This document shows positions 1 to 64,000 of a stretch of DNA of 64,000 nucleotides, piece by piece. The stretch is from an uncultured Bacteroidales bacterium. GTDB lineage: Bacteria > Bacteroidota > Bacteroidia > Bacteroidales > P3. Location: NCBI GenBank assembly GCA_905233475.1, contig CAJOEN010000004.1:16407-80406 (forward strand), in the 5' to 3' direction. A program made the position numbers and the translations under genes. Within the stretch, counting starts at the first letter, position 1; each line of letters starts with the position of its first letter. Under the pieces are notes generated by a model. The model searched no databases, was not told the origin of the DNA, and was given only the letters and a program-made list of their open reading frames with translations.

Positions 1-1938
1 ATCAAGAAAATACGTCAGCCGCTGACCAATCCCAATATCTTCATTCTGATTGACGAAGCGCACCGCAGTCAGTACAAAGAGCTGGCCGTGCAGATGAACC
101 GCGTACTGCCCAACGCCTGCAAAATCGCCTTTACGGGCACGCCGCTGATGAAGAAAGACAAAAACACCGCCCGCACCTTCGGCGGCATCATCAAACCGGT
201 TTATACGGTAAAGCAAGCCGTTGACGACAAAGCTGTTGTGCCTCTGCTTTACGAAGGACGCATAGTGCCACAGTCGGTGAACGAAGGTCCTATCGACAGC
301 TTCTTCGACCGCGTGTGCGAAGATCTCACCGAGTACCAGTCCACTGACCTAAAGAAGAAATTCTCCCGCACCGACAGCCTCAACCAGACCGAGCAGCGCA
401 TTTACTCCATCTCCACCGACATTTCCAAACACTATTCCGAAAACTGGCAACACACCGGCTTCAAGGCGATGCTGGTCACCCCCAAGAAAAAAGTGGCCAT
501 CCAGTACAAGAAATTCCTGGACGAAATCGGGAAAGTCTCCTCCGAAGTGCTGATCACCGCTCCCGATGACCGTGAGGGTGAAGAGATTGCCTACGGCAGC
601 ACCGCCCAAGAGGTCAAGGATTTCTGGAAACGGATGATGGACGAACACGGCACACCGCAAAAGTATCAGGAAAACCTGATTTCCCGGTTCAAGCATCAGG
701 AGAATCCCGAAATCATGATTGTGGTGGACAAGTTGCTGACGGGTTTCGATGAACCGAAGGTGGCGGTGATGTACCTCGACCGCAACCTCAAAGACCATAC
801 TTTGCTGCAGGCCGTTGCGCGCGTGAACCGCACCTGCGAAGGAAAGGATTTCGGTTACATCATTGACTACTATGGCGTTCTGCGGGAATTGGATAACGCT
901 TTGAGTATCTATTCCGAATACGACGAGGATGACCGTCAAGTGTTCCTCGACACGCTCGCACCTGTCAGCGACAAGATAGCAGAGTTGCCGCAACGCCATT
1001 CCGATCTTTGGGAGCTGTTCAAGATGATTCCCAACAAACGCGATTTGGAAGCCTACGCCCAGTCGTTGCGCATGGAGGACCGCCGACACGAGTTCTACGA
1101 CCGACTTAGCGCTTTCTCGTCATTGCTGCAACTGGCACTCTCCACAAAAGAATTTCACGAGAACACGGAGGCCAAAACCATCCAGCACTACAAGGACGAC
1201 CTCAATATGTTCGCCAAACTGCGTACCGCTGTGCAGCTACGCTATTCCGACACCATTGACTACAAGAAGTATGAAGCCCGCATTGAGAAACTCATCAACC
1301 ATCATGTGGAGAGCGATGCCGTGAAAATCATCACCAATCTTGTCAACATTTTCGACAAAGAGGACTTCCAGAAAGAGGTGGACAGCGTGGTGGGCACTGC
1401 CGCCAAAGCCGACACCATCGCCACCCGCACGGCTAAATACATCAACGAGAATATGGATTCCGATCCGGCATTCTACAAAAAGTTCTCCCAACTCATTAAA
1501 GAGACCATTGAGCTTTACGAGCAAGGCCGTCTGACTGACAATGAATATCTGGAAAAGATGATGCAGTACAAAGAGGATGTGCTGAACCATACCGACAGCG
1601 AACTACCATCCGAACTGGAACACAACAATGCGGCCAAGGCCTATTTCGGCATTGCCTTGGAAAACTACAAACGGCTGTTCCCCGACATGCCTGTCAAGGA
1701 TATGGCATTGGCCACCGCCCACGCTTTTGATGAGATTATTCGTCGAACGGTCATTGTAGATGGCTCTGTTTTGGTGGATTGGCAATCGAAAAGCGACACC
1801 ATTGGACGGATGAAAATCGAGCTGGAGGACGAGTTGATAGACAACATCAAACGGAAATACGAGGTGAGTTTCCCCTTCAACGAAATGGATGTGATTATTG
1901 ACGGATGTGTAGATGTAGCAAAAATATGGATACGGTAA
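1..1938 (+). CDS. hsdR: Type I restriction endonuclease R subunit (HsdR), 5' end outside window
   Basis: The reading frame is open from base 1, so the gene starts to the left of the window; 645 codons are visible. It begins inside the SF2 helicase/translocase motor: Walker B/DEAH at codons 18-21 (LIDEAHRSQY), motif III FTGTPL at 42-47, then LLTGFDEP (motif V) and QAVARVNR (motif VI). The remaining ~340 residues are the helical C-terminal part that docks on the methyltransferase core. HsdR subunits translocate DNA using ATP and cut it away from the recognition site. The N-terminal PD-(D/E)xK nuclease domain and hsdM/hsdS should lie upstream and cannot be checked here. The stop overlaps the next gene by 13 nt. 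Family call is firm; system completeness is unknown. Confidence 0.93.
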   Translation: MKKIRQPLTNPNIFILIDEAHRSQYKELAVQMNRVLPNACKIAFTGTPLMKKDKNTARTFGGIIKPVYTVKQAVDDKAVVPLLYEGRIVPQSVNEGPIDSFFDRVCEDLTEYQSTDLKKKFSRTDSLNQTEQRIYSISTDISKHYSENWQHTGFKAMLVTPKKKVAIQYKKFLDEIGKVSSEVLITAPDDREGEEIAYGSTAQEVKDFWKRMMDEHGTPQKYQENLISRFKHQENPEIMIVVDKLLTGFDEPKVAVMYLDRNLKDHTLLQAVARVNRTCEGKDFGYIIDYYGVLRELDNALSIYSEYDEDDRQVFLDTLAPVSDKIAELPQRHSDLWELFKMIPNKRDLEAYAQSLRMEDRRHEFYDRLSAFSSLLQLALSTKEFHENTEAKTIQHYKDDLNMFAKLRTAVQLRYSDTIDYKKYEARIEKLINHHVESDAVKIITNLVNIFDKEDFQKEVDSVVGTAAKADTIATRTAKYINENMDSDPAFYKKFSQLIKETIELYEQGRLTDNEYLEKMMQYKEDVLNHTDSELPSELEHNNAAKAYFGIALENYKRLFPDMPVKDMALATAHAFDEIIRRTVIVDGSVLVDWQSKSDTIGRMKIELEDELIDNIKRKYEVSFPFNEMDVIIDGCVDVAKIWIR

Positions 1939-2684
1939 CCGTAGATGCAACCTTTACGGTTGTATCGGATAAAACGACACAGGGTGTAGTCCACGACAGC
2001 ATTGTTTACGGTTCCACCCCCATTGCGTACGAAATTGAGTATGCACAGCGTAAGACGTTGGGCATCACGGTTCATCCTGATGGCTCTGTCACGCTGAAAG
2101 CGCCTGTTGATGCAACGCTTGAGGAAATCCAAAAAAAAGTGCGTCACCGAGCAGCGTGGATTCTCCGTCAGAAACGGTACTTCGAGTCTTTCGGCACGCC
2201 CACCACAGAAAGGCAGTATGTCAGCGGAGAGTCGCATCTCTATCTGGGCAGACAATATATGCTGCGAATCAAAGAAGGAGCGGTTAATAAGGTACATTAT
2301 CAGAACAATATCCTTGAAATAGAATGTAAGAACAAGGAGGATGCCGGCAAGGTTCTACAAAAATGGTATCGGGAGCGGGCGAAGATCAAGTTTACGGAAT
2401 ATGCCCAGCCCATCATTGAGCAATTTGCCGCCTACGGAGTGCAGCCGAAGAGCCTGACCATCCGGAAAATGGAAAAGCGTTGGGGCTATTGCACGCCTGA
2501 TGGCAATATCTATCTAAATCCCAAACTGATAGGTGCGCCCAGATGTTGCATTGAATACGTCATCACCCACGAACTTTGCCATTTGGTGCACCGCAACCAC
2601 ACCAAAGAGTTTTATGCCTTGCTCACCAAGGAGATGCCGCACTGGGAAAAGTGGAAAAACAAGCTGGAACGGATGATGCGGTAA
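1926..2684 (+). CDS. YgjP/DUF45-type zinc metallopeptidase
   Basis: A protein of about 250 residues ending in the SprT/WSS1-like gluzincin signature: HELCH in VITHELCHLVHRNHTKEFY, with a third histidine further on and the typical closing WEKWKNKLERMM. The preceding block (WGYCTPDGNIYLNPKLIG) is also characteristic of the family. The N-terminal ~110 residues have the beta-rich part with SVTLKAP and a helix KVRHRAAWI. An ATG at 1905 in the same frame is possible, but the ATG at 1926 gives a short overlap with hsdR and was preferred. YgjP-like genes are frequent passengers at the 3' end of type I restriction loci, and the overlap suggests translational coupling. The cellular substrate is unknown. 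Confidence 0.85.
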   Translation: MDTVTVDATFTVVSDKTTQGVVHDSIVYGSTPIAYEIEYAQRKTLGITVHPDGSVTLKAPVDATLEEIQKKVRHRAAWILRQKRYFESFGTPTTERQYVSGESHLYLGRQYMLRIKEGAVNKVHYQNNILEIECKNKEDAGKVLQKWYRERAKIKFTEYAQPIIEQFAAYGVQPKSLTIRKMEKRWGYCTPDGNIYLNPKLIGAPRCCIEYVITHELCHLVHRNHTKEFYALLTKEMPHWEKWKNKLERMMR

Positions 2685-2737
2685 ATTATCGTTTCAACCA
2701 ACAACTCTCAACTTTAAACAAAAACGCCATCCGGTGC

Positions 2738-2778
2738 CATTGCGTCCTCCCTTTCGGAAAGACGCAATGAAAATTTTT
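2738..2778 (+). terminator. Hairpin terminator between convergent genes
   Basis: CATTGCGTC at 2738-2746 pairs with GACGCAATG at 2761-2769, with an inner TTTC/GAAA extension, and is followed on the plus strand by a T-run at 2774-2778. It lies between the metallopeptidase gene (ends 2684) and the oppositely oriented decarboxylase beta gene (ends 2796), so it may serve both strands. Confidence 0.7.
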
Positions 2779-2795
2779 CTAACTATGGAAAAGTC

Positions 2796-3971
2796 TTATT
2801 TCAAGAAGCTCAGCAGGATACCTGCGGCCACTGCCGAACCCACCACGCCCGAAACATTGGGAGCCATGGCGTGTTGCAGCAGATAGTTGGTCTTGTCGTA
2901 TTCCAGACCCACGTTGTTCGACACACGTGCACTGTCGGGCACGGCGCTAACACCGGAGTTACCGATAAGCGGGTTGATTTTGTTGCCTTCCTTCAGGAAC
3001 AAGTTCATGAATTTCACAAACAGCACACCGAAAGTCGTAGCCACTACGAACGATGTTGCACCAAGTGCGAAAATAAGTATCGACTTGGGAGTGAGGAACT
3101 TGGTAGCCTGGGTAGAAGCGCCCACCGTCAAACCGATAAGGATTGTGGCGATGTCGATGATGGGACCCGAAGCGGTATTTGCCAGACGTTTGGTAACGCC
3201 GCTCTCTTTCAGCAGGTTGCCGAAGAACAGCATACCCAGCAGCGGCAGACCCGTAGGCACCACAAAGCAGGTGAACAGAACACCCAAAATCGGGAAAGTG
3301 ATCTTCTCCAGTTTCGACACTTGACGCGGCGGTTTCATGCGTATCACGCGCTCTTTCTTGGTGGTGAACAGTCGCATGATAGGCGGCTGAATCACAGGCA
3401 CAAGAGCCATATACGAGTACGCCGACACCGCTATGGCTCCCATTAGGTCGGGCGCCAGCTGCGACGAGATAAAGATTGCCGTAGGACCGTCGGCACCGCC
3501 AATGATACCGATGGCGCCGGCTTCAGCAGGAGTAAATCCCAATGCCAACGATGCCATGTAGGCCGCAAAGATACCCACCTGGGCGGCGGCGCCAATAAGC
3601 ATCAGCTTGGGGTTGGAAAGAAGTGCCGAGAAATCGGTCATGGCTCCGATGCCCAAGAAAATCAAGGGCGGATACCAGCCGTTCTGCACTCCGTGGTAGA
3701 GAATGTTCAGCACACTGCTCGTCTCGTATATACCCGTCTTCAATCCGGGGAAGAAAGGGATGTTACCTATAATCATACCAAATCCGATGGGTATGAGCAG
3801 CAGCGGCTCGAACTCTTTGGTGATGGCAAGGGTGATAAACACCAAGCCTATCAATATCATTACAAGGTGCCCTATCTCGAAATTAGCAAAAGCAGTGTAA
3901 TGCAGGAACTGCATCATCTGGTTCTGCATAAAATCCATAAAGCCACCTGTGCTTTCTGCTAATGTAATCAT
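2796..3971 (-). CDS. mmdB: Methylmalonyl-CoA decarboxylase, membrane beta subunit (Na+ pump)
   Basis: A 391-residue, very hydrophobic protein of the OadB/GcdB/MmdB family. It carries the two most conserved blocks: GGADGPTAIF with the ion-binding aspartate, and NSGVSAVPDSARV near the C-terminus. The family decarboxylates carboxybiotin in the membrane and couples this to Na+ export. It is the last gene of a minus-strand operon that also encodes the carboxyltransferase (mmdA), biotin carrier and small membrane subunit, and is 6 nt from the biotin carrier gene. The neighbouring epimerase and acyl-CoA carboxyltransferase favour methylmalonyl-CoA over oxaloacetate or glutaconyl-CoA as substrate; this assignment is contextual. 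Confidence 0.93.
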   Translation of the reverse strand: MITLAESTGGFMDFMQNQMMQFLHYTAFANFEIGHLVMILIGLVFITLAITKEFEPLLLIPIGFGMIIGNIPFFPGLKTGIYETSSVLNILYHGVQNGWYPPLIFLGIGAMTDFSALLSNPKLMLIGAAAQVGIFAAYMASLALGFTPAEAGAIGIIGGADGPTAIFISSQLAPDLMGAIAVSAYSYMALVPVIQPPIMRLFTTKKERVIRMKPPRQVSKLEKITFPILGVLFTCFVVPTGLPLLGMLFFGNLLKESGVTKRLANTASGPIIDIATILIGLTVGASTQATKFLTPKSILIFALGATSFVVATTFGVLFVKFMNLFLKEGNKINPLIGNSGVSAVPDSARVSNNVGLEYDKTNYLLQHAMAPNVSGVVGSAVAAGILLSFLK

Positions 3972-3977
3972 CTTCTG

Positions 3978-4406
3978 CTATTCTCCTATTGTTACTAATA
4001 CATCACCTTCCATTACGGAGTCGCCCTGAGCCACCTTGACAGCGGTTACTGTACCGGCGTAGTCGGACTCGATGCTGTTCTCCATCTTCATGGCTTCGAG
4101 CATAAGCAGGCACTGGCCTTCGGTAACTTTGTCGCCAACCTTTACATTGACTTTCAGTATGGTGCCGGGCAGCGGCGAAGTTACGTTGTTGCTCTTGCCC
4201 GATGTCGGTGCAGGAGCTGCAACCTTGGCTTCCACCTTGCCGGCGCTTGCCATAGGCTTAACCTTGGGGGCGGTTTTTCTCATTTCTTTGTCAACGGTAA
4301 CTTTATATGGCGTTCCGTTTACCGACAACGATATCTCCTGACCTTCCACTTCGTTGATTTCAACGTCGTAGTTAGATCCGTTTATGGTAAATTTATAATT
4401 TTTCAT
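3978..4406 (-). CDS. mmdC: Biotin carrier subunit of the decarboxylase
   Basis: A 142-residue biotin carrier protein. The C-terminal ~75 residues form a biotinyl-lipoyl fold with the attachment motif EAMKMEN (modified lysine at about residue 107), preceded by the usual flexible stretch rich in Ala/Pro/Lys (AKVAAPAPTSGKS). The N-terminal ~50 residues are a small beta domain as found in Bacteroidetes and propionate-forming homologues. It shuttles the carboxyl group from the MmdA active site to the membrane subunit MmdB. Position between the gamma-type and beta subunit genes fits the operon logic. Confidence 0.93.
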   Translation of the reverse strand: MKNYKFTINGSNYDVEINEVEGQEISLSVNGTPYKVTVDKEMRKTAPKVKPMASAGKVEAKVAAPAPTSGKSNNVTSPLPGTILKVNVKVGDKVTEGQCLLMLEAMKMENSIESDYAGTVTAVKVAQGDSVMEGDVLVTIGE

Positions 4407-4433
4407 CTGTTTTTTCTCTTTAATGGGTTTGTA

Positions 4434-5501
4434 CTATCGCCTTGTGTGTCTGATGTTGTTGAAATTGTTCTGGTTCATGTTGTAGAACTTGGCGTTCCAC
4501 GGTGTCCACGGTCTCTCCACCGACTTGATGGTGATAACGGTGTTCTCCTCGTCGTGCAGCTCCTCGTTGTAGAGATAAATTGCAGCGGCGATAACAGCGT
4601 CGATATCACCCGAATGGTCGATATTTTCGAGAGCGGCCTCCACATTACCGCCGGTAGCCTGGGCTGCCTTGGCGGCACGACGTTTCTGCATGTAGGTAAG
4701 CAGTCGGCCGTATTGTGTGAATATGATAGCCAGGAACATCAGTACCAAAAACACCACCGAAACGGCAGCCACTGTAAGTCCTATACCGAATTTGTCGGCA
4801 TCGGCAATAACTTCGGCTTTCTTCGGTTTGTGATAGTTCAGAACATTGGCTTTGATAACATTGGTATCTATACTGAGTTTTTCTATACCGTTGTGGACAT
4901 CGAAAATGGCCACGGTGTAACCCAGCGGATTGTCGCCAACCACGCGCATACGTCCGTTGCCTATGGTGAAAGCGTTGCAAACGCCTTGGAAACGCACTTC
5001 GGCAAGTCTTCCAATCTTACCACACGGTGTAGCAAACAAAACCCTGATAATCGAGCTGTCGTTGTTGGCTGCCAGATACACAATTTTTCCATCGACAACG
5101 TCCAGCGATTGGGGACGGTAGATTTTTGTCAGTTCGTGAACTCCTGCCACTATGTCCACAGTGTCGCGGGCACTGCGTTGGATGGTGTCGGGCATATCGA
5201 ACAGCACATCTACACTGTTGTCGGCGTCGTTTATCACGACAAACATATCCAAGCCATGATGGTGGTCGAAATAATGGGCCACTCTCTGGGGCTGGATAGC
5301 GGTGTTGAAATCGCCTGGCATATGTCCTGCCGGAAACATCGGCATGCAATGGCCGTCGGGATTAACGCTGTCGGGCATCGCACCGCCGTCGTGCATAGGC
5401 GCACCATGCGGATGATGGTGGTGCGGACCTTGGGCGTATGCCATGCTACAGGCAAACAGCACAAGCAATCCAGACAATAAAGTTATTTTTATCTTATTCA
5501 T
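4434..5501 (-). CDS. OadG-family small membrane subunit with large periplasmic domain
   Basis: 355 residues. A cleavable signal (MNKIKITLLSGLLVLFACSM..AYAQ) is followed by a His-rich stretch (HHHHPHG), a ~180-residue extracytoplasmic domain, and then a single transmembrane helix (about residues 240-265, LTVAAVSVVFLVLMFLAII) typical of the OadG/MmdD gamma-delta subunit, plus a cytoplasmic tail ending in the motif PWTPWNAKFYNMNQ. In Na+ decarboxylases this subunit holds carboxyltransferase and beta subunit together. The length is far above that of classical OadG (about 80 residues), but such N-terminally extended versions are usual in Bacteroidales operons. Overall assignment is good; the role of the extracytoplasmic domain is unknown. 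Confidence 0.8.
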   Translation of the reverse strand: MNKIKITLLSGLLVLFACSMAYAQGPHHHHPHGAPMHDGGAMPDSVNPDGHCMPMFPAGHMPGDFNTAIQPQRVAHYFDHHHGLDMFVVINDADNSVDVLFDMPDTIQRSARDTVDIVAGVHELTKIYRPQSLDVVDGKIVYLAANNDSSIIRVLFATPCGKIGRLAEVRFQGVCNAFTIGNGRMRVVGDNPLGYTVAIFDVHNGIEKLSIDTNVIKANVLNYHKPKKAEVIADADKFGIGLTVAAVSVVFLVLMFLAIIFTQYGRLLTYMQKRRAAKAAQATGGNVEAALENIDHSGDIDAVIAAAIYLYNEELHDEENTVITIKSVERPWTPWNAKFYNMNQNNFNNIRHTRR

Positions 5502-5529
5502 TGTTTACTCTTTGCATTAGTTAGATTAA

Positions 5530-5985
5530 TTATGCAGCTTTTTCGCCTTTTTTGCAGCAGGCTTTCTCACCTTCTTTGCAGCAAGGTTTCTTCTCGCCTT
5601 CTTTGCAGCAGGGTTTGTCGCCTTGTTCGCCTTCTTTGCAGCAAGCTTTCTTGGCGGCGCAAGCCTCTTTGCAGTTGGGGGCGCAGCCCTCGCAACCTTC
5701 TTTGCAGTTGGCACAGTTTTCGGCCAAGCATACGCTGTCCTTGCATTCGCATTTTTTGCAGCATTCTTTCTTTTCTGCTTTGCATTTGGTGCAAACGCCA
5801 CATTCGCAAGTGCAGTTCTCGCAGATGCAGTTCTCCGGTGTGCAACCTTCAACGCAAGTGCATTTCTCGCTGTCGCAGCATTTCTTTACTTCTTCGGTTT
5901 GTGTGTTGTTGTTTCCGCAGCTAACGGCCATAGCCAATGCGAAAAATCCCACAAATCCTGAAAATATTATTTTGTTCAATTTCAT
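5530..5985 (-). CDS. Extremely cysteine-rich lipoprotein inside the decarboxylase operon
   Basis: 151 residues with a signal peptide and lipobox ending at Cys23 (LAMAVSCGN). By hand count about 32 cysteines, mostly as CC, CxC and CxxC pairs separated by Lys/Glu, with a C-terminal tandem CCKEGE repeat. The composition is metallothionein-like, but I recognise no named family. It lies between mmdA (upstream) and the OadG-like gene (downstream) on the same strand, with no terminator or promoter seen inside, so it is probably co-transcribed. As an exported lipoprotein it would sit outside the cytoplasm, where metal binding or disulfide storage are possibilities. A coding reality is supported by the signal peptide and the conserved frame; function is open. 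Confidence 0.8.
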   Translation of the reverse strand: MKLNKIIFSGFVGFFALAMAVSCGNNNTQTEEVKKCCDSEKCTCVEGCTPENCICENCTCECGVCTKCKAEKKECCKKCECKDSVCLAENCANCKEGCEGCAPNCKEACAAKKACCKEGEQGDKPCCKEGEKKPCCKEGEKACCKKGEKAA

Positions 5986-6039
5986 GTCAATTATTTTTTT
6001 AAATCAATTACTCATTACTAATTACTCATTACTCACTAA

Positions 6040-7599
6040 TTACAGCGGTATATTCGAGTGTTTCTTGGGAGGATTGGCCTCTTTCTTGGTTATCACCGCA
6101 CGCAGGGCGCGTATAACGCGGAAACGTGTATTGCGCGGTTCGATAACATCGTCGATATAGCCGTATTTAGCTGCGTTGTAAGGATTTGCAAACTGGTCGT
6201 TGTATTCCTTAACCTTACCCTCGATGAATTTGGCTTTCTCTTCGGGGTCGGTAATTTCTTTAATCTGACGACCGTAAAGCACTTCGGTAGCACCTTCGGC
6301 ACCCATAACGGCAATCTGTGCCATGGGCCACGAATAGTTGATGTCGCCACGCAACTGCTTGCAGCTCATCACTATATGAGCACCGCCGTACGATTTACGC
6401 AGTGTAACGGTGATTTTCGGCACCGTAGCTTCGCCGTAGGCAAACAGCAGTTTTGCACCGTGAACGATAACGCCGCCGTACTCTTGGCCTGTTCCCGGAA
6501 GGAATCCCGGCACGTCAACCAAAGTTACCAGAGGTATGTTGAAAGCGTCGCAGAAACGCACGAAACGGGCGCCCTTGCGCGAAGCGTTGATATCCAGCAC
6601 GCCTGCCATCTTGCAAGGCTGGTTGGCAACGATACCCACTGCCATTCCGTCGAAACGGGCGAAACCTACAACGATATTCGGAGCGAATTTCTCGTGGATT
6701 TCAAGGAATTCGTTGTCGTCGACAATAGCGTGGATTATTTCCTTAACATCGTAAGGAGCGTTGGGGTTTTCGGGAATCATGGTGTTGAGGCTGTCCTCCA
6801 AGCGGTCGATGGGGTCGCTGGTGGGTACGTAAGGAGGTTCCTCGAAGTTGTTCGAAGGCAGATAGCCAACGAGCTTGCGTATCATGGCAATAACATCTTC
6901 TTCGGTGTCGCCGACATAATGTGCCACACCCGATTTGGTGGTGTGTACAGTGGCACCGCCGAGGTCTTCCACGGTAACGTCTTCGCCGGTAACGGTTTTC
7001 ACAACCTTAGGACCGGTAAGGAACATGTAGCTGTTCTGTTTCGACATCAAAATAAAGTCGGTCAGAGCGGGTGAATACACAGCACCGCCGGCGCAGGGGC
7101 CGAATATAGCGGAAATCTGAGGCACCACGCCCGAAGCAAGGATGTTACGCTCGAAAATCTCTGCATAGCCTGCCAAGGAGTTGCATCCCTCTTGGATACG
7201 GGCTCCGCCGGAGTCGTTAAGACCGATGACGGGAGCGCCAACTTTCATGGCCTGGTCCATCATCTTGCAGATTTTCAGCGACACCGTCTCCGACAGAGAG
7301 CCTGCGAAAACGGTGAAATCCTGTGCAAACACGTACACCAGACGTCCGTCGATGGTACCGTAGCCGGTTACCACGCCGTCGCCCATATACGACTGTTTCT
7401 GCATGTCGAAATTGGTGCAACGATGCTGCACAAACATGTCAAATTCTTCGAACGAGCCTTCGTCGAGAAGCAGCGTAATGCGCTCGCGGGCAGTAAGTTT
7501 GCCCTGCTGGTGCTGCTTGTCGATACGTTGCTGGCCGCCGCCTAACTTGGCTTCAACTCTCTTGTCGAGAAGTTGTTTTACTTTTTCTTCAATTGCCAT
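6040..7599 (-). CDS. mmdA: Methylmalonyl-CoA decarboxylase, carboxyltransferase alpha subunit
   Basis: 519 residues from the ATG at 7599 ([13 protein letters not shown]); an earlier in-frame start at 7650 would add 17 atypical residues. The protein is of the acyl-CoA carboxyltransferase (PccB/MmdA) family: [32 protein letters not shown] and [13 protein letters not shown] are all present, forming the two crotonase-like oxyanion sites. It transfers the carboxyl group of (S)-methylmalonyl-CoA to biotin on MmdC, giving propionyl-CoA. Full length for the family. It lies 79 nt downstream of the epimerase gene, which supplies its stereoisomer, and heads the pump genes. Confidence 0.94.
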
Positions 7600-7678
7600 T
7601 TTATATCTAAATTGTTTTAGTTGTTTATAATGCTTGTTTTCAGACTGCACTTAGCGCACAGCCCTACGACAAAAAAAT

Positions 7679-8089
7679 TCAGTCTTTTGAACAGAGTTCG
7701 GTAAGCACTCCCAGTGTCGATTTCGGGTGCATGAAACCGATGTTGAGGTTTTCGGCGCCTTTGCGGGATGTCTTGTCGATAAGACGCACGCCCTTGCCTT
7801 CTACTTCGGCCAATGCCTCGCTGGAGTTTTCCACGGCAAAAGCAATGTGGTGCATGCCGCCGCGACCGCCGTTGTTTTCAATAAATTTGGCTATGGTGCT
7901 TTCGGGCGATGTGGCTTCCAAAAGTTCTATCTTTACTTCGCCTATTTTCAGAAAAGCCGTTTTAACCTTTTGGTCTTCAACCACTTCTGTTTTGTAGCAC
8001 TTAAGACCCATAACGTCTTCCCAATAGCGTATTGCCTCTTCCAAGTTAGGAACGGCGATACCGATGTGTTCTATATGTGTTGCGTTCAT
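7679..8089 (-). CDS. mce: Methylmalonyl-CoA epimerase
   Basis: 136 residues in a VOC (glyoxalase-like) fold made of two beta-alpha-beta-beta-beta modules. It begins HIEHIGIAVPNLEEAIRYW, with the metal ligand His in the first strand, and has HHIAFAV in the second module and LTELC at the end. It interconverts (R)- and (S)-methylmalonyl-CoA, linking methylmalonyl-CoA mutase to the decarboxylase encoded downstream. It is the first gene of the operon; the promoter in the 40-bp repeat at 8139-8178 lies about 50 nt upstream of the start codon. Confidence 0.93.
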   Translation of the reverse strand: MNATHIEHIGIAVPNLEEAIRYWEDVMGLKCYKTEVVEDQKVKTAFLKIGEVKIELLEATSPESTIAKFIENNGGRGGMHHIAFAVENSSEALAEVEGKGVRLIDKTSRKGAENLNIGFMHPKSTLGVLTELCSKD

Positions 8090-8138
8090 TATATTGACTA
8101 TTATTTATTTATACCGTTTCGCAAATAAAAATAATGAA

Positions 8139-8178
8139 TGCAAAGATACAAAATATTTTTCAAACGGCCAAAAGTTTT
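8139..8178 (-). promoter_or_regulatory. Promoter of the mce-mmd operon; copy 1 of a 40-bp direct repeat
   Basis: Read on the minus strand, this segment holds TTTG, then 20 nt, then TATCTTTG (box at 8141-8148), the Bacteroidetes -33/-7 promoter. The same 40 bases recur without a mismatch, in the same orientation, at 13161-13200 on the other side of the DGR; the bases just outside differ (a/t on both ends). Confidence 0.8.
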
Positions 8179-8349
8179 AGCTCTAAAAACACAAACAGTT
8201 CGTTTCGCTCACTTTTTGTATTCTCCTGCTTGCCTTCGGCTCTCGAATTACGAAGTATTCGGGAACTCCTTTGAGATTAAATCCAATATGGTGAACAAAT
8301 CTTGTAAATCTATTAGATAGATTCTGCCTCCGGCAGAAAGAAATGAAAC
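8179..8349. other. Intergenic mosaic downstream of the RT gene
   Basis: No gene seen. A perfect hairpin TTCTGCC-tcc-GGCAGAA lies at about 8325-8341, just behind the RT stop. The segment around 8219-8248 (ATTCTCCTGCT followed by a GC-rich imperfect dyad) resembles 31102-31131 in the adk-obgE spacer, so it may belong to a dispersed intergenic repeat. Confidence 0.4.
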
Positions 8350-9564
8350 TTATCTTAATAATCTATAATGCTTAAATGCCAAATCAAACATACCGCATTG
8401 GCAGAATTTCTCCTCTCTTGAAAACAAATTCCTACGATTGTTGAAATTATTCCAGTGTGAAAGCAGTCCACAATAAGAATTAAGTGGAGCGTACCATTTA
8501 TAAGACGGCAGTGCAGACAACAATGCCATTTTCCTTCCAATGCGTCCCATGCTATTTCTCGATATATATATTCTATGAGGTTTAAGCCATGCCCCAAGAA
8601 ATTCCACACCATGCCAAACGGAAAAAACTTTCAGTTTTCCCTCGTGAAAATCAAGCCGCAACTGTTCTTTCAGTATAGACCTGACTTGTGGCACCAACGA
8701 AAGTAACCATTCCTTATCGGCACTGACAACATAAAAGTCGTCCACATAGCGACCATAGTGATGAGATTTCAGTTCCCGTTTCATAAATTGGTCAAGAACA
8801 TTGAGATAAACATTGCTGAACAATTGAGATGTGAGATTGCCAATGGGCAACCCACATCCATTGGGTGAATGAAACAAACTTTTTTCGCGAGGTAAATCCG
8901 ACCAGTCAAAACGACTGCCTTTTACGATACAATCTTTCGTCGGATCCAACATGACAATAACTTCTGTAAGATATTTGATGAAATCCACATCAATGACCTC
9001 ATTCCAAATAACATTCCTGTGGCATGAAACTCGGTGCACAGCCATACTGTCAATTGTGGAGAAACATATATCAAGCAACCGTTTTCTGTCAATGTGCATA
9101 AAATAGCCGCGTATATCCATTTTCATCACATAGCAGGGCACGTTGTAATTGCGGCTTTCCTTCCTTATATGCTTTTCAAGTCGTTTTATTCCATAGTGTG
9201 TGCCTCTATTTCTGATGCAACTGTAAGTGTCGTGGATAAAAGTACTCTCAAACATAGTGTGTGTATAGTTGTAATATAGGTGGTGCACAATTCGGTCTCG
9301 AAAATCTGCAGCGAACACCTCACGTTTTTTAGGGTCGTTGATTATAAAGCAGGTTGATGGACGTGGAACGTATTTCTGTGCAACCAGTTCGTCGCACAAG
9401 TTGGCAAGGTTTGTTTCCAAATCAGCCTCAAACTTCAACTGATATGGTTTGTTACGCTTATGACGGCGGGCATCAAAATAAGCCTGACGCAGGTCTGCAA
9501 ACAATTTGTCCCGCGTCAGGCGATAATTGGAACTTGATGGTAAGTGCTGACGTGCGGAACGCAC
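8350..9564 (-). CDS. DGR reverse transcriptase
   Basis: A reverse transcriptase of the diversity-generating retroelement class. It opens with the typical LRQAYFDARRHK helix, then VFAADFRDRIVHH, the diagnostic DGR motif LPIGNLTSQ (about 8824-8850) in place of the QGxxxSP of other RTs, and the catalytic YVDD at 8737-8748. No maturase, endonuclease or integrase domain follows, so it is not a group II intron or retron RT. There is no ATG near the expected N-terminus; the frame is open through the whole template repeat up to 9747. I place the start at a GTG (9562-9564) inside the template repeat, giving 404 residues; a TTG some 60 nt further in, or a GTG at 9745-9747, are alternatives. It copies template-repeat RNA with errors at adenines. 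Confidence 0.9.
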   Translation of the reverse strand: MRSARQHLPSSSNYRLTRDKLFADLRQAYFDARRHKRNKPYQLKFEADLETNLANLCDELVAQKYVPRPSTCFIINDPKKREVFAADFRDRIVHHLYYNYTHTMFESTFIHDTYSCIRNRGTHYGIKRLEKHIRKESRNYNVPCYVMKMDIRGYFMHIDRKRLLDICFSTIDSMAVHRVSCHRNVIWNEVIDVDFIKYLTEVIVMLDPTKDCIVKGSRFDWSDLPREKSLFHSPNGCGLPIGNLTSQLFSNVYLNVLDQFMKRELKSHHYGRYVDDFYVVSADKEWLLSLVPQVRSILKEQLRLDFHEGKLKVFSVWHGVEFLGAWLKPHRIYISRNSMGRIGRKMALLSALPSYKWYAPLNSYCGLLSHWNNFNNRRNLFSREEKFCQCGMFDLAFKHYRLLR

Positions 9565-9744
9565 AGGACGGACACTGAGCCCATAGTTGCGATTGTTGTT
9601 GTTGTTCGTGTTCACGTTGTCCGAATTGAAGTTGAGGTTCCACGCGTTGTTCGGGTTGCTTGTGTTGAGAGAACTCGACCAGTAGTTGCCGTTGCTGCCG
9701 GCGTTGTTGAGTGAACTGTCCCAGTGGTAGCCTGCAGCGGGCAA
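9551..9744 (-). repeat. DGR template repeat (TR)
   Basis: 194 bp that align without gaps to the variable repeat at 10565-10758. On the coding (minus) strand all 28 differences that I count fall on template adenines. Read in the frame of the variable protein it gives 19 asparagine (AAY) codons, the classical design in which A-to-N mutation of AAY yields many residues and never a stop. It sits directly upstream of, and overlaps, the RT reading frame. The 144 nt between it and the accessory gene (9745-9888) hold no gene and probably form the 5' part of the template RNA. Confidence 0.95.
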
Positions 9745-9888
9745 CACTTTTTTTTGCGACAGCGGTCATTATTGTTTCCGAAACGAGAGGAATGCCTTTG
9801 TGCAAGCCAATCGTTCCATCGGTGTTATCCCACTGTGTAGCGGGCCGACCGCCTGTGAACTTACCCTTGCAGTGTTCCGTTTTTGGTG

Positions 9889-10428
9889 TTACAATATTTC
9901 GGAAATCTGTTGTTTTGTTTCTGAAAGAAAAAACATACACTCCATTGGCGAATGTTGCTCTATTGGATACGAAAGAATATCAAGCATTATATCGGTCAAA
10001 CGAGGATGTGCATTCCGTTCGGCACGCGACTTTTCTTCCTCGGCTTTTTTCTTCGAGGCCTCGGTCAGCGGCTGATTCCTTTTCCAGTTGCCAAAGTCGT
10101 TTTGCAATGCCTGCACCTCGGCCTCCGGCGGAAAAACAGATGTCTGTAAAACTATATCCACATTATTGTTTTCCAATGTTTTAACACTGGCTCCTTCGGG
10201 CGTGTAACGCTCAATGCTTGTAACCGGAAAGCCCACAAAAGCCACATCCTCTCCACCTTTGAGTAGCCGGTGGGTAATTTTCAATTCCTTGAAATACTTT
10301 ACACTCAACCATGCACTCCAATCGTATGCACGATAAAAAGTGCCCTCGCGAAACAAGTGTATCACCGAACATTGTTCCAATGAAATGCGTTCCTTTTCCT
10401 TTTCCAATATTTCTTTCAATTGTGCCAT
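9889..10428 (-). CDS. DGR accessory protein, MutS-like (MSL) type
   Basis: 179 residues between the variable-protein gene and the template repeat, same strand. The N-terminal part HLFREGTFYRAYDWSAWL resembles the first (mismatch-recognition) domain of MutS, where a phenylalanine-rich strand contacts DNA; no ATPase domain is present. DGR surveys describe three accessory types, Avd, HRDC and MSL; there is no Avd-like four-helix protein in this cassette, so this gene is the likely accessory. A coiled, Lys/Glu-rich segment (KKKAEEEKSRAE) lies in the C-terminal third. The MutS-like call rests on short motif similarity; the position in the cassette is the stronger argument. A role in template RNA handling or target pairing is inferred. 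Confidence 0.75.
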   Translation of the reverse strand: MAQLKEILEKEKERISLEQCSVIHLFREGTFYRAYDWSAWLSVKYFKELKITHRLLKGGEDVAFVGFPVTSIERYTPEGASVKTLENNNVDIVLQTSVFPPEAEVQALQNDFGNWKRNQPLTEASKKKAEEEKSRAERNAHPRLTDIMLDILSYPIEQHSPMECMFFLSETKQQISEIL

Positions 10429-10456
10429 AAATTGTTTGTTTTTTTATATTACTTGT

Positions 10457-10550
10457 AAAAAAAACTGCCGGACGGTGGCTGGATAGCGCACTCCGTGCGC
10501 GCCACCGCCCTACAGTTTTTTATGCCCGTGTTTTTCTGCCCGTGGGGGCA
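10457..10550. other. Hairpins downstream of the variable repeat
   Basis: Two inverted-repeat structures follow the stop of the variable protein. TGCCC-gtgg-GGGCA (10537-10550) begins 11 nt past the gene. Then a long composite dyad: AAAAACTG and CAGTTTTT flank CGGTGGC (10473-10479) / GCCACCG (10501-10507), which enclose GCGCAC-tcc-GTGCGC (10486-10500). In the Bordetella phage DGR a hairpin/cruciform just behind the variable repeat is needed for target recognition; the larger dyad may also terminate transcription. Confidence 0.6.
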
Positions 10551-10560
10551 AGGGCAAGTT

Positions 10561-12786
10561 CTACCGGGCGGAACGCACAGGACGGACACTGAGCCCATAG
10601 TAGCGACCGTAGTAGTAGTCCGTGCTCACGTCGCCCGAATCGAAGTCGAGGCCCCACGCGCTGCTCGGGCCGCTCGTGCTGAGAGAACTCGACCAGTAGA
10701 AGCCGTAGCTGCCGGCGTCGTAGAGTGAACTGACCCAGCGGCAGCCTGCAGCGGGCAAAAAAATGCTTCTCCCGTTGGAGGACGTGAAACGCCTACCGTA
10801 AACACCGTTTTGGGTTGTCCATTGGGAAGTGGTGTTGTTTATTAATTCTCGCCATTCCGTGGCGGTCGGTGTTCGGGCACCACCGCCCCAGTTGGCTGTG
10901 GCCGCGTCGTCGCCGGCCTGCAAGGTGGTCAAATTGTCGGTAAAGGTAAAACCGTTATAGCCGTAAGATGAATTGCTGCAGTATTTGGTAAGTGTATTAT
11001 AGCTACCGTTGCAGTAGCGGTAGGTGCTCCAATCGTAAACGCTTTTTGGGGATGTCTCGCCCCATGCAAAATAGTCGCCGTAATCCTCCGGAGAGGTGGC
11101 TCCCACATTGCGTGTCGCCCACAAAATTCCGCTCGGCAAACCCAAGTCCACCCAGTCGCCTGTAGAGTTGTCGCGCGGAACCTTCACCGTGTCCCATGCT
11201 AATACGTTGCCGTTGGGGTCGTACAGTTTGGCATACAGCACATCGTTGGTCGTGGGTGTCCATGTTACGGATACCGTGCCGTTTCTGGCAATGCCGTACT
11301 CGGAAGAAAGCTGGCCGTTGGCCTCGAATTTTACTATCTGCGACAAAGGTGTCAGCACTTCCCTGCCAAACAAATAGTTCTGGTCGTAAATATTGAAACT
11401 TACCATGGCACTTTGTCCCTGCGTGGGGCGGCCTGAGGCGTGTACCACTTTCTTGGGCGAGTGGTAAAGTTTGCGGTCTATAACATTCCAATTAGGCGTG
11501 GAATAGTTTTCTATCTCGTAGCCCATAAAACGGAGACTCAGCCCACAACTGGCATCCATGCCCGCATGGCAGTCGAGGCTCCAAGCACAGTAGTCGTTGC
11601 TTTGTCCAAGCATTTGTTCGCGGAAACCTCCGCGTATTGTGTCGGCAATATAGGGCTTGAAATCGAAAGACGGACCGATAATGTCCTCAAGCATCACACT
11701 AACACGCGGAAAAGCCCAAACCTTGGCCTGCACCTGTCCCTTGCCTTCAACCGTGGGAGGAATCAGTGTAAAAGTGTTGTTGAAAGACGAGATTGGTGTC
11801 ATGCCACCAGTCTGTTCCCACTTGAAACCCACACGCCCCTCGGCGTTGTCGGTGAAACCGGCGTATGCGTGCATCTCTCCACTTGCCGAAAGTTCTACTT
11901 GTCGGAACAAGTCGGCCCGCAATGTTACAACTACTGGCACACCGTATACCAGAAACCTTACAGGTATGGGGCGGAAAAGATTGTGCTTCCAAAGGTCGTA
12001 ATCCGGATTGTATCGGCAGCTGCCCTGAATGTCGCAGCGAACCTTCTGTTCGGTGGAGAACCTGCCTACAAGCTCAGCTGTTATTTTCAATGCACGGCTT
12101 CTGTATCTTTCAACGGCATCGCCAACAATCTCTCGCACCGTTCTGCCGCCGAAGTTCATGTTCATCTCGAGGTCGAGGCTGAGGTCGAAGTTCATTTTCT
12201 CCAACATAACAGTGTAGTTGCTTCCAGAAAACAAAACTGTGTTGTCGTAGTTGGTTTCTGGAAGTCGCCATATTTCTCCGGTAAGGCGGGAGTTTCCCTT
12301 AGCCCTTACATCCAACGCATGGTATTTGCCGTGTTTGTCGATCTGCCATGCCCTCACAGGGTGGAACACCATGCCTGTGGATTTTGATTTAGTCCTTCCT
12401 TCGGAGGCGGTGGAGAGTGTGAAGCCAGAATTGTAGAATATGTCCGTAAGATAGGCTTCGGAAGTGGCAACTCTCATTGTGTTTCCGTTCACACTCACCG
12501 TTTCAACAAAGCGGTAGTACACTGCGGTGTCGAGGTCTATAGTGATAATGGAGCCCACATGTATGTCCGGCACACTGTCGGTGAACTGTATTTTATAGAC
12601 TCCCGCACTGTCTTCCGACGACAGCAAGTTAGCTCTGTTCCAGTCTATCGGAACGTACTCAGGGTTGATGTTAATCTCGTCGAACTCCCCAAATTCTTCG
12701 TTGGGGTCGTCCTTTTTGCAACTTGCGGCGAGCACCATCGCCACTGTCAGCATTACGGCCGCTATGGCCTTTGTGTATTTGTGCAT
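10561..12786 (-). CDS. DGR-diversified surface lipoprotein with C-terminal FISUMP/C-type-lectin-like domain
   Basis: 741 residues. Signal peptide with lipobox VLAASC (Cys23) and acidic residues after it, so an outer-membrane, probably exposed, lipoprotein. A long middle part (about 30-540) is beta-rich and not recognised. From about residue 545 it has the Fibrobacter-major-paralogous/FGE-like module: WVDLGLPSGILWATRNVGA, YFAWGE, ARTPTATEWREL, and a final 65 residues (677-741) with YWSSSLSTS and GLSVRPVRSAR that are the variable repeat. This matches the C-type-lectin fold of known DGR targets, whose hypervariable residues line a ligand-binding face. It heads the cassette; a duplicated promoter lies 375 nt upstream. 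The ligand is unknown. Confidence 0.93.
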   Translation of the reverse strand: MHKYTKAIAAVMLTVAMVLAASCKKDDPNEEFGEFDEININPEYVPIDWNRANLLSSEDSAGVYKIQFTDSVPDIHVGSIITIDLDTAVYYRFVETVSVNGNTMRVATSEAYLTDIFYNSGFTLSTASEGRTKSKSTGMVFHPVRAWQIDKHGKYHALDVRAKGNSRLTGEIWRLPETNYDNTVLFSGSNYTVMLEKMNFDLSLDLEMNMNFGGRTVREIVGDAVERYRSRALKITAELVGRFSTEQKVRCDIQGSCRYNPDYDLWKHNLFRPIPVRFLVYGVPVVVTLRADLFRQVELSASGEMHAYAGFTDNAEGRVGFKWEQTGGMTPISSFNNTFTLIPPTVEGKGQVQAKVWAFPRVSVMLEDIIGPSFDFKPYIADTIRGGFREQMLGQSNDYCAWSLDCHAGMDASCGLSLRFMGYEIENYSTPNWNVIDRKLYHSPKKVVHASGRPTQGQSAMVSFNIYDQNYLFGREVLTPLSQIVKFEANGQLSSEYGIARNGTVSVTWTPTTNDVLYAKLYDPNGNVLAWDTVKVPRDNSTGDWVDLGLPSGILWATRNVGATSPEDYGDYFAWGETSPKSVYDWSTYRYCNGSYNTLTKYCSNSSYGYNGFTFTDNLTTLQAGDDAATANWGGGARTPTATEWRELINNTTSQWTTQNGVYGRRFTSSNGRSIFLPAAGCRWVSSLYDAGSYGFYWSSSLSTSGPSSAWGLDFDSGDVSTDYYYGRYYGLSVRPVRSAR
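10565..10758 (-). repeat. DGR variable repeat (VR)
   Basis: The recipient counterpart of the template at 9551-9744 (offset exactly 1014). It encodes the last 65 residues of the lipoprotein. Twenty-three residues differ from the template translation, including every template Asn (now Tyr, Asp, Ser, Gly or Phe). The last ~35 bp before the stop are nearly invariant, as expected for the initiation-of-mutagenic-homing segment. Confidence 0.95.
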
Positions 12787-13160
12787 GGTTTATATGTGTT
12801 TTTAATTTTTGCGTTGATTCCCTGCCGCTGATTTTTTTTTCAAACTAAAACACAATTAAAAAACGTGGGAATCAAGTCCTTTGCTTATCCCACCATTCAG
12901 GCTCTCGCATTGCCATTAAGTAGAGAATAAGCAATGCCGAAGCCCACGTGTGCTGTATAATAAACATCCGTTTGCGCGGACACAATTATACATACATGGA
13001 CGTTCACCCACTGCTTTATCGTGCTACTTTGTGCGAACTTGCGAGATCCGAATGGTCGCAGATAAAACTTCAGTTCAACGTCTTTTAATTATGTCTGTCC
13101 TTTGCCCCCACCCCCTATACGCAAAGGAATTGCCCACAGGGGCTTCGGAACAAAAGACTT
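12787..13160. other. Leader region of the variable-protein gene, no gene seen
   Basis: 374 nt with no convincing reading frame. It can fold: GCATTGC (12907-12913) pairs with GCAATGC (12931-12937), extended by GGCT/AGCC, and ACGTGGG (12863-12869) can pair with CCCACGT (12943-12949). If transcription starts at the promoter in 13161-13200, this is a long structured 5' untranslated region. Confidence 0.45.
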
Positions 13161-13200
13161 TGCAAAGATACAAAATATTTTTCAAACGGCCAAAAGTTTT
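13161..13200 (-). promoter_or_regulatory. Promoter-like copy 2 of the 40-bp direct repeat, upstream of the DGR
   Basis: Identical to 8139-8178. On the minus strand it has TTTG, 20 nt, TATCTTTG (box 13163-13170) and points towards the variable-protein gene 375 nt away. It marks the right border of the DGR segment. Confidence 0.7.
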
Positions 13201-13229
13201 TTATCCGTAAAGGATTCGGCAAAGTTTTT

Positions 13230-13261
13230 TTTGAAAAGACGCTTGATTTTTCGTATTTTTG
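13230..13261 (+). promoter_or_regulatory. Promoter of the M64 peptidase gene
   Basis: TTTG at 13230-13233, 20 nt, TATTTTTG at 13254-13261; start codon at 13297. Confidence 0.7.
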
Positions 13262-13296
13262 CATATATTTCTGTTGCATTTTTATGTAAGATATTT

Positions 13297-14574
13297 ATGA
13301 CTAAACGAATTGTATATCTGGCACTTGCGTTGGTTCTCATAGTCATTTCAAACAATGTCAGAGCCATCGATTTCCAAAAATATTTCCACGACCGCACCCT
13401 GCGTATCGACTACCTGCGCACTGGCAGTGCCAAAGGCAACAGCATAAGTGTTTCGGCTTTTGTGGCCAAATCGGGCGGCTGGGCAGGCTCGTTGGTGCAC
13501 ACCATAGACCCGTTCGACTACGGCGCTTTCCGCGTGGTGGTGAAGGAAGACGCCACAGGCACGGAGCTCTACACTCGTACCTATAGCACTCTGTTTCAAG
13601 AATATGCCGCCACCCCCACGGGAGCCGACAGCAGTGCGATGTTTCAAGAAACGGTGCTTGTGCCTTTCCCGAAAGACAAAATAAAAATCTGTTTCCAGCA
13701 ACGTGATGAAAGACAGCAGTTTGTAACTCAAGAGGAGGTGCTTTTCGACCCTGCTACCACAGCCGTTGCCACACGTACTGCCAAAAACAAGGCACAAAAA
13801 CTGCACTATTCCGGCGAATCGCATAAAAAACTCGATGTGGTGATTGTGGCCGACGGCTACAGCAAAAAAGAGAAAGGCAAGATTGAAAAGGATTTCGCCG
13901 CCTTTGTGGAGGGTCTGTTCTCGTGCCAGCCTTTCAAACAGCACAAAAACGATGTCAATGTGTGGGGGGTGGCTACGATTTCGGACGGGAGCGGCGTTTC
14001 CAATCCTAAAAAGGGAATAAAACGCAATTCCGCCATAGGGTCGTCATTCAACGTGCTTGGCATACAGCGTTATCTGATGACATACGAGATTTTCCGTCTG
14101 CACGACGCTATCGACGATGCGCCTTACGAACAGATTATTATCATGTCGAACACCGAGGAGTACGGCGGCGGAGCCATATACAATTTCTATGCCGATGTGG
14201 TTGTGTCGTCGATGTCGGGATTTATCGTTACCCACGAGTTCGGACACACCTTTGCGGGCTTGGCCGACGAATACATCGACGAGGACATTTCCTACGAGAC
14301 TTTGCACAGTACCCAAACCGAGCCTCTGCAACCTAACATCACATCTTTGGTGGATTTCGACAAAAAATGGAAAGACCTTGTGGCAGAGGGAACACCCCTA
14401 CCCACACCGATTTCGGCTCAAAACCTCAACAAAATCGGTGCTTACGAAGGGGGCGGTTACCGCAAACGTGGCATCTACCGTCCTGCCATACGTTGCATGA
14501 TGGGTACTGGTGGTGGATTCTGTGCCGTGTGCAAAAGGGCTATCAACGATATGTTCAAGATTTATACGGAATAG
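13297..14574 (+). CDS. Secreted M64 family (IgA-peptidase-type) metallopeptidase
   Basis: 425 residues from the ATG at 13297; the frame is open further upstream, but the promoter box at 13254-13261 lies inside that extension and the chosen start gives a clean signal peptide (MTKRIVYLALALVLIVIS). The catalytic signature THEFGHTFAGLADEY matches the M64 zinc motif HExxHxxxGLxDEY. An N-terminal ~150-residue beta domain (DIF-type M64 N) precedes it, and the cysteine-containing end CMMGTGGGFCAVCKRAI is typical. The protein is exported and probably acts on extracellular protein. It is transcribed away from the DGR. Substrate is not deducible. Confidence 0.88.
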   Translation: MTKRIVYLALALVLIVISNNVRAIDFQKYFHDRTLRIDYLRTGSAKGNSISVSAFVAKSGGWAGSLVHTIDPFDYGAFRVVVKEDATGTELYTRTYSTLFQEYAATPTGADSSAMFQETVLVPFPKDKIKICFQQRDERQQFVTQEEVLFDPATTAVATRTAKNKAQKLHYSGESHKKLDVVIVADGYSKKEKGKIEKDFAAFVEGLFSCQPFKQHKNDVNVWGVATISDGSGVSNPKKGIKRNSAIGSSFNVLGIQRYLMTYEIFRLHDAIDDAPYEQIIIMSNTEEYGGGAIYNFYADVVVSSMSGFIVTHEFGHTFAGLADEYIDEDISYETLHSTQTEPLQPNITSLVDFDKKWKDLVAEGTPLPTPISAQNLNKIGAYEGGGYRKRGIYRPAIRCMMGTGGGFCAVCKRAINDMFKIYTE

Positions 14575-14800
14575 GGTTTAATTCGGAATTCGGAGTTCGG
14601 AATCTTTTTTAGTTGAAAGTTGAAATTTCTGGCAACAGACAACTCTCCAATTCTTTCCTAATCTCCTTCACCATCCCGATCTGAAGGAATTCGTCTTTTT
14701 TTGATTTCTCACCATTTTTCCTCAAAATCACCATCATTGGGGATTGTGGAAATGTGGGAGGCACCGTAACTTTGCAGCATTAACCCCAAAAATCAAAGAA

Positions 14801-15337
14801 ATGGATAAAAGACTGACTTTCAAAGGTTCTGCATTGTTTACGGTGCTGTATTTTGTGGCGGTGTTCGCCGCCGAGTTCATCGGATTTGTTCACCCTATGT
14901 GCTGGCTGCTGGCTCCCGCTTTGGGAGCATTGCTTGCCGCTTTCCCTTACCGCTGGATGGCGTTGCGCTGGCATAAGTTTGGCTTGGGGACAATGCTATC
15001 CGCAGTGTTCGGCCTGCTGATGCTGGCTATGGGCGAGATGGACTTCTTATGTCTGGCCATATGCGTGGGCTTTGGATTACTTAGCGACTTGGTGCGGATT
15101 ATCTTGAAGAAAGACTGTGTTGCATATCCTGTACTTGCCCTTGGCAACATCGCCATCATCATCTATATGTGGACGCGCAAAGCGTGGTATCTACAAGGTG
15201 CTGCCGACGAGGTAGGGCAAGCCTACGCCGACGCTATGGCTCCGCTGCAAAGCACGCTGTGGCTCGTCATCGCCCTCGTCGGCATTATCGTCTTGGCCGA
15301 GTTAGGTCTCCGGATAGCAAAAAAAATAATTAAGTAA
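14801..15337 (+). CDS. Small membrane protein, Trep_Strep/MptD-like ECF S-component
   Basis: 178 residues, five to six hydrophobic helices, beginning MDKRLTFKGSALFTVLYF. General layout (small, all-helical, gly/ala-rich helix starts such as LAPALGALLAAFPYRWM, PVLALGNIAIIIYMW) is that of the Trep_Strep/MptD group of energy-coupling-factor substrate-binding subunits. Its neighbour 24 nt downstream is a diverged paralogue. No ATPase or T component is next to it, so it would have to share a module encoded elsewhere. The family assignment is by overall resemblance; substrate unknown. Confidence 0.65.
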   Translation: MDKRLTFKGSALFTVLYFVAVFAAEFIGFVHPMCWLLAPALGALLAAFPYRWMALRWHKFGLGTMLSAVFGLLMLAMGEMDFLCLAICVGFGLLSDLVRIILKKDCVAYPVLALGNIAIIIYMWTRKAWYLQGAADEVGQAYADAMAPLQSTLWLVIALVGIIVLAELGLRIAKKIIK

Positions 15338-15361
15338 CAATATATAAATAAATTGACCATT

Positions 15362-15928
15362 ATGAAACAAGTATTTAAAGTTTTTCTGATGGCAGTAGCC
15401 CATCTTGCCATCTTTATTTTGGGAGCAACTAGTGGAATTATCCATCCAGCGTGCTATGCCTACATCGGTGCGCTTTTGCCACTGCTCTCCGCTTTCGTGT
15501 ATCTCATTACTGCCGCTACTATCCGCAATTTCGGAGCTGCCACCGCCCTCAACGGGTTCATCCTCGTTCTCTTTTTGATTGCCGGCGAGGCGGACATTGC
15601 CTTCGTTATAGGCATCGTGGCGCTTACGGCATTGGCCGAAATCATACGTTTTTTGTGCAAGTACGACACTCGCAAGGGAGTGCGTTGGAGTTTCGTGCCT
15701 TTAGCACTCTCGTTCTTTCCTTACACCATGCATTGGTGGACCGATACAGAAAGCTCTTTGGCTGCAGCCCGTGAAGAAATGCCTGCCGGTTACGACGAGT
15801 TGATGAAGCCGGTGATTGACAACGTTCCCATGCTGATTGTGGTCCTTGTGCTGGCCATTCCAGTAGCCATTCTCGCCATGCGCCTTGCTGAAAAAGTGTT
15901 GAAAAAACAGTCAGCGGTGTTGAAATAA
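15362..15928 (+). CDS. Second small membrane protein, paralogue of the preceding one
   Basis: 188 residues from the ATG at 15362 (a TTG at 15353 in frame is less likely). Like the upstream protein it starts with a short basic segment and a helix leading to IHPACYAYIGALLPLLSAF, aligning with VHPMCWLLAPALGALLAAF of its neighbour, and it has an aligned GEADIAF versus GEMDFLC in the third helix. The pair thus arose by tandem duplication and seems co-transcribed. Likely an ECF S-type membrane protein; transport substrate unknown. Confidence 0.65.
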   Translation: MKQVFKVFLMAVAHLAIFILGATSGIIHPACYAYIGALLPLLSAFVYLITAATIRNFGAATALNGFILVLFLIAGEADIAFVIGIVALTALAEIIRFLCKYDTRKGVRWSFVPLALSFFPYTMHWWTDTESSLAAAREEMPAGYDELMKPVIDNVPMLIVVLVLAIPVAILAMRLAEKVLKKQSAVLK

Positions 15929-16015
15929 AAAAACAAAAAATGCTATTTTTGTGGATGGAATCAAATGATAAATAATATGTTTATGCTTTGATTCTTAACT
16001 ATTTACAAGATAACG

Positions 16016-17260
16016 ATGAAAGATTTTCTATCCGAATTTTTGAGGATGACGGCCGAGATGAGCCCCTACCTGCTGTTGGGATTCCTTATTGCAGGGGGGC
16101 TGCACGTGTATGTGCCGCGGAATTTTTACGCACGTTACCTTTCACGCGACAATAAGTTTTCTGTGCTGTGGGCCACATTGCTTGGAATTCCGTTGCCGCT
16201 CTGTTCGTGCGGTGTCATCCCCACAGCCATAGGACTGAAAAACGAGCGAGCTTCGAAAGGGGCTGTGGCATCGTTCCTCATAGCCACACCGCAGACGGGT
16301 ATCGACTCCATCCTTGCCACCTTCTCGGTGATGGGGCTGGGATTTGCCATTGTGCGTCCCGCCGCGGCTTTGGTTACCGGACTTTGCGGCGGACTGCTGG
16401 TAAACCGTCTGGTGTCCGAAACTGACACTGCAACAACAGCAGGGGACGGACTATGCCGCGTTGAGACGGGCAGCCGCCTGTGGCGTGTGCTGAAATATGC
16501 ATATTTCGATATGATTCAGGACATTGGGCTGCGTCTGCTGATAGGCCTGATTTTGGCGGCGGTTATCGGTATTGCGGTTCCCGACGAGTTTTTCCTTACA
16601 TTCGGCAACCAGCCTTTGCTGCAGATGTTGGTTATACTGGTGGTGGCCGTGCCTATGTATATCTGCTCCACGGGAAGCATCCCCGTGGCGGCGGCACTGA
16701 TAATGAAAGGCCTCTCACCTGGAGCCGCTTTGGTGATGCTTATGGCAGGACCTGCGGTGAATATAGCCTCGATACTTGTGGTGCGTAAGTCGTTGGGCAA
16801 GCGTTTTACATGTATTTACCTGCTCTCGATTGTAGCGCTTTCCGTTTTTTTCGGACTTTTAGTCAATGCGTTTGGCATAGGTGCCGACATTGCTCCCGCA
16901 GCCGGAGTCCACGCTGCTTGCTGCACCCCCGAAAAAGCTTCGCCGGGCGTGTTCCGCATTGTTTGTTCGATATTATTATTGTTGTTTATTATAGTTGCAC
17001 TCGTTATGAAATTATTTAGCAAATTCAAAAAACAGGTAATTGCCGAGGGTGTTTTCGTATATGGTGTTGATGGTATGCACTGCAACCACTGCAAGGCCGC
17101 CGTAGAAAGTGCCACGCTTAAGGTCAAAGGTGTTGTCGCTGCCGAAGCAGACATAGGAACTGGCACGCTTACGATAACGGGCACAGCCTCCGAAACCGAC
17201 ATCCGTACAGCCGTAGAAAGCGCAGGCTTTACCTACACGGGAAAGAAAGCTGATAGTTGA
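16016..17260 (+). CDS. DUF318/SO_0444-type Cu/Zn efflux permease with C-terminal HMA domain
   Basis: 414 residues. Residues 1-340 are a permease with about eight helices and the family hallmarks LGIPLPLCSCGVIPTAIGL and YICSTGSIPVAAAL (paired Cys/Pro in re-entrant loops), as in ArsP/SO_0444 transporters. Between them lies a Cys pair loop (HAACCTPEK). The C-terminal ~65 residues are a heavy-metal-associated ferredoxin-like domain with GMHCNHCKAAVE, the metal-binding CxxC. This fusion suggests soft-metal export, with the HMA domain delivering or sensing the ion. It is in line with the two membrane proteins upstream but 88 nt away; co-regulation is possible. Confidence 0.85.
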   Translation: MKDFLSEFLRMTAEMSPYLLLGFLIAGGLHVYVPRNFYARYLSRDNKFSVLWATLLGIPLPLCSCGVIPTAIGLKNERASKGAVASFLIATPQTGIDSILATFSVMGLGFAIVRPAAALVTGLCGGLLVNRLVSETDTATTAGDGLCRVETGSRLWRVLKYAYFDMIQDIGLRLLIGLILAAVIGIAVPDEFFLTFGNQPLLQMLVILVVAVPMYICSTGSIPVAAALIMKGLSPGAALVMLMAGPAVNIASILVVRKSLGKRFTCIYLLSIVALSVFFGLLVNAFGIGADIAPAAGVHAACCTPEKASPGVFRIVCSILLLLFIIVALVMKLFSKFKKQVIAEGVFVYGVDGMHCNHCKAAVESATLKVKGVVAAEADIGTGTLTITGTASETDIRTAVESAGFTYTGKKADS

Positions 17261-17365
17261 AAGTTGAAATTTCTGCCTACTGACTACTGCCTACTGGCAA
17301 CTGACAGATATCTTACAGAAACTGCGAAATTATTAGGTTAAAGCAGTGCGGTGCTTCGGCAAGTC

Positions 17366-17636
17366 TTATTTTTTTGTTACTCTAACGGCAGTGCCATAGG
17401 CAGAGTATTCTATATGGGTGGAACAGCCGTAAGACCCCCTCAGATCGGAAGAACTTAATATTTTAAGTCCGACTATGGCATTGGCTCCAAGTTTTTTTTG
17501 CGTTTTCGATAATATCGGATAAATATTTCTGCATTTCATCGTTAATAAAACAGAAATATTAGTCACATACTATGCCGCAGTATTCATTTATTGCGTATCC
17601 TTCAATGTTTGGCGTGGTTGTTACTATGAAATCCAT
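17366..17636 (-). pseudogene. Decayed UPF0145 (YbjQ-like) gene
   Basis: The start (ATG at 17634-17636) reads MDFIVTTTPNIEGYAINEY, the standard opening of UPF0145 proteins, but runs into a stop after 25 codons. Beyond it the frame resumes with MQKYLSDIIENAKK, then a run of eight A (near 17490) shifts the frame into LGANAIVGLKI and IEYSAYGTAVRV, the conserved C-terminal half. A middle portion (normally about 30 residues) is missing. One stop plus one frameshift plus a deletion make it a pseudogene. Intact members form pentameric rings of unclear, possibly metal-related, function. Confidence 0.75.
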
Positions 17637-17738
17637 AAGGCTTGATTAAATTACCCAGATTAAACATGGCTAAATCACAGAAATATTATGGATAGAGGTT
17701 GTTACTCAGCTGTGAACATTAGTCTGGAAGATTTAGAT

Positions 17739-19481
17739 TTAATTAATTAAACTCTTAAGCTTCTCAACAAGCATTTTTTTTCTCATTTCAATGAATTGAG
17801 AAAAGTTGTCTAAACTCAAGTCCACATCTGGAATGAGATGATTGTCTAAAAAAATCTTTTTATCAGCGTTTTTCGTCTGTTCCTGTACCCAATCAATTAA
17901 TGGCATCTTATTTTTAGACTCATTCTCATTTGCATCAAGCATCTGTAAATTCAGAATTGAATTATAAATACACCATCCGTATTTATCTTTGTCTTCTTGT
18001 TTGAGGTTGTCAAAAGATGCTGCAGGATGTAAATGATCTTGATGAAAATTGTTGTTTCGGTAATCTAAGTTTGGATAGAGCATAGCCAAAATTGGGAATG
18101 TGTATCGTTGGTCTTTTTGATTAGTAAGTAGCTCTTCAATAAAATCATCTCCTACGTCGGATATTTTTCTGATTTCAGTATTGATCTTTTCGGCAGGGAA
18201 AATGGAATACTTTGACTCAAAAAAATGTTTGTCAATGTCCAAAGTGAAAGCTCTTCTAGATTGCATTAGAACACTGTCTGCACTTGCACCGAAAACCCGT
18301 CTTAAAAGAATTGAAAAAATCCATTTTCTAATCAGCAGACATTCTTCTTTGTTCGCTATTTTTTTATGATAATCCATAAATATATTATTGTGATGCAGAT
18401 AGTATAATATTGGCAGGGATGCGTTGTACGATGTCATTGTGAAATCTGTTAGTCCAAACGATTTCAAAAGGTCGAATAGGCTTAATATGGAATCTCTGAT
18501 ACTATTCCATTTTGTTTCAATCGTATTGATAAATTCTGTGTTGAAACTGGTAATAAAAGAACGAACATCTTTGTGATATAGGTATAAGAATGATTTTAAA
18601 ACAAAATCTTGGGATATATTAAAACCCTTGGCGCTAACACCCTCTAATAGTTTTTTTATTTCGCTTTTCAAATCAATATTTTTGCAATTTGCGACAGCAA
18701 TAGACATCAAAATGTCAGAGAAACTAAGTGCTGTTCCACCGGAATTGATACGTACAAAAATATTGACCGCTTTGTCTGGTCGCTGCTCATCTTCTTCGTA
18801 ATAATTAATGTTTCGACCATTATATATTACGCTGTCCAGCCTTTTAAGTATTTTCTTTGAATCTCGTTCAATGTTATTATCTTCAATAAAATCATCCAAA
18901 TCATAGTTTGAGTCTGTATGAAGAGACATTATTCTCCCGACGCGGAACCATAGGCCGTCTTTATCCTTATATAAATCTTTCTCTTTCGAAACATTTTTAT
19001 CAATGAAAAGAAAAGCATACTCCTGCTCACTTGACCCATCTTGAGATTTTTGTGGCAATATATTCATATATAGGTGTCGCGTAGGGAAATTCTTTTCTGA
19101 TAATTCCCACCTCTTCATATATCCCTTATATGCGTAACTTCCACACAAACCTATATAGAGAGCTGTTAGCCTTTGTTGACCATCGAGTACGGCATGAAAA
19201 TCATTAAGATGGTTTGTCGAAATATAGCCTCCCCACGTTTGATGATTTTGTATAAAATCTGTAAGAAATTTGCAGAATCTAAAATCTGTTTTAGTTTCAC
19301 CTTTAACTCTCCAAAAAAGCATTGAACTAATAGGGTACCCTTTCATAAGAGAATTAAATAGTGTCTCTATTTGTAAAGGTGACCATACAAAATCACGCTG
19401 AAAAGCGGGTAACAAATATTCATTTTTTCTAATATGCTCAATGGCTTCAGCTATTGATACAGGTGTTTGGAAATCAGCCAT
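17739..19481 (-). CDS. DUF262/DUF1524 (GmrSD-like) protein
   Basis: 580 residues. The N-terminal DUF262 domain has PAFQRDFVW (about 25-33) and DGQQRLTALY (100-109), the ParB/sulfiredoxin-like nucleotide site of GmrS/DndB-type proteins. The C-terminal part has NFHQDHLHP and a following asparagine-rich loop (NLQMLDANENESKNKMP) like the His-Me/HNH region of DUF1524. Such proteins include modification-dependent nucleases (GmrSD) and phage-defence proteins. The gene is markedly more AT-rich than its surroundings and stands alone with its own promoter (TATATTFG-type box, minus strand, 19526-19533), consistent with transfer. Whether it targets modified DNA cannot be told from sequence. Confidence 0.85.
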   Translation of the reverse strand: MADFQTPVSIAEAIEHIRKNEYLLPAFQRDFVWSPLQIETLFNSLMKGYPISSMLFWRVKGETKTDFRFCKFLTDFIQNHQTWGGYISTNHLNDFHAVLDGQQRLTALYIGLCGSYAYKGYMKRWELSEKNFPTRHLYMNILPQKSQDGSSEQEYAFLFIDKNVSKEKDLYKDKDGLWFRVGRIMSLHTDSNYDLDDFIEDNNIERDSKKILKRLDSVIYNGRNINYYEEDEQRPDKAVNIFVRINSGGTALSFSDILMSIAVANCKNIDLKSEIKKLLEGVSAKGFNISQDFVLKSFLYLYHKDVRSFITSFNTEFINTIETKWNSIRDSILSLFDLLKSFGLTDFTMTSYNASLPILYYLHHNNIFMDYHKKIANKEECLLIRKWIFSILLRRVFGASADSVLMQSRRAFTLDIDKHFFESKYSIFPAEKINTEIRKISDVGDDFIEELLTNQKDQRYTFPILAMLYPNLDYRNNNFHQDHLHPAASFDNLKQEDKDKYGWCIYNSILNLQMLDANENESKNKMPLIDWVQEQTKNADKKIFLDNHLIPDVDLSLDNFSQFIEMRKKMLVEKLKSLIN

Positions 19482-19525
19482 AAGAATAATATTTAATGTT
19501 GTTTATTTGATATATTATTAAAATA

Positions 19526-19533
19526 CAAATATA
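19526..19533 (-). promoter_or_regulatory. -7 box of the DUF262 gene
   Basis: Minus-strand TATATTTG preceded by ATG-rich A-tract, about 45 nt upstream of the start codon. Confidence 0.55.
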
Positions 19534-19595
19534 CATTTTTTTCTGAAATTGAAAAAAGTAATCTATATAATCTTAATAATTATTAAATACAATCT

Positions 19596-20738
19596 TCAAT
19601 GTCTCCAATCGTACTCTATTTCGAGTTTATCCAGAACGATGTATTTGATGTCGTCTTGTATAAAGTTGGGCGTGAATCGGGCCTTTAACAGCTCTTTTTC
19701 GAGGCCTTTTGTCGGGGGACACGCCAGAGCCCCATACACTCCGGAAAAGAAACCCCAGTTGCGATTCTTTACCAATAGGTCGTCACCAAAATCTGGGTCC
19801 AGGCCATAGAACACAGTCCCGAGCCGTTCGAATTTGGTGCAATCCGACATATATATGCAATGGTTGTCGAGTAGCAGGGCGTATTCACCACCTATTTCGC
19901 CAACGGGCAGCACAAACGACTCGCCTCTGAAATAAGCTTTAACTATATCGCCGGTGTATATCGCATCGCCGCGAGTGTCCTGAAACGGCGTCTGCACTCC
20001 AGCAAAATGCACCCTTCGCACATATCCTTTGTTGGGACATTCGTCGTGGAACTCGTCGTACATGATATAATTGGCATTTTTGTCTTTCCATTTCTCGTCC
20101 TTGGAACTCACGTAGAATTCCCATGGAGTATGGAAAAAGAATCCGAATCCGAAACCTGTGTAGCCGAACTTGCCTTCTTCATCGACATAGCGTATCCCAA
20201 TTTTTGGATAACAGTTGGCCAAATCGGCGCCAATCTCGTATCGGTATTGACGGCTAAGCTCCAACAGTTTATCTTCGTTCAAAGCATAGTCTATGGTAGG
20301 AGGCTCATTTAAATGCACTCCCCTCTGAGTTGCCATGTCGGCTATTATCAAAAACCATTCCAGCGGAAAAACGGCGTTGTTCACATTATATAATTCGTAG
20401 AACAGCGGGGCTATCTGCTTGTCCGTAAAACCCGCGATGCCGCACCCCAGACGTGTTATGAGGAACCTGTTCATGGGATGTGCCTTCACATATTCCACAA
20501 ACTCATCTACATAAGGCTTTATCTCTTTCACACTGTGAAACTTGGTGGGAATGGCATAGCATTGTCCCTGCGGACCGACACCCTGTCCATACACAGCACC
20601 GAAATGTTGGCAGGCGAAACCGGCGGCGCCACCTCGGTGTCTGCCTTCGATATTGCTGCCAAAGACAAATATCTCGCAGCGTGTCAATTCCGTAATCTTT
20701 TTGTTGGACAATTTACGTCCTCTATAGTTGGATGTCAT
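19596..20738 (-). CDS. A1S_2505-type phage-like protein with YopX-like C-terminal part
   Basis: 380 residues. Residues 20-125 match the small domain annotated in phages as A1S_2505-type non-structural protein: CEIFVFGSN (21-29), GRHRGGAAGFA (32-42), FGAVYGQGVGPQG, YAIPTK and RLGCGIAGF, reminiscent of macro-type ADP-ribose-binding folds. The C-terminal half contains FQDTRGDAIYTGDIVKA and a beta-rich surround like YopX-family phage proteins. It is the last of three minus-strand genes (HIRAN, 79-residue protein, this gene) and lies 13 nt from the middle one. Phage-type content suggests a mobile origin; enzymatic role unknown. Confidence 0.7.
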   Translation of the reverse strand: MTSNYRGRKLSNKKITELTRCEIFVFGSNIEGRHRGGAAGFACQHFGAVYGQGVGPQGQCYAIPTKFHSVKEIKPYVDEFVEYVKAHPMNRFLITRLGCGIAGFTDKQIAPLFYELYNVNNAVFPLEWFLIIADMATQRGVHLNEPPTIDYALNEDKLLELSRQYRYEIGADLANCYPKIGIRYVDEEGKFGYTGFGFGFFFHTPWEFYVSSKDEKWKDKNANYIMYDEFHDECPNKGYVRRVHFAGVQTPFQDTRGDAIYTGDIVKAYFRGESFVLPVGEIGGEYALLLDNHCIYMSDCTKFERLGTVFYGLDPDFGDDLLVKNRNWGFFSGVYGALACPPTKGLEKELLKARFTPNFIQDDIKYIVLDKLEIEYDWRH

Positions 20739-20751
20739 AGTTCAATGCAGT

Positions 20752-20991
20752 TTAAAAGTTGTTGTATTCTTCTTTCGAGACGGGAAATCGCATCATTATC
20801 GCCTCCCACCAGCAACTGTCTGTTACGTCCTCTTTCCAGTCGTAGGGCTGTTCCTCGCCGCCTCTTGTTTTTCTCCATACATCCCATCCGTAAGGCTTTT
20901 TCGGGACGGACCGGTACATATAGTTGCCACAAGCGGGGACAAGGAACATCTCTTCAGTAAAGAGCTTTTCAAAAAACAAATCGGCTATCAT
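20752..20991 (-). CDS. Small hypothetical protein (79 aa)
   Basis: Starts MIADLFFEKLFTEEMF and ends PVSKEEYNNF. Rich in Trp/Tyr/Lys (WDVWRKTRGGEEQPYDWKED). It overlaps the end of the HIRAN gene by the ATGA junction (20988-20991), which supports translation and coupling. I do not recognise a family. It is probably a small accessory protein of the same operon. Confidence 0.65.
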   Translation of the reverse strand: MIADLFFEKLFTEEMFLVPACGNYMYRSVPKKPYGWDVWRKTRGGEEQPYDWKEDVTDSCWWEAIMMRFPVSKEEYNNF

Positions 20992-21356
20992 TTTGCTTGT
21001 TTTTTGTCGGTTTTGTTCTCCTTGTGCCGCATGATTTTTATCGTAAGCTGCACCTGCTGTTCGGGATGGGTTTCGGGGTCCAGCTTGGAGATACGGCAGT
21101 CGAAAATGTCGTCCCAGCCCATCTCGAGAAAAGCGGCAAGCTTTTGGTTGTCGGTGCGTGGAATATAGCCGAGGAGATAGTCTTCGCCGTCGTGGTTGAA
21201 TATTACCTGCACGGCGTATGGGTCGTGAGGGTTGGTAATTTCGCGTTCAAGACGTAGTTTGCTGCCAATGCGCAGGTAATCCCAAACAAGGTCTGCATCG
21301 TAGTATTTGCGTCCTGCAAGGTGGCAGTCCATGTAAAATGTGTTGTGTGCTTTCAT
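20988..21356 (-). CDS. HIRAN-domain protein
   Basis: 122 residues from the ATG at 21356 (MKAHNTFYMDCHLAGRKYY). The HIRAN pattern is clear: an initial strand with LAGRKYYDAD, LRLEREITNPHDPYAVQV and YLLGYIPRTDNQKLA. HIRAN domains bind 3' DNA ends or stalled forks (as in HLTF) and also appear as stand-alone bacterial proteins. A TAATTTTG promoter box on the minus strand lies at 21398-21405. It heads a three-gene set with the 79-residue and phage-type proteins; the WYL regulator is just upstream in the same direction. Confidence 0.8.
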   Translation of the reverse strand: MKAHNTFYMDCHLAGRKYYDADLVWDYLRIGSKLRLEREITNPHDPYAVQVIFNHDGEDYLLGYIPRTDNQKLAAFLEMGWDDIFDCRISKLDPETHPEQQVQLTIKIMRHKENKTDKKQAK

Positions 21357-21448
21357 AACGTTCAATATTTTTTATGTTCAACTTTTATTTAACGTTACAA
21401 AATTACACACTACGTGTACCAAAACGTGGCACACCTCGAAAATATTTT

Positions 21449-22339
21449 TTAATTTTCTGCTGCCTCGATATGCATCTGTTTGATTTTCTGCGCGATACTT
21501 TCGGGCTTAAGAACCTTTACCCAGCGGCCGCGCGAGAGAATTTGGGCGATAAAATCGGATGTAGGACGCAGAAAAAGTTCAAAATCGACATACTCGCCGG
21601 CATCTTTTATCATTTTTTGCGAATGGTGTAGAGGCAGGTCGCGCAGGGCGTAGCGCTCGTTGCCGAAAGCACGCAGCACAACACGTTCCATAGGCACGCG
21701 GTCGTCGGTCATCACGCCGAAATACTGGCTAAAAAACGCCTGAGCGTCGAAGTCGTCGGGCAGCACGAACGTCTCCTCGGTGAGTTCGATGCTGCGTATG
21801 CGGTCGAACGAAAGTGTGACAAAACCTTTGTCCGAGTACCGGCAAAGCAGGTACCACCGGCGACGGAACAGTTTTATGCAGTATGGCTCCACCGTCCACA
21901 CGGAGTCTGCGTCGGCCCCGTAGCGTCGGTAGGTTATGGCGATGCGTACGCTGCGGCGCATGGCGTCAACCACGGTGCGCAGGTGTTCGCCGTCGGAAGG
22001 GATGAGCTCCAGCAGTATGCGGTCGTGGAGTCCGCGGGCCTCGCTAACAATGTTGCTCACCGTCATGGTGCTGAGCATCCAGTTCTGCACGGACTCGTCG
22101 CGCAGAGCGTCGGAGTTGTAGATGTAGTAGCGGTATTGCGAGTCGCAATCGATAATAATGCCGAAGATGTCCTCCACGGCGGCGCGGTGGCGGTTGAAAG
22201 TGCTTCGACTCAGCTCCACGCCCTCGCTCATATCGGTGCGTAGCCATCGTTCGTTGAGCTCTCGCAGGGTGAGCGCTCCGGCACGGCTTATGGTGTTCAC
22301 AAGCCATACATATTCCTTGAATAATTCTGCTGCTTTCAT
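21449..22339 (-). CDS. WYL-domain transcriptional regulator
   Basis: 296 residues: N-terminal winged helix (LTLRELNERW, SRSTFNRHRAAVEDIFGI) and a central/C-terminal WYL domain with VEPYCIKLFRRRWYLLCRY and LSFDRIRSIELT, followed by the WCX extension ending LRPTSDFIAQILSRGRWVKVL. WYL regulators often control DNA-damage or phage-defence loci (BrxR/CapW type) by sensing nucleic acid. The gene is transcribed in the direction of the HIRAN set, 83 nt apart, and divergent from an AAA ATPase. The promoter box TAACTTTG ends only 4 nt before the ATG, so the mRNA is likely leaderless. Confidence 0.88.
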   Translation of the reverse strand: MKAAELFKEYVWLVNTISRAGALTLRELNERWLRTDMSEGVELSRSTFNRHRAAVEDIFGIIIDCDSQYRYYIYNSDALRDESVQNWMLSTMTVSNIVSEARGLHDRILLELIPSDGEHLRTVVDAMRRSVRIAITYRRYGADADSVWTVEPYCIKLFRRRWYLLCRYSDKGFVTLSFDRIRSIELTEETFVLPDDFDAQAFFSQYFGVMTDDRVPMERVVLRAFGNERYALRDLPLHHSQKMIKDAGEYVDFELFLRPTSDFIAQILSRGRWVKVLKPESIAQKIKQMHIEAAEN

Positions 22340-22343
22340 GCTG

Positions 22344-22351
22344 CAAAGTTA
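22344..22351 (-). promoter_or_regulatory. -7 box of the WYL gene, giving a leaderless transcript
   Basis: Minus-strand TAACTTTG; four bases separate it from the ATG. At rnpB the box lies five bases from the mature 5' end, so transcription should start at the start codon itself. Confidence 0.55.
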
Positions 22352-22430
22352 CGATTTTTTGTTTAATTGTCGGGTGTTTAATGTTTAATTGTTGGGTGTT
22401 TAATTGTTTAATTGTTTTTTGGGGTGTGCA

Positions 22431-22530
22431 GTTTTCTTTCCAAAGAAAAAAAATCGTCAAAAAAGTTTCTTTTCAAAGAAAAAAAAATATGCAAAAAAGT
22501 TTCTTTCTAAAGAAAAAATGTGTATCTTTG
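22431..22530 (+). promoter_or_regulatory. Three phased dyads and promoter in front of AAA ATPase 1
   Basis: Three copies of TTTCTTT-nn-AAAGAAA (centres at about 22440, 22473 and 22507) with spacing 33 and 34 bp, the last abutting the promoter TATCTTTG (22523-22530). Each copy is followed by an A-tract. Regular spacing of about three helical turns and two-fold symmetry suggest an operator array. Confidence 0.6.
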
Positions 22531-22556
22531 CAGTTGCAAACTAAATATAAAATATT

Positions 22557-23753
22557 ATGCAAACGCTTGTAACTACTTATAATAGAATAGTTAACGAAGT
22601 TAATGAAAGATTTGTTAGGTATCTGAGTCCGTCGATAGACTGGGACGAGAGGCTGATAGGAATCAAAGGATCGCGTGGTGTAGGCAAGACAACCATGATA
22701 CTACAGCATATCAAGGAGGCTTTCCCAGACAGGACACAGGCATTCTATGCTTCGTTGGACAATATCTGGTTCAGCATCCACACGCTTTCAGAGTTGGTGG
22801 AGTACCTCTACACCCACGGTGTAACGCACATTTTCCTCGACGAGGTGCACCGCTACCCTAACTGGATACGCGAGGTGAAGAACATCCATGACAGCTATCC
22901 CAAACTGCATATTGTATTTACAGGCTCGTCGCTGCTCGAGATAGACAACGCACAGGCCGATTTGTCGCGCAGACTGCGTATGTATCATCTTTATGGACTG
23001 TCGTTCAGGGAGTATCTGCAACTGGCAGGGGTGGCAAACTTGCCGGTTATACCTCTGGAGAAATTATTGGCAAAACACGTGTCGCTTGCATCGGATATTG
23101 CCTCGCAAATAAAGGTGCTGCCACATTTTGAGCAATATGTGCGGTGCGGTTATTATCCGTTCTTTGTCGAAACGGCTTCCGACGAAAGCTATATGGAACG
23201 TTTACAGCATGTTATAACGACAATTATCGAGAACGACATCCCCGCGGTGGAGAGCGTGGAATACGACACTTTGCTCAAAACCAAGCGTCTGTTGATGTAT
23301 TTGGCTCAGATGGTGCCATTTACGTTGAATGTAAAATCCGTTTGCGAGAAAATATCGGTTACCCGTAACCAGCTTATCAAAATGATGACGCTTCTGGAAA
23401 GAGCCTCGCTGATACGTCAGCTGAGGTCCGACACCAAAAGCCTGAAGGCGGTAGGGAAGCCGGAAAAAATTCTTTTCGACAATCCTAATGTGATGCATGC
23501 GTTGTGCAGTACTGTAGATGTGGGGACACAGCGGGAAACGTTTCTTTCCATGGCAATGGAACAGGCTCATCATTTGCTGCATCCCAGCCAAGGCGATCTG
23601 CTTGTAGATGGCAAATATCTTTTTGAAATTGGCGGCAAAAACAAAGGCTTTGGGCAGATACGCAATCTGGACGACAGTTTTGTGGTGTCCGACGACATTG
23701 AAGTTGGATTCGGCAACAAAATTCCTTTGTGGTTGTTCGGTTTCCTGTATTGA
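22557..23753 (+). CDS. Stand-alone AAA ATPase 1 (AAA_14 type)
   Basis: 398 residues. Walker A GSRGVGKT at 38-45, Walker B IFLDEVHRYPNW near 93-103, sensor I VFTGSSLLEI, then a DUF4143-like helical region (LSFREYLQLAGV, HFEQYVRCGYYPFF, SVCEKISVTRNQLIKMM winged-helix-like) and a C-terminal EIGGKNKG that aligns with the degenerate PD-(D/E)xK core of the family. These ATPases are abundant and mobile in Bacteroidales; most lack a demonstrated role. Start ATG 27 nt after the promoter. It is unlinked in operon terms from ATPase 2, which has its own promoter. Confidence 0.85.
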   Translation: MQTLVTTYNRIVNEVNERFVRYLSPSIDWDERLIGIKGSRGVGKTTMILQHIKEAFPDRTQAFYASLDNIWFSIHTLSELVEYLYTHGVTHIFLDEVHRYPNWIREVKNIHDSYPKLHIVFTGSSLLEIDNAQADLSRRLRMYHLYGLSFREYLQLAGVANLPVIPLEKLLAKHVSLASDIASQIKVLPHFEQYVRCGYYPFFVETASDESYMERLQHVITTIIENDIPAVESVEYDTLLKTKRLLMYLAQMVPFTLNVKSVCEKISVTRNQLIKMMTLLERASLIRQLRSDTKSLKAVGKPEKILFDNPNVMHALCSTVDVGTQRETFLSMAMEQAHHLLHPSQGDLLVDGKYLFEIGGKNKGFGQIRNLDDSFVVSDDIEVGFGNKIPLWLFGFLY

Positions 23754-23840
23754 TGAGAACTTTTTTTTTCTGTTTTTGTGTCAAAATTATTAAAATATTG
23801 ATTATTAATAGTTTAATAAAATGTATCGAATAAAAAAGTG

Positions 23841-23911
23841 GCGATAGTGCTTCCGTTTTGGCAAAAAAAATGCAGTTTCGGAAGTGGTATCGCGATTTTT
23901 TTGTATCTTTG
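23841..23911 (+). promoter_or_regulatory. Inverted repeat and promoter of AAA ATPase 2
   Basis: Arms GCGATA-gtg-CTTCCG (23841-23855) and CGGAAG-tgg-TATCGC (23879-23893) are complementary in 12 of 15 positions around a 23-nt spacer, and overlap the -33 region; TATCTTTG follows at 23904-23911. Likely an operator. Confidence 0.6.
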
Positions 23912-23937
23912 CAGTCGGAAAAAAACACAAAAAAGAT

Positions 23938-25392
23938 ATGGAATACAATCCAAAAATCATCGGACGCAGGCACGAACAAGACCTTATTGCAGAATACTGC
24001 GAGACATCGAAAGCCGAACTGGTGGCTATATATGGACGTCGGCGTGTTGGAAAGACATTTCTTGTAAGGCAATACTTCGACGGCAAGTTCGATTTTAGTT
24101 TCACTGGCTCGTTTGAAACTCCACGCAGTGCACAGCTGACACTTTTTAAAAATGAACTCGAAGGGTACTCCAAGCAAAAAAGGCCAAAACCAAAGGACTG
24201 GAATGAGGCTTTTGCACAATTGCGAGAGTACCTGTCCTCACTTAAAAAAGACCGTATCATTGTCTTTATTGATGAACTTCCGTGGCTCGACACGCCAAAG
24301 TCGGGATTTCTGTCCGCTTTCAGCTATTTTTGGAATAACTGGGCTTCTTCGGTGGAAGGTATGAAATTGTTCGTTTGCGGTTCCGCAACCACATGGATGC
24401 TGTCGAAATTTATTGGCGACAGGGGTGGTATGCACGGAAGGGTGAACCGCCAAATTTACTTGCGTCCGTTCACGCTTTACGAGACAGAACTTTTCCTGCG
24501 TAGCAAAAAAATAGACTGGGACAGATACCAGATAGCGGAAGCATACATGACTGTGGGAGGCATACCGTATTATCTTGATATGTTGGAAGATAATATGTCG
24601 TTGAATGAAAATATCGACCACCTTTTTTTTGAAGAAGGTGCAACACTACGTGCCGAATACGACTTTATTTTCCGTTCTCTGTTCAAAAACTCTAAAGTGT
24701 ACCGCTCTGTGGTTGAATTGCTGGCTACGAAACGGCATGGCATGACCCGCAATGACATACAGACAGCCTTGAAAATGGATGACGGCGGACAACTGACAGA
24801 AGTCCTCGAAAATCTGTGCAAATGTGATTTTGTAAGGCGTTATTCCGCATTTGGCAAAAAAGAACAAGGGCAGATATTCCAGCTGATAGACCTTTTCTCG
24901 CTTTTTCATCAGCAGTTTGTGGAGAAAGCCAATGGCCAGGACGCTCGTTTCTGGAGCAATATGCAGGACAATCCTCGTAGGCAGGCTTGGCAGGGATATG
25001 CCTTCGAGCAGGTGTGTCTGCACCATGTAAATCAGATCAAGCAACGACTGGGGATACTTGGAGTGTTGAGCGATGTGTGCTCTTGGGCTTGCAAAGCGTT
25101 TACCGACAAAAACGGAACCGAGCACAAAGGCACACAGATAGACCTTGTTATAGACCGGCGTGATGACACGGTAAACCTATGCGAAGCTAAGTTTTCGGTG
25201 GAGCCATATCCAATCACAGAGGACTATGCCGAACGTCTGAACTCGCGCAGGGAAACCTTCCGTGCAGTAACGGGCACACGCAAGTCGCTGCACACTACGC
25301 TTATAACCACTTTTGGAATTAAGCGGAACAAATACTCCCACGTAGTACAGCGGGAGATAACCATGGATGATTTGTTCAACGACGTCGTATAA
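23938..25392 (+). CDS. Stand-alone AAA ATPase 2 (archaeal-type, DUF234)
   Basis: 484 residues from the ATG at 23938. An upstream in-frame start at 23884 is rejected because the promoter box lies between. Walker A GRRRVGKT at 33-40, Walker B IIVFIDELPWLD, sensor GSATTWM, LRPFTLYETELFL, then the DUF234 region QAWQGYAFEQVCLHHVNQI, and a nuclease-like core QIDLVIDRRDDTVNLCEAKF with the PD-(D/E)xK-type D...ExK arrangement. The family is sometimes described as AAA ATPase/nuclease fusions of archaeal type. The gene is AT-rich relative to the core genome and alone under its own symmetric operator. Confidence 0.87.
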   Translation: MEYNPKIIGRRHEQDLIAEYCETSKAELVAIYGRRRVGKTFLVRQYFDGKFDFSFTGSFETPRSAQLTLFKNELEGYSKQKRPKPKDWNEAFAQLREYLSSLKKDRIIVFIDELPWLDTPKSGFLSAFSYFWNNWASSVEGMKLFVCGSATTWMLSKFIGDRGGMHGRVNRQIYLRPFTLYETELFLRSKKIDWDRYQIAEAYMTVGGIPYYLDMLEDNMSLNENIDHLFFEEGATLRAEYDFIFRSLFKNSKVYRSVVELLATKRHGMTRNDIQTALKMDDGGQLTEVLENLCKCDFVRRYSAFGKKEQGQIFQLIDLFSLFHQQFVEKANGQDARFWSNMQDNPRRQAWQGYAFEQVCLHHVNQIKQRLGILGVLSDVCSWACKAFTDKNGTEHKGTQIDLVIDRRDDTVNLCEAKFSVEPYPITEDYAERLNSRRETFRAVTGTRKSLHTTLITTFGIKRNKYSHVVQREITMDDLFNDVV

Positions 25393-25466
25393 AATAACGT
25401 AAGCATAATTGCTTTTGGCACTATTGAAAAAAAACGGCGAAATTCAATAAATTGAAAAAAAATGTG

Positions 25467-25474
25467 TATTTTTG
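25467..25474 (+). promoter_or_regulatory. -7 box of the 311-residue membrane-protein gene
   Basis: GTG-TATTTTTG after an A-tract, 48 nt upstream of the start codon. Confidence 0.55.
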
Positions 25475-25521
25475 TCGTGTGAAATTAGTCATTTTCATCA
25501 ATACGTTATGAACTAATACCC

Positions 25522-26457
25522 ATGGGACAAAGAAAATTCCGCAAAAACAGGCGTGTTATTAGAAGGCAATTGCGCAAAGCCATCTTCGGATATCCCTCAA
25601 CGATAGCGGGAGCACTGGTAACGTTGGTTGCGTTCTACACTTTGTGGATGTTGATACTTTTTTGTGCTGATGATCGTTCCACCTACAAGTGGATAATACA
25701 CGAATTGGAAACGGGAGACTATGCCATAGCGAAGATTGAAGCCTATCGCGACAGTAACGACGGCAGACTACCAGAAACTCTCGAAATTGTTGGATTTCGA
25801 AAAACATTTGATAATATATATTGGGCTCCATTTTTCATTCATGGTTACGGCTACGGAATTGAATACATCAAACTTAACGACACCTCTTATTTCGTTGGTT
25901 TTCAAGCACCGATGATTGGTAAAGGTCAATACTTGTCGTCCGAAAAAGAATGGCGTATTGCAATGTACGAATACTATGATACCTTTCTTTACGAAGGTCC
26001 GGATATGGCCTCGATGTATCTGTATGAATATGAGTTGAACGAGCCATTAAGTGATTTGTTGTGCAAATTCGTTGGCAAAAAAAGCCGGGATCAGCAGTAT
26101 TTGCTGACATTGTTTACATACGACACGGTGGTGCGATATCGTTTCACAAACGATTCTGTCCGCAAGACTTACAACGCTGTTTTTCAGACCTTCGAGGCAA
26201 GCCAATATAATGCTCCAGAACTTTTCAGCGAGATAGATGGTTATACCATATTGAATGGTCATATCTGCTTTATTACCAACAAACCATGGCACTGGTACGG
26301 CTTTCGCAGATTGGTGGAACGTAATTTTGAAAAAGGACGGCTGTTTACTTTTCCCAAATACGAGCCGTGCGTTGGGGGCGAACAATACTGGCTTCTCGAT
26401 TTGGAGTCATTTCCCACCCCAAAGGCGACATTTCAAGGTTACTATAATGAAGAATAA
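25522..26457 (+). CDS. Hypothetical membrane-anchored protein (311 aa)
   Basis: Begins with a strongly basic segment (RKFRKNRRVIRRQLRK), then one transmembrane helix at about residues 30-50 (AGALVTLVAFYTLWMLILF); the remaining ~260 residues are soluble, Tyr/Phe-rich, with no motif I recognise (YGYGIEYIKLNDTSYFVGFQ, KPWHWYGFRRLVERNF). By the positive-inside rule the C-terminal domain is outside the cytoplasm. It has its own promoter box and no obvious partner, lying between two ATPase genes in the accessory island. Function unknown. Confidence 0.75.
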   Translation: MGQRKFRKNRRVIRRQLRKAIFGYPSTIAGALVTLVAFYTLWMLILFCADDRSTYKWIIHELETGDYAIAKIEAYRDSNDGRLPETLEIVGFRKTFDNIYWAPFFIHGYGYGIEYIKLNDTSYFVGFQAPMIGKGQYLSSEKEWRIAMYEYYDTFLYEGPDMASMYLYEYELNEPLSDLLCKFVGKKSRDQQYLLTLFTYDTVVRYRFTNDSVRKTYNAVFQTFEASQYNAPELFSEIDGYTILNGHICFITNKPWHWYGFRRLVERNFEKGRLFTFPKYEPCVGGEQYWLLDLESFPTPKATFQGYYNEE

Positions 26458-26676
26458 AGCATTGAATTTCTTGACGTAGCATAATCGCAATTTTCTTACC
26501 TCTTCACAAACACCTGCGAGTGGTGGCGGCCGTCGCCGGTGGTTGAACATGTCGAAAACACTGGCAAGAAAGCCTCTCGAAACTTTTTTACCCATTTTTA
26601 TTTGATATAAAGCAAATAATTTTGTATTGAAAATCACTTACTTACGGAAAATTTTATAAAAATTTTGTCGTATTTT
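26458..26676. other. Spacer with a 46-bp relic of a T9SS gene end
   Basis: No gene. Contains the 46-bp copy at 26497-26542; the rest is AT-rich and unremarkable up to the promoter array of ATPase 3. Confidence 0.5.
26497..26542 (-). repeat. 46-bp direct repeat, copy 1 (T9SS tail relic)
   Basis: Identical to 28137-28182 in the same orientation. Read on the minus strand it gives TGDGRHHSQVFVKR and a TAA stop, i.e. the last residues of a T9SS sorting domain with no gene attached. The two copies enclose ATPase 3 and its control region (about 1.6 kb). Confidence 0.85.
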
Positions 26677-26797
26677 GCGAAAAATGTGTATTTTTGCACT
26701 GAAAATGGTGCGAAAAATGTGTAAAATTACGCCAAAAACCATGTGAAAAATGTGAAAAATCACCCTTGAAAAGGTGCTAAAAATGTGAAAATGCTAT
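26677..26797 (+). promoter_or_regulatory. 33-bp tandem array with promoter in front of AAA ATPase 3
   Basis: The core AAAAATGTG recurs at an exact 33-bp period, at about 26680, 26713, 26746 and 26779. The first unit carries the promoter TATTTTTG (26689-26696, TTTG 21 nt upstream); the others are diverged copies lying in the transcribed leader, and the last enters the start of the gene (26798). Confidence 0.65.
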
Positions 26798-28123
26798 ATG
26801 AAACGCAAGATTTACAGATATTTACAAGAGTGGAGAAAATCTCCCGACCGCAAGCCTCTTGTGGTTGGTGGTGCCCGACAGGTGGGAAAGACTTATTCTA
26901 TACGTCAGTTCGGACGCAGTTACAGGTCGTTTGTCGAAATTAACTTTATTACTCAACCTGCTTTCAAACAGATATTTAACGAGGGCTACGACACCGATTC
27001 GGTAGTGAAACAGATTACCTTTTTGCGTCCCGACGTGAAGTTTGTCCCTGGTAATACGCTCATTTTTTTCGACGAGTTGCAGGAGTATCCCGATTGTGCC
27101 ACATCGCTGAAATTTTTCAAGGAGGACGGTCGATACGATGTGATTTGCTCCGGCTCCATGATGGGATTGAATTACAGCGACATAACTTCCAACAGCGTAG
27201 GCTACAAGAGTGATGTCATGATGTACTCACTCGACTTTGAAGAATTCCTGTGGGCGCGAGGCTTTGGCGATGATGTGGTGGAGAGTATGCTGGCACACAT
27301 GAATTCCCTTCAACCCTTTAGCGATCTGGAGATGCAACGGTTCGACTCGCTTTTTCTCGACTATGTTGCCACAGGCGGAATGCCTGAAGTAGTGGCACAT
27401 TTCGTTAAAAACGGCAACTTCGGGAATGTCCTTGCTATGCAGAAACAGTTGCTGGAAGACTATGAGGAGGATATTGTGAAATACGCCACAGGCTTGGACA
27501 AAGCCAAAATACGCAATGTGTACCGCAACATCCCAGTTTTCCTTGCCAAAGAAAACAAGAAGTTTCAAATAACCAAAGTTTCCCCACACGCCCGTAGCCG
27601 TGAATATGTAGGGTGTGTGGACTGGCTGCAAGACGCAGGAATTGTCAATGTGTGCCACTGTCTGCACCAGCCGGAATTGCCTATGAAAGGCAACTACGAC
27701 GAAACCAAATACAAACTCTATTACCACGACAACGGCTTGCTAATGGCCGCTCTCGACGATGAATCGAGCACCGACCTGCGCGAAAACCGAAATCTGGGTG
27801 TTTACAAAGGTGCCGTGTATGAAAATATCGTTTCCGAGGCTCTTGCAAAACAAGGATATGGCTTGTATTATTACAACCGCGAGGACGGACGGCTGGAGAT
27901 GGATTTCTTTGTCCGCGACAACGAATCGTTGATTCCTGTGGAAGTAAAAGCCACCGATGGCGCCACAGTCTCGCTGAACAACCTGATTAAAAGCGAAAAC
28001 TATCCCGATATAAAATATGGGATAAAACTTTGTCGTAAAAACATAGGTTTCAACGGGATTTTCTACACATTCCCTTATTTCTGTGCATTTCTTATAGGAC
28101 GGTGGCTAAAGAGGAAACGTTAG
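26798..28123 (+). CDS. Stand-alone AAA ATPase 3 (AAA_14 + DUF4143)
   Basis: 441 residues. Walker A GGARQVGKT at 24-32, Walker B NTLIFFDELQEYP, sensor I ICSGSMMG, DUF4143 features (DFEEFLWARGF, LFLDYVATGGMPEVV, YKLYYHDNGLL, GAVYENIVSEAL) and a C-terminal nuclease-like core MDFFVRDNESLIPVEVKA. Complete by family standards. It is clearly a different lineage from ATPases 1 and 2. It ends 12 nt before the convergent nuclease gene and, with its leader, is bracketed by the 46-bp repeats, suggesting that it was inserted there. Confidence 0.88.
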   Translation: MKRKIYRYLQEWRKSPDRKPLVVGGARQVGKTYSIRQFGRSYRSFVEINFITQPAFKQIFNEGYDTDSVVKQITFLRPDVKFVPGNTLIFFDELQEYPDCATSLKFFKEDGRYDVICSGSMMGLNYSDITSNSVGYKSDVMMYSLDFEEFLWARGFGDDVVESMLAHMNSLQPFSDLEMQRFDSLFLDYVATGGMPEVVAHFVKNGNFGNVLAMQKQLLEDYEEDIVKYATGLDKAKIRNVYRNIPVFLAKENKKFQITKVSPHARSREYVGCVDWLQDAGIVNVCHCLHQPELPMKGNYDETKYKLYYHDNGLLMAALDDESSTDLRENRNLGVYKGAVYENIVSEALAKQGYGLYYYNREDGRLEMDFFVRDNESLIPVEVKATDGATVSLNNLIKSENYPDIKYGIKLCRKNIGFNGIFYTFPYFCAFLIGRWLKRKR

Positions 28124-28135
28124 TGAAGCCCCCCT

Positions 28136-29431
28136 CTACCTCTTCACAAACACCTGCGAGTGGTGGCGGCCGTCGCCGGTGGCGATAAGCATCACGTAGG
28201 TGCCTGAGGGCAGTATTGCCACGGGTATGCTGCAACGGCGCTCCTGAGTGTTCACACATCGCATCACCCTGCCGTTTTGCGAGACAACGGAGATAGTGTA
28301 CCATGTGCCTTCGCTGTTGTCGGCAATATCCACATTAACAGTGTTTTCCGCAGGGTTGGGACTCAGCGTCACCGCCAAGGGCTTGTATTCCGGCGCTTCT
28401 ATGCCCACGCTCGGAGTGGCGTCCACTGCCAGTTTCATCACTATAGGCAGGTGGTCGGAGTTGTTGTAAAGGGCGTTGAGAACGGCGGCGGGCACTGAGG
28501 TGTTGCCGTCGGCGATGATGGATTTGTTGTAGTGGTTGCCGTCGTTGCCGAGGGTTTTATAGCTGCCTTCCACATAACCGAGTCCGGCCGAGTGGTCTTT
28601 GATATTGCGGTTGAAAAGGATATAGTCGAAACGGTCGTCGAGGCCGCCAGTGGAGGCGCATCCCGAGCCGCCGCCCCCGCGTGTGGACTGTGTGTGGCAG
28701 GCCGCAAAGGCGGTATTGCTGTTCCAGCTGCCCAGCTGGTTGATGGGGTCGTAGAAACGTATCAGGCTGTCGCTGTGGTTGATAAATGCTTGGAAAGCCA
28801 ATTCGGTGTGGGTGTAAACGTTGAAATCGCCCATCACCATGAAATTCTGTTCGCCGAGACTGTCGTAGTCCTCAATCCACGACATCAGGTTTTCGGCCAT
28901 AATGCCGCGGTCCTCGTCGTTGCCCTCGTAGGAGCCGGCCTTGAGGTGGACAAGCACGCAGTGGAAAAACACCGTGTCGCCCCATTGCAGGTCGGGACTG
29001 AGGTAGTACATCTTGTACACCGTGGCGTCGCGGATGTAGTTCTGAGCCACGTAGCGGGCGGCGCACTCCACCTTGCGCGAGTCGTAGTACAGGGCGTTCA
29101 TCAGGTAGGTGTTGGTGGTATTGGTAACGGGTGCCAGCTTGTAGTAGTTTATTCCATTGACATTCATCACGTTATGCAGCAGAGAGTCGTGCATCACGGG
29201 CTGGCGGTTCATCTCGTTAACCGTAAAGATGGTGGGTTTTACGTAGTCGAAAATGGTTTTGGTCCAATTGTTTTTGTCGGTAACCTTGTTGGAATCGTCG
29301 GGGCAATAAGAAGTTACGTTGCCGTAGTTGAGCAGGTTGTATTGCAAAAAAGTGATGGTATCCTTGTCCTGTGCGATGGTTTTAAGCAAAATACCGATGC
29401 AGAATGTCGCAAAAAGGATATTTTTTTTCAT
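28136..29431 (-). CDS. Secreted endonuclease/exonuclease/phosphatase-fold protein with T9SS tail
   Basis: 431 residues. Signal peptide, then an EEP (DNase I-like) domain: FLQYNLLNYG, TVNEMNRQ, VMGDFNVYTHTE (GDFN metal site) and SDHLPIVMKL (SDH motif). The last ~80 residues (from about 350) form a T9SS type-A sorting domain: PNPAENTVNVDI, GTWYTISVVSQNGRVM, LPSGTYVMLIATGDG and final VFVKR. It should be exported and released or attached at the surface; nucleic acid or phosphoester hydrolysis is expected. The start codon overlaps the stop of the PAP2 gene (ATGA at 29428-29431). Confidence 0.9.
   Translation of the reverse strand: MKKNILFATFCIGILLKTIAQDKDTITFLQYNLLNYGNVTSYCPDDSNKVTDKNNWTKTIFDYVKPTIFTVNEMNRQPVMHDSLLHNVMNVNGINYYKLAPVTNTTNTYLMNALYYDSRKVECAARYVAQNYIRDATVYKMYYLSPDLQWGDTVFFHCVLVHLKAGSYEGNDEDRGIMAENLMSWIEDYDSLGEQNFMVMGDFNVYTHTELAFQAFINHSDSLIRFYDPINQLGSWNSNTAFAACHTQSTRGGGGSGCASTGGLDDRFDYILFNRNIKDHSAGLGYVEGSYKTLGNDGNHYNKSIIADGNTSVPAAVLNALYNNSDHLPIVMKLAVDATPSVGIEAPEYKPLAVTLSPNPAENTVNVDIADNSEGTWYTISVVSQNGRVMRCVNTQERRCSIPVAILPSGTYVMLIATGDGRHHSQVFVKR
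28137..28182 (-). repeat. 46-bp direct repeat, copy 2 (3' end of the T9SS nuclease gene)
   Basis: The intact copy, coding for the last 14 residues and part of the stop of the nuclease gene. See 26497-26542. Confidence 0.85.
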
Positions 29432-30021
29432 AATTTATGCTCGGCAGTCACTTTATTATACGAAACCTTTGTAAAAACATAATTTACAATAAGATAAACC
29501 AAACATCCCAACAGTAACCCCAACAAGGCACCACAAATTATGTCGCCCGGGTAGTGTTTGCCAAGATATGGACGGCTGTAGCTTGTAAGGATAGCCCATG
29601 TAAAGGCAATATAAGGTATAGCTTTGATTTTCATCTTTTTACCGCACCAAAGTGTAAGAAAAATTGCCAATGCAAAGCTGTTGGCTGCGTGCGACGAGAC
29701 GAAACCGTACTGACCGCCACAACCCATGCCGAAAATCATACGCACGTCGGGCAGGGCGTGGCACGGACGCAGCCGTTGGAACACGTCCTTGAAACAGAGC
29801 ACCGAAATACGGTCGGCAAGGAGGAAACAGAGGGCAATGCCCAAAAGAACCGCCCACCACATTTTCTTGTCCTTGGCCACAGCCCACACAAAAATCGCCA
29901 CAAGCACCAACACCCACATCCAGTGGTGTGTGAAAGTGTATAGTACATAGTCGGCCAGCGTGCAGTGGTGCTGGTTTATCCAGTAAAAAACCTCGGTATC
30001 GAGGGCGTTAATCTTCTCCAT
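29428..30021 (-). CDS. PAP2-family membrane phosphatase
   Basis: 197 residues, about five to six transmembrane helices. The three phosphatase motifs are present: KDVFQRLRP (KxxxxxxRP), SSHAAN (variant of PSGH) and [13 protein letters not shown] (SRxxxxxHxxxD). Enzymes of this type dephosphorylate undecaprenyl pyrophosphate, phosphatidylglycerol phosphate or lipid A. It overlaps obgE by 14 nt and the nuclease gene by 4 nt, so the three are one transcription unit. Substrate cannot be chosen from sequence. Confidence 0.88.
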
Positions 30022-31015
30022 CGGCGGTAGTGTTTAGTTTTTTCCAAAGAATGTCCTTCAACTCCATAATATTTTTTCCCGTCACTGAGCTTATCATCAC
30101 ACTTTCGATATTGCTGGGCAATGTCTTTTTCAACTGTTTCAACATTTCATCATCCATAATATCGCATTTGGTGATGGCCAGAACACGTTGTTTGTCAAGA
30201 AGTTCGGCATTGTACTGTTTCAGTTCGTTGAGAAGAATTTTGTATTCCGCTTTGATGTCGTCGCAGTCGCAGGGAATCATAAACAGCAGTATGGAGTTAC
30301 GCTCAATGTGTCGCAAAAACCTGATGCCCAGTCCCTTGCCTTGCGATGCCCCTTCGATGATGCCCGGAATGTCGGACATTACGAAAGATTTGTCGTCGCG
30401 GTAACGCACAATACCGAGGTTTGGCACGAGGGTGGTGAAAGGGTAGTCGGCAATTTCGGGCTTTGCCGCCGACACCACGGACAGCAGAGTGGACTTGCCA
30501 GCGTTGGGGAATCCCACCAGACCCACGTCGGCGAGGATTTTCAGCTCTATTATCACCCAACGTTCCACGCCCGGCTCGCCGGGTTGAGCGTAGCGCGGGG
30601 TGCGGTTGGTAGGCGATTTGAAATGGTCGTTGCCCAAGCCGCCGCGACCGCCCTCGGCGATGATGGCCTGCTGGCCGTCCTCGATAATTTCGCAAATCTG
30701 TTCGCCCGTCTCCGCGTCGCGAGCTATGGTGCCGAGGGGCACGTCGAGAATCACGTCCTCGCCCTGCGCACCGGTGCAGAGGTTCTGTCCGCCTGCCACG
30801 CCGTTTTTGGCTATCACGTGCTTGGTGTATTTCAGGTGGAGCAGAGTCCACAGCTGAGTGTTGCCACGCAGGATGATGTGTCCTCCGCGACCGCCGTCGC
30901 CGCCGTCGGGACCCGCCTTGGCGTTGTATTTCACACGCAGCAGGTGCGCCGAGCCGGCACCGCCCTTGCCCGAGCGACAACAGATTTTTACGTAATCGAC
31001 AAAGTTGGATGTCAT
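30008..31015 (-). CDS. obgE: GTPase ObgE/CgtA
   Basis: 335 residues. The glycine-rich Obg fold (about 1-158, with [11 protein letters not shown] and [11 protein letters not shown]) precedes the GTPase domain: G1 [10 protein letters not shown]2 YPFTTL, G3 DIPGI, G4 TKCD (a variant of NKxD) and G5 SSVTG. No C-terminal OCT domain, as often in Bacteroidetes. It is an essential ribosome-associated GTPase in 50S assembly and stress control. It lies downstream of adk with a 205-nt spacer and overlaps the PAP2 gene. Confidence 0.95.
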
Positions 31016-31220
31016 GAATCTTTTTTGCTTCTTGTTTTATTTGTTTTTCTATTCGCCTTCGGCGAAAGAAATCTTATAATGCATGTTATGTTCTATAACA
31101 TATTCTCCTGCTCGCTGGCGCTCGCGAAATCTTGGAAATCCTTTCCGCTTTCAGCGGAAAAGTTTGTTTAGATTTTATAGATTTCTGCCCGCAGGGCTAG
31201 GAGCCTTTCAACTTTCAATT
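31016..31220. other. adk-obgE spacer with several short hairpins
   Basis: No gene. Contains TTCGCC-ttc-GGCGAA, TTTCCGCT-ttc-AGCGGAAA and other small dyads, and a segment (31102-31131) similar to 8219-8248. Looks like an assembly of dispersed intergenic repeats. Confidence 0.4.
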
Positions 31221-31793
31221 TTAAACTATCTTTGCGTCTACTTCGCGCATTATGTTCTGCGATATTTCCTGAATGTCGCCGAAACCGTTCACGGCCACGT
31301 AGAGGCCTTTTTGTTTGTAGTAGTCGGCCACGGGCAGGGTTTTGTTCTCGTATTCGCGCAGACGGTTTTTGATGGTTTCCTCGTTGTCGTCGGAGCGGCC
31401 AGAAACCTTGGCGCGTTCCAGCATACGGCGCACCAGTTCTTCGCGGGGCACGTCGAGGCTTATCATGCACAGCAGGTTGGTGCCGTATTTGGCAAGGAGT
31501 TTGTCCAAAGTCTCGGCCTGTGCCACATTACGTGGGAAGCCGTCGAAAAGCACGCCCTTGCGGGTGTTGCCGGCAATAATTTTGTCTATCATCTCCACCA
31601 CAATTTCGTCCGACACCAGCTGTCCGGCGTCCATAATATCTTTTATGCGCATGCCCAGCTCTGTGCCGTCGGCAATTTCCTTGCGCAGGGCTTCGCCTGT
31701 GGACACGTATGTAAGGTCGTATTTCTCTACCAGCATTTTGGACTGGGTTCCTTTTCCGGCTCCCGGAGCCCCGAATAAAGCTATGTTTATCAT
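31221..31793 (-). CDS. adk: Adenylate kinase (short form)
   Basis: 190 residues from the ATG at 31793; the frame is open upstream, but the P-loop GAPGAGKGTQ at residues 8-17 fixes the start, and the promoter box TACTTTTG (minus, 31829-31836) lies 35 nt upstream. Contains DGFPRN, and GRSDDNEETIKNRL with a short lid lacking the zinc-finger domain, the usual Bacteroidetes type. It catalyses ATP + AMP to 2 ADP. First gene of the unit leading into obgE. Confidence 0.95.
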   Translation of the reverse strand: MINIALFGAPGAGKGTQSKMLVEKYDLTYVSTGEALRKEIADGTELGMRIKDIMDAGQLVSDEIVVEMIDKIIAGNTRKGVLFDGFPRNVAQAETLDKLLAKYGTNLLCMISLDVPREELVRRMLERAKVSGRSDDNEETIKNRLREYENKTLPVADYYKQKGLYVAVNGFGDIQEISQNIMREVDAKIV

Positions 31794-31958
31794 GTTTAAA
31801 TATCTTTTATTAGTAATATATTTTTTTGCAAAAGTACGATTTTTTTTGCAAAACAGACACTGATTTTTTGCATATAATAACGATTCTGCAAGCATCCGTG
31901 ATAATAACAAGCGTAAATTGACGTTTTATAAGCCGTTACAGATTAAAAACAGACATTT

Positions 31959-32867
31959 ATGCCAACAAAAAAATACAAATTGGGGTTTGCTTTTGGCGGC
32001 GGCGGCGCCAAAGCCGCGGCTCACTGCGGAGCACTGCAGGCCATGAAAGAATACGGACTTGAACCCGATATAGTGTCGGGAACGAGTGCCGGCGCCCTTG
32101 TAGCCACGCTTTACTCTGTGGGCTACACTCCAGTGCAAATGGTAGAACTGTTCGAAGGGCTGAACTTTTTTAAGGACATAGTGACGCCGGCTGTTCCAAA
32201 AGGCGGTTTTTTCGATTCCAAACCACTTGTTGAGTATATCCGGAAACTTGTCCCCTACTCCAAAATCGAAGATTTGCCGATACCCACCAATATTGTAGCT
32301 TCCGACATGGAACACGGCATTGCCAAGGTATTTGCCAAAGGCGAAATAGCCTCCCGTGTGGTGGCTTCGTGCTCAATACCCGTCATTTTCCGTCCCATGC
32401 TGATAAACGGAGTTCATTATATCGATGGCGGTACCCTGCAAAACCTACCTGTGCCAGCAATACGGCAAAAATGCGAAAAAGTCATAGCTTTCAACCTTAT
32501 AAACCTTATCGACGAAGAGAAATACAAGGACAACATTATTTCCGTAGCTTATCGCTCTTTTTCCATGATGTTCATGTCCAATATTATAACCGACGCAAAA
32601 CAGGCGGATTTGTTTGTAGAATTAGACACAAAGGGCTGTTCGTTTTTTGACATGTCGAAACTCGAAGAACTGTTTTTCAGAGGTTACCAAAACACCATTA
32701 ACACGCTTGAAACCAACGGATACACTCGCCTACACGAGCCAGAGAAAATTGTTTTCAAAAAAAGCAATAAATCCAAAAGTGCAAAAATGAAACGCGACCA
32801 TAGCGTAAGAGACACCATAAAAGAACGTGTGGGCACAATAAGCGGCAATATGCTCAAGAAAGAATAG
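31959..32867 (+). CDS. Patatin-like phospholipase
   Basis: 302 residues. Oxyanion-hole glycine string GFAFGGGGAKAAAH (9-22), nucleophile elbow GTSAG (41-45, Ser43) and the catalytic Asp in YIDGGTLQNLPV. This is the small RssA/YchK-like bacterial version without a signal peptide. A basic C-terminal tail (KKSNKSKSAKMKRDH) may contact membranes. It is divergent from adk, which lies 165 nt away, and is apparently monocistronic. Expected activity is lipid acyl hydrolysis; substrate unknown. Confidence 0.9.
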   Translation: MPTKKYKLGFAFGGGGAKAAAHCGALQAMKEYGLEPDIVSGTSAGALVATLYSVGYTPVQMVELFEGLNFFKDIVTPAVPKGGFFDSKPLVEYIRKLVPYSKIEDLPIPTNIVASDMEHGIAKVFAKGEIASRVVASCSIPVIFRPMLINGVHYIDGGTLQNLPVPAIRQKCEKVIAFNLINLIDEEKYKDNIISVAYRSFSMMFMSNIITDAKQADLFVELDTKGCSFFDMSKLEELFFRGYQNTINTLETNGYTRLHEPEKIVFKKSNKSKSAKMKRDHSVRDTIKERVGTISGNMLKKE

Positions 32868-33026
32868 CAAAACGCACATTAAAATAACTTTTTTCCTCTT
32901 CCCGCTGACGGATTTTAAAGATTATCGCAGTATTATTTTCCTACACAAAGATGTATATCAAACTATAAATCACAACATTACCTCTCACAACATCATTCAT
33001 GAATAGGTGCATTCGGAAATTTTGTG

Positions 33027-33034
33027 TACTTTTG
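33027..33034 (+). promoter_or_regulatory. -7 box of rnpB
   Basis: GTG-TACTTTTG ends five bases before the P1 helix of RNase P RNA. This gives a useful yardstick for other promoters in the window. Confidence 0.7.
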
Positions 33035-33039
33035 CATAC

Positions 33040-33429
33040 GGAAAAGCCTCGGTTGTTCTATCGCCGGTCGGGAATATCCGACGGGAGGAAAGTCCGGGCA
33101 ACACAGGGTCCCATACTTCTTAACAGGAAGGTGTTCCGAAAGGGGCAACAGACAGTGCCACAGAAAATATACCGCCTGCGCAAACACGGTGCCAATCCGG
33201 AGCAGGTAAGGGTGAAAACGCGAGGCAAGAGCTCACGACACATTGCAGTGATGTATGTGCTGGCAAACCTTATGGGTTGAAAGACCAAATATACCGGCAG
33301 TCAAGGGCTGACCCGTCCGTTGCCGGGGGGTAGGTCGATTGAGACGGGGGGCGACCTCCGCCCTAGATAAATGATAGAAGCGTTATTTTAGAACGGCACA
33401 GAACCCGGCTTACAGACCAAGGCTTTTCC
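33040..33429 (+). ncRNA. rnpB: RNase P RNA (type A)
   Basis: About 390 nt. The universally conserved GAGGAAAGTCCGGGC lies at 33085-33099 and the distal AGAACCCGGCTTACAG at 33400-33415. The ends are defined by helix P1, GGAAAAGCCT (33040-33049) pairing with AGGCTTTTCC (33420-33429), after which a T-rich stretch follows. It is the catalytic RNA that matures tRNA 5' ends. The convergent secreted-protein gene ends 31 nt away. Confidence 0.96.
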
Positions 33430-33460
33430 TTTGTTTTACTGTACTACAGACGTTTCAACC

Positions 33461-34759
33461 TTATATTTCCCAGAAATTCCTATACTGTGGCAGACGTTCT
33501 TGGTAAACAATGCGGTACAAATTATACAACAGCATGTAATCCAACATGTTAAAATCACCCGTTGCCGATTTGTGCCACGGACAGAAAAGCGAAAGTGTGT
33601 GCCAAGGAGCGTCGGTACGTTCAATACTGTCATTCAGCGTATAAGTACACGCGCCATATTCCGGCGCTGTGTTGAGAAAATCGAGGTAAATGTCGGATGG
33701 CTGTGCTTTGTCGCCTCTGTAGCCGTACAAGACCACATTTGCAAGCGGCAGGTGCGGGAACAGCATCGGCTGTTGCAGGTCGGGACGGCGCTGTGCAAGA
33801 GTTTGACATTTGTCGATAAGCCAGTCGTAACAATATTTGCTGCCGCGTCCGGGATCGTTAATAACTGTTGAAAGCACCATTATACCGTACCAGCGGAAAT
33901 TGCCCTCCTTTGCAAGGAATACGTTGTTCTGTACCACATTCCATATAAATTTCCAATAGGAACTTTCCGAACGGTCGAAATCCATATCCTCGCCGCATAG
34001 CAATAATCCTGCGCGTGCATGGGCGTACTTAAGCCATTTTATGTCGCCCGCGATTTGGGCGACATCACCGTTCACCGGATTTATTATTTCCCACCGTTTC
34101 TTGCCTTTGGCTGTGGTGTTCTGCATACCGGTTACCATGCGTTTGACAATATCTCTCACCTCGTTGCACAAAGTGGTGTCGTCCACAAGTCTGAGCGTAA
34201 GCGCAAAACCGAGATAGCTACTCCAAGCCTGATCTTGCGACGGGGTGTTTGATGTTCCAGACCTGCCGCAGTTACTGTAGTCGCCACTAATAGTCTGAAT
34301 ATTAGGAAAATGTGGCAAAAGGTTGTAATCAACGTCATCGCGGATATAAAAACCGTTCAGCTTGGAGAAAGTATCACATCCCCAGCAATGTTCGGCCTCC
34401 AAGTCAAGACGGTTGTAGGTATGTATGGCCTGTCGCAGTTCGTTGAGGGTGCTTACTGTGCTTTCGCCGTTGAGTTGTTTCAAATAATATTCTGTTGCCA
34501 AGACAGCCACATAATGTCCCTGCCACCATGTAGCGTCGGCCCAATAGCCAATTGTTTGTCCATTTACCGTATAGCGGCGTTCCATTGGCAGGTGCGAGCC
34601 TTTTACACTTGCGTCGCCGGAATAGTACATCATTTCGTATTTTAGGCGTATGCGGAACAGGTCATATTTTTCCTGATTTTCCTCCGGCGTCTGTGCTCTG
34701 ACACATGGCAATGCAAAAATCAGTAGTGTACAAAATGTGATAGCGATTTTTTTTTTCAT
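33461..34759 (-). CDS. Secreted hypothetical protein (432 aa)
   Basis: Signal peptide MKKKIAITFCTLLIFALPC..RAQ, then a globular, Trp/Tyr-rich, mostly helical protein (YWADATWWQGHYVAVLATEY, WGCDTFSKLNGFY, GDIKWLKYAHARAGLL, EGNFRWYGIMVLS). The regularly spaced helices and Trp residues recall (alpha/alpha) barrel carbohydrate-active enzymes, but I find no catalytic motif I can name. No lipobox and no T9SS tail. It is 6 nt downstream of the ABC ATPase gene's stop and so may be co-transcribed with it. Confidence 0.75.
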   Translation of the reverse strand: MKKKIAITFCTLLIFALPCVRAQTPEENQEKYDLFRIRLKYEMMYYSGDASVKGSHLPMERRYTVNGQTIGYWADATWWQGHYVAVLATEYYLKQLNGESTVSTLNELRQAIHTYNRLDLEAEHCWGCDTFSKLNGFYIRDDVDYNLLPHFPNIQTISGDYSNCGRSGTSNTPSQDQAWSSYLGFALTLRLVDDTTLCNEVRDIVKRMVTGMQNTTAKGKKRWEIINPVNGDVAQIAGDIKWLKYAHARAGLLLCGEDMDFDRSESSYWKFIWNVVQNNVFLAKEGNFRWYGIMVLSTVINDPGRGSKYCYDWLIDKCQTLAQRRPDLQQPMLFPHLPLANVVLYGYRGDKAQPSDIYLDFLNTAPEYGACTYTLNDSIERTDAPWHTLSLFCPWHKSATGDFNMLDYMLLYNLYRIVYQERLPQYRNFWEI

Positions 34760-34765
34760 AAAAAA

Positions 34766-36481
34766 TTAGTGTTTGTCCATTTTTGGTATAGAATTTATAA
34801 GCTGCTTGGTGTATTCCTGTTGCGGATTTGCGTAAATATCGTCGGCATCGCCGTATTCCACAATTTTTCCTTTCTGCATTATCAGCAGACGGTCGGATAG
34901 GAATTTCACCACCGAAAGGTCGTGAGAGATGAAGATATATGTAAACTGGTAACGTCGTTTCAGGTCGTTAAGCAAGTTCAGCACCTGCGCCTGAACCGAC
35001 ACATCGAGTGCCGACACCGATTCGTCGCAGATTATGAGTTTGGGATTGAGGGCAAGAGTTCGTGCTATGCATACACGCTGCCGTTGCCCACCCGAAAATT
35101 CGTGCGGATAGCGGTCGAAATGCGACTCTTCGAGACCCACGTTACGCATAAGTTCCAAGGTTCTGGCACGCCGTTCCGCGTTGTCTTTGCCAATATGGTG
35201 CGTCTTGAGCACTTCCGTAATGGCTCCCCCGGCCGTAATTCGCGGATTGAGCGACGAATACGGGTCTTGGAAAATTATTTGTATCTCGCTACGCAGTTTC
35301 CGCATTTTGGAAGGTGATAGCTTACTGATTTCCACACCGTTGTAAACCACGTTGCCGGCACTGCAATCGATAAGTTTCAGCAGGACCCTGCCAAGTGTGG
35401 TTTTTCCACATCCCGACTCGCCCACAAGTCCGAGCGTTTCACCACGGTACACGTCGAAACTTACGCCGTCCACAGCGTTTAAGGAAGTTTTCACCTTGCC
35501 CGTCCATGTCTTTTCCAAAGGGAATGTTACCGAAAGATTTTTTACCGAAAGCAATGGCCTTTGGTTGCTATAAATTCCCGCAAGTCGCTGAGTACGTTCT
35601 TCATAGGTTTCGCACTCGGGCACAGGGATATTGCCGCTAAGGAAATCCGACACCACATTAAGATGCTTTGGCCTTGGGCCCATCGGTGGCCTGCACGACA
35701 TAAGTCCCTTAGTATATGGGTGTTGCGGATTATTCAAGACCTCGTCTTTGGTACCGGCTTCCACAATCTCACCCTTGTACATAACGGCGATGTCGTCGGC
35801 TATATTCGCCACAACGCCAAGGTCGTGGGTTATAAAAATTATGCCCATGCCGTATTGCCGCTGCAATTTGCGCAAAAGTTCCAAAATGCCTTTCTGCACG
35901 GTAACATCGAGGGCTGTAGTAGGTTCATCGGCTATAAGCACTTCGGGCTGGCATGCCAAAGCCATAGCTATCATAACACGCTGCTTTTGTCCGCCCGAAA
36001 TTTGATGCGGATAACTGTCGAAAATCTTTTCGGGACGCGGCAGCTGCACTTCTTCGAACAGTTTCAAAGTGCGGTTGCGCGCCTCATTAACGGTAGTCTT
36101 TTCGTGTATGCGTATGGTCTCCATCACTTGTTCGCCGCACTTGTGCACAGGGTTGAGCGATGTCATAGGCTCCTGAAAAATCATGGCTATGTGCCTGCCT
36201 CGGTACATCTCCATTTGCCTACGGTCGAGCGCAAGCAAGTTCACCGATTCCCTTTCAGAGACATAAAATTTTATCTTTCCGTTAGTTATGTTGCAGTTTT
36301 TTTTAGGCAGAAGTTGCAGTATAGCCATAGAACTGACCGATTTTCCGGAACCCGACTCTCCCACTATGCCCAGTGTCCTGCCCCGGAAAACGGAATACGA
36401 CACATTCTTTACCACAGTGCGGTCGGCACCGTCGGTTGTAAAACTGATACTCAGATTTTCGATGTCTAAAATTTTCTGCAT
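34766..36481 (-). CDS. Double-domain ABC ATPase of the oligopeptide/dipeptide type
   Basis: 571 residues: two complete nucleotide-binding domains of the DppD/DppF (YejF, GsiA) kind in one chain. First domain: GESGSGKSVSSMA, ISGGQKQRVMIAMAL, ADEPTTALD, and the oligopeptide-type extension PECETYEERTQRLAG. Second domain: GESGCGKTTLGRV, FSGGQRQRVCIARTL, CDESVSALDVSVQ. The proteins normally work with two permeases and a binding protein, none of which is nearby. Full length, no missing motif. Confidence 0.9.
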   Translation of the reverse strand: MQKILDIENLSISFTTDGADRTVVKNVSYSVFRGRTLGIVGESGSGKSVSSMAILQLLPKKNCNITNGKIKFYVSERESVNLLALDRRQMEMYRGRHIAMIFQEPMTSLNPVHKCGEQVMETIRIHEKTTVNEARNRTLKLFEEVQLPRPEKIFDSYPHQISGGQKQRVMIAMALACQPEVLIADEPTTALDVTVQKGILELLRKLQRQYGMGIIFITHDLGVVANIADDIAVMYKGEIVEAGTKDEVLNNPQHPYTKGLMSCRPPMGPRPKHLNVVSDFLSGNIPVPECETYEERTQRLAGIYSNQRPLLSVKNLSVTFPLEKTWTGKVKTSLNAVDGVSFDVYRGETLGLVGESGCGKTTLGRVLLKLIDCSAGNVVYNGVEISKLSPSKMRKLRSEIQIIFQDPYSSLNPRITAGGAITEVLKTHHIGKDNAERRARTLELMRNVGLEESHFDRYPHEFSGGQRQRVCIARTLALNPKLIICDESVSALDVSVQAQVLNLLNDLKRRYQFTYIFISHDLSVVKFLSDRLLIMQKGKIVEYGDADDIYANPQQEYTKQLINSIPKMDKH

Positions 36482-36708
36482 AAAACAATTGCAAATTTAC
36501 AAATTTTATTCCAAATGCCAAAATGCACTTTATAAAGAGCTGTAAATATGCCACTTCCGAACCGCAACTCCCAAAACGTCATAAAAACCTTCTTCAACCA
36601 ACAATATGCGGTTTATATTTTTTTACATAGAAATTCCTTATCTGTTCATAATACGAGTATTTTTGCATTATACATTTGTTCTAAATTATTATAGATAAAA
36701 ATTTGAAT

Positions 36709-37785
36709 ATGAGAAAGATATTTGCATGGATACTATTACCTTTAAGCGTTTGGTACGCCATAGGAGTGGCTATAAGGAATTTCTGTTTCCTGATAGGGAT
36801 TTTGGAGGAACGTACACACCGCGTTACAACCATTGGCGTCGGCAATTTGTGTGCCGGTGGCGCAGGAAAAACTCCTCACGCCGACTATCTGCTAAAACTC
36901 TTGAAAAAGGATTACCGCATGGCTAACCTCAGCCGAGGATACAAACGTGCCACCAAAGGTTTTTTAGAAGTTTCGCACGACACTACAGTATCGGAAATCG
37001 GCGACGAAGCCTTTATGCTCCACAAACGCAATCCCGACGTGCGTGTGGCCGTTTGCGAAAACCGCAACATCGGAATAGAAAAACTGCTGTCGCTACCCGA
37101 ACCGCCGCAGATAATAGTTTTGGACGACATTTTCCAGCACCGTTACGTAAAGCCATCGGTGAACATTCTGCTTACCGAATACGGGAACCCGTTTTTCAAT
37201 GATTTTGTACTACCTTTCGGCAACCTACGCGAGCCAAGAAATGGCTACCGGCGCGCCAACATCATAATTGTGACCAAAACGCCTCAAAATCTCAATCCCA
37301 TTGAAAAATACGCTTTCCTGCAGAAAATCAAGGCGAAACCCCACCAGCAAGTTTTCTTCACCACAATAGAATATCAAAATCCGGTACCCTTGGACAAAAA
37401 CCGTCCTTCGTTGCAACTAACTGATTTAAAGAACATTCTATTTATAAGCGGAATAGCCAACCCACAACCCGTTATTGAAAAACTATCGGCCACCGCCACA
37501 GTGCGACACCTGTCATTTGCCGACCACCACCCGTTTTCAAGAAACGATGTCGAAACCATAGCAGACTCTTTTGAAAAGATTTCGGAAAAAAATAAAATCA
37601 TCCTCACCACCGAAAAAGATGCCGTTCGCATTGCCGGAAGCCCATATTACCAGTATATAGAGCAGTTACCCATCTACTATCTGCCCATAGAAATAAAGTT
37701 TTTGGGCAACGACGAAGAAAAGTTCTGCGAAAGCCTGTTCAAAACCGTAAAGGAGAATGTGTATTATTTAGAACACCTTGTATAA
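36709..37785 (+). CDS. lpxK: Tetraacyldisaccharide 4'-kinase
   Basis: 358 residues from the ATG at 36709. One N-terminal membrane helix (IFAWILLPLSVWYAIG), the P-loop GNLCAGGAGKTPHADYL, LSRGYKR, GDEAFMLHKR and the C-terminal LTTEKDAVRI are all as in LpxK. It phosphorylates the lipid A precursor at the 4' position. It indicates a lipid A-containing outer membrane. It ends 7 nt from the convergent dnaB with no room for a separate terminator. Confidence 0.94.
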   Translation: MRKIFAWILLPLSVWYAIGVAIRNFCFLIGILEERTHRVTTIGVGNLCAGGAGKTPHADYLLKLLKKDYRMANLSRGYKRATKGFLEVSHDTTVSEIGDEAFMLHKRNPDVRVAVCENRNIGIEKLLSLPEPPQIIVLDDIFQHRYVKPSVNILLTEYGNPFFNDFVLPFGNLREPRNGYRRANIIIVTKTPQNLNPIEKYAFLQKIKAKPHQQVFFTTIEYQNPVPLDKNRPSLQLTDLKNILFISGIANPQPVIEKLSATATVRHLSFADHHPFSRNDVETIADSFEKISEKNKIILTTEKDAVRIAGSPYYQYIEQLPIYYLPIEIKFLGNDEEKFCESLFKTVKENVYYLEHLV

Positions 37786-37792
37786 CAATCGT

Positions 37793-39343
37793 TTAGAAAG
37801 CATCATCCGAATCCTTCGGAGAGTTTGAGAAATCGGGTATATTGTCATCGAAATCGCTTGTGGCACGGGACTCTATGTAATAACCTCCACTTTGGTCGAA
37901 ACTTTGGTTGGGCGGAATAGTACCCACATTTTCGAGCTTACCTCCGGGATTTTCGAAACGGGCGTATTGCGCTTGGAAACGGAGATTGATTCTTCCTGTA
38001 CCTCCGGCACGGTGTTTAGCCAAAAGCACTTTGGCCAATCCGAGTGTGGGGTTGCCGTCCTCGTCCTCGGGAATATTGTAATACTCAGGACGATATAGAA
38101 ACATCACCATGTCGGCGTCCTGCTCGATGGCTCCCGATTCGCGCAAGTCCGACAACTGAGGTTCTTTGTTGCCTCCACGTGTCTCCACAGCGCGGCTCAG
38201 CTGGGCAAGGGCGAAAATGGGTATTCCCAACTCTTTCGACAACGACTTCAATTGGCGCGAGATGTTACTAATCTCCTGTTCGCGGTTAGCATTGCGGTTG
38301 TCCGTCTCGCCTTTCATAAGTTGCAGATAGTCAATGAATACCGCTTGAATATCGAAACGTTGTTTCAATCGGCGGCATTTGGCGCGAAGCTCGAAAATAG
38401 ACAGTTGCGACGAGTCGTCGATATACATCGGTGCGGTGTTAAGTTGCTGAGTTTTAGCGGTAATCTGCTCTTTCATCCACGGTTCGAGGTCGCCTTTTTT
38501 AAGTCTTTGCGCCTCAATCTCGCTTTGCGCCGAAATAAGACGCATGGCTATTTCGGTGGCAGGCATTTCCATGGAGAAAAATGCCACAGGACGCTTGTAG
38601 TCGATGGCCATGTTGCGCATCATCGTTAGCGCGAAAGCCGTTTTACCCATAGCAGGACGGGCGGCTATAATGATAAGGGTGCCCGGATGGAAGCCCGCCG
38701 TAAGGTTGTCGAGTTCGGTAAATCCTGACGGCAAGCCCGTTATGCCTCCTTCAATTTCCGAAGCCTCCTCGATTTCCCTCATCGCTTTCGACACTATATC
38801 GCTGATATTCTGATAGTCGCTACGGAAGTTATTGTCGTTGATGTCCATCAGTTTCTGCTCGGTGCTGTCGAGCAGCTGAACCACGTCGGTGGTCTCCTCG
38901 TAGGCGTTTTTTATGGTTTCGGTGGAGATGCGTATCAGCTCGCGCTGTATAAATTTCTCCGAAAGTATTCGTGCATGGTGTTCCACGTGTGCCGACGAGG
39001 TAACGTGGTTGGTTATTTGCGCTATAAAGTACGAGCCTCCGGCGTTTTCGAGATTGCCCTCGTGCCTCAGTTGCTCTATCACGGTAAGCAAGTCCACCGG
39101 ACGGGCTTTCTCCACCAAATTATGGATGGCGCGAAAAATATACTGATGTTCCGGTTTGTAGAAAAAGTCGGGGTGAAGCATCTCTATGGCGTTCACAATT
39201 GCGTTCTGGTCGAGCATAAGAGCGCCCAGTACTGCCTCTTCTATATCAACTGCCTGCGGAGGCGTTTTTCCGTTGAGAACGAATGCCTGGTCGTAAGTCA
39301 TTCGTTGCGACTTTCTTACTTGTTTTTTCTGTTCTTGTTCCAT
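37793..39343 (-). CDS. dnaB: Replicative DNA helicase DnaB
   Basis: 516 residues from the ATG at 39343. N-terminal helical collar (AVDIEEAVLGALMLD), linker, and RecA-type motor with Walker A ARPAMGKTAFAL, FSMEMPATEIAMRL, IFIDYLQLM-type Walker B (VFIDYLQLM), and ALAQLSRAVETRGG. C-terminal tail is Gly/Asp/Ser-rich and acidic. The promoter box TACCTTTG (39349-39356) is five bases from the ATG, so the message should be leaderless. Confidence 0.95.
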   Translation of the reverse strand: MEQEQKKQVRKSQRMTYDQAFVLNGKTPPQAVDIEEAVLGALMLDQNAIVNAIEMLHPDFFYKPEHQYIFRAIHNLVEKARPVDLLTVIEQLRHEGNLENAGGSYFIAQITNHVTSSAHVEHHARILSEKFIQRELIRISTETIKNAYEETTDVVQLLDSTEQKLMDINDNNFRSDYQNISDIVSKAMREIEEASEIEGGITGLPSGFTELDNLTAGFHPGTLIIIAARPAMGKTAFALTMMRNMAIDYKRPVAFFSMEMPATEIAMRLISAQSEIEAQRLKKGDLEPWMKEQITAKTQQLNTAPMYIDDSSQLSIFELRAKCRRLKQRFDIQAVFIDYLQLMKGETDNRNANREQEISNISRQLKSLSKELGIPIFALAQLSRAVETRGGNKEPQLSDLRESGAIEQDADMVMFLYRPEYYNIPEDEDGNPTLGLAKVLLAKHRAGGTGRINLRFQAQYARFENPGGKLENVGTIPPNQSFDQSGGYYIESRATSDFDDNIPDFSNSPKDSDDAF

Positions 39344-39348
39344 ATTTG

Positions 39349-39356
39349 CAAAGGTA
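39349..39356 (-). promoter_or_regulatory. -7 box of dnaB (leaderless)
   Basis: Minus-strand TACCTTTG, five bases before the ATG, the same distance as from the rnpB box to the RNA 5' end. Confidence 0.55.
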
Positions 39357-39548
39357 ATCAGTTTTTTTGTTTTTTTGTTCCTTTGTTGATAAAAAAACTT
39401 TTCAACCATCGCACAAGCGGTTATTAGAAAAGGAAACGGCTTATACATAATTGCAGAAACGACTGTATATCACTCCGTTAAAATATTTTTAAATTAAAAA
39501 AGCACGATTATCGGATTTTTTTCGTATTTTTGTAGTTATTTTTTACCT

Positions 39549-40721
39549 ATGCAATTCAAGAAAATAATAGGACAACGGAAACTGATAAACCAGCTTACGC
39601 GGGTTATTGACGAAGGCAAGGTGAGCCACGCCCAGCTGTTTGTGGGCAACATGGGCTACGGCACTTTGGCAATGGCTATGGCATACGCACAGTATCTCAA
39701 TTGCCAAAATCGTCAGCATTTCGGCGATGAGGGCGACGGTAGCGGCCTTATGGCCGACTCGTGCGGCGAATGTCCAAGTTGCAAAAAAATCAGTTCGTTG
39801 ATGCACAGCGATTTGCACATCATATTCCCAAATACCTCCACCAAAAATGTAACCAAAAACCCCTCGTCGGCGGATTTCCAAAACGAGTTCCGCGAATACG
39901 TAACGGCCAACGGCGGGTACTGCTCTTTCGACGGATGGTTCAGACATCTCGGCGTGGAGTCGAAACAGGGACTGATAAACGTGCGCGACGGCAGAGACCT
40001 GATACGCGAACTGAGCCTGAAAACCTACGAATCGAAATACAAGACGGCAATAGTGTGGCTCCCCGAGAAAATGAACGCCGATACTGCCAACAAACTTCTC
40101 AAAACCATAGAAGAACCTTCGGAAAACACTCTGATACTGCTCGTTGCCGAGGAGCGCGAACGTTTGCTACCCACTATAATTTCCCGCACACAGCCCGTAA
40201 ACCTGCATAGGATAGACGACCAAAGCCTGTATGCAAGACTTTCGCAGGAGCATACCGAAATCCCATCGGAAACGCTCAACGACATTGTTGTAGCAGCCGA
40301 AGGTAATTATCTATTAGCCAACGAGTTCGTAAGTCAGTCGGAACAGCGGAGATATTTTGCCGAACTTTTTGTAAATTGGATGCGAAAACTCTTCAAACTC
40401 GACATAAAGAACTTGTCGAAAACCGTTGAGGAGATATGCTCGTTGGGACAGGAGCAACAAAAACAGTTCCTCCGTTACGTACTCGACGTATTGAGGGCTT
40501 GTTTCATTAAAACCGCCACCGGAAGGCCGTCGCCGCACATGCTTTCTTTCGACGACGAGAAATTTGCCAACGCTTTTCCTGCCATGATAACCGTAAGGAA
40601 TATCGAAAGACTTGAAAAAGACATAAACGAAAGTTTATACAATATAAGCCGCAACGCTTACGACAAAATAACTTTTATGAGTTTGTCGTTCGCCATTAGT
40701 AAATCACTAAAAAACAAGTAA
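39549..40721 (+). CDS. holB: DNA polymerase III delta' subunit
   Basis: 390 residues. AAA+ clamp-loader fold without a functional Walker A: FKKIIGQRKLINQL, SHAQLFVGNMGYGT, the zinc module SCGECPSCKKI, WLPEKMNADTANKLLKTIEEP and LLVAEERERLLPTIISRTQ. Part of the complex that loads the beta clamp. Promoter box TATTTTTG at about 39524. First gene of the cluster with ricT, gldH and PBP1A, 6 nt from ricT. Confidence 0.93.
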   Translation: MQFKKIIGQRKLINQLTRVIDEGKVSHAQLFVGNMGYGTLAMAMAYAQYLNCQNRQHFGDEGDGSGLMADSCGECPSCKKISSLMHSDLHIIFPNTSTKNVTKNPSSADFQNEFREYVTANGGYCSFDGWFRHLGVESKQGLINVRDGRDLIRELSLKTYESKYKTAIVWLPEKMNADTANKLLKTIEEPSENTLILLVAEERERLLPTIISRTQPVNLHRIDDQSLYARLSQEHTEIPSETLNDIVVAAEGNYLLANEFVSQSEQRRYFAELFVNWMRKLFKLDIKNLSKTVEEICSLGQEQQKQFLRYVLDVLRACFIKTATGRPSPHMLSFDDEKFANAFPAMITVRNIERLEKDINESLYNISRNAYDKITFMSLSFAISKSLKNK

Positions 40722-40727
40722 CCACTT

Positions 40728-42425
40728 ATGCAAAGCGATAATAACAGCGATAATAACAATATTGTTGAGAACACCGAAAACACAATCGAAACAAAACCAT
40801 TGGCCGAAACTGTTTCGGGAACGGAATTTACAGCCGCCGATGACGACATGCTCGGCGACGAAGACGTGATAACATCTCAGGAGATTGAGGCCGTAATTGC
40901 CGAACGTCGTAACCACAAACCAGTAAAGGAACAAGAGGACGAGGAAGGCAGTCCGCTTATAGCCGAGGAAAATTCGGTGGACGCCTATTTGGAGGAAGAC
41001 CCCAAGATATACGCCATTCCCTACGAGGAACCCGACTTCCTAACTCGCGGGTGCCACAGCTGTCCCAACTCTTACAAAGCCATACCGGAACAGGAGTTGA
41101 ACAGTTGCAGCAAACTCAACGCCAAAAACTGGATGAAAAACATACGCAAGCCGTTCAACGAAAATAATTTCGATGTGGTGGAAGTGCGTTTCAAAAACAA
41201 CCGCAAGGAGTTTTTCCGCCTGCCCGACGGCTTGGAGGTTACCGAAGGCGACGTGGTGGCAGTGGAAGGCATGCCCGGACACGACGTGGGCATAGTAAGC
41301 CTTACCGGAGAGCTGTGCCGTCTGCGCATGAAGAAACAGAAAATCGACCCGGAGTCGGAAACAATAAAACGACTGTTCCGCCGCGCAAAGAAAAGCGACA
41401 TCGACAAATGGGCTGAAACCATTCGCGATGAGAGACACACACTGATACGCACACGGGAGATAAGCCGCGAACAGGGGCTTGTTATGAAAATCAACGATGT
41501 AGAGATGCAAGGCGACCACACCAAAGCCATATTCTACTACACCGCCGACGAGCGCGTGGATTTCCGCAACCTCATCAAAGTGCTTGCCGAGGAATTCAAC
41601 GTGCGTGTGGAAATGCGACAGATTGGCGTGCGGCAAGAAGCGAGCAAAGTGGGCGGCATAGGAACCTGCGGACGCGAGCTGTGTTGTTGCACCTGGCTTA
41701 CAAATTTCCAGTCCGTAACCACAGGAGTGGCAAAAGTGCAACAGATTGTGCCCAATCCCCAGAAATTGGCCGGACAGTGCGGCAAACTCAAGTGCTGTCT
41801 CAATTTCGAACACAAAGTATATCTCGACGCCCAAAAGGACTTTCCGCCGGCAAACACACCAATACGCACGAAAAAAGGTCTCGGCTTGTACAAAAAAACC
41901 GACGTACTGCGCGGAGTAATGTGGTATGCCTACGAGGGCGAGAACGACCTTATAGCAATCCCTGCAAAATCCGTAAAGGAAATCATTGAGATGAACCGCC
42001 GTCAGGAGTATCCTGAAAAATTGGAGGACTTCCAAGTGGTTCTTGCCTCTGGAACGGCTATAATTGAGGAACAAGGCAACGCCGAATACGAACGCGAACT
42101 GAAAATGTTGGCCGACAACAGCCACGACATTTCGCTACAAAGTGGAGCACAAAACCAAAACAACGCCGACAACAGGCAGAATCGCAACCAAAACAACTCC
42201 CATAACAAAAACCGCAACAAGGACGGAAATAGGCAAAACCAAAACCGAGGAGGGAATCAGGCAAAGCCTAACAACAACCCTCAACAGCAACAGCAAAAGC
42301 CAAGAAACCAAAACCGAAACAACGGGAATTTCCGTAATGGTGCTGACAACAGAAAAGCGAAACAACAAAACCGCAACAACACGACGACAAACAATAATTC
42401 GCCCCAAAACAACAATGGCGAATAA
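40728..42425 (+). CDS. ricT: PSP1-domain protein RicT (YaaT)
   Basis: 565 residues. An acidic N-terminal region (about 1-110) precedes the PSP1 domain: VVEVRFKNNRKEFFRLP, GDVVAVEG, FRNLIKVLAEEF, GIGTCGRELCCCTWL and QCGKLKCCLNFE, whose cysteines belong to the Fe-S site of the Bacillus RicT complex. The last ~90 residues are a disordered Asn/Gln/Arg-rich tail. The RicAFT complex affects RNA maturation (RNase Y) in Bacillus; the Bacteroidetes role is unproven. Neighbourhood of holB and gldH is conserved in the phylum. Confidence 0.9.
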   Translation: MQSDNNSDNNNIVENTENTIETKPLAETVSGTEFTAADDDMLGDEDVITSQEIEAVIAERRNHKPVKEQEDEEGSPLIAEENSVDAYLEEDPKIYAIPYEEPDFLTRGCHSCPNSYKAIPEQELNSCSKLNAKNWMKNIRKPFNENNFDVVEVRFKNNRKEFFRLPDGLEVTEGDVVAVEGMPGHDVGIVSLTGELCRLRMKKQKIDPESETIKRLFRRAKKSDIDKWAETIRDERHTLIRTREISREQGLVMKINDVEMQGDHTKAIFYYTADERVDFRNLIKVLAEEFNVRVEMRQIGVRQEASKVGGIGTCGRELCCCTWLTNFQSVTTGVAKVQQIVPNPQKLAGQCGKLKCCLNFEHKVYLDAQKDFPPANTPIRTKKGLGLYKKTDVLRGVMWYAYEGENDLIAIPAKSVKEIIEMNRRQEYPEKLEDFQVVLASGTAIIEEQGNAEYERELKMLADNSHDISLQSGAQNQNNADNRQNRNQNNSHNKNRNKDGNRQNQNRGGNQAKPNNNPQQQQQKPRNQNRNNGNFRNGADNRKAKQQNRNNTTTNNNSPQNNNGE

Positions 42426-42450
42426 CCTAAGCTAAAAAAATGACAGAAAA

Positions 42451-42924
42451 ATGACAAAAAACACAATTATAAAAATCATTTTCTCCGCATTGCTCCTTGT
42501 ATCGTGCGGAAACAACGTGTATTACTACTCGGAACACGTGCAAATTGACGAGGAAGGCTGGAACATGAACGACGCCAAATATTTCAGCGTAAACATGGAC
42601 GACAATATTCGTTTGTTCAATTTCTACGTGGACTTACGTAACACACAGGACTATCCGTACTCCAAAACTTTCCTCTTCATAAAAACCATTTTCCCCGACG
42701 GCGGTATAGCCATCGACACCATGGAATGTCCCTTGGCCGACCCCAACGGGCAATGGTACGGAAAAACATCGGGCAGATATGTGGACAACAGGTATTTCCT
42801 ACGCAAAAACGTGATATTCCCGCAGAAAGGCGAATACCGCTTTGCCATAACACAGGCTACCCGCGACACCAATTTGGTGGGGATAAAAAATGTGGGTATC
42901 GTAATAGAATATGCAAAACACTAA
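42451..42924 (+). CDS. gldH: Gliding motility lipoprotein GldH
   Basis: 157 residues with signal peptide and lipobox LLLVSCGN. Core motifs of GldH: a strand-rich domain with FYVDLRNTQDYPYSKTFLF, PLADPNGQWYGKTSG and GEYRFAITQATRD. GldH belongs to the gliding/T9SS protein set and also occurs in non-gliding Bacteroidales. Between ricT and the PBP1A gene, whose preferred start is 14 nt downstream. Confidence 0.9.
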   Translation: MTKNTIIKIIFSALLLVSCGNNVYYYSEHVQIDEEGWNMNDAKYFSVNMDDNIRLFNFYVDLRNTQDYPYSKTFLFIKTIFPDGGIAIDTMECPLADPNGQWYGKTSGRYVDNRYFLRKNVIFPQKGEYRFAITQATRDTNLVGIKNVGIVIEYAKH

Positions 42925-42937
42925 AAAACAAAATACT

Positions 42938-45196
42938 ATGTCGCAAAACAAAGGAAAAAAGGCAAAAAGCAAACCTACAATCCGATATTCCCGCCTGTGG
43001 TGGGGCTTTGCAGGATTGTGGCTGTGCATTTTCATATTCTTCATATCCCTATCTATGGGATGTTTAGGCTTCATGCCCTCTTTCGAAGAACTGGAAAATC
43101 CACAAAGCAACCTTGCCAGCGAGGTAATCTCCGCCGACGGCGAAATACTTGGTTTCATCGGTGTGGAAAACCGTTCCAACGTAGCTTTCGACGAAATTTC
43201 GCCCAACGTCATCAACGCACTTATAGCCACCGAGGACGTGCGTTTTTACGACCATTCGGGTATCGATATCCGAAGCCTCGGACGTGTGTTTGCCAAAACA
43301 ATAATCGGGCGTAGCAGCAGCTCCGGCGGCGGAAGCACCATCACGCAACAGTTGGCCAAAAACCTCTTTCCGCGCGAGAAAAAATCGAAACTCGGAATCA
43401 TCTATTCAAAATTCAAAGAATGGGTCGTGGCCGCAAAACTTGAACACAACTACTCTAAAAACGAGATACTTACCATGTACCTCAACACGGTGGATTTCGG
43501 TAGCAACGCCTTTGGCATTAAAACCGCCGCCAAGACTTTCTTCAACAGAGCCCCCAACGAACTCAAAATAGAGGAAGCCGCCGTACTTGTGGGATTGCTC
43601 AAGGCACCTTCGACCTACAATCCCAAACGCAACCCCGAAAACGCCCTACATCGCCGCAACACAGTGCTTGCGCAGATGCTAAAATACGATTATCTATCGC
43701 AAGCCGAGTACGACAGTCTTTCGGCGATACCGATAAACATGAGCAACTACTCGCCACAGACCCACGACGAGGGAAACGCCACTTATTTCCGCGAGTATGT
43801 GCGGGCATTCATGAAAGACTGGTGCAAAAGCCATAAAAAACCCGACGGCGGTTACTACGACGTACACAAGGACGGACTGCGCATATACACCACCATCGAC
43901 TCTCGTATGCAACGCTATGCGGAACAGGCTGTGGCCGAACACATGGGCAACGAGATTCAACCAGCATTTTTCAAAGAACTGAGCCGTCGCAAAAACCATT
44001 CCCCTTTTGTAAAAGTAACTCAGAAACAGATAGATGCATACCTCACCAGCGCCATGCGCAGTAGCGAACGCTACAGAAACATGCGAGATGAAGGCATGAG
44101 CGAAACCGAGATTCGCAAGGCTTTCAACGAAAAAGTGAAAATGCATATATTTACATGGAAAGGCACAAAAGACACTCTTATGAGCCCGTGGGACTCGCTG
44201 CTGTATTACAAGTCGTTCCTCAATGCCGGACTGATGTCGGTGGAACCCGGCACAGGCCATGTAAAAGCCTATGTGGGTGGCATAAACTACCGTTATTTCA
44301 AATACGACAACGTAATGCAAAGCCGACGACAGATAGGCTCCACCTTCAAGCCCTTTGTTTACACCTGCGCCATGATGAACGGACTTTCGCCATGCTCTCA
44401 GGTTCCCAACTCTGAGGTCTGTTTCGAGAACGCCGACGGTACCGACTGGTGTCCCAAAAACTCCACCGACGCCCGCAAAGACGAGATGGTAACACTGAAA
44501 TGGGCTTTGGCAAACTCCGTAAACTACGTGTCGGCATACCTTATGAAATACCACACTTCGCCGGAAGAGGTGATAACTCTTGTCCGCAAAATGGGCATAA
44601 AGAGCGACATACCCGCAGTACCGGCTATCTGTCTCGGCACCCCCGACCTCACCGTGGCCGAAATGGTTGGAGCCATGGCCACATTCCCCAACCACGGCGA
44701 ATACGTGGAACCTATCTTCATCACTCGTATCGAGGACAACAAGGGCATGGTGCTTGCCACCTTCACCCCCGAACGCAACGAGGCTATCGACGCACAAACA
44801 GCATACCTCACAGTGGAACTGATGAAAGGCGTGGTGGACGGCGGTACCGGCGGCAGACTGCGTTACAAATACGGCATAACCACCCCGGTGGCCGGAAAAA
44901 CAGGTACCACACAGAACAATTCCGACGCTTGGTTTATAGGTATGACACCGAAACTCGTAACCGGCGTGTGGATTGGCGGCGAAATGCGCTCCATACACTT
45001 CAACAACATGACCTACGGTCAGGGTGCTGCCGCCGCATTGCCAATCTGGGGTATCTATATGAAAAAGATTTATGATAATCCCAACATAAATTTGTACAAA
45101 GGCAATTTCGACCGACCCGCCCACCTCAATGTCGAGATGGATTGCAGCAAATACCAACAGGAAATACAACAAGAGGAATATGAGTATAATTTTTAA
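42938..45196 (+). CDS. Bifunctional penicillin-binding protein 1A
   Basis: 752 residues from the ATG at 42938 (an earlier ATG at 42911 would overlap gldH). Cytoplasmic basic tail, one membrane helix, then glycosyltransferase family 51: EDVRFYDHSGID, GGSTITQQLAKNLF, KNEILTMYLN. The transpeptidase follows with STFK (in GSTFKPFVY), SVN (ANSVNYV) and KTGTT. It polymerises and cross-links peptidoglycan. Full length, all catalytic residues present. Last gene of the holB cluster. Confidence 0.94.
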   Translation: MSQNKGKKAKSKPTIRYSRLWWGFAGLWLCIFIFFISLSMGCLGFMPSFEELENPQSNLASEVISADGEILGFIGVENRSNVAFDEISPNVINALIATEDVRFYDHSGIDIRSLGRVFAKTIIGRSSSSGGGSTITQQLAKNLFPREKKSKLGIIYSKFKEWVVAAKLEHNYSKNEILTMYLNTVDFGSNAFGIKTAAKTFFNRAPNELKIEEAAVLVGLLKAPSTYNPKRNPENALHRRNTVLAQMLKYDYLSQAEYDSLSAIPINMSNYSPQTHDEGNATYFREYVRAFMKDWCKSHKKPDGGYYDVHKDGLRIYTTIDSRMQRYAEQAVAEHMGNEIQPAFFKELSRRKNHSPFVKVTQKQIDAYLTSAMRSSERYRNMRDEGMSETEIRKAFNEKVKMHIFTWKGTKDTLMSPWDSLLYYKSFLNAGLMSVEPGTGHVKAYVGGINYRYFKYDNVMQSRRQIGSTFKPFVYTCAMMNGLSPCSQVPNSEVCFENADGTDWCPKNSTDARKDEMVTLKWALANSVNYVSAYLMKYHTSPEEVITLVRKMGIKSDIPAVPAICLGTPDLTVAEMVGAMATFPNHGEYVEPIFITRIEDNKGMVLATFTPERNEAIDAQTAYLTVELMKGVVDGGTGGRLRYKYGITTPVAGKTGTTQNNSDAWFIGMTPKLVTGVWIGGEMRSIHFNNMTYGQGAAAALPIWGIYMKKIYDNPNINLYKGNFDRPAHLNVEMDCSKYQQEIQQEEYEYNF

Positions 45197-45274
45197 TTTG
45201 TTGAATTGTTAAATATTGAATCGTTGCGAATAAAAAAGCTCTGAACTCTTAATTATTAACTCTTAACTAAAAAA

Positions 45275-47062
45275 ATGAACAATATACGTAATTTCTGCAT
45301 AATAGCCCACATAGACCACGGCAAAAGCACCTTGGCCGACCGTTTGCTCGAAGTTACCCAAACCGTATCGCAACGCGACATGGAAGACCAAGTGCTCGAC
45401 GATATGGAACTTGAGAAAGAACGTGGCATAACCATCAAAAGCCATGCCATACAGATGGAATATGTGCGCGACGGACAGAAATACCTCCTCAACCTTATCG
45501 ACACTCCGGGCCACGTGGACTTCTCCTACGAAGTGTCGCGTTCCATCGCCGCCTGCGAAGGCGCCCTGCTTGTGGTGGACGCCACGCAAGGAATTCAGGC
45601 CCAGACCATTTCCAACCTCTACCTCGCCCTCGACAACGACCTCGAAATTATACCCGTGCTCAACAAGATAGACCTCGACAACGCCATGGTTGAAGAGGTC
45701 TCCGACCAGATAGTGGAACTCATCGGATGCAGCCACGACGACATACTGCCCGCCAGCGCCAAAACCGGCTACGGCGTTGAAGCCATACTCGACGCAATTG
45801 TGGACCGCATTCCCGCACCCAAAGGCGACCCCGAGGCTCCACTGCAGGCTCTCATCTTCGACTCGGTGTTCAACTCGTTCCGGGGCATTGTGTCGTATTT
45901 CCGCATAATGAACGGCACACTGAAAACCAACGACTTCGTGAAATTCGTGAACACACAAAAAGAATACCACGCCGACGAGATTGGGGTGCTGAAACTGAAG
46001 ATGGAACCACGCAAACAGCTGTCGGCAGGCGATGTGGGGTACATCATCTCCGGCATCAAGACCTCCAAGGAAGTGCAGGTTGGCGACACTATCACCCACG
46101 TGCAACGCCCCTGCGACAAAGCCATCGAGGGTTTCGAAGCCGTGAAACCGATGGTGTTTGCCGGTGTGTACCCCGTGGACAGCGACGACTACGAGGAACT
46201 GCGCGCCAGCATCGAAAAACTACAGCTCAACGACGCCTCGCTCACCTTCGAGCCGGAGTCGTCGCTGGCGTTGGGATTCGGCTTCCGCTGCGGTTTTCTC
46301 GGACTGCTCCACATGGAAATAGTGCAGGAACGTCTTGAGCGTGAGTTCAATATGGACGTGATAACCACCGTGCCCAACGTGCAGTACAAGGCGCACCTCA
46401 CCAACGGCGACGTGATAGACGTTTACAACCCCTCCGGTCTGCCCGAGCCCAACTATATCGACTTTGTGGAAGAGCCCTACATCAAAGCACAGATAATCAC
46501 CAAAGCCGACTACATAGGAGCTATCATCAAGCTGTGCATCGACAAGCGCGGCATACTCAAAAACCAAGTATATCTCACCACCGACCGCATAGAGATAACT
46601 TTCGAATTACCTTTGGGCGAAGTGGTGTTCGATTTCTACGACAAGCTGAAAAGCATCAGCAAAGGCTACGCCTCGTTCGACTATTTCCAAAGCGGCTACC
46701 AACCTTCCAAGCTCGTAAAGCTGGAGATACTGCTCAACGGCGACCCCGTGGACGCCCTCTCGGCACTAACCCACGTGGACAACGCATACCCTCTGGGACG
46801 CCGCATGTGCGAGAAACTGAAAGACCTCATCCCCCGCCAGCAGTTCGACGTGGCTATACAGGCCGCCATCGGCAGCAAGATAATAGCGCGCGAAACGGTG
46901 AAAGCCGTGCGCAAGGACGTTACCGCAAAGTGTTACGGCGGCGACATCACGCGTAAGCGCAAACTGCTCGAAAAACAGAAAGAAGGCAAGAAACGTATGC
47001 GTCAGGTAGGCAACGTGGAAGTGCCGCAAAGCGCTTTCCTTGCAGTACTGAAATTAGACTAA
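45275..47062 (+). CDS. lepA: Elongation factor 4 (LepA)
   Basis: 595 residues. GTPase domain with [30 protein letters not shown] and NKIDL, then the LepA-specific C-terminal part ([33 protein letters not shown]). It promotes back-translocation or late 30S maturation. Separate from the upstream PBP gene by a 78-nt spacer of TTAACT-type filler sequence. Confidence 0.96.
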
Positions 47063-47112
47063 AAATAGTTTATAGTTTACAATCGATAGTTAATAATTAA
47101 AAACAAAAAAAT

Positions 47113-47643
47113 ATGGCAACAGCATTAATAGTAATTCTTTCGTCCACACTCTCCGCCGCCATAGTCGGTGCAGTGGCTTACCTTATTATCAAAAAGTTTG
47201 TGGAAAACGAGCAAAAGAAATCCCTTCTTGAACTCAAGAAAATCCAAGAGTCTGAAACTCTTAAAGTGGTGAATCCCATACGCTTGCAGGCTTACGAGCG
47301 TCTGGCTCTGTTTTTGGAACGCATATCGCCCAACAGCCTGATACTGCGTTGCTACCGGCCGGGCATGGACATAAAACTGCTTCAAGGCGTAATGACCAAA
47401 AACGTGCGCGACGAATTCGAACACAACCTCTCGCAACAGGTGTACGTTTCCACCGAGGCGTGGAGCCGCATCAAGGAGGCCAAGGAAGAGATGATAAACC
47501 TCATCAACTCCGCCGCCGTGCGTCTGCCCGAAGGCTCCGACCCCTTGAGCCTTGCCGGAGCAATTTTCGAAAATTCCGCTAAGCAGAATCCTCTCGACTC
47601 CGCTTTGGAATTCCTGAAAAAAGAACTTCAGAAAAACTTCTAA
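47113..47643 (+). CDS. Conserved Bacteroidetes membrane-anchored protein (176 aa)
   Basis: One N-terminal membrane helix (ALIVILSSTLSAAIVGAVAYLII), then a helical cytoplasmic domain with LQAYERLALFLERI, EFEHNLSQQVYVS and WSRIKEAKEEMINLI. The pattern matches a widespread uncharacterised Bacteroidetes family (DUF7935-like). It sits 50 nt downstream of lepA and 22 nt upstream of the DUF2147 gene, so the three may be co-transcribed. Function unknown. Confidence 0.78.
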   Translation: MATALIVILSSTLSAAIVGAVAYLIIKKFVENEQKKSLLELKKIQESETLKVVNPIRLQAYERLALFLERISPNSLILRCYRPGMDIKLLQGVMTKNVRDEFEHNLSQQVYVSTEAWSRIKEAKEEMINLINSAAVRLPEGSDPLSLAGAIFENSAKQNPLDSALEFLKKELQKNF

Positions 47644-47665
47644 GGCCACTTTTAACCATCTATAT

Positions 47666-48136
47666 ATGAAAAAGTTAGCACTCTGCATAATATGTCTTGC
47701 GACGGTCTTCACATCATTTTCCGTCAAGGCACAAAGCAAGGGCGATGCCATTGTGGGTGTGTATCTTATGAAAACTCCCGACACCGGCGACGAGTCGAAA
47801 GTGCAGATATACCGTGCCAAAAACGGCACCTACAGCGGCAAGGTGGTGTGGGTGAAAAATCCCAACAACCCCGACGGCACTCCGCGTCGTGACACCAAAA
47901 ATCCCGACCCCAAGCTGCGCGACCGCACTGCACAGAACCTGCTCGTGATGAAAAACCTGCGCTACGATGCCGACGACAACGAGTGGGTTGACGGCGACCT
48001 CTACAACCCCAACGAGGGCAAGTGGTTCAAAATCAAAATAAAAGGACTTAGCTCGGCAAACACTCTCAAAGTCCGCTACTACAAAGGCATACCGCTGCTC
48101 GGAATGGACGACGAATGGCAGAAGGTAAGCAAATAA
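47666..48136 (+). CDS. Secreted DUF2147 protein
   Basis: 156 residues. Signal peptide (MKKLALCIICLATVFTSFS), then a DUF2147 lipocalin-like barrel: GDAIVGVYLM, KVQIYRAKNGTYSGKVVW, GDLYNPNEGKWFKIKIK, LKVRYYKGIPLLG. Family members are exported; no activity is established. Probably shares a transcript with the upstream anchored protein. Confidence 0.85.
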   Translation: MKKLALCIICLATVFTSFSVKAQSKGDAIVGVYLMKTPDTGDESKVQIYRAKNGTYSGKVVWVKNPNNPDGTPRRDTKNPDPKLRDRTAQNLLVMKNLRYDADDNEWVDGDLYNPNEGKWFKIKIKGLSSANTLKVRYYKGIPLLGMDDEWQKVSK

Positions 48137-48155
48137 CACTCTAAAACGCAAAATC

Positions 48156-49829
48156 TTGAGCAACAGCAGGATAAAAAAAAGGAAAGCCGACCTCGCCAAC
48201 ATCCGCAACTCGCTGGTGATGATGTACCGTTGCGACCCCAAGCTATTTGTCAGCAAAATACTCATTACCGTGATACAGAGTGTATTGCCACTAATAAACC
48301 TATACATCCTCAAACTGCTCATAGATTTTGTAACACACTCCATAGCGAACAGCAATTTCCATACTGTAATGGCTATACGCTACGTGCTATATTTCTGCGG
48401 CATATTTATACTCACACGACTTATGACGCTTGCAGGCCGATTGGTAAACACCTTTTTAACGCAAAAACTTAGCGACTACATCAGCAACAGCCTGCACCTA
48501 AAATCCACCGAACTCGACCTTGCCTACTACGACAATTCGGAGTACCACGACACTTTCCATCGCGCACAGCAGGAAGCCTCGTACCGTCCCATGCAGTTTC
48601 TGAGCAGTTTCACCTCCATCATCGGTAGTGTCATCTCCCTTGCAGGAACGGTGGTGATACTCTCATCGTTCTCGTGGTTAGTCATTTTTGTAATGCTATT
48701 CGCCTGCCTGCCCGATTTCTTTGTCAAACTGTACAAATCGCGCAAACTGTACTACTGGAACAAGAACCACACGCAACTTTTCCGCTCGGCAAACTACCTA
48801 TCGGCACTGCTAACCAACCGCGCCTCTGCCAAGGAGATACGCACTTTCGGACTTGCCGGATATTTCAAAACCAAGTTCAACCGCTTGCGCAAAGTAATAC
48901 GTAATCAAGTAGTTAGGATAAACATGCGGCTCTCCATACTCGACATCTTAGCCATCGTTTTCGAAACAGTAGCACTGTTTTTCATCGTTATTATGCTGAT
49001 ACGAGGTACCGTAGGCGGAGCCATCACCATAGGCGGCTTTGTAATGCTTTTCGAGGCTTTCCGTCGCGGACAGTCGTATGTACAAAGCCTTATCATCGGA
49101 ATTTCAGGACTTTACGACAACAAACTGTTTATTCGCAACCTTTTCGAATTTCTGCAACTGAAACCAAACATCGTATCACCGGATAATCCAAAACCTTTCC
49201 CCAAAAAGATAATTCAAGGCATTGAGTTTAGAGATGTAACTTTCTCGTATCCTGATAGTTCCGCTCACGTTCTAAAAAATTTCAAACTCACTGCAACACC
49301 CAATTCTGTAACCACTTTGCGTGGCGAAAACGGATTTGGCAAAACCACACTTATAAAACTGCTATTCAGGCTATACGACTGCACCGAAGGCGGAATATAC
49401 ATCGACGGTACAGACATACGAGAATTCGATCTTTTTGAGTTACGAAAAAATATAAGTGTTGTGTTTCAGGATTTTATACGATACGATTTCTCCGTAAAAG
49501 AAAACATACAATTAGGTGAGATAGAAACACTTGATGATGAGCGAATTGCCAAATCGGCTTCGATAAGTTCCGCAGACGAATTTATAAGCCGTCTTCCGCA
49601 AGGCTACGACACCCGTTTGGGTAAATACTTCTCGAACAGCGAAGACCTTAGCATGGGACAGTGGCAGAAAGTCGCTTTGGCTCGCGCACTCTACTCGCAG
49701 GCCCCAATACTCGTTCTCGACGAGCCTACAAGTTGGATGGATGCCCGTTCCACACGCGAGTTCTACGACAAACTCAACGAAATAGCCCAAAACCGCATAG
49801 TGCTACTTGTTACCCATGATAATGGATAA
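48156..49829 (+). CDS. ABC transporter half-molecule, C-terminally short
   Basis: 557 residues from a TTG (48156); the first ATG would be 63 nt further in and remove only a basic tail. About 1-330 is a six-helix ABC exporter domain, then an NBD: RGENGFGKTTLIKLL, NISVVFQDF (Q-loop), DLSMGQWQKVALARAL, ILVLDEPTSWMD and the H-loop LVTHDNG, after which the gene stops. Relatives continue for some 40-50 residues, with the last strand and helices of the NBD. All nucleotide-contact motifs are there, but the end looks truncated. Substrate unknown. Confidence 0.8.
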   Translation: MSNSRIKKRKADLANIRNSLVMMYRCDPKLFVSKILITVIQSVLPLINLYILKLLIDFVTHSIANSNFHTVMAIRYVLYFCGIFILTRLMTLAGRLVNTFLTQKLSDYISNSLHLKSTELDLAYYDNSEYHDTFHRAQQEASYRPMQFLSSFTSIIGSVISLAGTVVILSSFSWLVIFVMLFACLPDFFVKLYKSRKLYYWNKNHTQLFRSANYLSALLTNRASAKEIRTFGLAGYFKTKFNRLRKVIRNQVVRINMRLSILDILAIVFETVALFFIVIMLIRGTVGGAITIGGFVMLFEAFRRGQSYVQSLIIGISGLYDNKLFIRNLFEFLQLKPNIVSPDNPKPFPKKIIQGIEFRDVTFSYPDSSAHVLKNFKLTATPNSVTTLRGENGFGKTTLIKLLFRLYDCTEGGIYIDGTDIREFDLFELRKNISVVFQDFIRYDFSVKENIQLGEIETLDDERIAKSASISSADEFISRLPQGYDTRLGKYFSNSEDLSMGQWQKVALARALYSQAPILVLDEPTSWMDARSTREFYDKLNEIAQNRIVLLVTHDNG

Positions 49830-49864
49830 TACACTATTTATCAAGTAATTACTATCTTTTTATA

Positions 49865-50458
49865 TCAATGTTTGTCCTTTAGGTTTCCAAACAAAGTAGT
49901 TTCAACGATTTCGCATATAATATGCCCTATCATAATGTGGCATTCCTGAATACGTGGGGTGTCGCACGAAGGCACATTGAGCAGTATATCCGAAAAATCC
50001 CTCATCTCCCCTCCTGTTTCGCCCGTAAGCGACACAATACCGACACCCATTTCTTTGGCTGTTCGGTATGCCTGCAGAATGTTTTTGGAGTTGCCAGATG
50101 TGGATAATCCCACAACCACGTCGCCACTTTTGGCTGTGCCGCGAAGCAGACGCGAGAATACATACTCGTAACCGTAGTCGTTGCCTACGGCAGTAAGGTA
50201 CGATGTGTTGCAGTGCAGAGCCTCAGCGTTTAGCGGCGGACGGTCGAAATAAAACCTGCCCGACAGCTCGGCAGCCAAATGCTGGGCATCGGCAGCACTG
50301 CCACCGTTACCGCAGAAATGCACCTTGCCGCCGTTTTGCAACGTAGTAATCATCATTTGGGCTGCAGTGTTGATACGTGCCAAAAAATTCTCGTCGGCAA
50401 GCACGGACTGCTTTACCTCAATGCTCTGTGCTATGGATTGTGTTATTCTATTGTTCAT
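49865..50458 (-). CDS. gmhA: Phosphoheptose isomerase (SIS domain)
   Basis: 197 residues. GNGGSAADAQHLAAELSGRF is the conserved active-site entry; VVGLSTSGNSKNI is the SIS phosphosugar-binding loop, and PRIQECHIMIGHIICEIVE is the typical C-terminal helix. It converts sedoheptulose 7-phosphate to D-glycero-D-manno-heptose 7-phosphate for the LPS core. Promoter box TATCTTTG on the minus strand at 50511-50518. Monocistronic by layout. Confidence 0.92.
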   Translation of the reverse strand: MNNRITQSIAQSIEVKQSVLADENFLARINTAAQMMITTLQNGGKVHFCGNGGSAADAQHLAAELSGRFYFDRPPLNAEALHCNTSYLTAVGNDYGYEYVFSRLLRGTAKSGDVVVGLSTSGNSKNILQAYRTAKEMGVGIVSLTGETGGEMRDFSDILLNVPSCDTPRIQECHIMIGHIICEIVETTLFGNLKDKH

Positions 50459-50605
50459 ATTTCATTTATTATCAGCGCTATAATAATATCTTTTTGCATT
50501 TACCCTTCTACAAAGATACTAAAAAATTAAAATAACCGGGCAACAATATCTTGCAAAAGTAAAATAGCGTATTTCAAAACAAAATCAATCACTTAAACAA
50601 GAATG

Positions 50606-51679
50606 CTATTTTTTCATATTTGTAATCGAAATTTGTTTTGCAACATTTTCCGCCAAAGTCATAAACGCATCCGATTCGGGAGTCGGGTCATCGCTGAAAA
50701 GGGTAACCGGACGACCGCTGTCGCCACCTTCGGCAATGCTCTGCACAAGAGGTATTTCGCCGAGCAACGGTATATTCATCTCTTCCGAAAGTTTGCGACA
50801 GCCCTCTTTGCCAAAAATGTAGTATTTGTTGTTCGGCAGCTCAGCAGGTGTAAAATAGGCCATATTTTCCACAAATCCCAGCACAGGAATGTTTATTTCG
50901 GGATTGCGGAACATTTCCACACCGCGTATCACGTCGGCCAACGCCACTTTTTGTGGAGTGCTTACAATTATTGCTCCCGTTACAGGAAGTGTTTGGGATA
51001 TAGTAAGTTGCACATCACCAGTTCCCGGAGGCATATCCACAACAAGGTAATCAATGTCGCCCCACCAAGTTTCGGCAAGTAGCTGTTTAAGAGCACTTGA
51101 AACCATTGGGCCACGCCACACCACAGCCTTGTCGGGATCCACCATAAAGCCCACAGACATCAGTTTGACGTTGTATTTGAAAAACGGCTTCATGTACATT
51201 TTTCCGTCGTGTTCCTCGCCAAGTATATCCTGACGCCTAATGTCGAACATAATAGGTATCGACGGACCATAAAAGTCGGCGTCCATAAGACCCACCTTGG
51301 CACCTGTTTTGGCAAGCGATACGGCCAAGTTCACCGCCACCGTGGATTTGCCGACACCGCCCTTGCCGGAGGCCACTACAATCACGTTTTTGATGGTGGG
51401 GAACATGGCGTTTTTGTCGGGTTTTGGCATAACACGGGCTGTGGTATTAACCACAACTTCAACGTCGGGACTGACGTATTGATGGATGGCTTCAACGCAG
51501 TCGTTGGACATTTTTGCACGCATGGGACAAGCCGGAGTGGTTAGCACAAGGTCGAAACTCACACGCTGGCCATCGATGGCAATGTTTTCTATCATTCCAA
51601 GCTGTACAAGGTTTTGTCCCAAATCTGGGTCATCGACATGCGACAACGCCATTTCTATCTGTGTTTTAGTTATTTGCAT
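50606..51679 (-). CDS. mrp: Mrp/ApbC-type Fe-S carrier ATPase
   Basis: 357 residues. N-terminal MIP18/DUF59 domain (about 1-85, DDPDLGQNLVQLGMIENIAI; CPMRAKM) and a ParA/MinD-type ATPase with VASGKGGVGKSTVAVNLA, MDADFYGPSIPIMF and VDMPPGTGDVQLTI. This combination is typical for Bacteroidetes Mrp proteins that assemble or carry Fe-S clusters. Promoter box TACATTTG on the minus strand at 51705-51712. Confidence 0.93.
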   Translation of the reverse strand: MQITKTQIEMALSHVDDPDLGQNLVQLGMIENIAIDGQRVSFDLVLTTPACPMRAKMSNDCVEAIHQYVSPDVEVVVNTTARVMPKPDKNAMFPTIKNVIVVASGKGGVGKSTVAVNLAVSLAKTGAKVGLMDADFYGPSIPIMFDIRRQDILGEEHDGKMYMKPFFKYNVKLMSVGFMVDPDKAVVWRGPMVSSALKQLLAETWWGDIDYLVVDMPPGTGDVQLTISQTLPVTGAIIVSTPQKVALADVIRGVEMFRNPEINIPVLGFVENMAYFTPAELPNNKYYIFGKEGCRKLSEEMNIPLLGEIPLVQSIAEGGDSGRPVTLFSDDPTPESDAFMTLAENVAKQISITNMKK

Positions 51680-52023
51680 TGGTATATATTTTTTTTGTGT
51701 TATGCAAATGTACGAATAAAAATCGGTTTTTTATTCAAAGCCGCAAAAATTGTTATGAAACACTGATACATAAAAATTATACTTTTGAACTGCAATCAAC
51801 AATATCTACAAGTTTTCTGCTGCTTGCGGATAGTATTTTACTGCAAAAATGCCTAAAGACAATCGTGCCTACGACTAAAAAATGGGCTGTTGCGGAGCTT
51901 TATTTATCTATGTAATATATTATTTAACAGCGTTTTACACAAAATAATAAAATAAAATTTTGCCGTAACGAAAAAAAAGTGTACTTTTGCAAACCCAAAA
52001 ACGAGAGAAAAGTTTTTCAAGAC
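51680..52023. other. AT-rich spacer with divergent promoters
   Basis: No gene. Contains the mrp promoter box (minus, 51705-51712) and, near the right end, GTGTACTTTTGC (about 51979-51990), the promoter of tRNA-Gln. Confidence 0.5.
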
Positions 52024-52094
52024 TGTCCTATGGTGTAACGGTAGCACATCTGACTCTGGATCAGCTTGTCTAGGTTCGAATCCTGGTAGGACAA
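52024..52094 (+). tRNA. tRNA-Gln (anticodon CUG)
   Basis: Acceptor TGTCCTA (52024-52030) pairs with TAGGACA (52087-52093), discriminator A at 52094, no encoded CCA. D arm TGGTGTAACGGTAGCAC; anticodon stem CTGA/TCAG with loop CTCTGGA and anticodon CTG (52056-52058), reading CAG; T arm GGTTCGAATCC. A T-rich stretch follows. Confidence 0.95.
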
Positions 52095-52260
52095 CAAAAC
52101 GCAACTATATATCAATTAGTTGCGTTTTTTATATCTCATTGTGGGCAATAAAGTTTAATTTTTTCGATCAGAATCAAATTGATTGAATATGTTAATTTTT
52201 TTATTTTTCATCATTTGCACTTCTTTTTTTAGTATCTTTGCAGTTGCAAACCCAAAATCC

Positions 52261-52593
52261 ATGACACTCTCGAAACAACAAAAAACAATGCTCCGGCAAT
52301 GCAAGTTTTTAAAGGATTACGACGATAATAAAATTATCCCAAATCATCCTTTGTGGCTTGGAGAATATCTTTGGGTAAAGGAAAAAGGAGAAATATCCGA
52401 CAAAAAGCACAACTACGCAAAAATGCAAGTATCAAAGGTTTCCGGGTTCGATTCTGTTCTTTTCGCTTTGAAAGTCTTTATTTTCGAAGCCTGCGAACAT
52501 ATTGCAATTCAACATTCGTTTCGAACCCCAAGCGATTCCGAAATTTTGGAATCTTTTGTAAGAAACATGCGCTTGTACACTGATTCAGAATAA
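52261..52593 (+). CDS. Small hypothetical protein (110 aa)
   Basis: Starts at the ATG at 52261 (MTLSKQQKTMLRQCKFLKDY). An upstream in-frame start at 52183 is rejected because the promoter TATCTTTG (near 52233-52240) lies between. The product is basic at the start and has no signal or membrane segment (GEYLWVKEKGEISDKKHNY; VLFALKVFIFEACEHIAIQH). I do not recognise a family. It stands alone between tRNA-Gln and hutI. Confidence 0.65.
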   Translation: MTLSKQQKTMLRQCKFLKDYDDNKIIPNHPLWLGEYLWVKEKGEISDKKHNYAKMQVSKVSGFDSVLFALKVFIFEACEHIAIQHSFRTPSDSEILESFVRNMRLYTDSE

Positions 52594-52756
52594 GATAAGC
52601 CATTTATTCCCTATAATATCCACTATTTTTCACATATAAACGGCAACAGAGATACTGACCTCCGGACATTTTGCCGTTTTTCAGCGCGTTTCTGTGCAAT
52701 ATTTCACTTTTTACAACGTTAAATAATATTGTAATTCAGAAAAAAATGTTGTAGAA

Positions 52757-53992
52757 ATGAAAACACTGATAAAAAACATAAAGGAACTTATTCAGGTGGA
52801 AACCGCGCCCCGCCACATGGTAAAAGGTGCCGACATGGCCAAAATTGCCACCGTAAAGAACGCATACCTTGTTGTTGAAGACGGTCATTTTGCCGCTTTC
52901 GGGACTATGGATACCTTGCCCGAAGGCCGTTACGACAACGAAATTGACGCCACCGGACGCATGGTGTTCCCCGCTTTCTGCGATTCGCATACCCACCTCG
53001 TTTACGCCGGTAGTCGCGAAATTGAATATATCGACAAAATCAAGGGACTGTCTTACGACGAGATTGCCAAACGCGGTGGCGGAATCCTCAACTCTGCCAA
53101 ACGTCTGCAGGAATCTCCGGAGCAACAGCTCTACGATGATGCCATGCAACGCCTCGAGGAGATTGCCGCATACGGCACCGGAGCTGTGGAAATAAAAAGC
53201 GGCTACGGCCTAACTACCGAAGCAGAAATAAAAATGCTACGCGTGATACGCCGCCTTAAGGAGACTTCCCCGCTTACCATCAAAGCCACTCTGCTCGGAG
53301 CTCACGGCGTGCCTATGGAGTACCGCGGACGGCAGGGCGAGTTTGTGGACCTCGTTATACGCGAGATGATACCACAAGCCGCCAACGAAGGCTTAGCCGA
53401 CTTTATCGATGTATTTTGCGACGAAGGTTTCTTCACTGTTGAGGAGACCGACCGTATGCTCGAAGCCGGTGCGAAATACGGACTGCGTCCTAAAATCCAT
53501 GCCAACGAGATGGCCTGCTCGGGCGGTGTGCAGGTAGGGGTGAAATACAATGCACTCTCGTGCGACCACCTCGAATACGTGGGCGATGCCGAAATAGAGT
53601 GTTTCAGGCATTCGCAGTGTATGCCCACAGTGTTGCCCGGAGCAGCATTTTTCCTAAATATGGTTCACTCTCCGGTGCGTAATATGATTAATGCGGGTCT
53701 GCCTGTGGCTATGGCCAGCGATTTCAACCCGGGGTCGTCGCCATCGGGAAATATGCAGCTGGTACTTTCGTTTGCCTGTGTGAACTACCGCATGACTCCC
53801 GAAGAAGCCATCAACGCCACTACCATCAACAGCGCATACGCTATGGACGTGGTGGATCGCCTCGGCAGCATAGCCGTAGGCAAAACAGCCAACTTTTTCA
53901 TTACCAAACCTATACCTACTTACGAATTTATGCCTTACGCATACGGTAGCAACAAGGTGGATATGATGTTTCTGAACGGAAAACGCATATAA
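52757..53992 (+). CDS. hutI: Imidazolonepropionase
   Basis: 411 residues of the amidohydrolase superfamily. Metal ligands CDSHTHLVYAG (HxH), VEIKSGYGLT, LLGAHGVP, HANEMACSGG, and ASDFNPGSSPSGNM, the HutI signature with the catalytic Asp. It hydrolyses imidazolone-5-propionate to formiminoglutamate in histidine breakdown. The other hut genes are not in the window. Complete length. Confidence 0.94.
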   Translation: MKTLIKNIKELIQVETAPRHMVKGADMAKIATVKNAYLVVEDGHFAAFGTMDTLPEGRYDNEIDATGRMVFPAFCDSHTHLVYAGSREIEYIDKIKGLSYDEIAKRGGGILNSAKRLQESPEQQLYDDAMQRLEEIAAYGTGAVEIKSGYGLTTEAEIKMLRVIRRLKETSPLTIKATLLGAHGVPMEYRGRQGEFVDLVIREMIPQAANEGLADFIDVFCDEGFFTVEETDRMLEAGAKYGLRPKIHANEMACSGGVQVGVKYNALSCDHLEYVGDAEIECFRHSQCMPTVLPGAAFFLNMVHSPVRNMINAGLPVAMASDFNPGSSPSGNMQLVLSFACVNYRMTPEEAINATTINSAYAMDVVDRLGSIAVGKTANFFITKPIPTYEFMPYAYGSNKVDMMFLNGKRI

Positions 53993-54076
53993 ATAATTTA
54001 TAATTAATAATTTACAACTAACAATTAATGACTGCCAGCAATAATTTATAATGTCTTTAAAAACTGAGACACAAAT

Positions 54077-54084
54077 TATCTTTG
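54077..54084 (+). promoter_or_regulatory. -7 box of lolD
   Basis: TATCTTTG, 28 nt upstream of the start codon of the ABC ATPase gene. Confidence 0.5.
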
Positions 54085-54112
54085 TTTTTTCGTTGTTTCA
54101 AAAAAGAATAAA

Positions 54113-54769
54113 ATGATAAAGGTCGAAAATATTCACAAATCTTACGGCACTTTGGAGGTGCTGAAAGGCATAAACTTGCACATAGCAGAGGGCGAAGTCG
54201 TGTCTATTGTTGGAGCTTCGGGCGCGGGCAAGACCACTCTGCTTCAGATAATTGGCACCCTCGAAAAAGCCGACAAAGGTAGCGTTTCAATCAAAGGTAC
54301 CGATGTAAGCCGGCTTTCGGGCAACGAACTTGCAAGATTCCGCAACAAGCACATAGGTTTTGTGTTCCAATTTCATCACCTATTGCCCGAATTTACAGCA
54401 TTGGAAAACATCTGTATGCCAGCACTAATACAAGGCCGCACAATGAAAGATGTCACCCCCGAAGCCATGAAACTACTTGATTTTCTGAATATAAAAGACA
54501 GAGCCTCGCACAAGCCCTCCGAACTCTCGGGTGGCGAGCAGCAACGCGTGGCTGTGGCAAGAGCCTTGATAAACCGTCCTTCGGTAATTTTGGCCGACGA
54601 GCCTTCCGGCAATCTCGACTCGGTGAACGCCAAGGAGTTGCACCAGCTTTTCTTCGACCTGCGCAAACAATACAACCAAACATTTATCATCGTCACCCAC
54701 AACGAAGAACTCGCACAAATGGCTGACCGTAAAATACTTATGAAAGATGGACAAAGCAACGAGCAATAA
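54113..54769 (+). CDS. lolD: LolD-type ABC ATPase
   Basis: 218 residues. Single NBD of the MacB/LolD clade: [64 protein letters not shown] and VTHNEELA. LolD energises lipoprotein release with LolC/E-type permeases, which are not adjacent here. Its end overlaps rlmB by 23 nt. A FtsE-like or export role cannot be excluded, but the [10 protein letters not shown] motif favours LolD. Confidence 0.88.
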
Positions 54770-55499
54770 GCAGCAGACCGTTTACGGAATTCGTCCCGTA
54801 ATCGAGGCCATAGGATCGGGCAAACAGATAGACAAAATACTGATACAGAACGGATTGGGCGGCAGCCTGATAAACGAGCTGCGCACCAAAATAAAGGAGG
54901 CGGGACTCACTTTTCAGTTTGTTCCCATAGAGAAACTTAACCGCACCGTGCGTGGCGCAAACCATCAGGGCGTGGTGGCACTAATCTCGGCCATAGAATA
55001 CCAGAGCGTTTACGACATTGTGCCCAAGCTGTTCGACGAAGGCCGCACCCCTACACTGCTCATGCTCGACCGCGTAACAGATGTTCGCAACCTCGGAGCC
55101 ATAGCCCGTACAGCCGAATGCACCGGTGTGGACGCGATAATAGTTCCAAGCCACGGTAGTGCACAAATCAACGAAGATGCCATAAAAACCTCGTCGGGGG
55201 CGTTGTTGCGGATACCCGTGTGCCGCGAAGATAACCTAAAAACGGTGATAAATTTTGCAAAACAGTCAGGATTGCAGATATGCGCGGCCACGGAGAAAGG
55301 GCACACCCTTTACACCGAAGTGGATTTCACGCTGCCCACCCTACTGATAATGGGTGCTGAAGAAACAGGCATTTCCAACGACTTGCTGAAAATCAGCGAT
55401 GTATGCACCAAACTACCCATAGTTGGCGAAGTGCAGTCGCTAAATGTTTCGGTGGCTACAGGGGTATTCCTATACGAAATCCTTCGACAAAGAAATTGA
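54747..55499 (+). CDS. rlmB: 23S rRNA (guanosine-2'-O-)-methyltransferase RlmB
   Basis: 250 residues: N-terminal L30e-like substrate domain ([24 protein letters not shown]) and SpoU/TrmH catalytic knot with [42 protein letters not shown] and [20 protein letters not shown]. It methylates G2251 of the 23S rRNA peptidyl-transferase loop. Overlapping and co-transcribed with lolD. Confidence 0.92.
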
Positions 55500-55565
55500 C
55501 AATTCCGAAATCGGAAATCAGAACTAGGAAATCGTAAATCCAAATTCCAGATTCCTAACTCCTAA

Positions 55566-56450
55566 CTACTTCCCCTCCTCCACCACTCTATCCATAATTG
55601 TTTTTATGGTTTGTCGCATTTGCGGATGGTAATCGCTAAGAAAATCGCCCGTAACACGGTTGGCAATTATCAGACACACCGTAAGAGCATTGTGTCCCAG
55701 CAGTTTAGAAAGGCCATATATTGCCGAGGTCTCCATCTCGAAATTGCTTATGCGATGTCCGTTGTAATTGAAAGTGGCAAGAATTTGGTTTATGTCGTTT
55801 ATAGCTGTGTGCAGTCGCAACTGCCGTCCTTGCGGGGCATAAAAACCACAGGCTGTGGCCGTTATACCCTTTATACAATCATAAGCCACTGTATCCAGCA
55901 ATTTAGGACAACCTTTTACAACATACGTTTTTTGAAACTGCGGAGGAAAGCTGGCGTGGCATGCAAAAGCGTCGTTCATGTCCTTTTCGAAAAGAGCCTC
56001 GTCATGTGCATAGAAATTCAGTAGCCCGTCGAGGCCGAGAGCGTACTCCGAAGCCACAAGTCCGCCAACGGGAATATCGGCGTGCAAAGCCCCCGAAGTG
56101 CCTATGCGTATGAGGTTCAAAGTGCGGTGTTCCGTTTTTGGCCTGCGTGTGGCAAGGTCGATATTCACAGCCGCATCAAGCTCATTTACAACAATATCGA
56201 TATTGTCAGTGCCCATTCCAGTAGAAAGAGCGGTCATGCGCACCCCCTTGTAAATACCTGTTACCGAGCATATTTCACGGTTAGTGGTTTTATATTCCAC
56301 CGATTCGAAAAGTTCTTCGAATAGTGCCGTGCGTCCCGGGTCGCCCACCAAAAAAACGGTGTCGGCTATGTGGCTGTCGGTGAGGTGTATGTGGTAAAGG
56401 CTGCCGTCGTTGGCCAGCACAAGTTCCGATGCTTTAAGATTGTCTTCCAT
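55566..56450 (-). CDS. Nucleoside phosphorylase (uridine phosphorylase type)
   Basis: 294 residues from the ATG at 56450; the open extension to 56543 is crossed by the promoter box TACCTTTG (minus, 56480-56487). NP-I fold: VFLVGDPGRTALFEEL, LSTGMGTDNIDIVVNEL, IRIGTSGALHADIPVGG, NFEMETSAIYGLSKLLGH and CLIIANR. It phosphorolyses a nucleoside, probably uridine, to base and ribose 1-phosphate. Specific substrate not certain. Monocistronic. Confidence 0.87.
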   Translation of the reverse strand: MEDNLKASELVLANDGSLYHIHLTDSHIADTVFLVGDPGRTALFEELFESVEYKTTNREICSVTGIYKGVRMTALSTGMGTDNIDIVVNELDAAVNIDLATRRPKTEHRTLNLIRIGTSGALHADIPVGGLVASEYALGLDGLLNFYAHDEALFEKDMNDAFACHASFPPQFQKTYVVKGCPKLLDTVAYDCIKGITATACGFYAPQGRQLRLHTAINDINQILATFNYNGHRISNFEMETSAIYGLSKLLGHNALTVCLIIANRVTGDFLSDYHPQMRQTIKTIMDRVVEEGK

Positions 56451-56626
56451 ATTCGAAATAATGATTTGTACAAGTGTTGCAAAGGTACATTTTTTTTCGG
56501 ACATTGAAATCCTGCCGTTGTAAAAAGCAACGGAACGCCACAATATAAAATCTTGATATACAGAATTATAGCCAATGAAATTTGATAAAAAAAGTTATTT
56601 TTTTTGGCAGAAAGCAAAATCTTTTG

Positions 56627-56634
56627 TACCTTTG
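56627..56634 (+). promoter_or_regulatory. -7 box of the first secreted paralogue
   Basis: GTACCTTTGCA-type element (TACCTTTG) 26 nt before the start codon. Confidence 0.5.
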
Positions 56635-56660
56635 CAATGTAATTTAAAAATATAATTGTC

Positions 56661-57365
56661 ATGAAGAAAATAATTTTTGTATTGTCGTTCTTGTTTTTGG
56701 CAAGCACAGCAAGTTTCGCCGATTCTTCGGTGCAGTTTTTCAAAAAATCGCAAGCCACACGTGTTGTAAACTACCTCAACCATCATCCCGAGGTGCTATT
56801 TTACTGTGGCTGCTATCCCAATTATCAGACATCCTATGTTTACACTCTCGACGTGTGGATGGAGCGTTACAGCCTAACTTACTACGAGATATGGATTTAC
56901 GGCTACGATGTAAAAACCAACGAAGAAATTTACACCCCGGTAGATCTAAACTGCCTTTGGGTAGAGGGAAGCAATGGCTATCCGGCCAATGTGGCAAAAA
57001 CTTTGGGTTTCAAGCACCGAATCTGCGAAGCCTCTTTCAGATGGCGTATTCCCATTTATAACACCCGTCCGCGTGTGGCACACCCATCGAATTATCACCA
57101 AACTTATTTCGCACAGCCCAACGTAAAGCCACGTATCAACAGCAGACAGCAGTCAAAACCCAACGTAGGCCATGCTAATAACAACACCAACCGCACAAAC
57201 TCGAACATCAATAGACCGAAAAATAACAACAATAACGGCGGCAACAACAGCGGCAGTCATGGTAACCGCGGTGGCAACGCAAATCACCAACATTCCAACC
57301 CACAACCTGCCGCAACTCCCACCAACAACTCCACAAACAACAACAGAAGCAGCTCTCGCAGATAA
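56661..57365 (+). CDS. Secreted protein with Asn-rich tail (paralogue A)
   Basis: 234 residues. Signal peptide (MKKIIFVLSFLFLASTASFA), a ~125-residue globular part with YCGCYP, YVYTLDVWMERYSLTYYEIW, IYGYDVKTNEEIYTPVDLNC, then a disordered tail of Asn, Gly, Ser, His ending RSSSRR. The globular part is clearly homologous to that encoded at 58691-59449; the tails are not. No lipobox, no T9SS tail. Followed by a strong terminator at 57394-57424. Function unknown; the CGC motif and tail suggest an envelope or extracellular protein. Confidence 0.8.
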   Translation: MKKIIFVLSFLFLASTASFADSSVQFFKKSQATRVVNYLNHHPEVLFYCGCYPNYQTSYVYTLDVWMERYSLTYYEIWIYGYDVKTNEEIYTPVDLNCLWVEGSNGYPANVAKTLGFKHRICEASFRWRIPIYNTRPRVAHPSNYHQTYFAQPNVKPRINSRQQSKPNVGHANNNTNRTNSNINRPKNNNNNGGNNSGSHGNRGGNANHQHSNPQPAATPTNNSTNNNRSSSRR

Positions 57366-57393
57366 AAGTCTATCCAAACAAAGCTATAACAAC

Positions 57394-57424
57394 AAGTCGG
57401 GGGTAAAAAGCCCCCGACTTTTTT
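57394..57424 (+). terminator. Rho-independent terminator
   Basis: Ten-base perfect stem AAGTCGGGGG / CCCCCGACTT around TAAAAAG, followed by TTTT. Closes the transcript of paralogue A, ahead of mnmA. Confidence 0.9.
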
Positions 57425-57451
57425 ACGGAAAAATCTGAAATAAAAACACTT

Positions 57452-58513
57452 ATGACAATTGCAGCACTTGTTTCGGGAGGAGTGGACAGCTCCGTTGTGG
57501 TACCCCTGCTAAAAGAACAGGGCTACGACCCACACATATTCTACATCAAAATTGGCATGAACGACGATAGTGAGGAATGGGACTGCCCATCGGAGGAAGA
57601 CGTTGAGATAACAACTTGGATAGCAAAGAAATACGGCTGCAAATTTGACATAATAGACTTGCAAAAGGAATATTTCGACCGCGTGGGACGCTACACTATG
57701 GACACCGTTGCCAAGGGTCTTACACCCAACCCCGATGTGATGTGCAACAGTCTGATAAAATTCGGTGCTTTCGAAGAGAAAGCCGGATACCTTTTCGACC
57801 GCATAGCCACCGGACACTACGCCCGACAGTGGCAGGATGCCAACGGCATTTGCTGGCTCGGTACCGCCAACGACCCCGTGAAAGACCAGACCGATTTTCT
57901 CGGCAGACTCAACTACCACCAGCTGAGCAAGGCCATGTTCCCCATAGGCGATATGCCTAAAGCCGAGGTGCGGATGATGGCCGAAAAACTCAACCTTCCC
58001 AGTGCCACACGCCACGACAGCCAAGGTATCTGTTTCCTCGGCAAGATAAACTATAACGACTACATACGCAAATACTTAGGAGAACGCGAGGGCGACATAA
58101 TAGAACTTGAGACAGGTAAAAAAATTGGACAACACAAAGGGTTTTGGTTCCATACCATCGGTCAGCGCAAAGGTCTCGGCCTCGGCGGAGGTCCTTGGTT
58201 TGTGGTGAAAAAGGACGTGGAAAACAACCTTATATACGTCTCCAAAGGCTACGACCCCGTAGCTCAGTACACCGAAACCGTTCATTTAGGCGATGTGATG
58301 GCCATGAACCCCTCCGTTTCTTTCTCTGAAGGTCAGCGTATCCGTTTCAAAATCAGGCATACACCCGAATTCAACACCGGCATACTGAAACTCACCCCAA
58401 ACGGCGCCGACATCATTTCAGACAATGCCATCTCGGGCGTGGCCGCAGGACAGTTCGGCATAATATACCACGCCTCTGAACCCGTAGTACTCGGTAGTGG
58501 AGTGATTATGTAG
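57452..58513 (+). CDS. mnmA: tRNA 2-thiouridine(34) synthase MnmA
   Basis: 353 residues. PP-loop LVSGGVDSS, NPDVMCNSLIKFG with the first catalytic Cys, GHYARQW, DQTDFLGRLNYHQLSKAMFP, and HDSQGICFLG with the second Cys, plus the C-terminal barrel domains (GFWFHTIGQRKGLGLGGG). It thiolates U34 of tRNA-Lys, -Glu and -Gln. Full length and intact. It has no promoter box that I can point to within the short gap after the terminator. Confidence 0.94.
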   Translation: MTIAALVSGGVDSSVVVPLLKEQGYDPHIFYIKIGMNDDSEEWDCPSEEDVEITTWIAKKYGCKFDIIDLQKEYFDRVGRYTMDTVAKGLTPNPDVMCNSLIKFGAFEEKAGYLFDRIATGHYARQWQDANGICWLGTANDPVKDQTDFLGRLNYHQLSKAMFPIGDMPKAEVRMMAEKLNLPSATRHDSQGICFLGKINYNDYIRKYLGEREGDIIELETGKKIGQHKGFWFHTIGQRKGLGLGGGPWFVVKKDVENNLIYVSKGYDPVAQYTETVHLGDVMAMNPSVSFSEGQRIRFKIRHTPEFNTGILKLTPNGADIISDNAISGVAAGQFGIIYHASEPVVLGSGVIM

Positions 58514-58690
58514 TTAAGAGTTAGGGGTTGAATGTTGGGAGGTTGTAGAGGCTTTCTAAACTTTTTTCTCATTGTAATACAGCATTTTACTACAAAAAGC
58601 AAAATCTTTTTCCAGTTTTTGGAATAAGATTTTGAAAAACATTGTTACGAAACTTCAAAGACTTTCATAAAAACAAGAAAGGAGAAAATC

Positions 58691-59449
58691 ATGAAAAAGT
58701 TAGCCTTAATATTATCGTTATTTGTTGCGACAGCAACTGTTTCGGTAGCCGAAACGTCGATACAGATATTCACAAGCAGACAAGCCAACAAGGTTATTGA
58801 TTTTTTGAACGCCAATCCCGAAATACTGTTGTATTGCGGCTGTTATCCGGGCAGTGCCACCACTTATGTTTACACCACCGATGTTTGGAAAGAAAGTACG
58901 GGGCTGTTCCGCTACGAGGTCTGGATTTACGGTTTTGACGTTGTCACCAACGAGGTTATCTCCACCCCTATCGACCTGAACTGCGTGTGGATAAACAGCA
59001 ACGGATACCCCGTGTCGGTGGCAAGGCTTTTGGGATACACCAGCGACCCTTGCAACGTTGGTTTTATGTGGACGATTCCTGCTTACAGGCCAATGCCACG
59101 AGTACCGCACCCCAAGGATTTCCGCCAAACATACTTTTTCCGTCCCGACATGAGGCCTTATAGCCCCAAAAGACATCCCGGCCACGGACCTGCATATAGG
59201 CATACTCCCCAACCACATCACAGACCTGCACACAAACCTGCTCCTGCCCATAAACCCAACGGTCCAGTAGCACCTCCTCCAGCACATAACAACCGACACA
59301 AGCCCAACAACCCTACAGCGAGTCCAACACACAACAACCGTCCAAACAATATGGCTCCGCAACGCCAAGACAATACAAATCCGCCACACAAGGACAATAA
59401 CCGACACAACAGACATAACGACGGACACAAAAGCAACTCAAGACGATAG
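58691..59449 (+). CDS. Secreted protein with Pro/His-rich tail (paralogue B)
   Basis: 252 residues. Signal peptide (MKKLALILSLFVATATVSVA), a globular part matching paralogue A block by block (YCGCYPGSATTYVYTTDVW, YEVWIYGFDVVTNEVISTP, DLNCVW, YPVSVARLLGY), then a tail rich in Pro, His, Asn with repeats such as PAHKPAP and THNNRPN, ending NSRR. Compared with A, Pro/His replace Gly/Ser in the tail. Followed by its own terminator. Function unknown. Confidence 0.8.
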   Translation: MKKLALILSLFVATATVSVAETSIQIFTSRQANKVIDFLNANPEILLYCGCYPGSATTYVYTTDVWKESTGLFRYEVWIYGFDVVTNEVISTPIDLNCVWINSNGYPVSVARLLGYTSDPCNVGFMWTIPAYRPMPRVPHPKDFRQTYFFRPDMRPYSPKRHPGHGPAYRHTPQPHHRPAHKPAPAHKPNGPVAPPPAHNNRHKPNNPTASPTHNNRPNNMAPQRQDNTNPPHKDNNRHNRHNDGHKSNSRR

Positions 59450-59489
59450 AACTATAATTTCAGACAGAAACTACTACGCGTCTTTTAAA

Positions 59490-59525
59490 AATCGGGCTTC
59501 CATACGGAAGCTCGATTAATTTTTA
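59490..59525 (+). terminator. Rho-independent terminator
   Basis: Twelve-base stem AATCGGGCTTCC / GGAAGCTCGATT (one G-U pair), loop ATAC, followed by a T-rich stretch. Ends the transcript of paralogue B. Confidence 0.85.
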
Positions 59526-59602
59526 TTTCATTGCAAATGTTCAGATGTCTAATTTATATGCAATATCTGTGGAGCGAAAAGGCCTTTCTGAGTGTGTGAT
59601 GT

Positions 59603-60328
59603 TTATTTCACCGGAAGTTTGAATTTCTGGGTTTCGTTGGTGAGCAGGTCTATCATGAAAAGGGTGTCTTTCAGAGGCTTGCCGACACCTGTAATGATTT
59701 TCACGGCTTCGTTCACCTCCAACGAGGCGATAACGGCGGGCAGTACGCCCATCACCCCTTTGTTGCGGTTGCCCTGTGCCTCCAGCGCCTCTTGGTTGGG
59801 GTAGAGGGTGCGGTAGTTGGCGGCAGGCTGTTGGTAGTTGAACACGGCCAGCTGACCTTTGGTGTCGCCGATAGTGCCGTAGATAAATGGCTTGCCGCAT
59901 TTTACGCAAGTGTCGTTGATAAGATAGCGGGCGGAGTAGTTGTCGGTGCAGTCGAGCACCAAATCGTATTGGGACACAATCTGTTCGGCGTTTTCGGGAG
60001 TCAGACGGTGGTCGTAAACCACCAGTTGCACGTTGCTGTTGAGGCGGTGCAGAGTCTCGCCTGCCTTTTGGGCTTTGGACAGCCCCACCTCGTCCTCGCG
60101 GTAGAGGATTTGTCGTTGCAGGTTGTGAATGGCCACGGTGTCGTCGTCCATAATGCCCACCGTGCCGAAGCCCGAGGCGGTGAGGTACAGCGATGCCACG
60201 CTGCCAAGGCCGCCCAGACCCACCACCAGCACTTTGGCGGCTTTCAGTTTCGACTGTGCCTCCTCCCCAAAGTCGGGAAGGATAATCTGACGGTTGTAAC
60301 GTTCTATTTCTTGAGGGGTTAAAGGCAT
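59603..60328 (-). CDS. MoeB/ThiF/HesA-family E1-like adenylyltransferase lacking the zinc cysteines
   Basis: 241 residues from the ATG at 60328. Rossmann start VLVVGLGGLGSVASLYLTASG, NLQRQILY and DCTDNYSARYLIND are the ATP- and adenylation-site features of the family. The usual CxxC zinc site in the segment PCYRCLYP is replaced by ANYRTLYPN, and the second CxxC is also missing near the C-terminus; no rhodanese domain. It should activate a ubiquitin-like sulfur carrier (ThiS/MoaD type), but none is near. 19 nt downstream of the DpnA-like methyltransferase gene, same strand. Confidence 0.85.
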   Translation of the reverse strand: MPLTPQEIERYNRQIILPDFGEEAQSKLKAAKVLVVGLGGLGSVASLYLTASGFGTVGIMDDDTVAIHNLQRQILYREDEVGLSKAQKAGETLHRLNSNVQLVVYDHRLTPENAEQIVSQYDLVLDCTDNYSARYLINDTCVKCGKPFIYGTIGDTKGQLAVFNYQQPAANYRTLYPNQEALEAQGNRNKGVMGVLPAVIASLEVNEAVKIITGVGKPLKDTLFMIDLLTNETQKFKLPVK

Positions 60329-60347
60329 GATTTGGTTTTCGTTGTGT

Positions 60348-61232
60348 TTATTGTAAAAAATGCGGGATATTGTAGTCGGGTTGTTCTTCACAAACAAATA
60401 ACTGAGGCTCATAGAAGTCATACATGACCGCAATATCTTTGATTTTATTTTGATATGCGGACAATATTTTAGGGTTCTCTATTTCTAGCCTACGTTTACG
60501 ACTCATTTCGGCAAAGTCTATTTCTTGTTCAATGCCAAGGAAACGTCGTCCTGTTAAATTCGCTGCTATTCCCGTGGTGGACGAGCCTGCAAAAGGGTCA
60601 AGAATCCATGCGTTTTTTTCTGTTGATGCCAATATGATTCGTGTGAGCAGGGCAAGTGGTTTTTGCGTAGGATGCTTGCCGCAAGATTTTTCCCAAGGCG
60701 CTATTGCTGGTAGTCTCCAAACATCTGTCATTTGTTTGTCTCCGTTCAAATATTTCATTAGTTCGTAATTGAAATAATGAGGATGCTTTTGTGTTTTTCT
60801 TGCCCATATTACGAATTCGGTGGAATATGTGAAATAACGACAGGAAATGTTTGGTGGGGGATTTGTTTTAACCCATGTTACGACATTCAAAATTTTGTAT
60901 CCTAATTCTGTTAGAGCATTTGCTACGGAAAAAATGTTATGGTAGGTTCCCGAAATCCATATTGTGCCGTTGTCTTTTAGTTTCTCCCTGCACAAAGATA
61001 GCCATTTTAAATTAAAATCGTTGATTTTCTCCGGAGTTCCTCCTTTATCCCAATCTCCTTTGTTGACACTTACCACTTTCCCGCTTTGCACACTAATGCC
61101 GTCGTTGCTCAAAAAATAAGGAGGGTCGGCAAAAATCATGTCAAATTTGAAGTTGAACTGTGGAAGCAGTTCAAAACAGTCACCATGCAACAGGTTGAAA
61201 TTATGGTCAGTGGATTTAAAATAGGCTTTCAT
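60348..61232 (-). CDS. DNA adenine methyltransferase, DpnA-like
   Basis: 294 residues of the beta-type order: DMIFADPPYFLS (motif IV DPPY) near the N-terminus and ILDPFAGSSTTGIAANLTGRRFLGIE-type motif I (DPFAGSS) near the C-terminus. In DpnII loci a second methylase of this kind (DpnA) modifies GATC also on single-stranded DNA, allowing uptake of unmethylated strands in competent cells. Its start overlaps the stop of the upstream 279-residue protein by one base, so it belongs to the restriction operon. GATC as target is inferred from the neighbours. Confidence 0.88.
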   Translation of the reverse strand: MKAYFKSTDHNFNLLHGDCFELLPQFNFKFDMIFADPPYFLSNDGISVQSGKVVSVNKGDWDKGGTPEKINDFNLKWLSLCREKLKDNGTIWISGTYHNIFSVANALTELGYKILNVVTWVKTNPPPNISCRYFTYSTEFVIWARKTQKHPHYFNYELMKYLNGDKQMTDVWRLPAIAPWEKSCGKHPTQKPLALLTRIILASTEKNAWILDPFAGSSTTGIAANLTGRRFLGIEQEIDFAEMSRKRRLEIENPKILSAYQNKIKDIAVMYDFYEPQLFVCEEQPDYNIPHFLQ

Positions 61233-62071
61233 TATCTACCATTAAAAGTTGCTTTACTAATCACGGTATACAAATCCTTATGTTCTCTTAAGGACTCTAA
61301 CAAGCCCTTAAACATATATGCATCTTCACGATTAGTCCTTTCTTGCACCATCAAAATACGAGATATAATTATTAAGAAGGGAATAGGATATTCCCCTTTT
61401 AATTTATTGTCGCTGTATTGCTCTGCTTCAATATAAACATAACGCAACAGGTTTTCTGGTTTTAGGAAATTATTCCGTTCTTCAGCAGACATCAAATGAG
61501 GTATTATGTTTCTATTTTCCCAATCATTCAATAAGTTCACTAGAAAATGGTTAACCGTATCTTTGTTGTGTTCTTGTTTTATCAAGACATCTACTGTCCA
61601 ATGAATATGTTTTGGTTGTCTGAATCTCGACCATTTAGCCTCCATCTTGTCATATTGGCGAAATTTTACAATCATATCATTCATTGATATTTTGCCCTGA
61701 AATACTGCTACTACAAATTCGTCCCCAAGTTTGTATAGTTGGAGCAAATCCATGTTAGAGGGAAAAGTAATGCCTTGTAATCTGCCTTCTCTTGCTGATT
61801 TGGAAAAATCAATACTCGCTTTTACTTTAGTTGCAATCTCAAAACCTTTCTCATAAGCTGTTTCACAACTTTTATGACGTTGGTTTTTAGCTTGTCCTTC
61901 CGGAAGAGTCTCAAGTACAGAATCGACCTCACGTTTAACACCATTCATGCCATCAGTATAACCTTCTTCGAAGGCACATGCAGCACATTTATGTCTTCCA
62001 GGTCCTCCTTGACCATTAGGAAGCATGGCTAGAAGATTTTGAATATCAGAATGTTCTTTCTTACATATCAT
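61232..62071 (-). CDS. Unknown protein within the DpnII operon (279 aa)
   Basis: Placed between the restriction enzyme and the DpnA-like methylase, with a 2-nt gap and a one-base overlap, so translation is coupled. The N-terminal part has two copies of a 39-residue-period motif: LPNGQ..RHK..AFEEGY (17-38) and LPEGQ..RHK..AYEKGF (56-77), with cysteines near each RHK. The remaining ~200 residues are helical (HWTVDVLIKQEHNKDTVNHF, LLRYVYIEAEQYSDN) with no motif I recognise. It is absent from the classical dpnM-dpnA-dpnB arrangement. A regulatory, DNA-binding or immunity role are possibilities. Confidence 0.75.
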   Translation of the reverse strand: MICKKEHSDIQNLLAMLPNGQGGPGRHKCAACAFEEGYTDGMNGVKREVDSVLETLPEGQAKNQRHKSCETAYEKGFEIATKVKASIDFSKSAREGRLQGITFPSNMDLLQLYKLGDEFVVAVFQGKISMNDMIVKFRQYDKMEAKWSRFRQPKHIHWTVDVLIKQEHNKDTVNHFLVNLLNDWENRNIIPHLMSAEERNNFLKPENLLRYVYIEAEQYSDNKLKGEYPIPFLIIISRILMVQERTNREDAYMFKGLLESLREHKDLYTVISKATFNGR

Positions 62072-62073
62072 AT

Positions 62074-62910
62074 CTACTCAGTTTTAATTCGATTGATAAA
62101 CTCAGATATCGTTGTCAGATTATACACGTTGGGAATGGCATAGAAAGCTTCTTCCAATTTGTTTTTTGCCGACAACCATCCAATTCCATCGGTTATCCAA
62201 ACAAATTCAAATCCGTTTAAAGCATTTATTTTAGGCGCTATTTCTGTGTAAGAACGTGCAGTTTCGTTTAACTTAGAACCGCCACCACTATAGAAGTTAA
62301 CCTCAATCAGATATTTGCAATGATGTGCATCAACCACAAAGTCAAAGCGTTTTTTATCTTCACCAAGTACAACCAATTCTGGATATTCGGTTGAATATAC
62401 TTCTTGTTTATATTTGATGTCAGCCATTTTGAAAATGGATGCAACCTGGTCTTCCATCAAATGTCCACTTCTATTTTTTCTTGCATTGGTGTCAAGGCCT
62501 GTTTCCACGCCAAAAACATAGTCCACAAGATTCTTTACTTGTTTGTTTTGAAATACTTCATCAAGTCCTGTTTTGTGAATAAACGTAATTACACTTTCCA
62601 CGTCATAAAGCAAATCATTTATTTTTTTAATGTGTCCATTATCAATTATCACCTTTTTATTGTCGGATGTTCTTACAGCAATAAGTATTTCCATGATAGA
62701 GAAAGCTTTGGGGTTTTCGTTCCAAAGCTTGCGTATAGCACCATCCAAATCTTTTTGTCCAATTAAATAATTTAACTGATTAAGTTTTATGGCAATAGAA
62801 TCAACATTAAAGTGTATTTTTTTAAAATCACAGTAGAAATCTAATGTTGCATTGGTTTCTTTCAATTGTGAAAGAAATAGATCGAATTGTTCTTTAGTGT
62901 GTGTGTTCAT
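62074..62910 (-). CDS. DpnII-family type II restriction endonuclease
   Basis: 278 residues. The C-terminal half matches DpnII (R.DpnII/MboI group): QEVYSTEYPEL, KRFDFVVDAHHCKYLIEVNF with a PD-(D/E)xK-like core, GGGSKLNETARSYTEIAPKI, and FVWITDGIGW. It cuts GATC that is not adenine-methylated. Its start overlaps the stop of the DpnM-type methylase gene by 4 nt (ATGA). Full length for the family. Confidence 0.92.
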   Translation of the reverse strand: MNTHTKEQFDLFLSQLKETNATLDFYCDFKKIHFNVDSIAIKLNQLNYLIGQKDLDGAIRKLWNENPKAFSIMEILIAVRTSDNKKVIIDNGHIKKINDLLYDVESVITFIHKTGLDEVFQNKQVKNLVDYVFGVETGLDTNARKNRSGHLMEDQVASIFKMADIKYKQEVYSTEYPELVVLGEDKKRFDFVVDAHHCKYLIEVNFYSGGGSKLNETARSYTEIAPKINALNGFEFVWITDGIGWLSAKNKLEEAFYAIPNVYNLTTISEFINRIKTE

Positions 62911-63842
62911 ACAATAGCTTTATCAAACTGATGTTCAATGGGATTGTGTTGGTTCATAATTAGCAGTTCAGACAATTTTCCCCTTTTACTGGCCACTGCA
63001 TTTACTGAACGAGATGCGTAAACCCTCTGTATTTCAAACTCGGAATATATTTTCTCGAAAAACAAATCCTCGGGATTCTTTGCCGAACAGTCTGCGTTGC
63101 TTAACATCCAAAAACAATTCCCTTTTTGCGAAAGTTGGTTGCAGAAATCGGCAAGTCGCTTCTGCTCCAAATCATCAAAAGCCTCTTTCACATAAGTGTT
63201 GAAACTTGATGTGGAACTTAAAGGACGATATGGAGGATCGAAATAAATGAAATTAAGTAGTTTTTCATCAATTTTCGAGGCGGTTTCTGAAAAATCGCCG
63301 GTCATTATTTCTACATCGAATTTATTTAAAAGCTCGCTGTCCGCATATATCACTTCTTCATTACAAATAGTCGGTTTGGCATATTTTCCGAATGGCACAT
63401 TGAATTTCCCTTTTGAATTTTCCCTGTACAAGCCGTTGAAACAAGTCCTGTTGAGGAACAACAGCAGAGCAGTCTTTTCTATTATCGTAAGGTCATCGTT
63501 ATTGAAACTGTCACGCATTTTTAGATAATACTCTTTGCGCAAGACCTCGTCTGCTAGCAATAGATATTCTCTTTCAATTGCTTTTAAGCTTTTGACAAGA
63601 AGTTCGGGTTGCTCTTTTACCGTTTCGTAAGCATTGGTTAAATTGGTGTTGATGTCGTTTATTACTACTCGTTTTATATTCGGAAACTTTTGTAGCATAA
63701 AAAACATCATTGCACCACCGCCTATAAAGGGCTCCAGATAAACGAACTCTGCTGAGTTCAGTTCTCTCGGCAACGATGCTTCTAACTGCTCCAGCAGCTG
63801 TCCCTTGCCTCCAAGCCATTTTATAAACGGTTTCGCTTTCAT
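62907..63842 (-). CDS. Adenine-specific methyltransferase, DpnM/Dam type
   Basis: 311 residues of the alpha-type order: KPFIKWLGGKGQLLEQL (motif I with FxGxG-like WLGGKG) first, YLEPFIGGGAMMF, then FIYFDPPYRPLS (motif IV DPPY) at about two-thirds. Closest to Dam/DpnM methylases of GATC. It protects the chromosome and is the first gene of the operon, with promoter box TATATTTG at 63886-63893. Confidence 0.92.
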   Translation of the reverse strand: MKAKPFIKWLGGKGQLLEQLEASLPRELNSAEFVYLEPFIGGGAMMFFMLQKFPNIKRVVINDINTNLTNAYETVKEQPELLVKSLKAIEREYLLLADEVLRKEYYLKMRDSFNNDDLTIIEKTALLLFLNRTCFNGLYRENSKGKFNVPFGKYAKPTICNEEVIYADSELLNKFDVEIMTGDFSETASKIDEKLLNFIYFDPPYRPLSSTSSFNTYVKEAFDDLEQKRLADFCNQLSQKGNCFWMLSNADCSAKNPEDLFFEKIYSEFEIQRVYASRSVNAVASKRGKLSELLIMNQHNPIEHQFDKAIV

Positions 63843-63885
63843 TTATACTTGTTTACAATCGATAATATTATCAAACTTTAATTTG

Positions 63886-63893
63886 CAAATATA
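63886..63893 (-). promoter_or_regulatory. -7 box of the DpnII operon
   Basis: Minus-strand TATATTTG, 43 nt upstream of the methylase start. Confidence 0.55.
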
Positions 63894-63964
63894 CAAAAAA
63901 ATATTGGTGTCCGATAAAACTTTTTCGAGCTGCAGCGACCAACAGCAGTTGTCAATAAAAAAAC

Positions 63965-63994
63965 AGGGCTGACACTAACAAATGTCAGCCCTTT
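63965..63994 (+). terminator. Hairpin terminator near the right edge
   Basis: Perfect ten-base stem AGGGCTGACA / TGTCAGCCCT with loop CTAACAAA, flanked by A- and T-runs. It may close a gene to the right of the window (minus) or act on plus-strand readthrough. Confidence 0.75.
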
Positions 63995-64000
63995 GGTTTA

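Follow-up and report, generated by a model that had tools for sequence, protein, structure and literature searches.

Target finding and template protection in diversity-generating retroelements (DGRs) have been worked out mostly on one phage element, which has Avd and a hairpin. RNA-guided retroelements, group II introns among them, use an RNA that pairs with DNA next to the site of insertion, from where the reverse transcriptase (RT) copies. The survey underlying the naming of the DGR accessory proteins HRDC and MSL reportedly dates from 2018. Both proteins are named in the passages used of PMC10053308, in which MSL corresponds to PF01624. In the Bordetella phage element BPP-1, a hairpin behind the variable repeat (VR) is required while its stem sequence may vary (PMC3240598, in part), and in the DiGReF group 3 DGRs the template repeat (TR) overlaps an end of the RT open reading frame (ORF) (PMC3521204, in part). 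The portion of the openly licensed DGR literature that was covered contained no account of the structured RNA or the guide pairing described below.

The locus lies in a window of 64,000 nucleotides, i.e. the whole stretch of DNA that was analysed, from an uncultured Bacteroidales bacterium. By its sequence features the cassette is a DGR of the known class, with the following parts:

8350-12786, minus strand: DGR cassette with target gene, MSL gene, RNA and TR, and RT ORF
8350-9747, minus strand: RT ORF, conserved RT part from about 9525, frame open through the TR
9539-9545, minus strand: T, ACTTACC, the 3' flank of the TR, pairing with part of G and so enclosing the RNA element and the TR
9551-9744, minus strand: TR, the sole genome matches of which are itself and the VR
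9753-9866, minus strand: predicted structured RNA of about 114 nt with a three-way junction, between MSL and TR
9853-9848 with 9766-9761, minus strand: RNA helix P1, alongside a P2 hairpin and a P3 stem with tandem mismatches
9857-9870, minus strand: G, GCAAGGGTAAGTTC, resembling a guide and lying in the 5' part of the template RNA, complementary to V and more weakly to T
9889-10428, minus strand: MSL gene, 179 aa, MutS domain I and a helical C-terminus
10537-10550, minus strand: hairpin TGCCC-CCAC-GGGCA behind the VR, 5-bp stem, BPP-1-like in position, weak alone
10548-10561, minus strand: V, GAACTTGCCCTTGC, directly behind the VR, 14 contiguous pairs with G including one G.U
10561-12786, minus strand: target gene, 741 aa, lipoprotein-like
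10565-10758, minus strand: VR, made up of the target gene's last codons

The target gene, MSL gene, TR and RT ORF are situated where the earlier note had placed them, and its reading as a DGR is supported on the sequence features tested: all 29 mismatches between TR and VR over 194 nt fall at TR adenines, and the RT is of the DGR type (RVT_1, 9.9e-13; phrog_1423, 2.9e-84), with both of the motifs named, LPIGNLTSQ and YVDD, present in the ORF. Four more TR/VR differences occur in the 12 nt beyond the TR end, one at A and three at non-A positions. The cassette was rightly said to have no recombinase, as its three proteins gave no recombinase-like match. The further VRs suggested for a search were not found in the genome of the window, nor were its three other lectin-like genes among the TR matches. 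The note had missed both the structured RNA and the complementarity between guide and target.

The cassette is bounded by a perfect 40-nt direct repeat (8139-8178 and 13161-13200), of which no third copy with at most three mismatches was detected in the genome. When an empty site was sought in three congeners, the flanking genes for the M64 peptidase and the glyoxalase were on separate contigs, and none of the other flanking genes of the window was present on the M64 stretches. On the minus strand the repeat resembles the Bacteroidales promoter consensus (TTTG, TATCTTTG), and this likeness would also explain the repeat.

The target protein starts with a lipobox-like VLAASC followed by a beta-rich stalk, residues 441-540 are an Ig-like domain, and the whole is predicted to be a cell-surface lipoprotein with a diversified tip. 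The variable C-terminus is likely of the C-type-lectin kind, as had been claimed: it matched Pfam Lcl_C, yet under the curated cut-off (29.7 vs 34.9 bits), and 23 of the 34 aligned target homologues matched Lcl_C at E ≤ 0.01. The predicted structure of the 741 aa was middling (pLDDT 72.9). No PDB sequence relatives were found at E ≤ 1, and a lectin was named in none of the matches listed in the structure search with the whole target model, which excludes nothing. Of 120 target homologues listed, six (P0122-P0127) differed from the window protein in 49-67% of the A-containing VR codons, in 3-31% of the other VR codons and in 4-34% of residues 1-540. In two IMG/VR pairs with near-identical flanks, 21 of 22 VR differences (L134/L136) and 2 of 2 (L111/L112) were at template A; this comparison included L085, L112, L129, L131 and L136, which were dropped as duplicates elsewhere. 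VR variation at A positions is thereby seen in relatives and bears on mutagenic retrohoming only indirectly.

The MSL protein matched PF01624 over the curated cut-off (21.4 vs 20.6 bits) and gave a fold match too, and 29 of the 47 members of its family matched PF01624 at E ≤ 0.01. Mismatch-repair MutS proteins have a Phe-X-Glu mismatch motif, and the genome's own MutS carries FYE. In the MSL family 46 of 47 members retain the Phe and 45 of 47 have Arg in place of the Glu, and on this motif a mismatch-repair MutS was rejected as the identity of MSL. When a phage or plasmid origin of MSL was considered, no match to it was obtained from annotated phage or plasmid collections, yet IMG/VR included 51 loci.

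A covarying, predicted structured RNA is present between MSL and TR in related loci. Double changes were detected at 14 of its 17 pairs among 14 loci. Over 55 distinct rows, covariation was 0.601; shuffling gave 0.238 ± 0.012 (0/500) and sliding no more than 0.098, and P1 was paired in 99.1%. The G.U pairs indicate the minus strand as the RNA sense. The model R1, based on 14 bacterial loci, matched 47 of the 54 viral-contig loci outside the model, 44 of these at E ≤ 0.01, and did not match a distant MSL contig (L002/L073). The P3 loop has CU/UU in 44 of the 55 rows, and this mismatch may be what MSL binds. Rfam at E ≤ 5 gave two matches within 8300-13250, neither overlapping the RNA at 9753-9866 and neither being RF03022 or RF03018, which were not matched at E ≤ 10 in L021 5400-6100 either. 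A class-wide RNA search with stricter filters was positive in one of 395 genomes, the window's own.

In the window, the G:V duplex had a dG of -21.3, which was equalled by none of the 44 foreign partners in either direction and by 3 of 1000 shuffled V sequences. V was the sole 14-pair site for G in the 64 kb (both strands), G's own complement aside; five other sites formed bulged duplexes with a 21-nt stretch of G that were stronger than V. The strict match was broken by the single G.U, the longest perfect stretch being 7 (unanchored p 0.275). Among 39 non-redundant of 46 loci the perfect G:V match had a mean of 8.92 nt compared with 4.57 ± 0.24 when permuted (0/2000), and the duplex energy, an RNA:RNA value standing in for RNA:DNA pairing, had a mean of -18.5 kcal/mol in 45 loci compared with -8.8 ± 0.5 with swapped partners (0/5000), the permutation counts here and below not being true probabilities because the loci are related. 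The perfect match reached at least 7 nt in 33 of the 39 loci and stayed under 7 nt in six. G:V was stronger than G:T in 38 of 45 loci, and G had its own V as best partner in just 23 of 45. The pairing of G with T, P0, was 78.4% paired compared with 66.8 ± 1.7% when permuted (0/10000; 37 distinct combinations); L030 and L086 were dropped from this count as having no 3' site, while L025, L026, L028 and L087 were kept though their 3' site was judged wrong. G has thus changed in step with V and, to a lesser degree, with T. In the unanchored test, p < 0.05 was reached by 11 of the 15 MSL loci tried, compared with three of 13 controls, which were DGRs lacking a nearby MSL; BPP-1 with 9 nt was among these three.

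Duplicates were left out, namely L060-L062 (contigs same as L021, L020 and L032) and, in the G/T/V counts, L085, L112, L129, L131 and L136. The perfect-match and energy counts omit L028, L030, L063, L086, L088, L101, L103, L105, L120 and L121, and the energy count additionally L133. All these except L030 and L133 were tested later together with L182: eight of these ten loci, several of them near kin of included ones, had p ≤ 0.032, and L028 and L121 failed.

V was kept also at remote VRs, with energies of -19.2 (L020 VR2) and -19.8 (L021 VR2), and at a VR copy on another contig of genome G797 (-23.3). The relative genome G796 contains two such RNAs, one of them an orphan (RNA2, TR2 and VR2) with neither RT nor MSL within the 20 kb examined. 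Of the target flanks, each G pairs most strongly with its own (G2:V2 -17.3, G1:V2 -7.9, G2:V1 -10.3); with T1 of the other cassette, the orphan G2 reached -18.2, exceeding its own V2. Some VR-like copies in G796 and G797 have flanks that match neither known G. Remote V copies could stem from gene duplication.

On balance, the cassette is probably an MSL-type DGR in which the template RNA, with its predicted three-way junction and 14-nt G, is guided to the target by G, the guiding step likely being the pairing of G with the 3' flank of the target. The transcript would act as an RNA in the order G, junction, TR and T, with the junction bound by RT and MSL, the latter perhaps via the P3 CU/UU mismatch. 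At the target, G would swap its weaker partner T for V in the opened DNA, and the displaced opposite strand, G-like in sequence, would anneal to T, which ends the template on its 3' side, and prime cDNA synthesis there. RT would misread the template adenines and the cDNA would replace the VR, giving a diversified tip of the predicted lipoprotein. Since G usually pairs less well with T than with V, such a mechanism would spare the template. More tentatively, a whole branch of gut Bacteroidales and phage DGRs may be RNA-guided, with several, even orphan, template RNAs having their own targets and sharing one RT, and with a MutS domain turned into an RNA-mismatch reader of CU/UU.

The G:V pairing could instead take place within the mRNA of the operon, with the MSL gene between the two partners, and serve RNA processing, stability or MSL/RT expression and not target choice. 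The complementarity of G to the sense strand makes such pairing possible, and V, MSL and G usually follow each other on one presumed transcript; it is nevertheless unlikely to be the explanation, as V is kept at the VRs outside the operon (L020, L021 and G797) and the orphan cassette has neither MSL between V and G nor RT behind. Less likely still, G and V are what is left of a hairpin like that of BPP-1, one arm of which was copied ahead of the template, and nothing but the hairpin and the G:T helix matters now. BPP-1 does need its hairpin (PMC3240598, in part), stems of at least 6 bp were found behind the VR in 20 of 44 loci compared with 1.7 expected, V itself is one arm of the hairpin in several loci (L104, L098, L109), and the orphan G2 has a template flank as a slightly better partner than its V. 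However, 24 of the 44 loci have no such stem and 22 of these still have G:V of at least 7 nt (twins counted together), and G and V change together across diverged loci, length changes included (L090, L095).

About as improbable is that the window copy is decaying, with RT untranslated and the cassette diversifying nothing any more. In the RT frame an ATG is absent both at the conserved RT start and before it, where 10 of 14 RT relatives have one within 6 codons, and the expression of RT is uncertain because of this absence. Of the earlier statement that all parts look intact, the RT ORF without internal stop stands, but a caveat is needed because the frame is without ATG and runs through the TR. 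Against decay, the ORF is free of stops, GTG codons are available in frame and the window VR differs from the TR at A only; also the three nearest relatives (L020-L022) have no ATG in the TR-RT interval, with one ATG inside the TR, and their TR/VR differences are still A-only or nearly so (least clean 24/25).

If, as favoured here, the G:V pairing addresses the target, target choice would follow a 7-14-nt code readable from sequence and usable for finding remote targets and orphan templates in genomes. The MSL protein would then gain a role, and DGRs without Avd would have their own RNA model.

Among described systems, the window is a member of the MSL-bearing DGRs, which have this common accessory domain beside DGR RT and TR/VR; the passages used of PMC10053308 describe no RNA element or guide for them. 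As in DiGReF group 3 (PMC3521204, in part), the RT ORF shares its 5' end with the TR, but the overlap is seen here in a small clade that has no ATG between TR and RT. The BPP-1 DGR (RF03022, Phage_DGR) similarly has an RT, a TR with a structured RNA beside it, and a VR that closes the target gene on its 3' side, and the weak stem of the window matches in position the hairpin behind its VR. Its accessory protein is, however, Avd, its RNA is 3' of the TR (2750-2882 vs TR 2887-3020, minus strand) whereas that of the window is ahead of it, and its stem sequence is variable (PMC3240598, in part) whereas V tracks G in the MSL loci. The RT-15 RNA (RF03018) of phage DGRs resembles that of the window in preceding the TR directly, as it does in four phages, two of which have annotated Avd, but the window has no RF03018 match at E ≤ 5 and 13 MSL loci have none at the gathering threshold. 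Group II introns would share the scheme of RNA-DNA pairing, though the region 8300-13250 has no group II intron match. The DGR class and the MSL accessory are thus known, and the structured RNA and the guide complementarity appeared in none of the literature covered.

The search of bacterial species genomes with the window reverse transcriptase (RT) found 14 related loci, many of them in ruminant-gut Bacteroidales MAGs. A related MSL, the accessory protein with a MutS domain I, was present in 12 of these (L020–L026 and L028–L032) and was not found in the RT loci L027 and L033. MSL relatives numbered 223 in the protein collection and were present at 51 loci in IMG/VR. Diversity-generating retroelements (DGRs) of the MSL type were common among the IMG/VR contigs (54 loci, L083–L136), so that the class spans cells and, probably, phages. 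At positions 5860–6020 of L027 a 3′ flank of the template repeat (TR) type is joined straight onto the variable repeat (VR) ahead of the RT, without MSL, RNA or TR, as if these had been lost through VR/TR recombination. Distant matches to MutS domain I occurred in other genomes of the order (L065–L069, L071 and L079), with no GNLTSQ RT motif in the locus stretch; these loci possibly represent another system. The motif was present in two such distant loci, L070 and L074.

The region from the MSL stop to the TR was conserved at the level of structure. RNAalifold analysis of the 14 bacterial loci gave 17 pairs, 14 of them with pairing-preserving changes on both sides, and the helices P1, P2 and P3 of the predicted three-way junction were visible by eye in six of the eight sequences folded singly. 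The evidence for the RNA does not come from stability alone, because the shuffle z-scores of the singly folded sequences reached only +0.27 to −2.16. The covariance model R1, built from the 14 bacterial loci, matched 47 of the 54 viral-contig loci (E ≤ 0.01 in 44), none of which was used in building it; L134–L136 closely resemble L031, one of the model sequences. Wherever the TR is known, the matches sit ahead of it. In the seven loci missed (L093, L117, L118 and L124–L127) the stretch examined showed no RT motif on the strand of MSL and no TR/VR.

In an alignment of 55 distinct rows fitted to the R1 model, 86.8% of the cells were paired and the covariation score was 0.601, compared with 0.238 ± 0.012 after shuffling and no more than 0.098 with the partners slid. 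The P1 helix was paired in 99.1%, with up to six pair types. De novo refolding of the same alignment with RNAalifold again produced P1 and P3 (16 pairs, 14 with double changes). R1 did not match the RT relatives without a close MSL (L002–L011, L014–L016, L018, L027 and L033) nor the genomes G019 and G036; the L002/L073 contig has a distant MSL, yet no R1 match.

The RNA starts with a guide-like segment, G, which ends at the conserved CAYAGG. Part of G pairs with T, the flank just behind the TR (GGTAAGT with ACTTACC in the window), in a helix enclosing the junction and the template, and this pairing covaries, though it is itself imperfect (78.4% vs 66.8 ± 1.7% with partners permuted among loci). 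Unexpectedly, the better complement of G was usually not T but V, the sequence directly behind the VR. Among 39 non-redundant loci of 46, the longest perfect G:V match averaged 8.92 nt against 4.57 ± 0.24 nt with loci swapped (0/2000) and reached at least 7 nt in 33, while the corresponding G:T values were 4.77 and 4.15 ± 0.15 nt. The duplex energies of 45 loci (kcal/mol) were −18.5 for G:V (permuted −8.8 ± 0.5) and −12.3 for G:T (permuted −8.1 ± 0.4), G:V being the stronger in 38. Length changes were common to G and V in L090 and L095. Ten additional loci, outside these counts and several of them near kin of counted loci, had a G match at the VR end at p ≤ 0.032 in eight cases, the exceptions at this level being L028 and L121. 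One of the eight is the window's congener (G002, L182), with a 10-nt G match at the VR end. An unanchored search gave p < 0.05 in 11 of 15 MSL loci, but also in three of 13 control DGRs.

In the window, positions 9857–9870 of G form 14 contiguous pairs, including one G.U, with 10548–10561 in V, the only 14-pair site for G in the 64 kb apart from its own complement. None of 44 foreign partners was as good in either direction, and 3 of 1000 shuffles were. Against this, five other window sites bind the 21-nt G stretch more strongly through bulged duplexes, and the strict unanchored G:V test of the window by itself was not significant (p 0.275).

V was kept also at remote targets. Both L020 and L021 have a second VR, with energies of −19.2 and −19.8, and a VR-like copy on a different contig of G797 gave −23.3 with the G of that genome. 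In G796 the second R1 match revealed an orphan unit:

L181 (G796:C5), about 17.1–18.6 kb: lipoprotein target with VR (VR2), structured RNA (RNA2) and TR (TR2)

A 180-nt comparison of TR2 with VR2 shows differences at 29 of 56 A positions and at one of 124 non-A positions. In the 20-kb stretch, which extends 17 kb to the RT side and about 1.4 kb past the target gene, tblastn found no RT or MSL, and the orphan suggests that the RNA unit works with RT and MSL supplied from elsewhere. The own pairs in G796 (G1:V1 −22.5, G2:V2 −17.3) were stronger than the crossed pairs (G1:V2 −7.9, G2:V1 −10.3), and among target flanks this pattern, from one genome, is what a guide would predict. As counterevidence, G2 with T1, the template flank of the other cassette, gave −18.2. 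Further VR-like gene ends in G796 and G797 (L181 near 2.8 kb, L183–L185 and L187) fit either G poorly, which may point to a third template RNA, absent or lost. One such flank reads GAACTAATCTTTTGTTCTCC.

Among 21 pairs of viral contigs, the VR differences between near-identical contigs were almost exclusively at template A: 21 of 22 in L134/L136 (TR with one difference in 187, flanks 99%), both of two in L111/L112 (flanks identical) and 24 of 26 in L128/L133 (upstream 94%, no difference in the VR–TR stretch, downstream comparable only with gaps). Non-A differences were more numerous between less closely related contigs, for example L113/L116 with 16 of 26 at A. Between the window target and six homologues, 49–67% of the A-codons of the VR differ, compared with 3–31% of the other VR codons and 4–34% of residues 1–540.

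The window RT frame is open through the TR and contains no ATG up to and including the conserved start, and the three nearest relatives likewise lack an ATG between TR and RT. The possible starts, on the minus strand, are:

9747, GTG
9564, GTG
9504, TTG

The cassette is bordered by a perfect 40-nt direct repeat (8139–8178 and 13161–13200), promoter-like on the minus strand; no third copy was found in the genome with up to three mismatches allowed.

We propose that RT and MSL would bind an RNA laid out as G, junction, TR and T, and that G would exchange T for the V of the target. The freed opposite strand, being G-like, could then pair with T at the 3′ end of the template and serve as the copying primer. 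In P3 two pyrimidine mismatches stand in tandem; 44 of the 55 rows have CU/UU here, and just five of 110 cells are able to pair. The Phe of the MutS motif is the residue that probes mismatches; MSL keeps it, with Arg in place of Glu at the Glu position. Our guess, which fits both observations, is that MSL reads the mismatch of P3.

Because G pairs less well with T, the template locus itself would be spared, as with the difference between IMH and IMH* in BPP-1 (PMC12875486). The DGR-linked RNAs of Rfam, Phage_DGR and RT-15, were located in BPP-1 and four other phages, with Avd annotated in two of the four, and neither matched the window or 13 MSL loci. In four phage DGRs (L190–L193) RT-15 is immediately ahead of the TR, and in two of the four RT-15 phages an 8-nt stretch ahead of the TR is complementary to the VR flank (p 0.035 and 0.045). 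RT-15 thus shares its place ahead of the TR with the MSL-type RNA and gives a precedent for this position.
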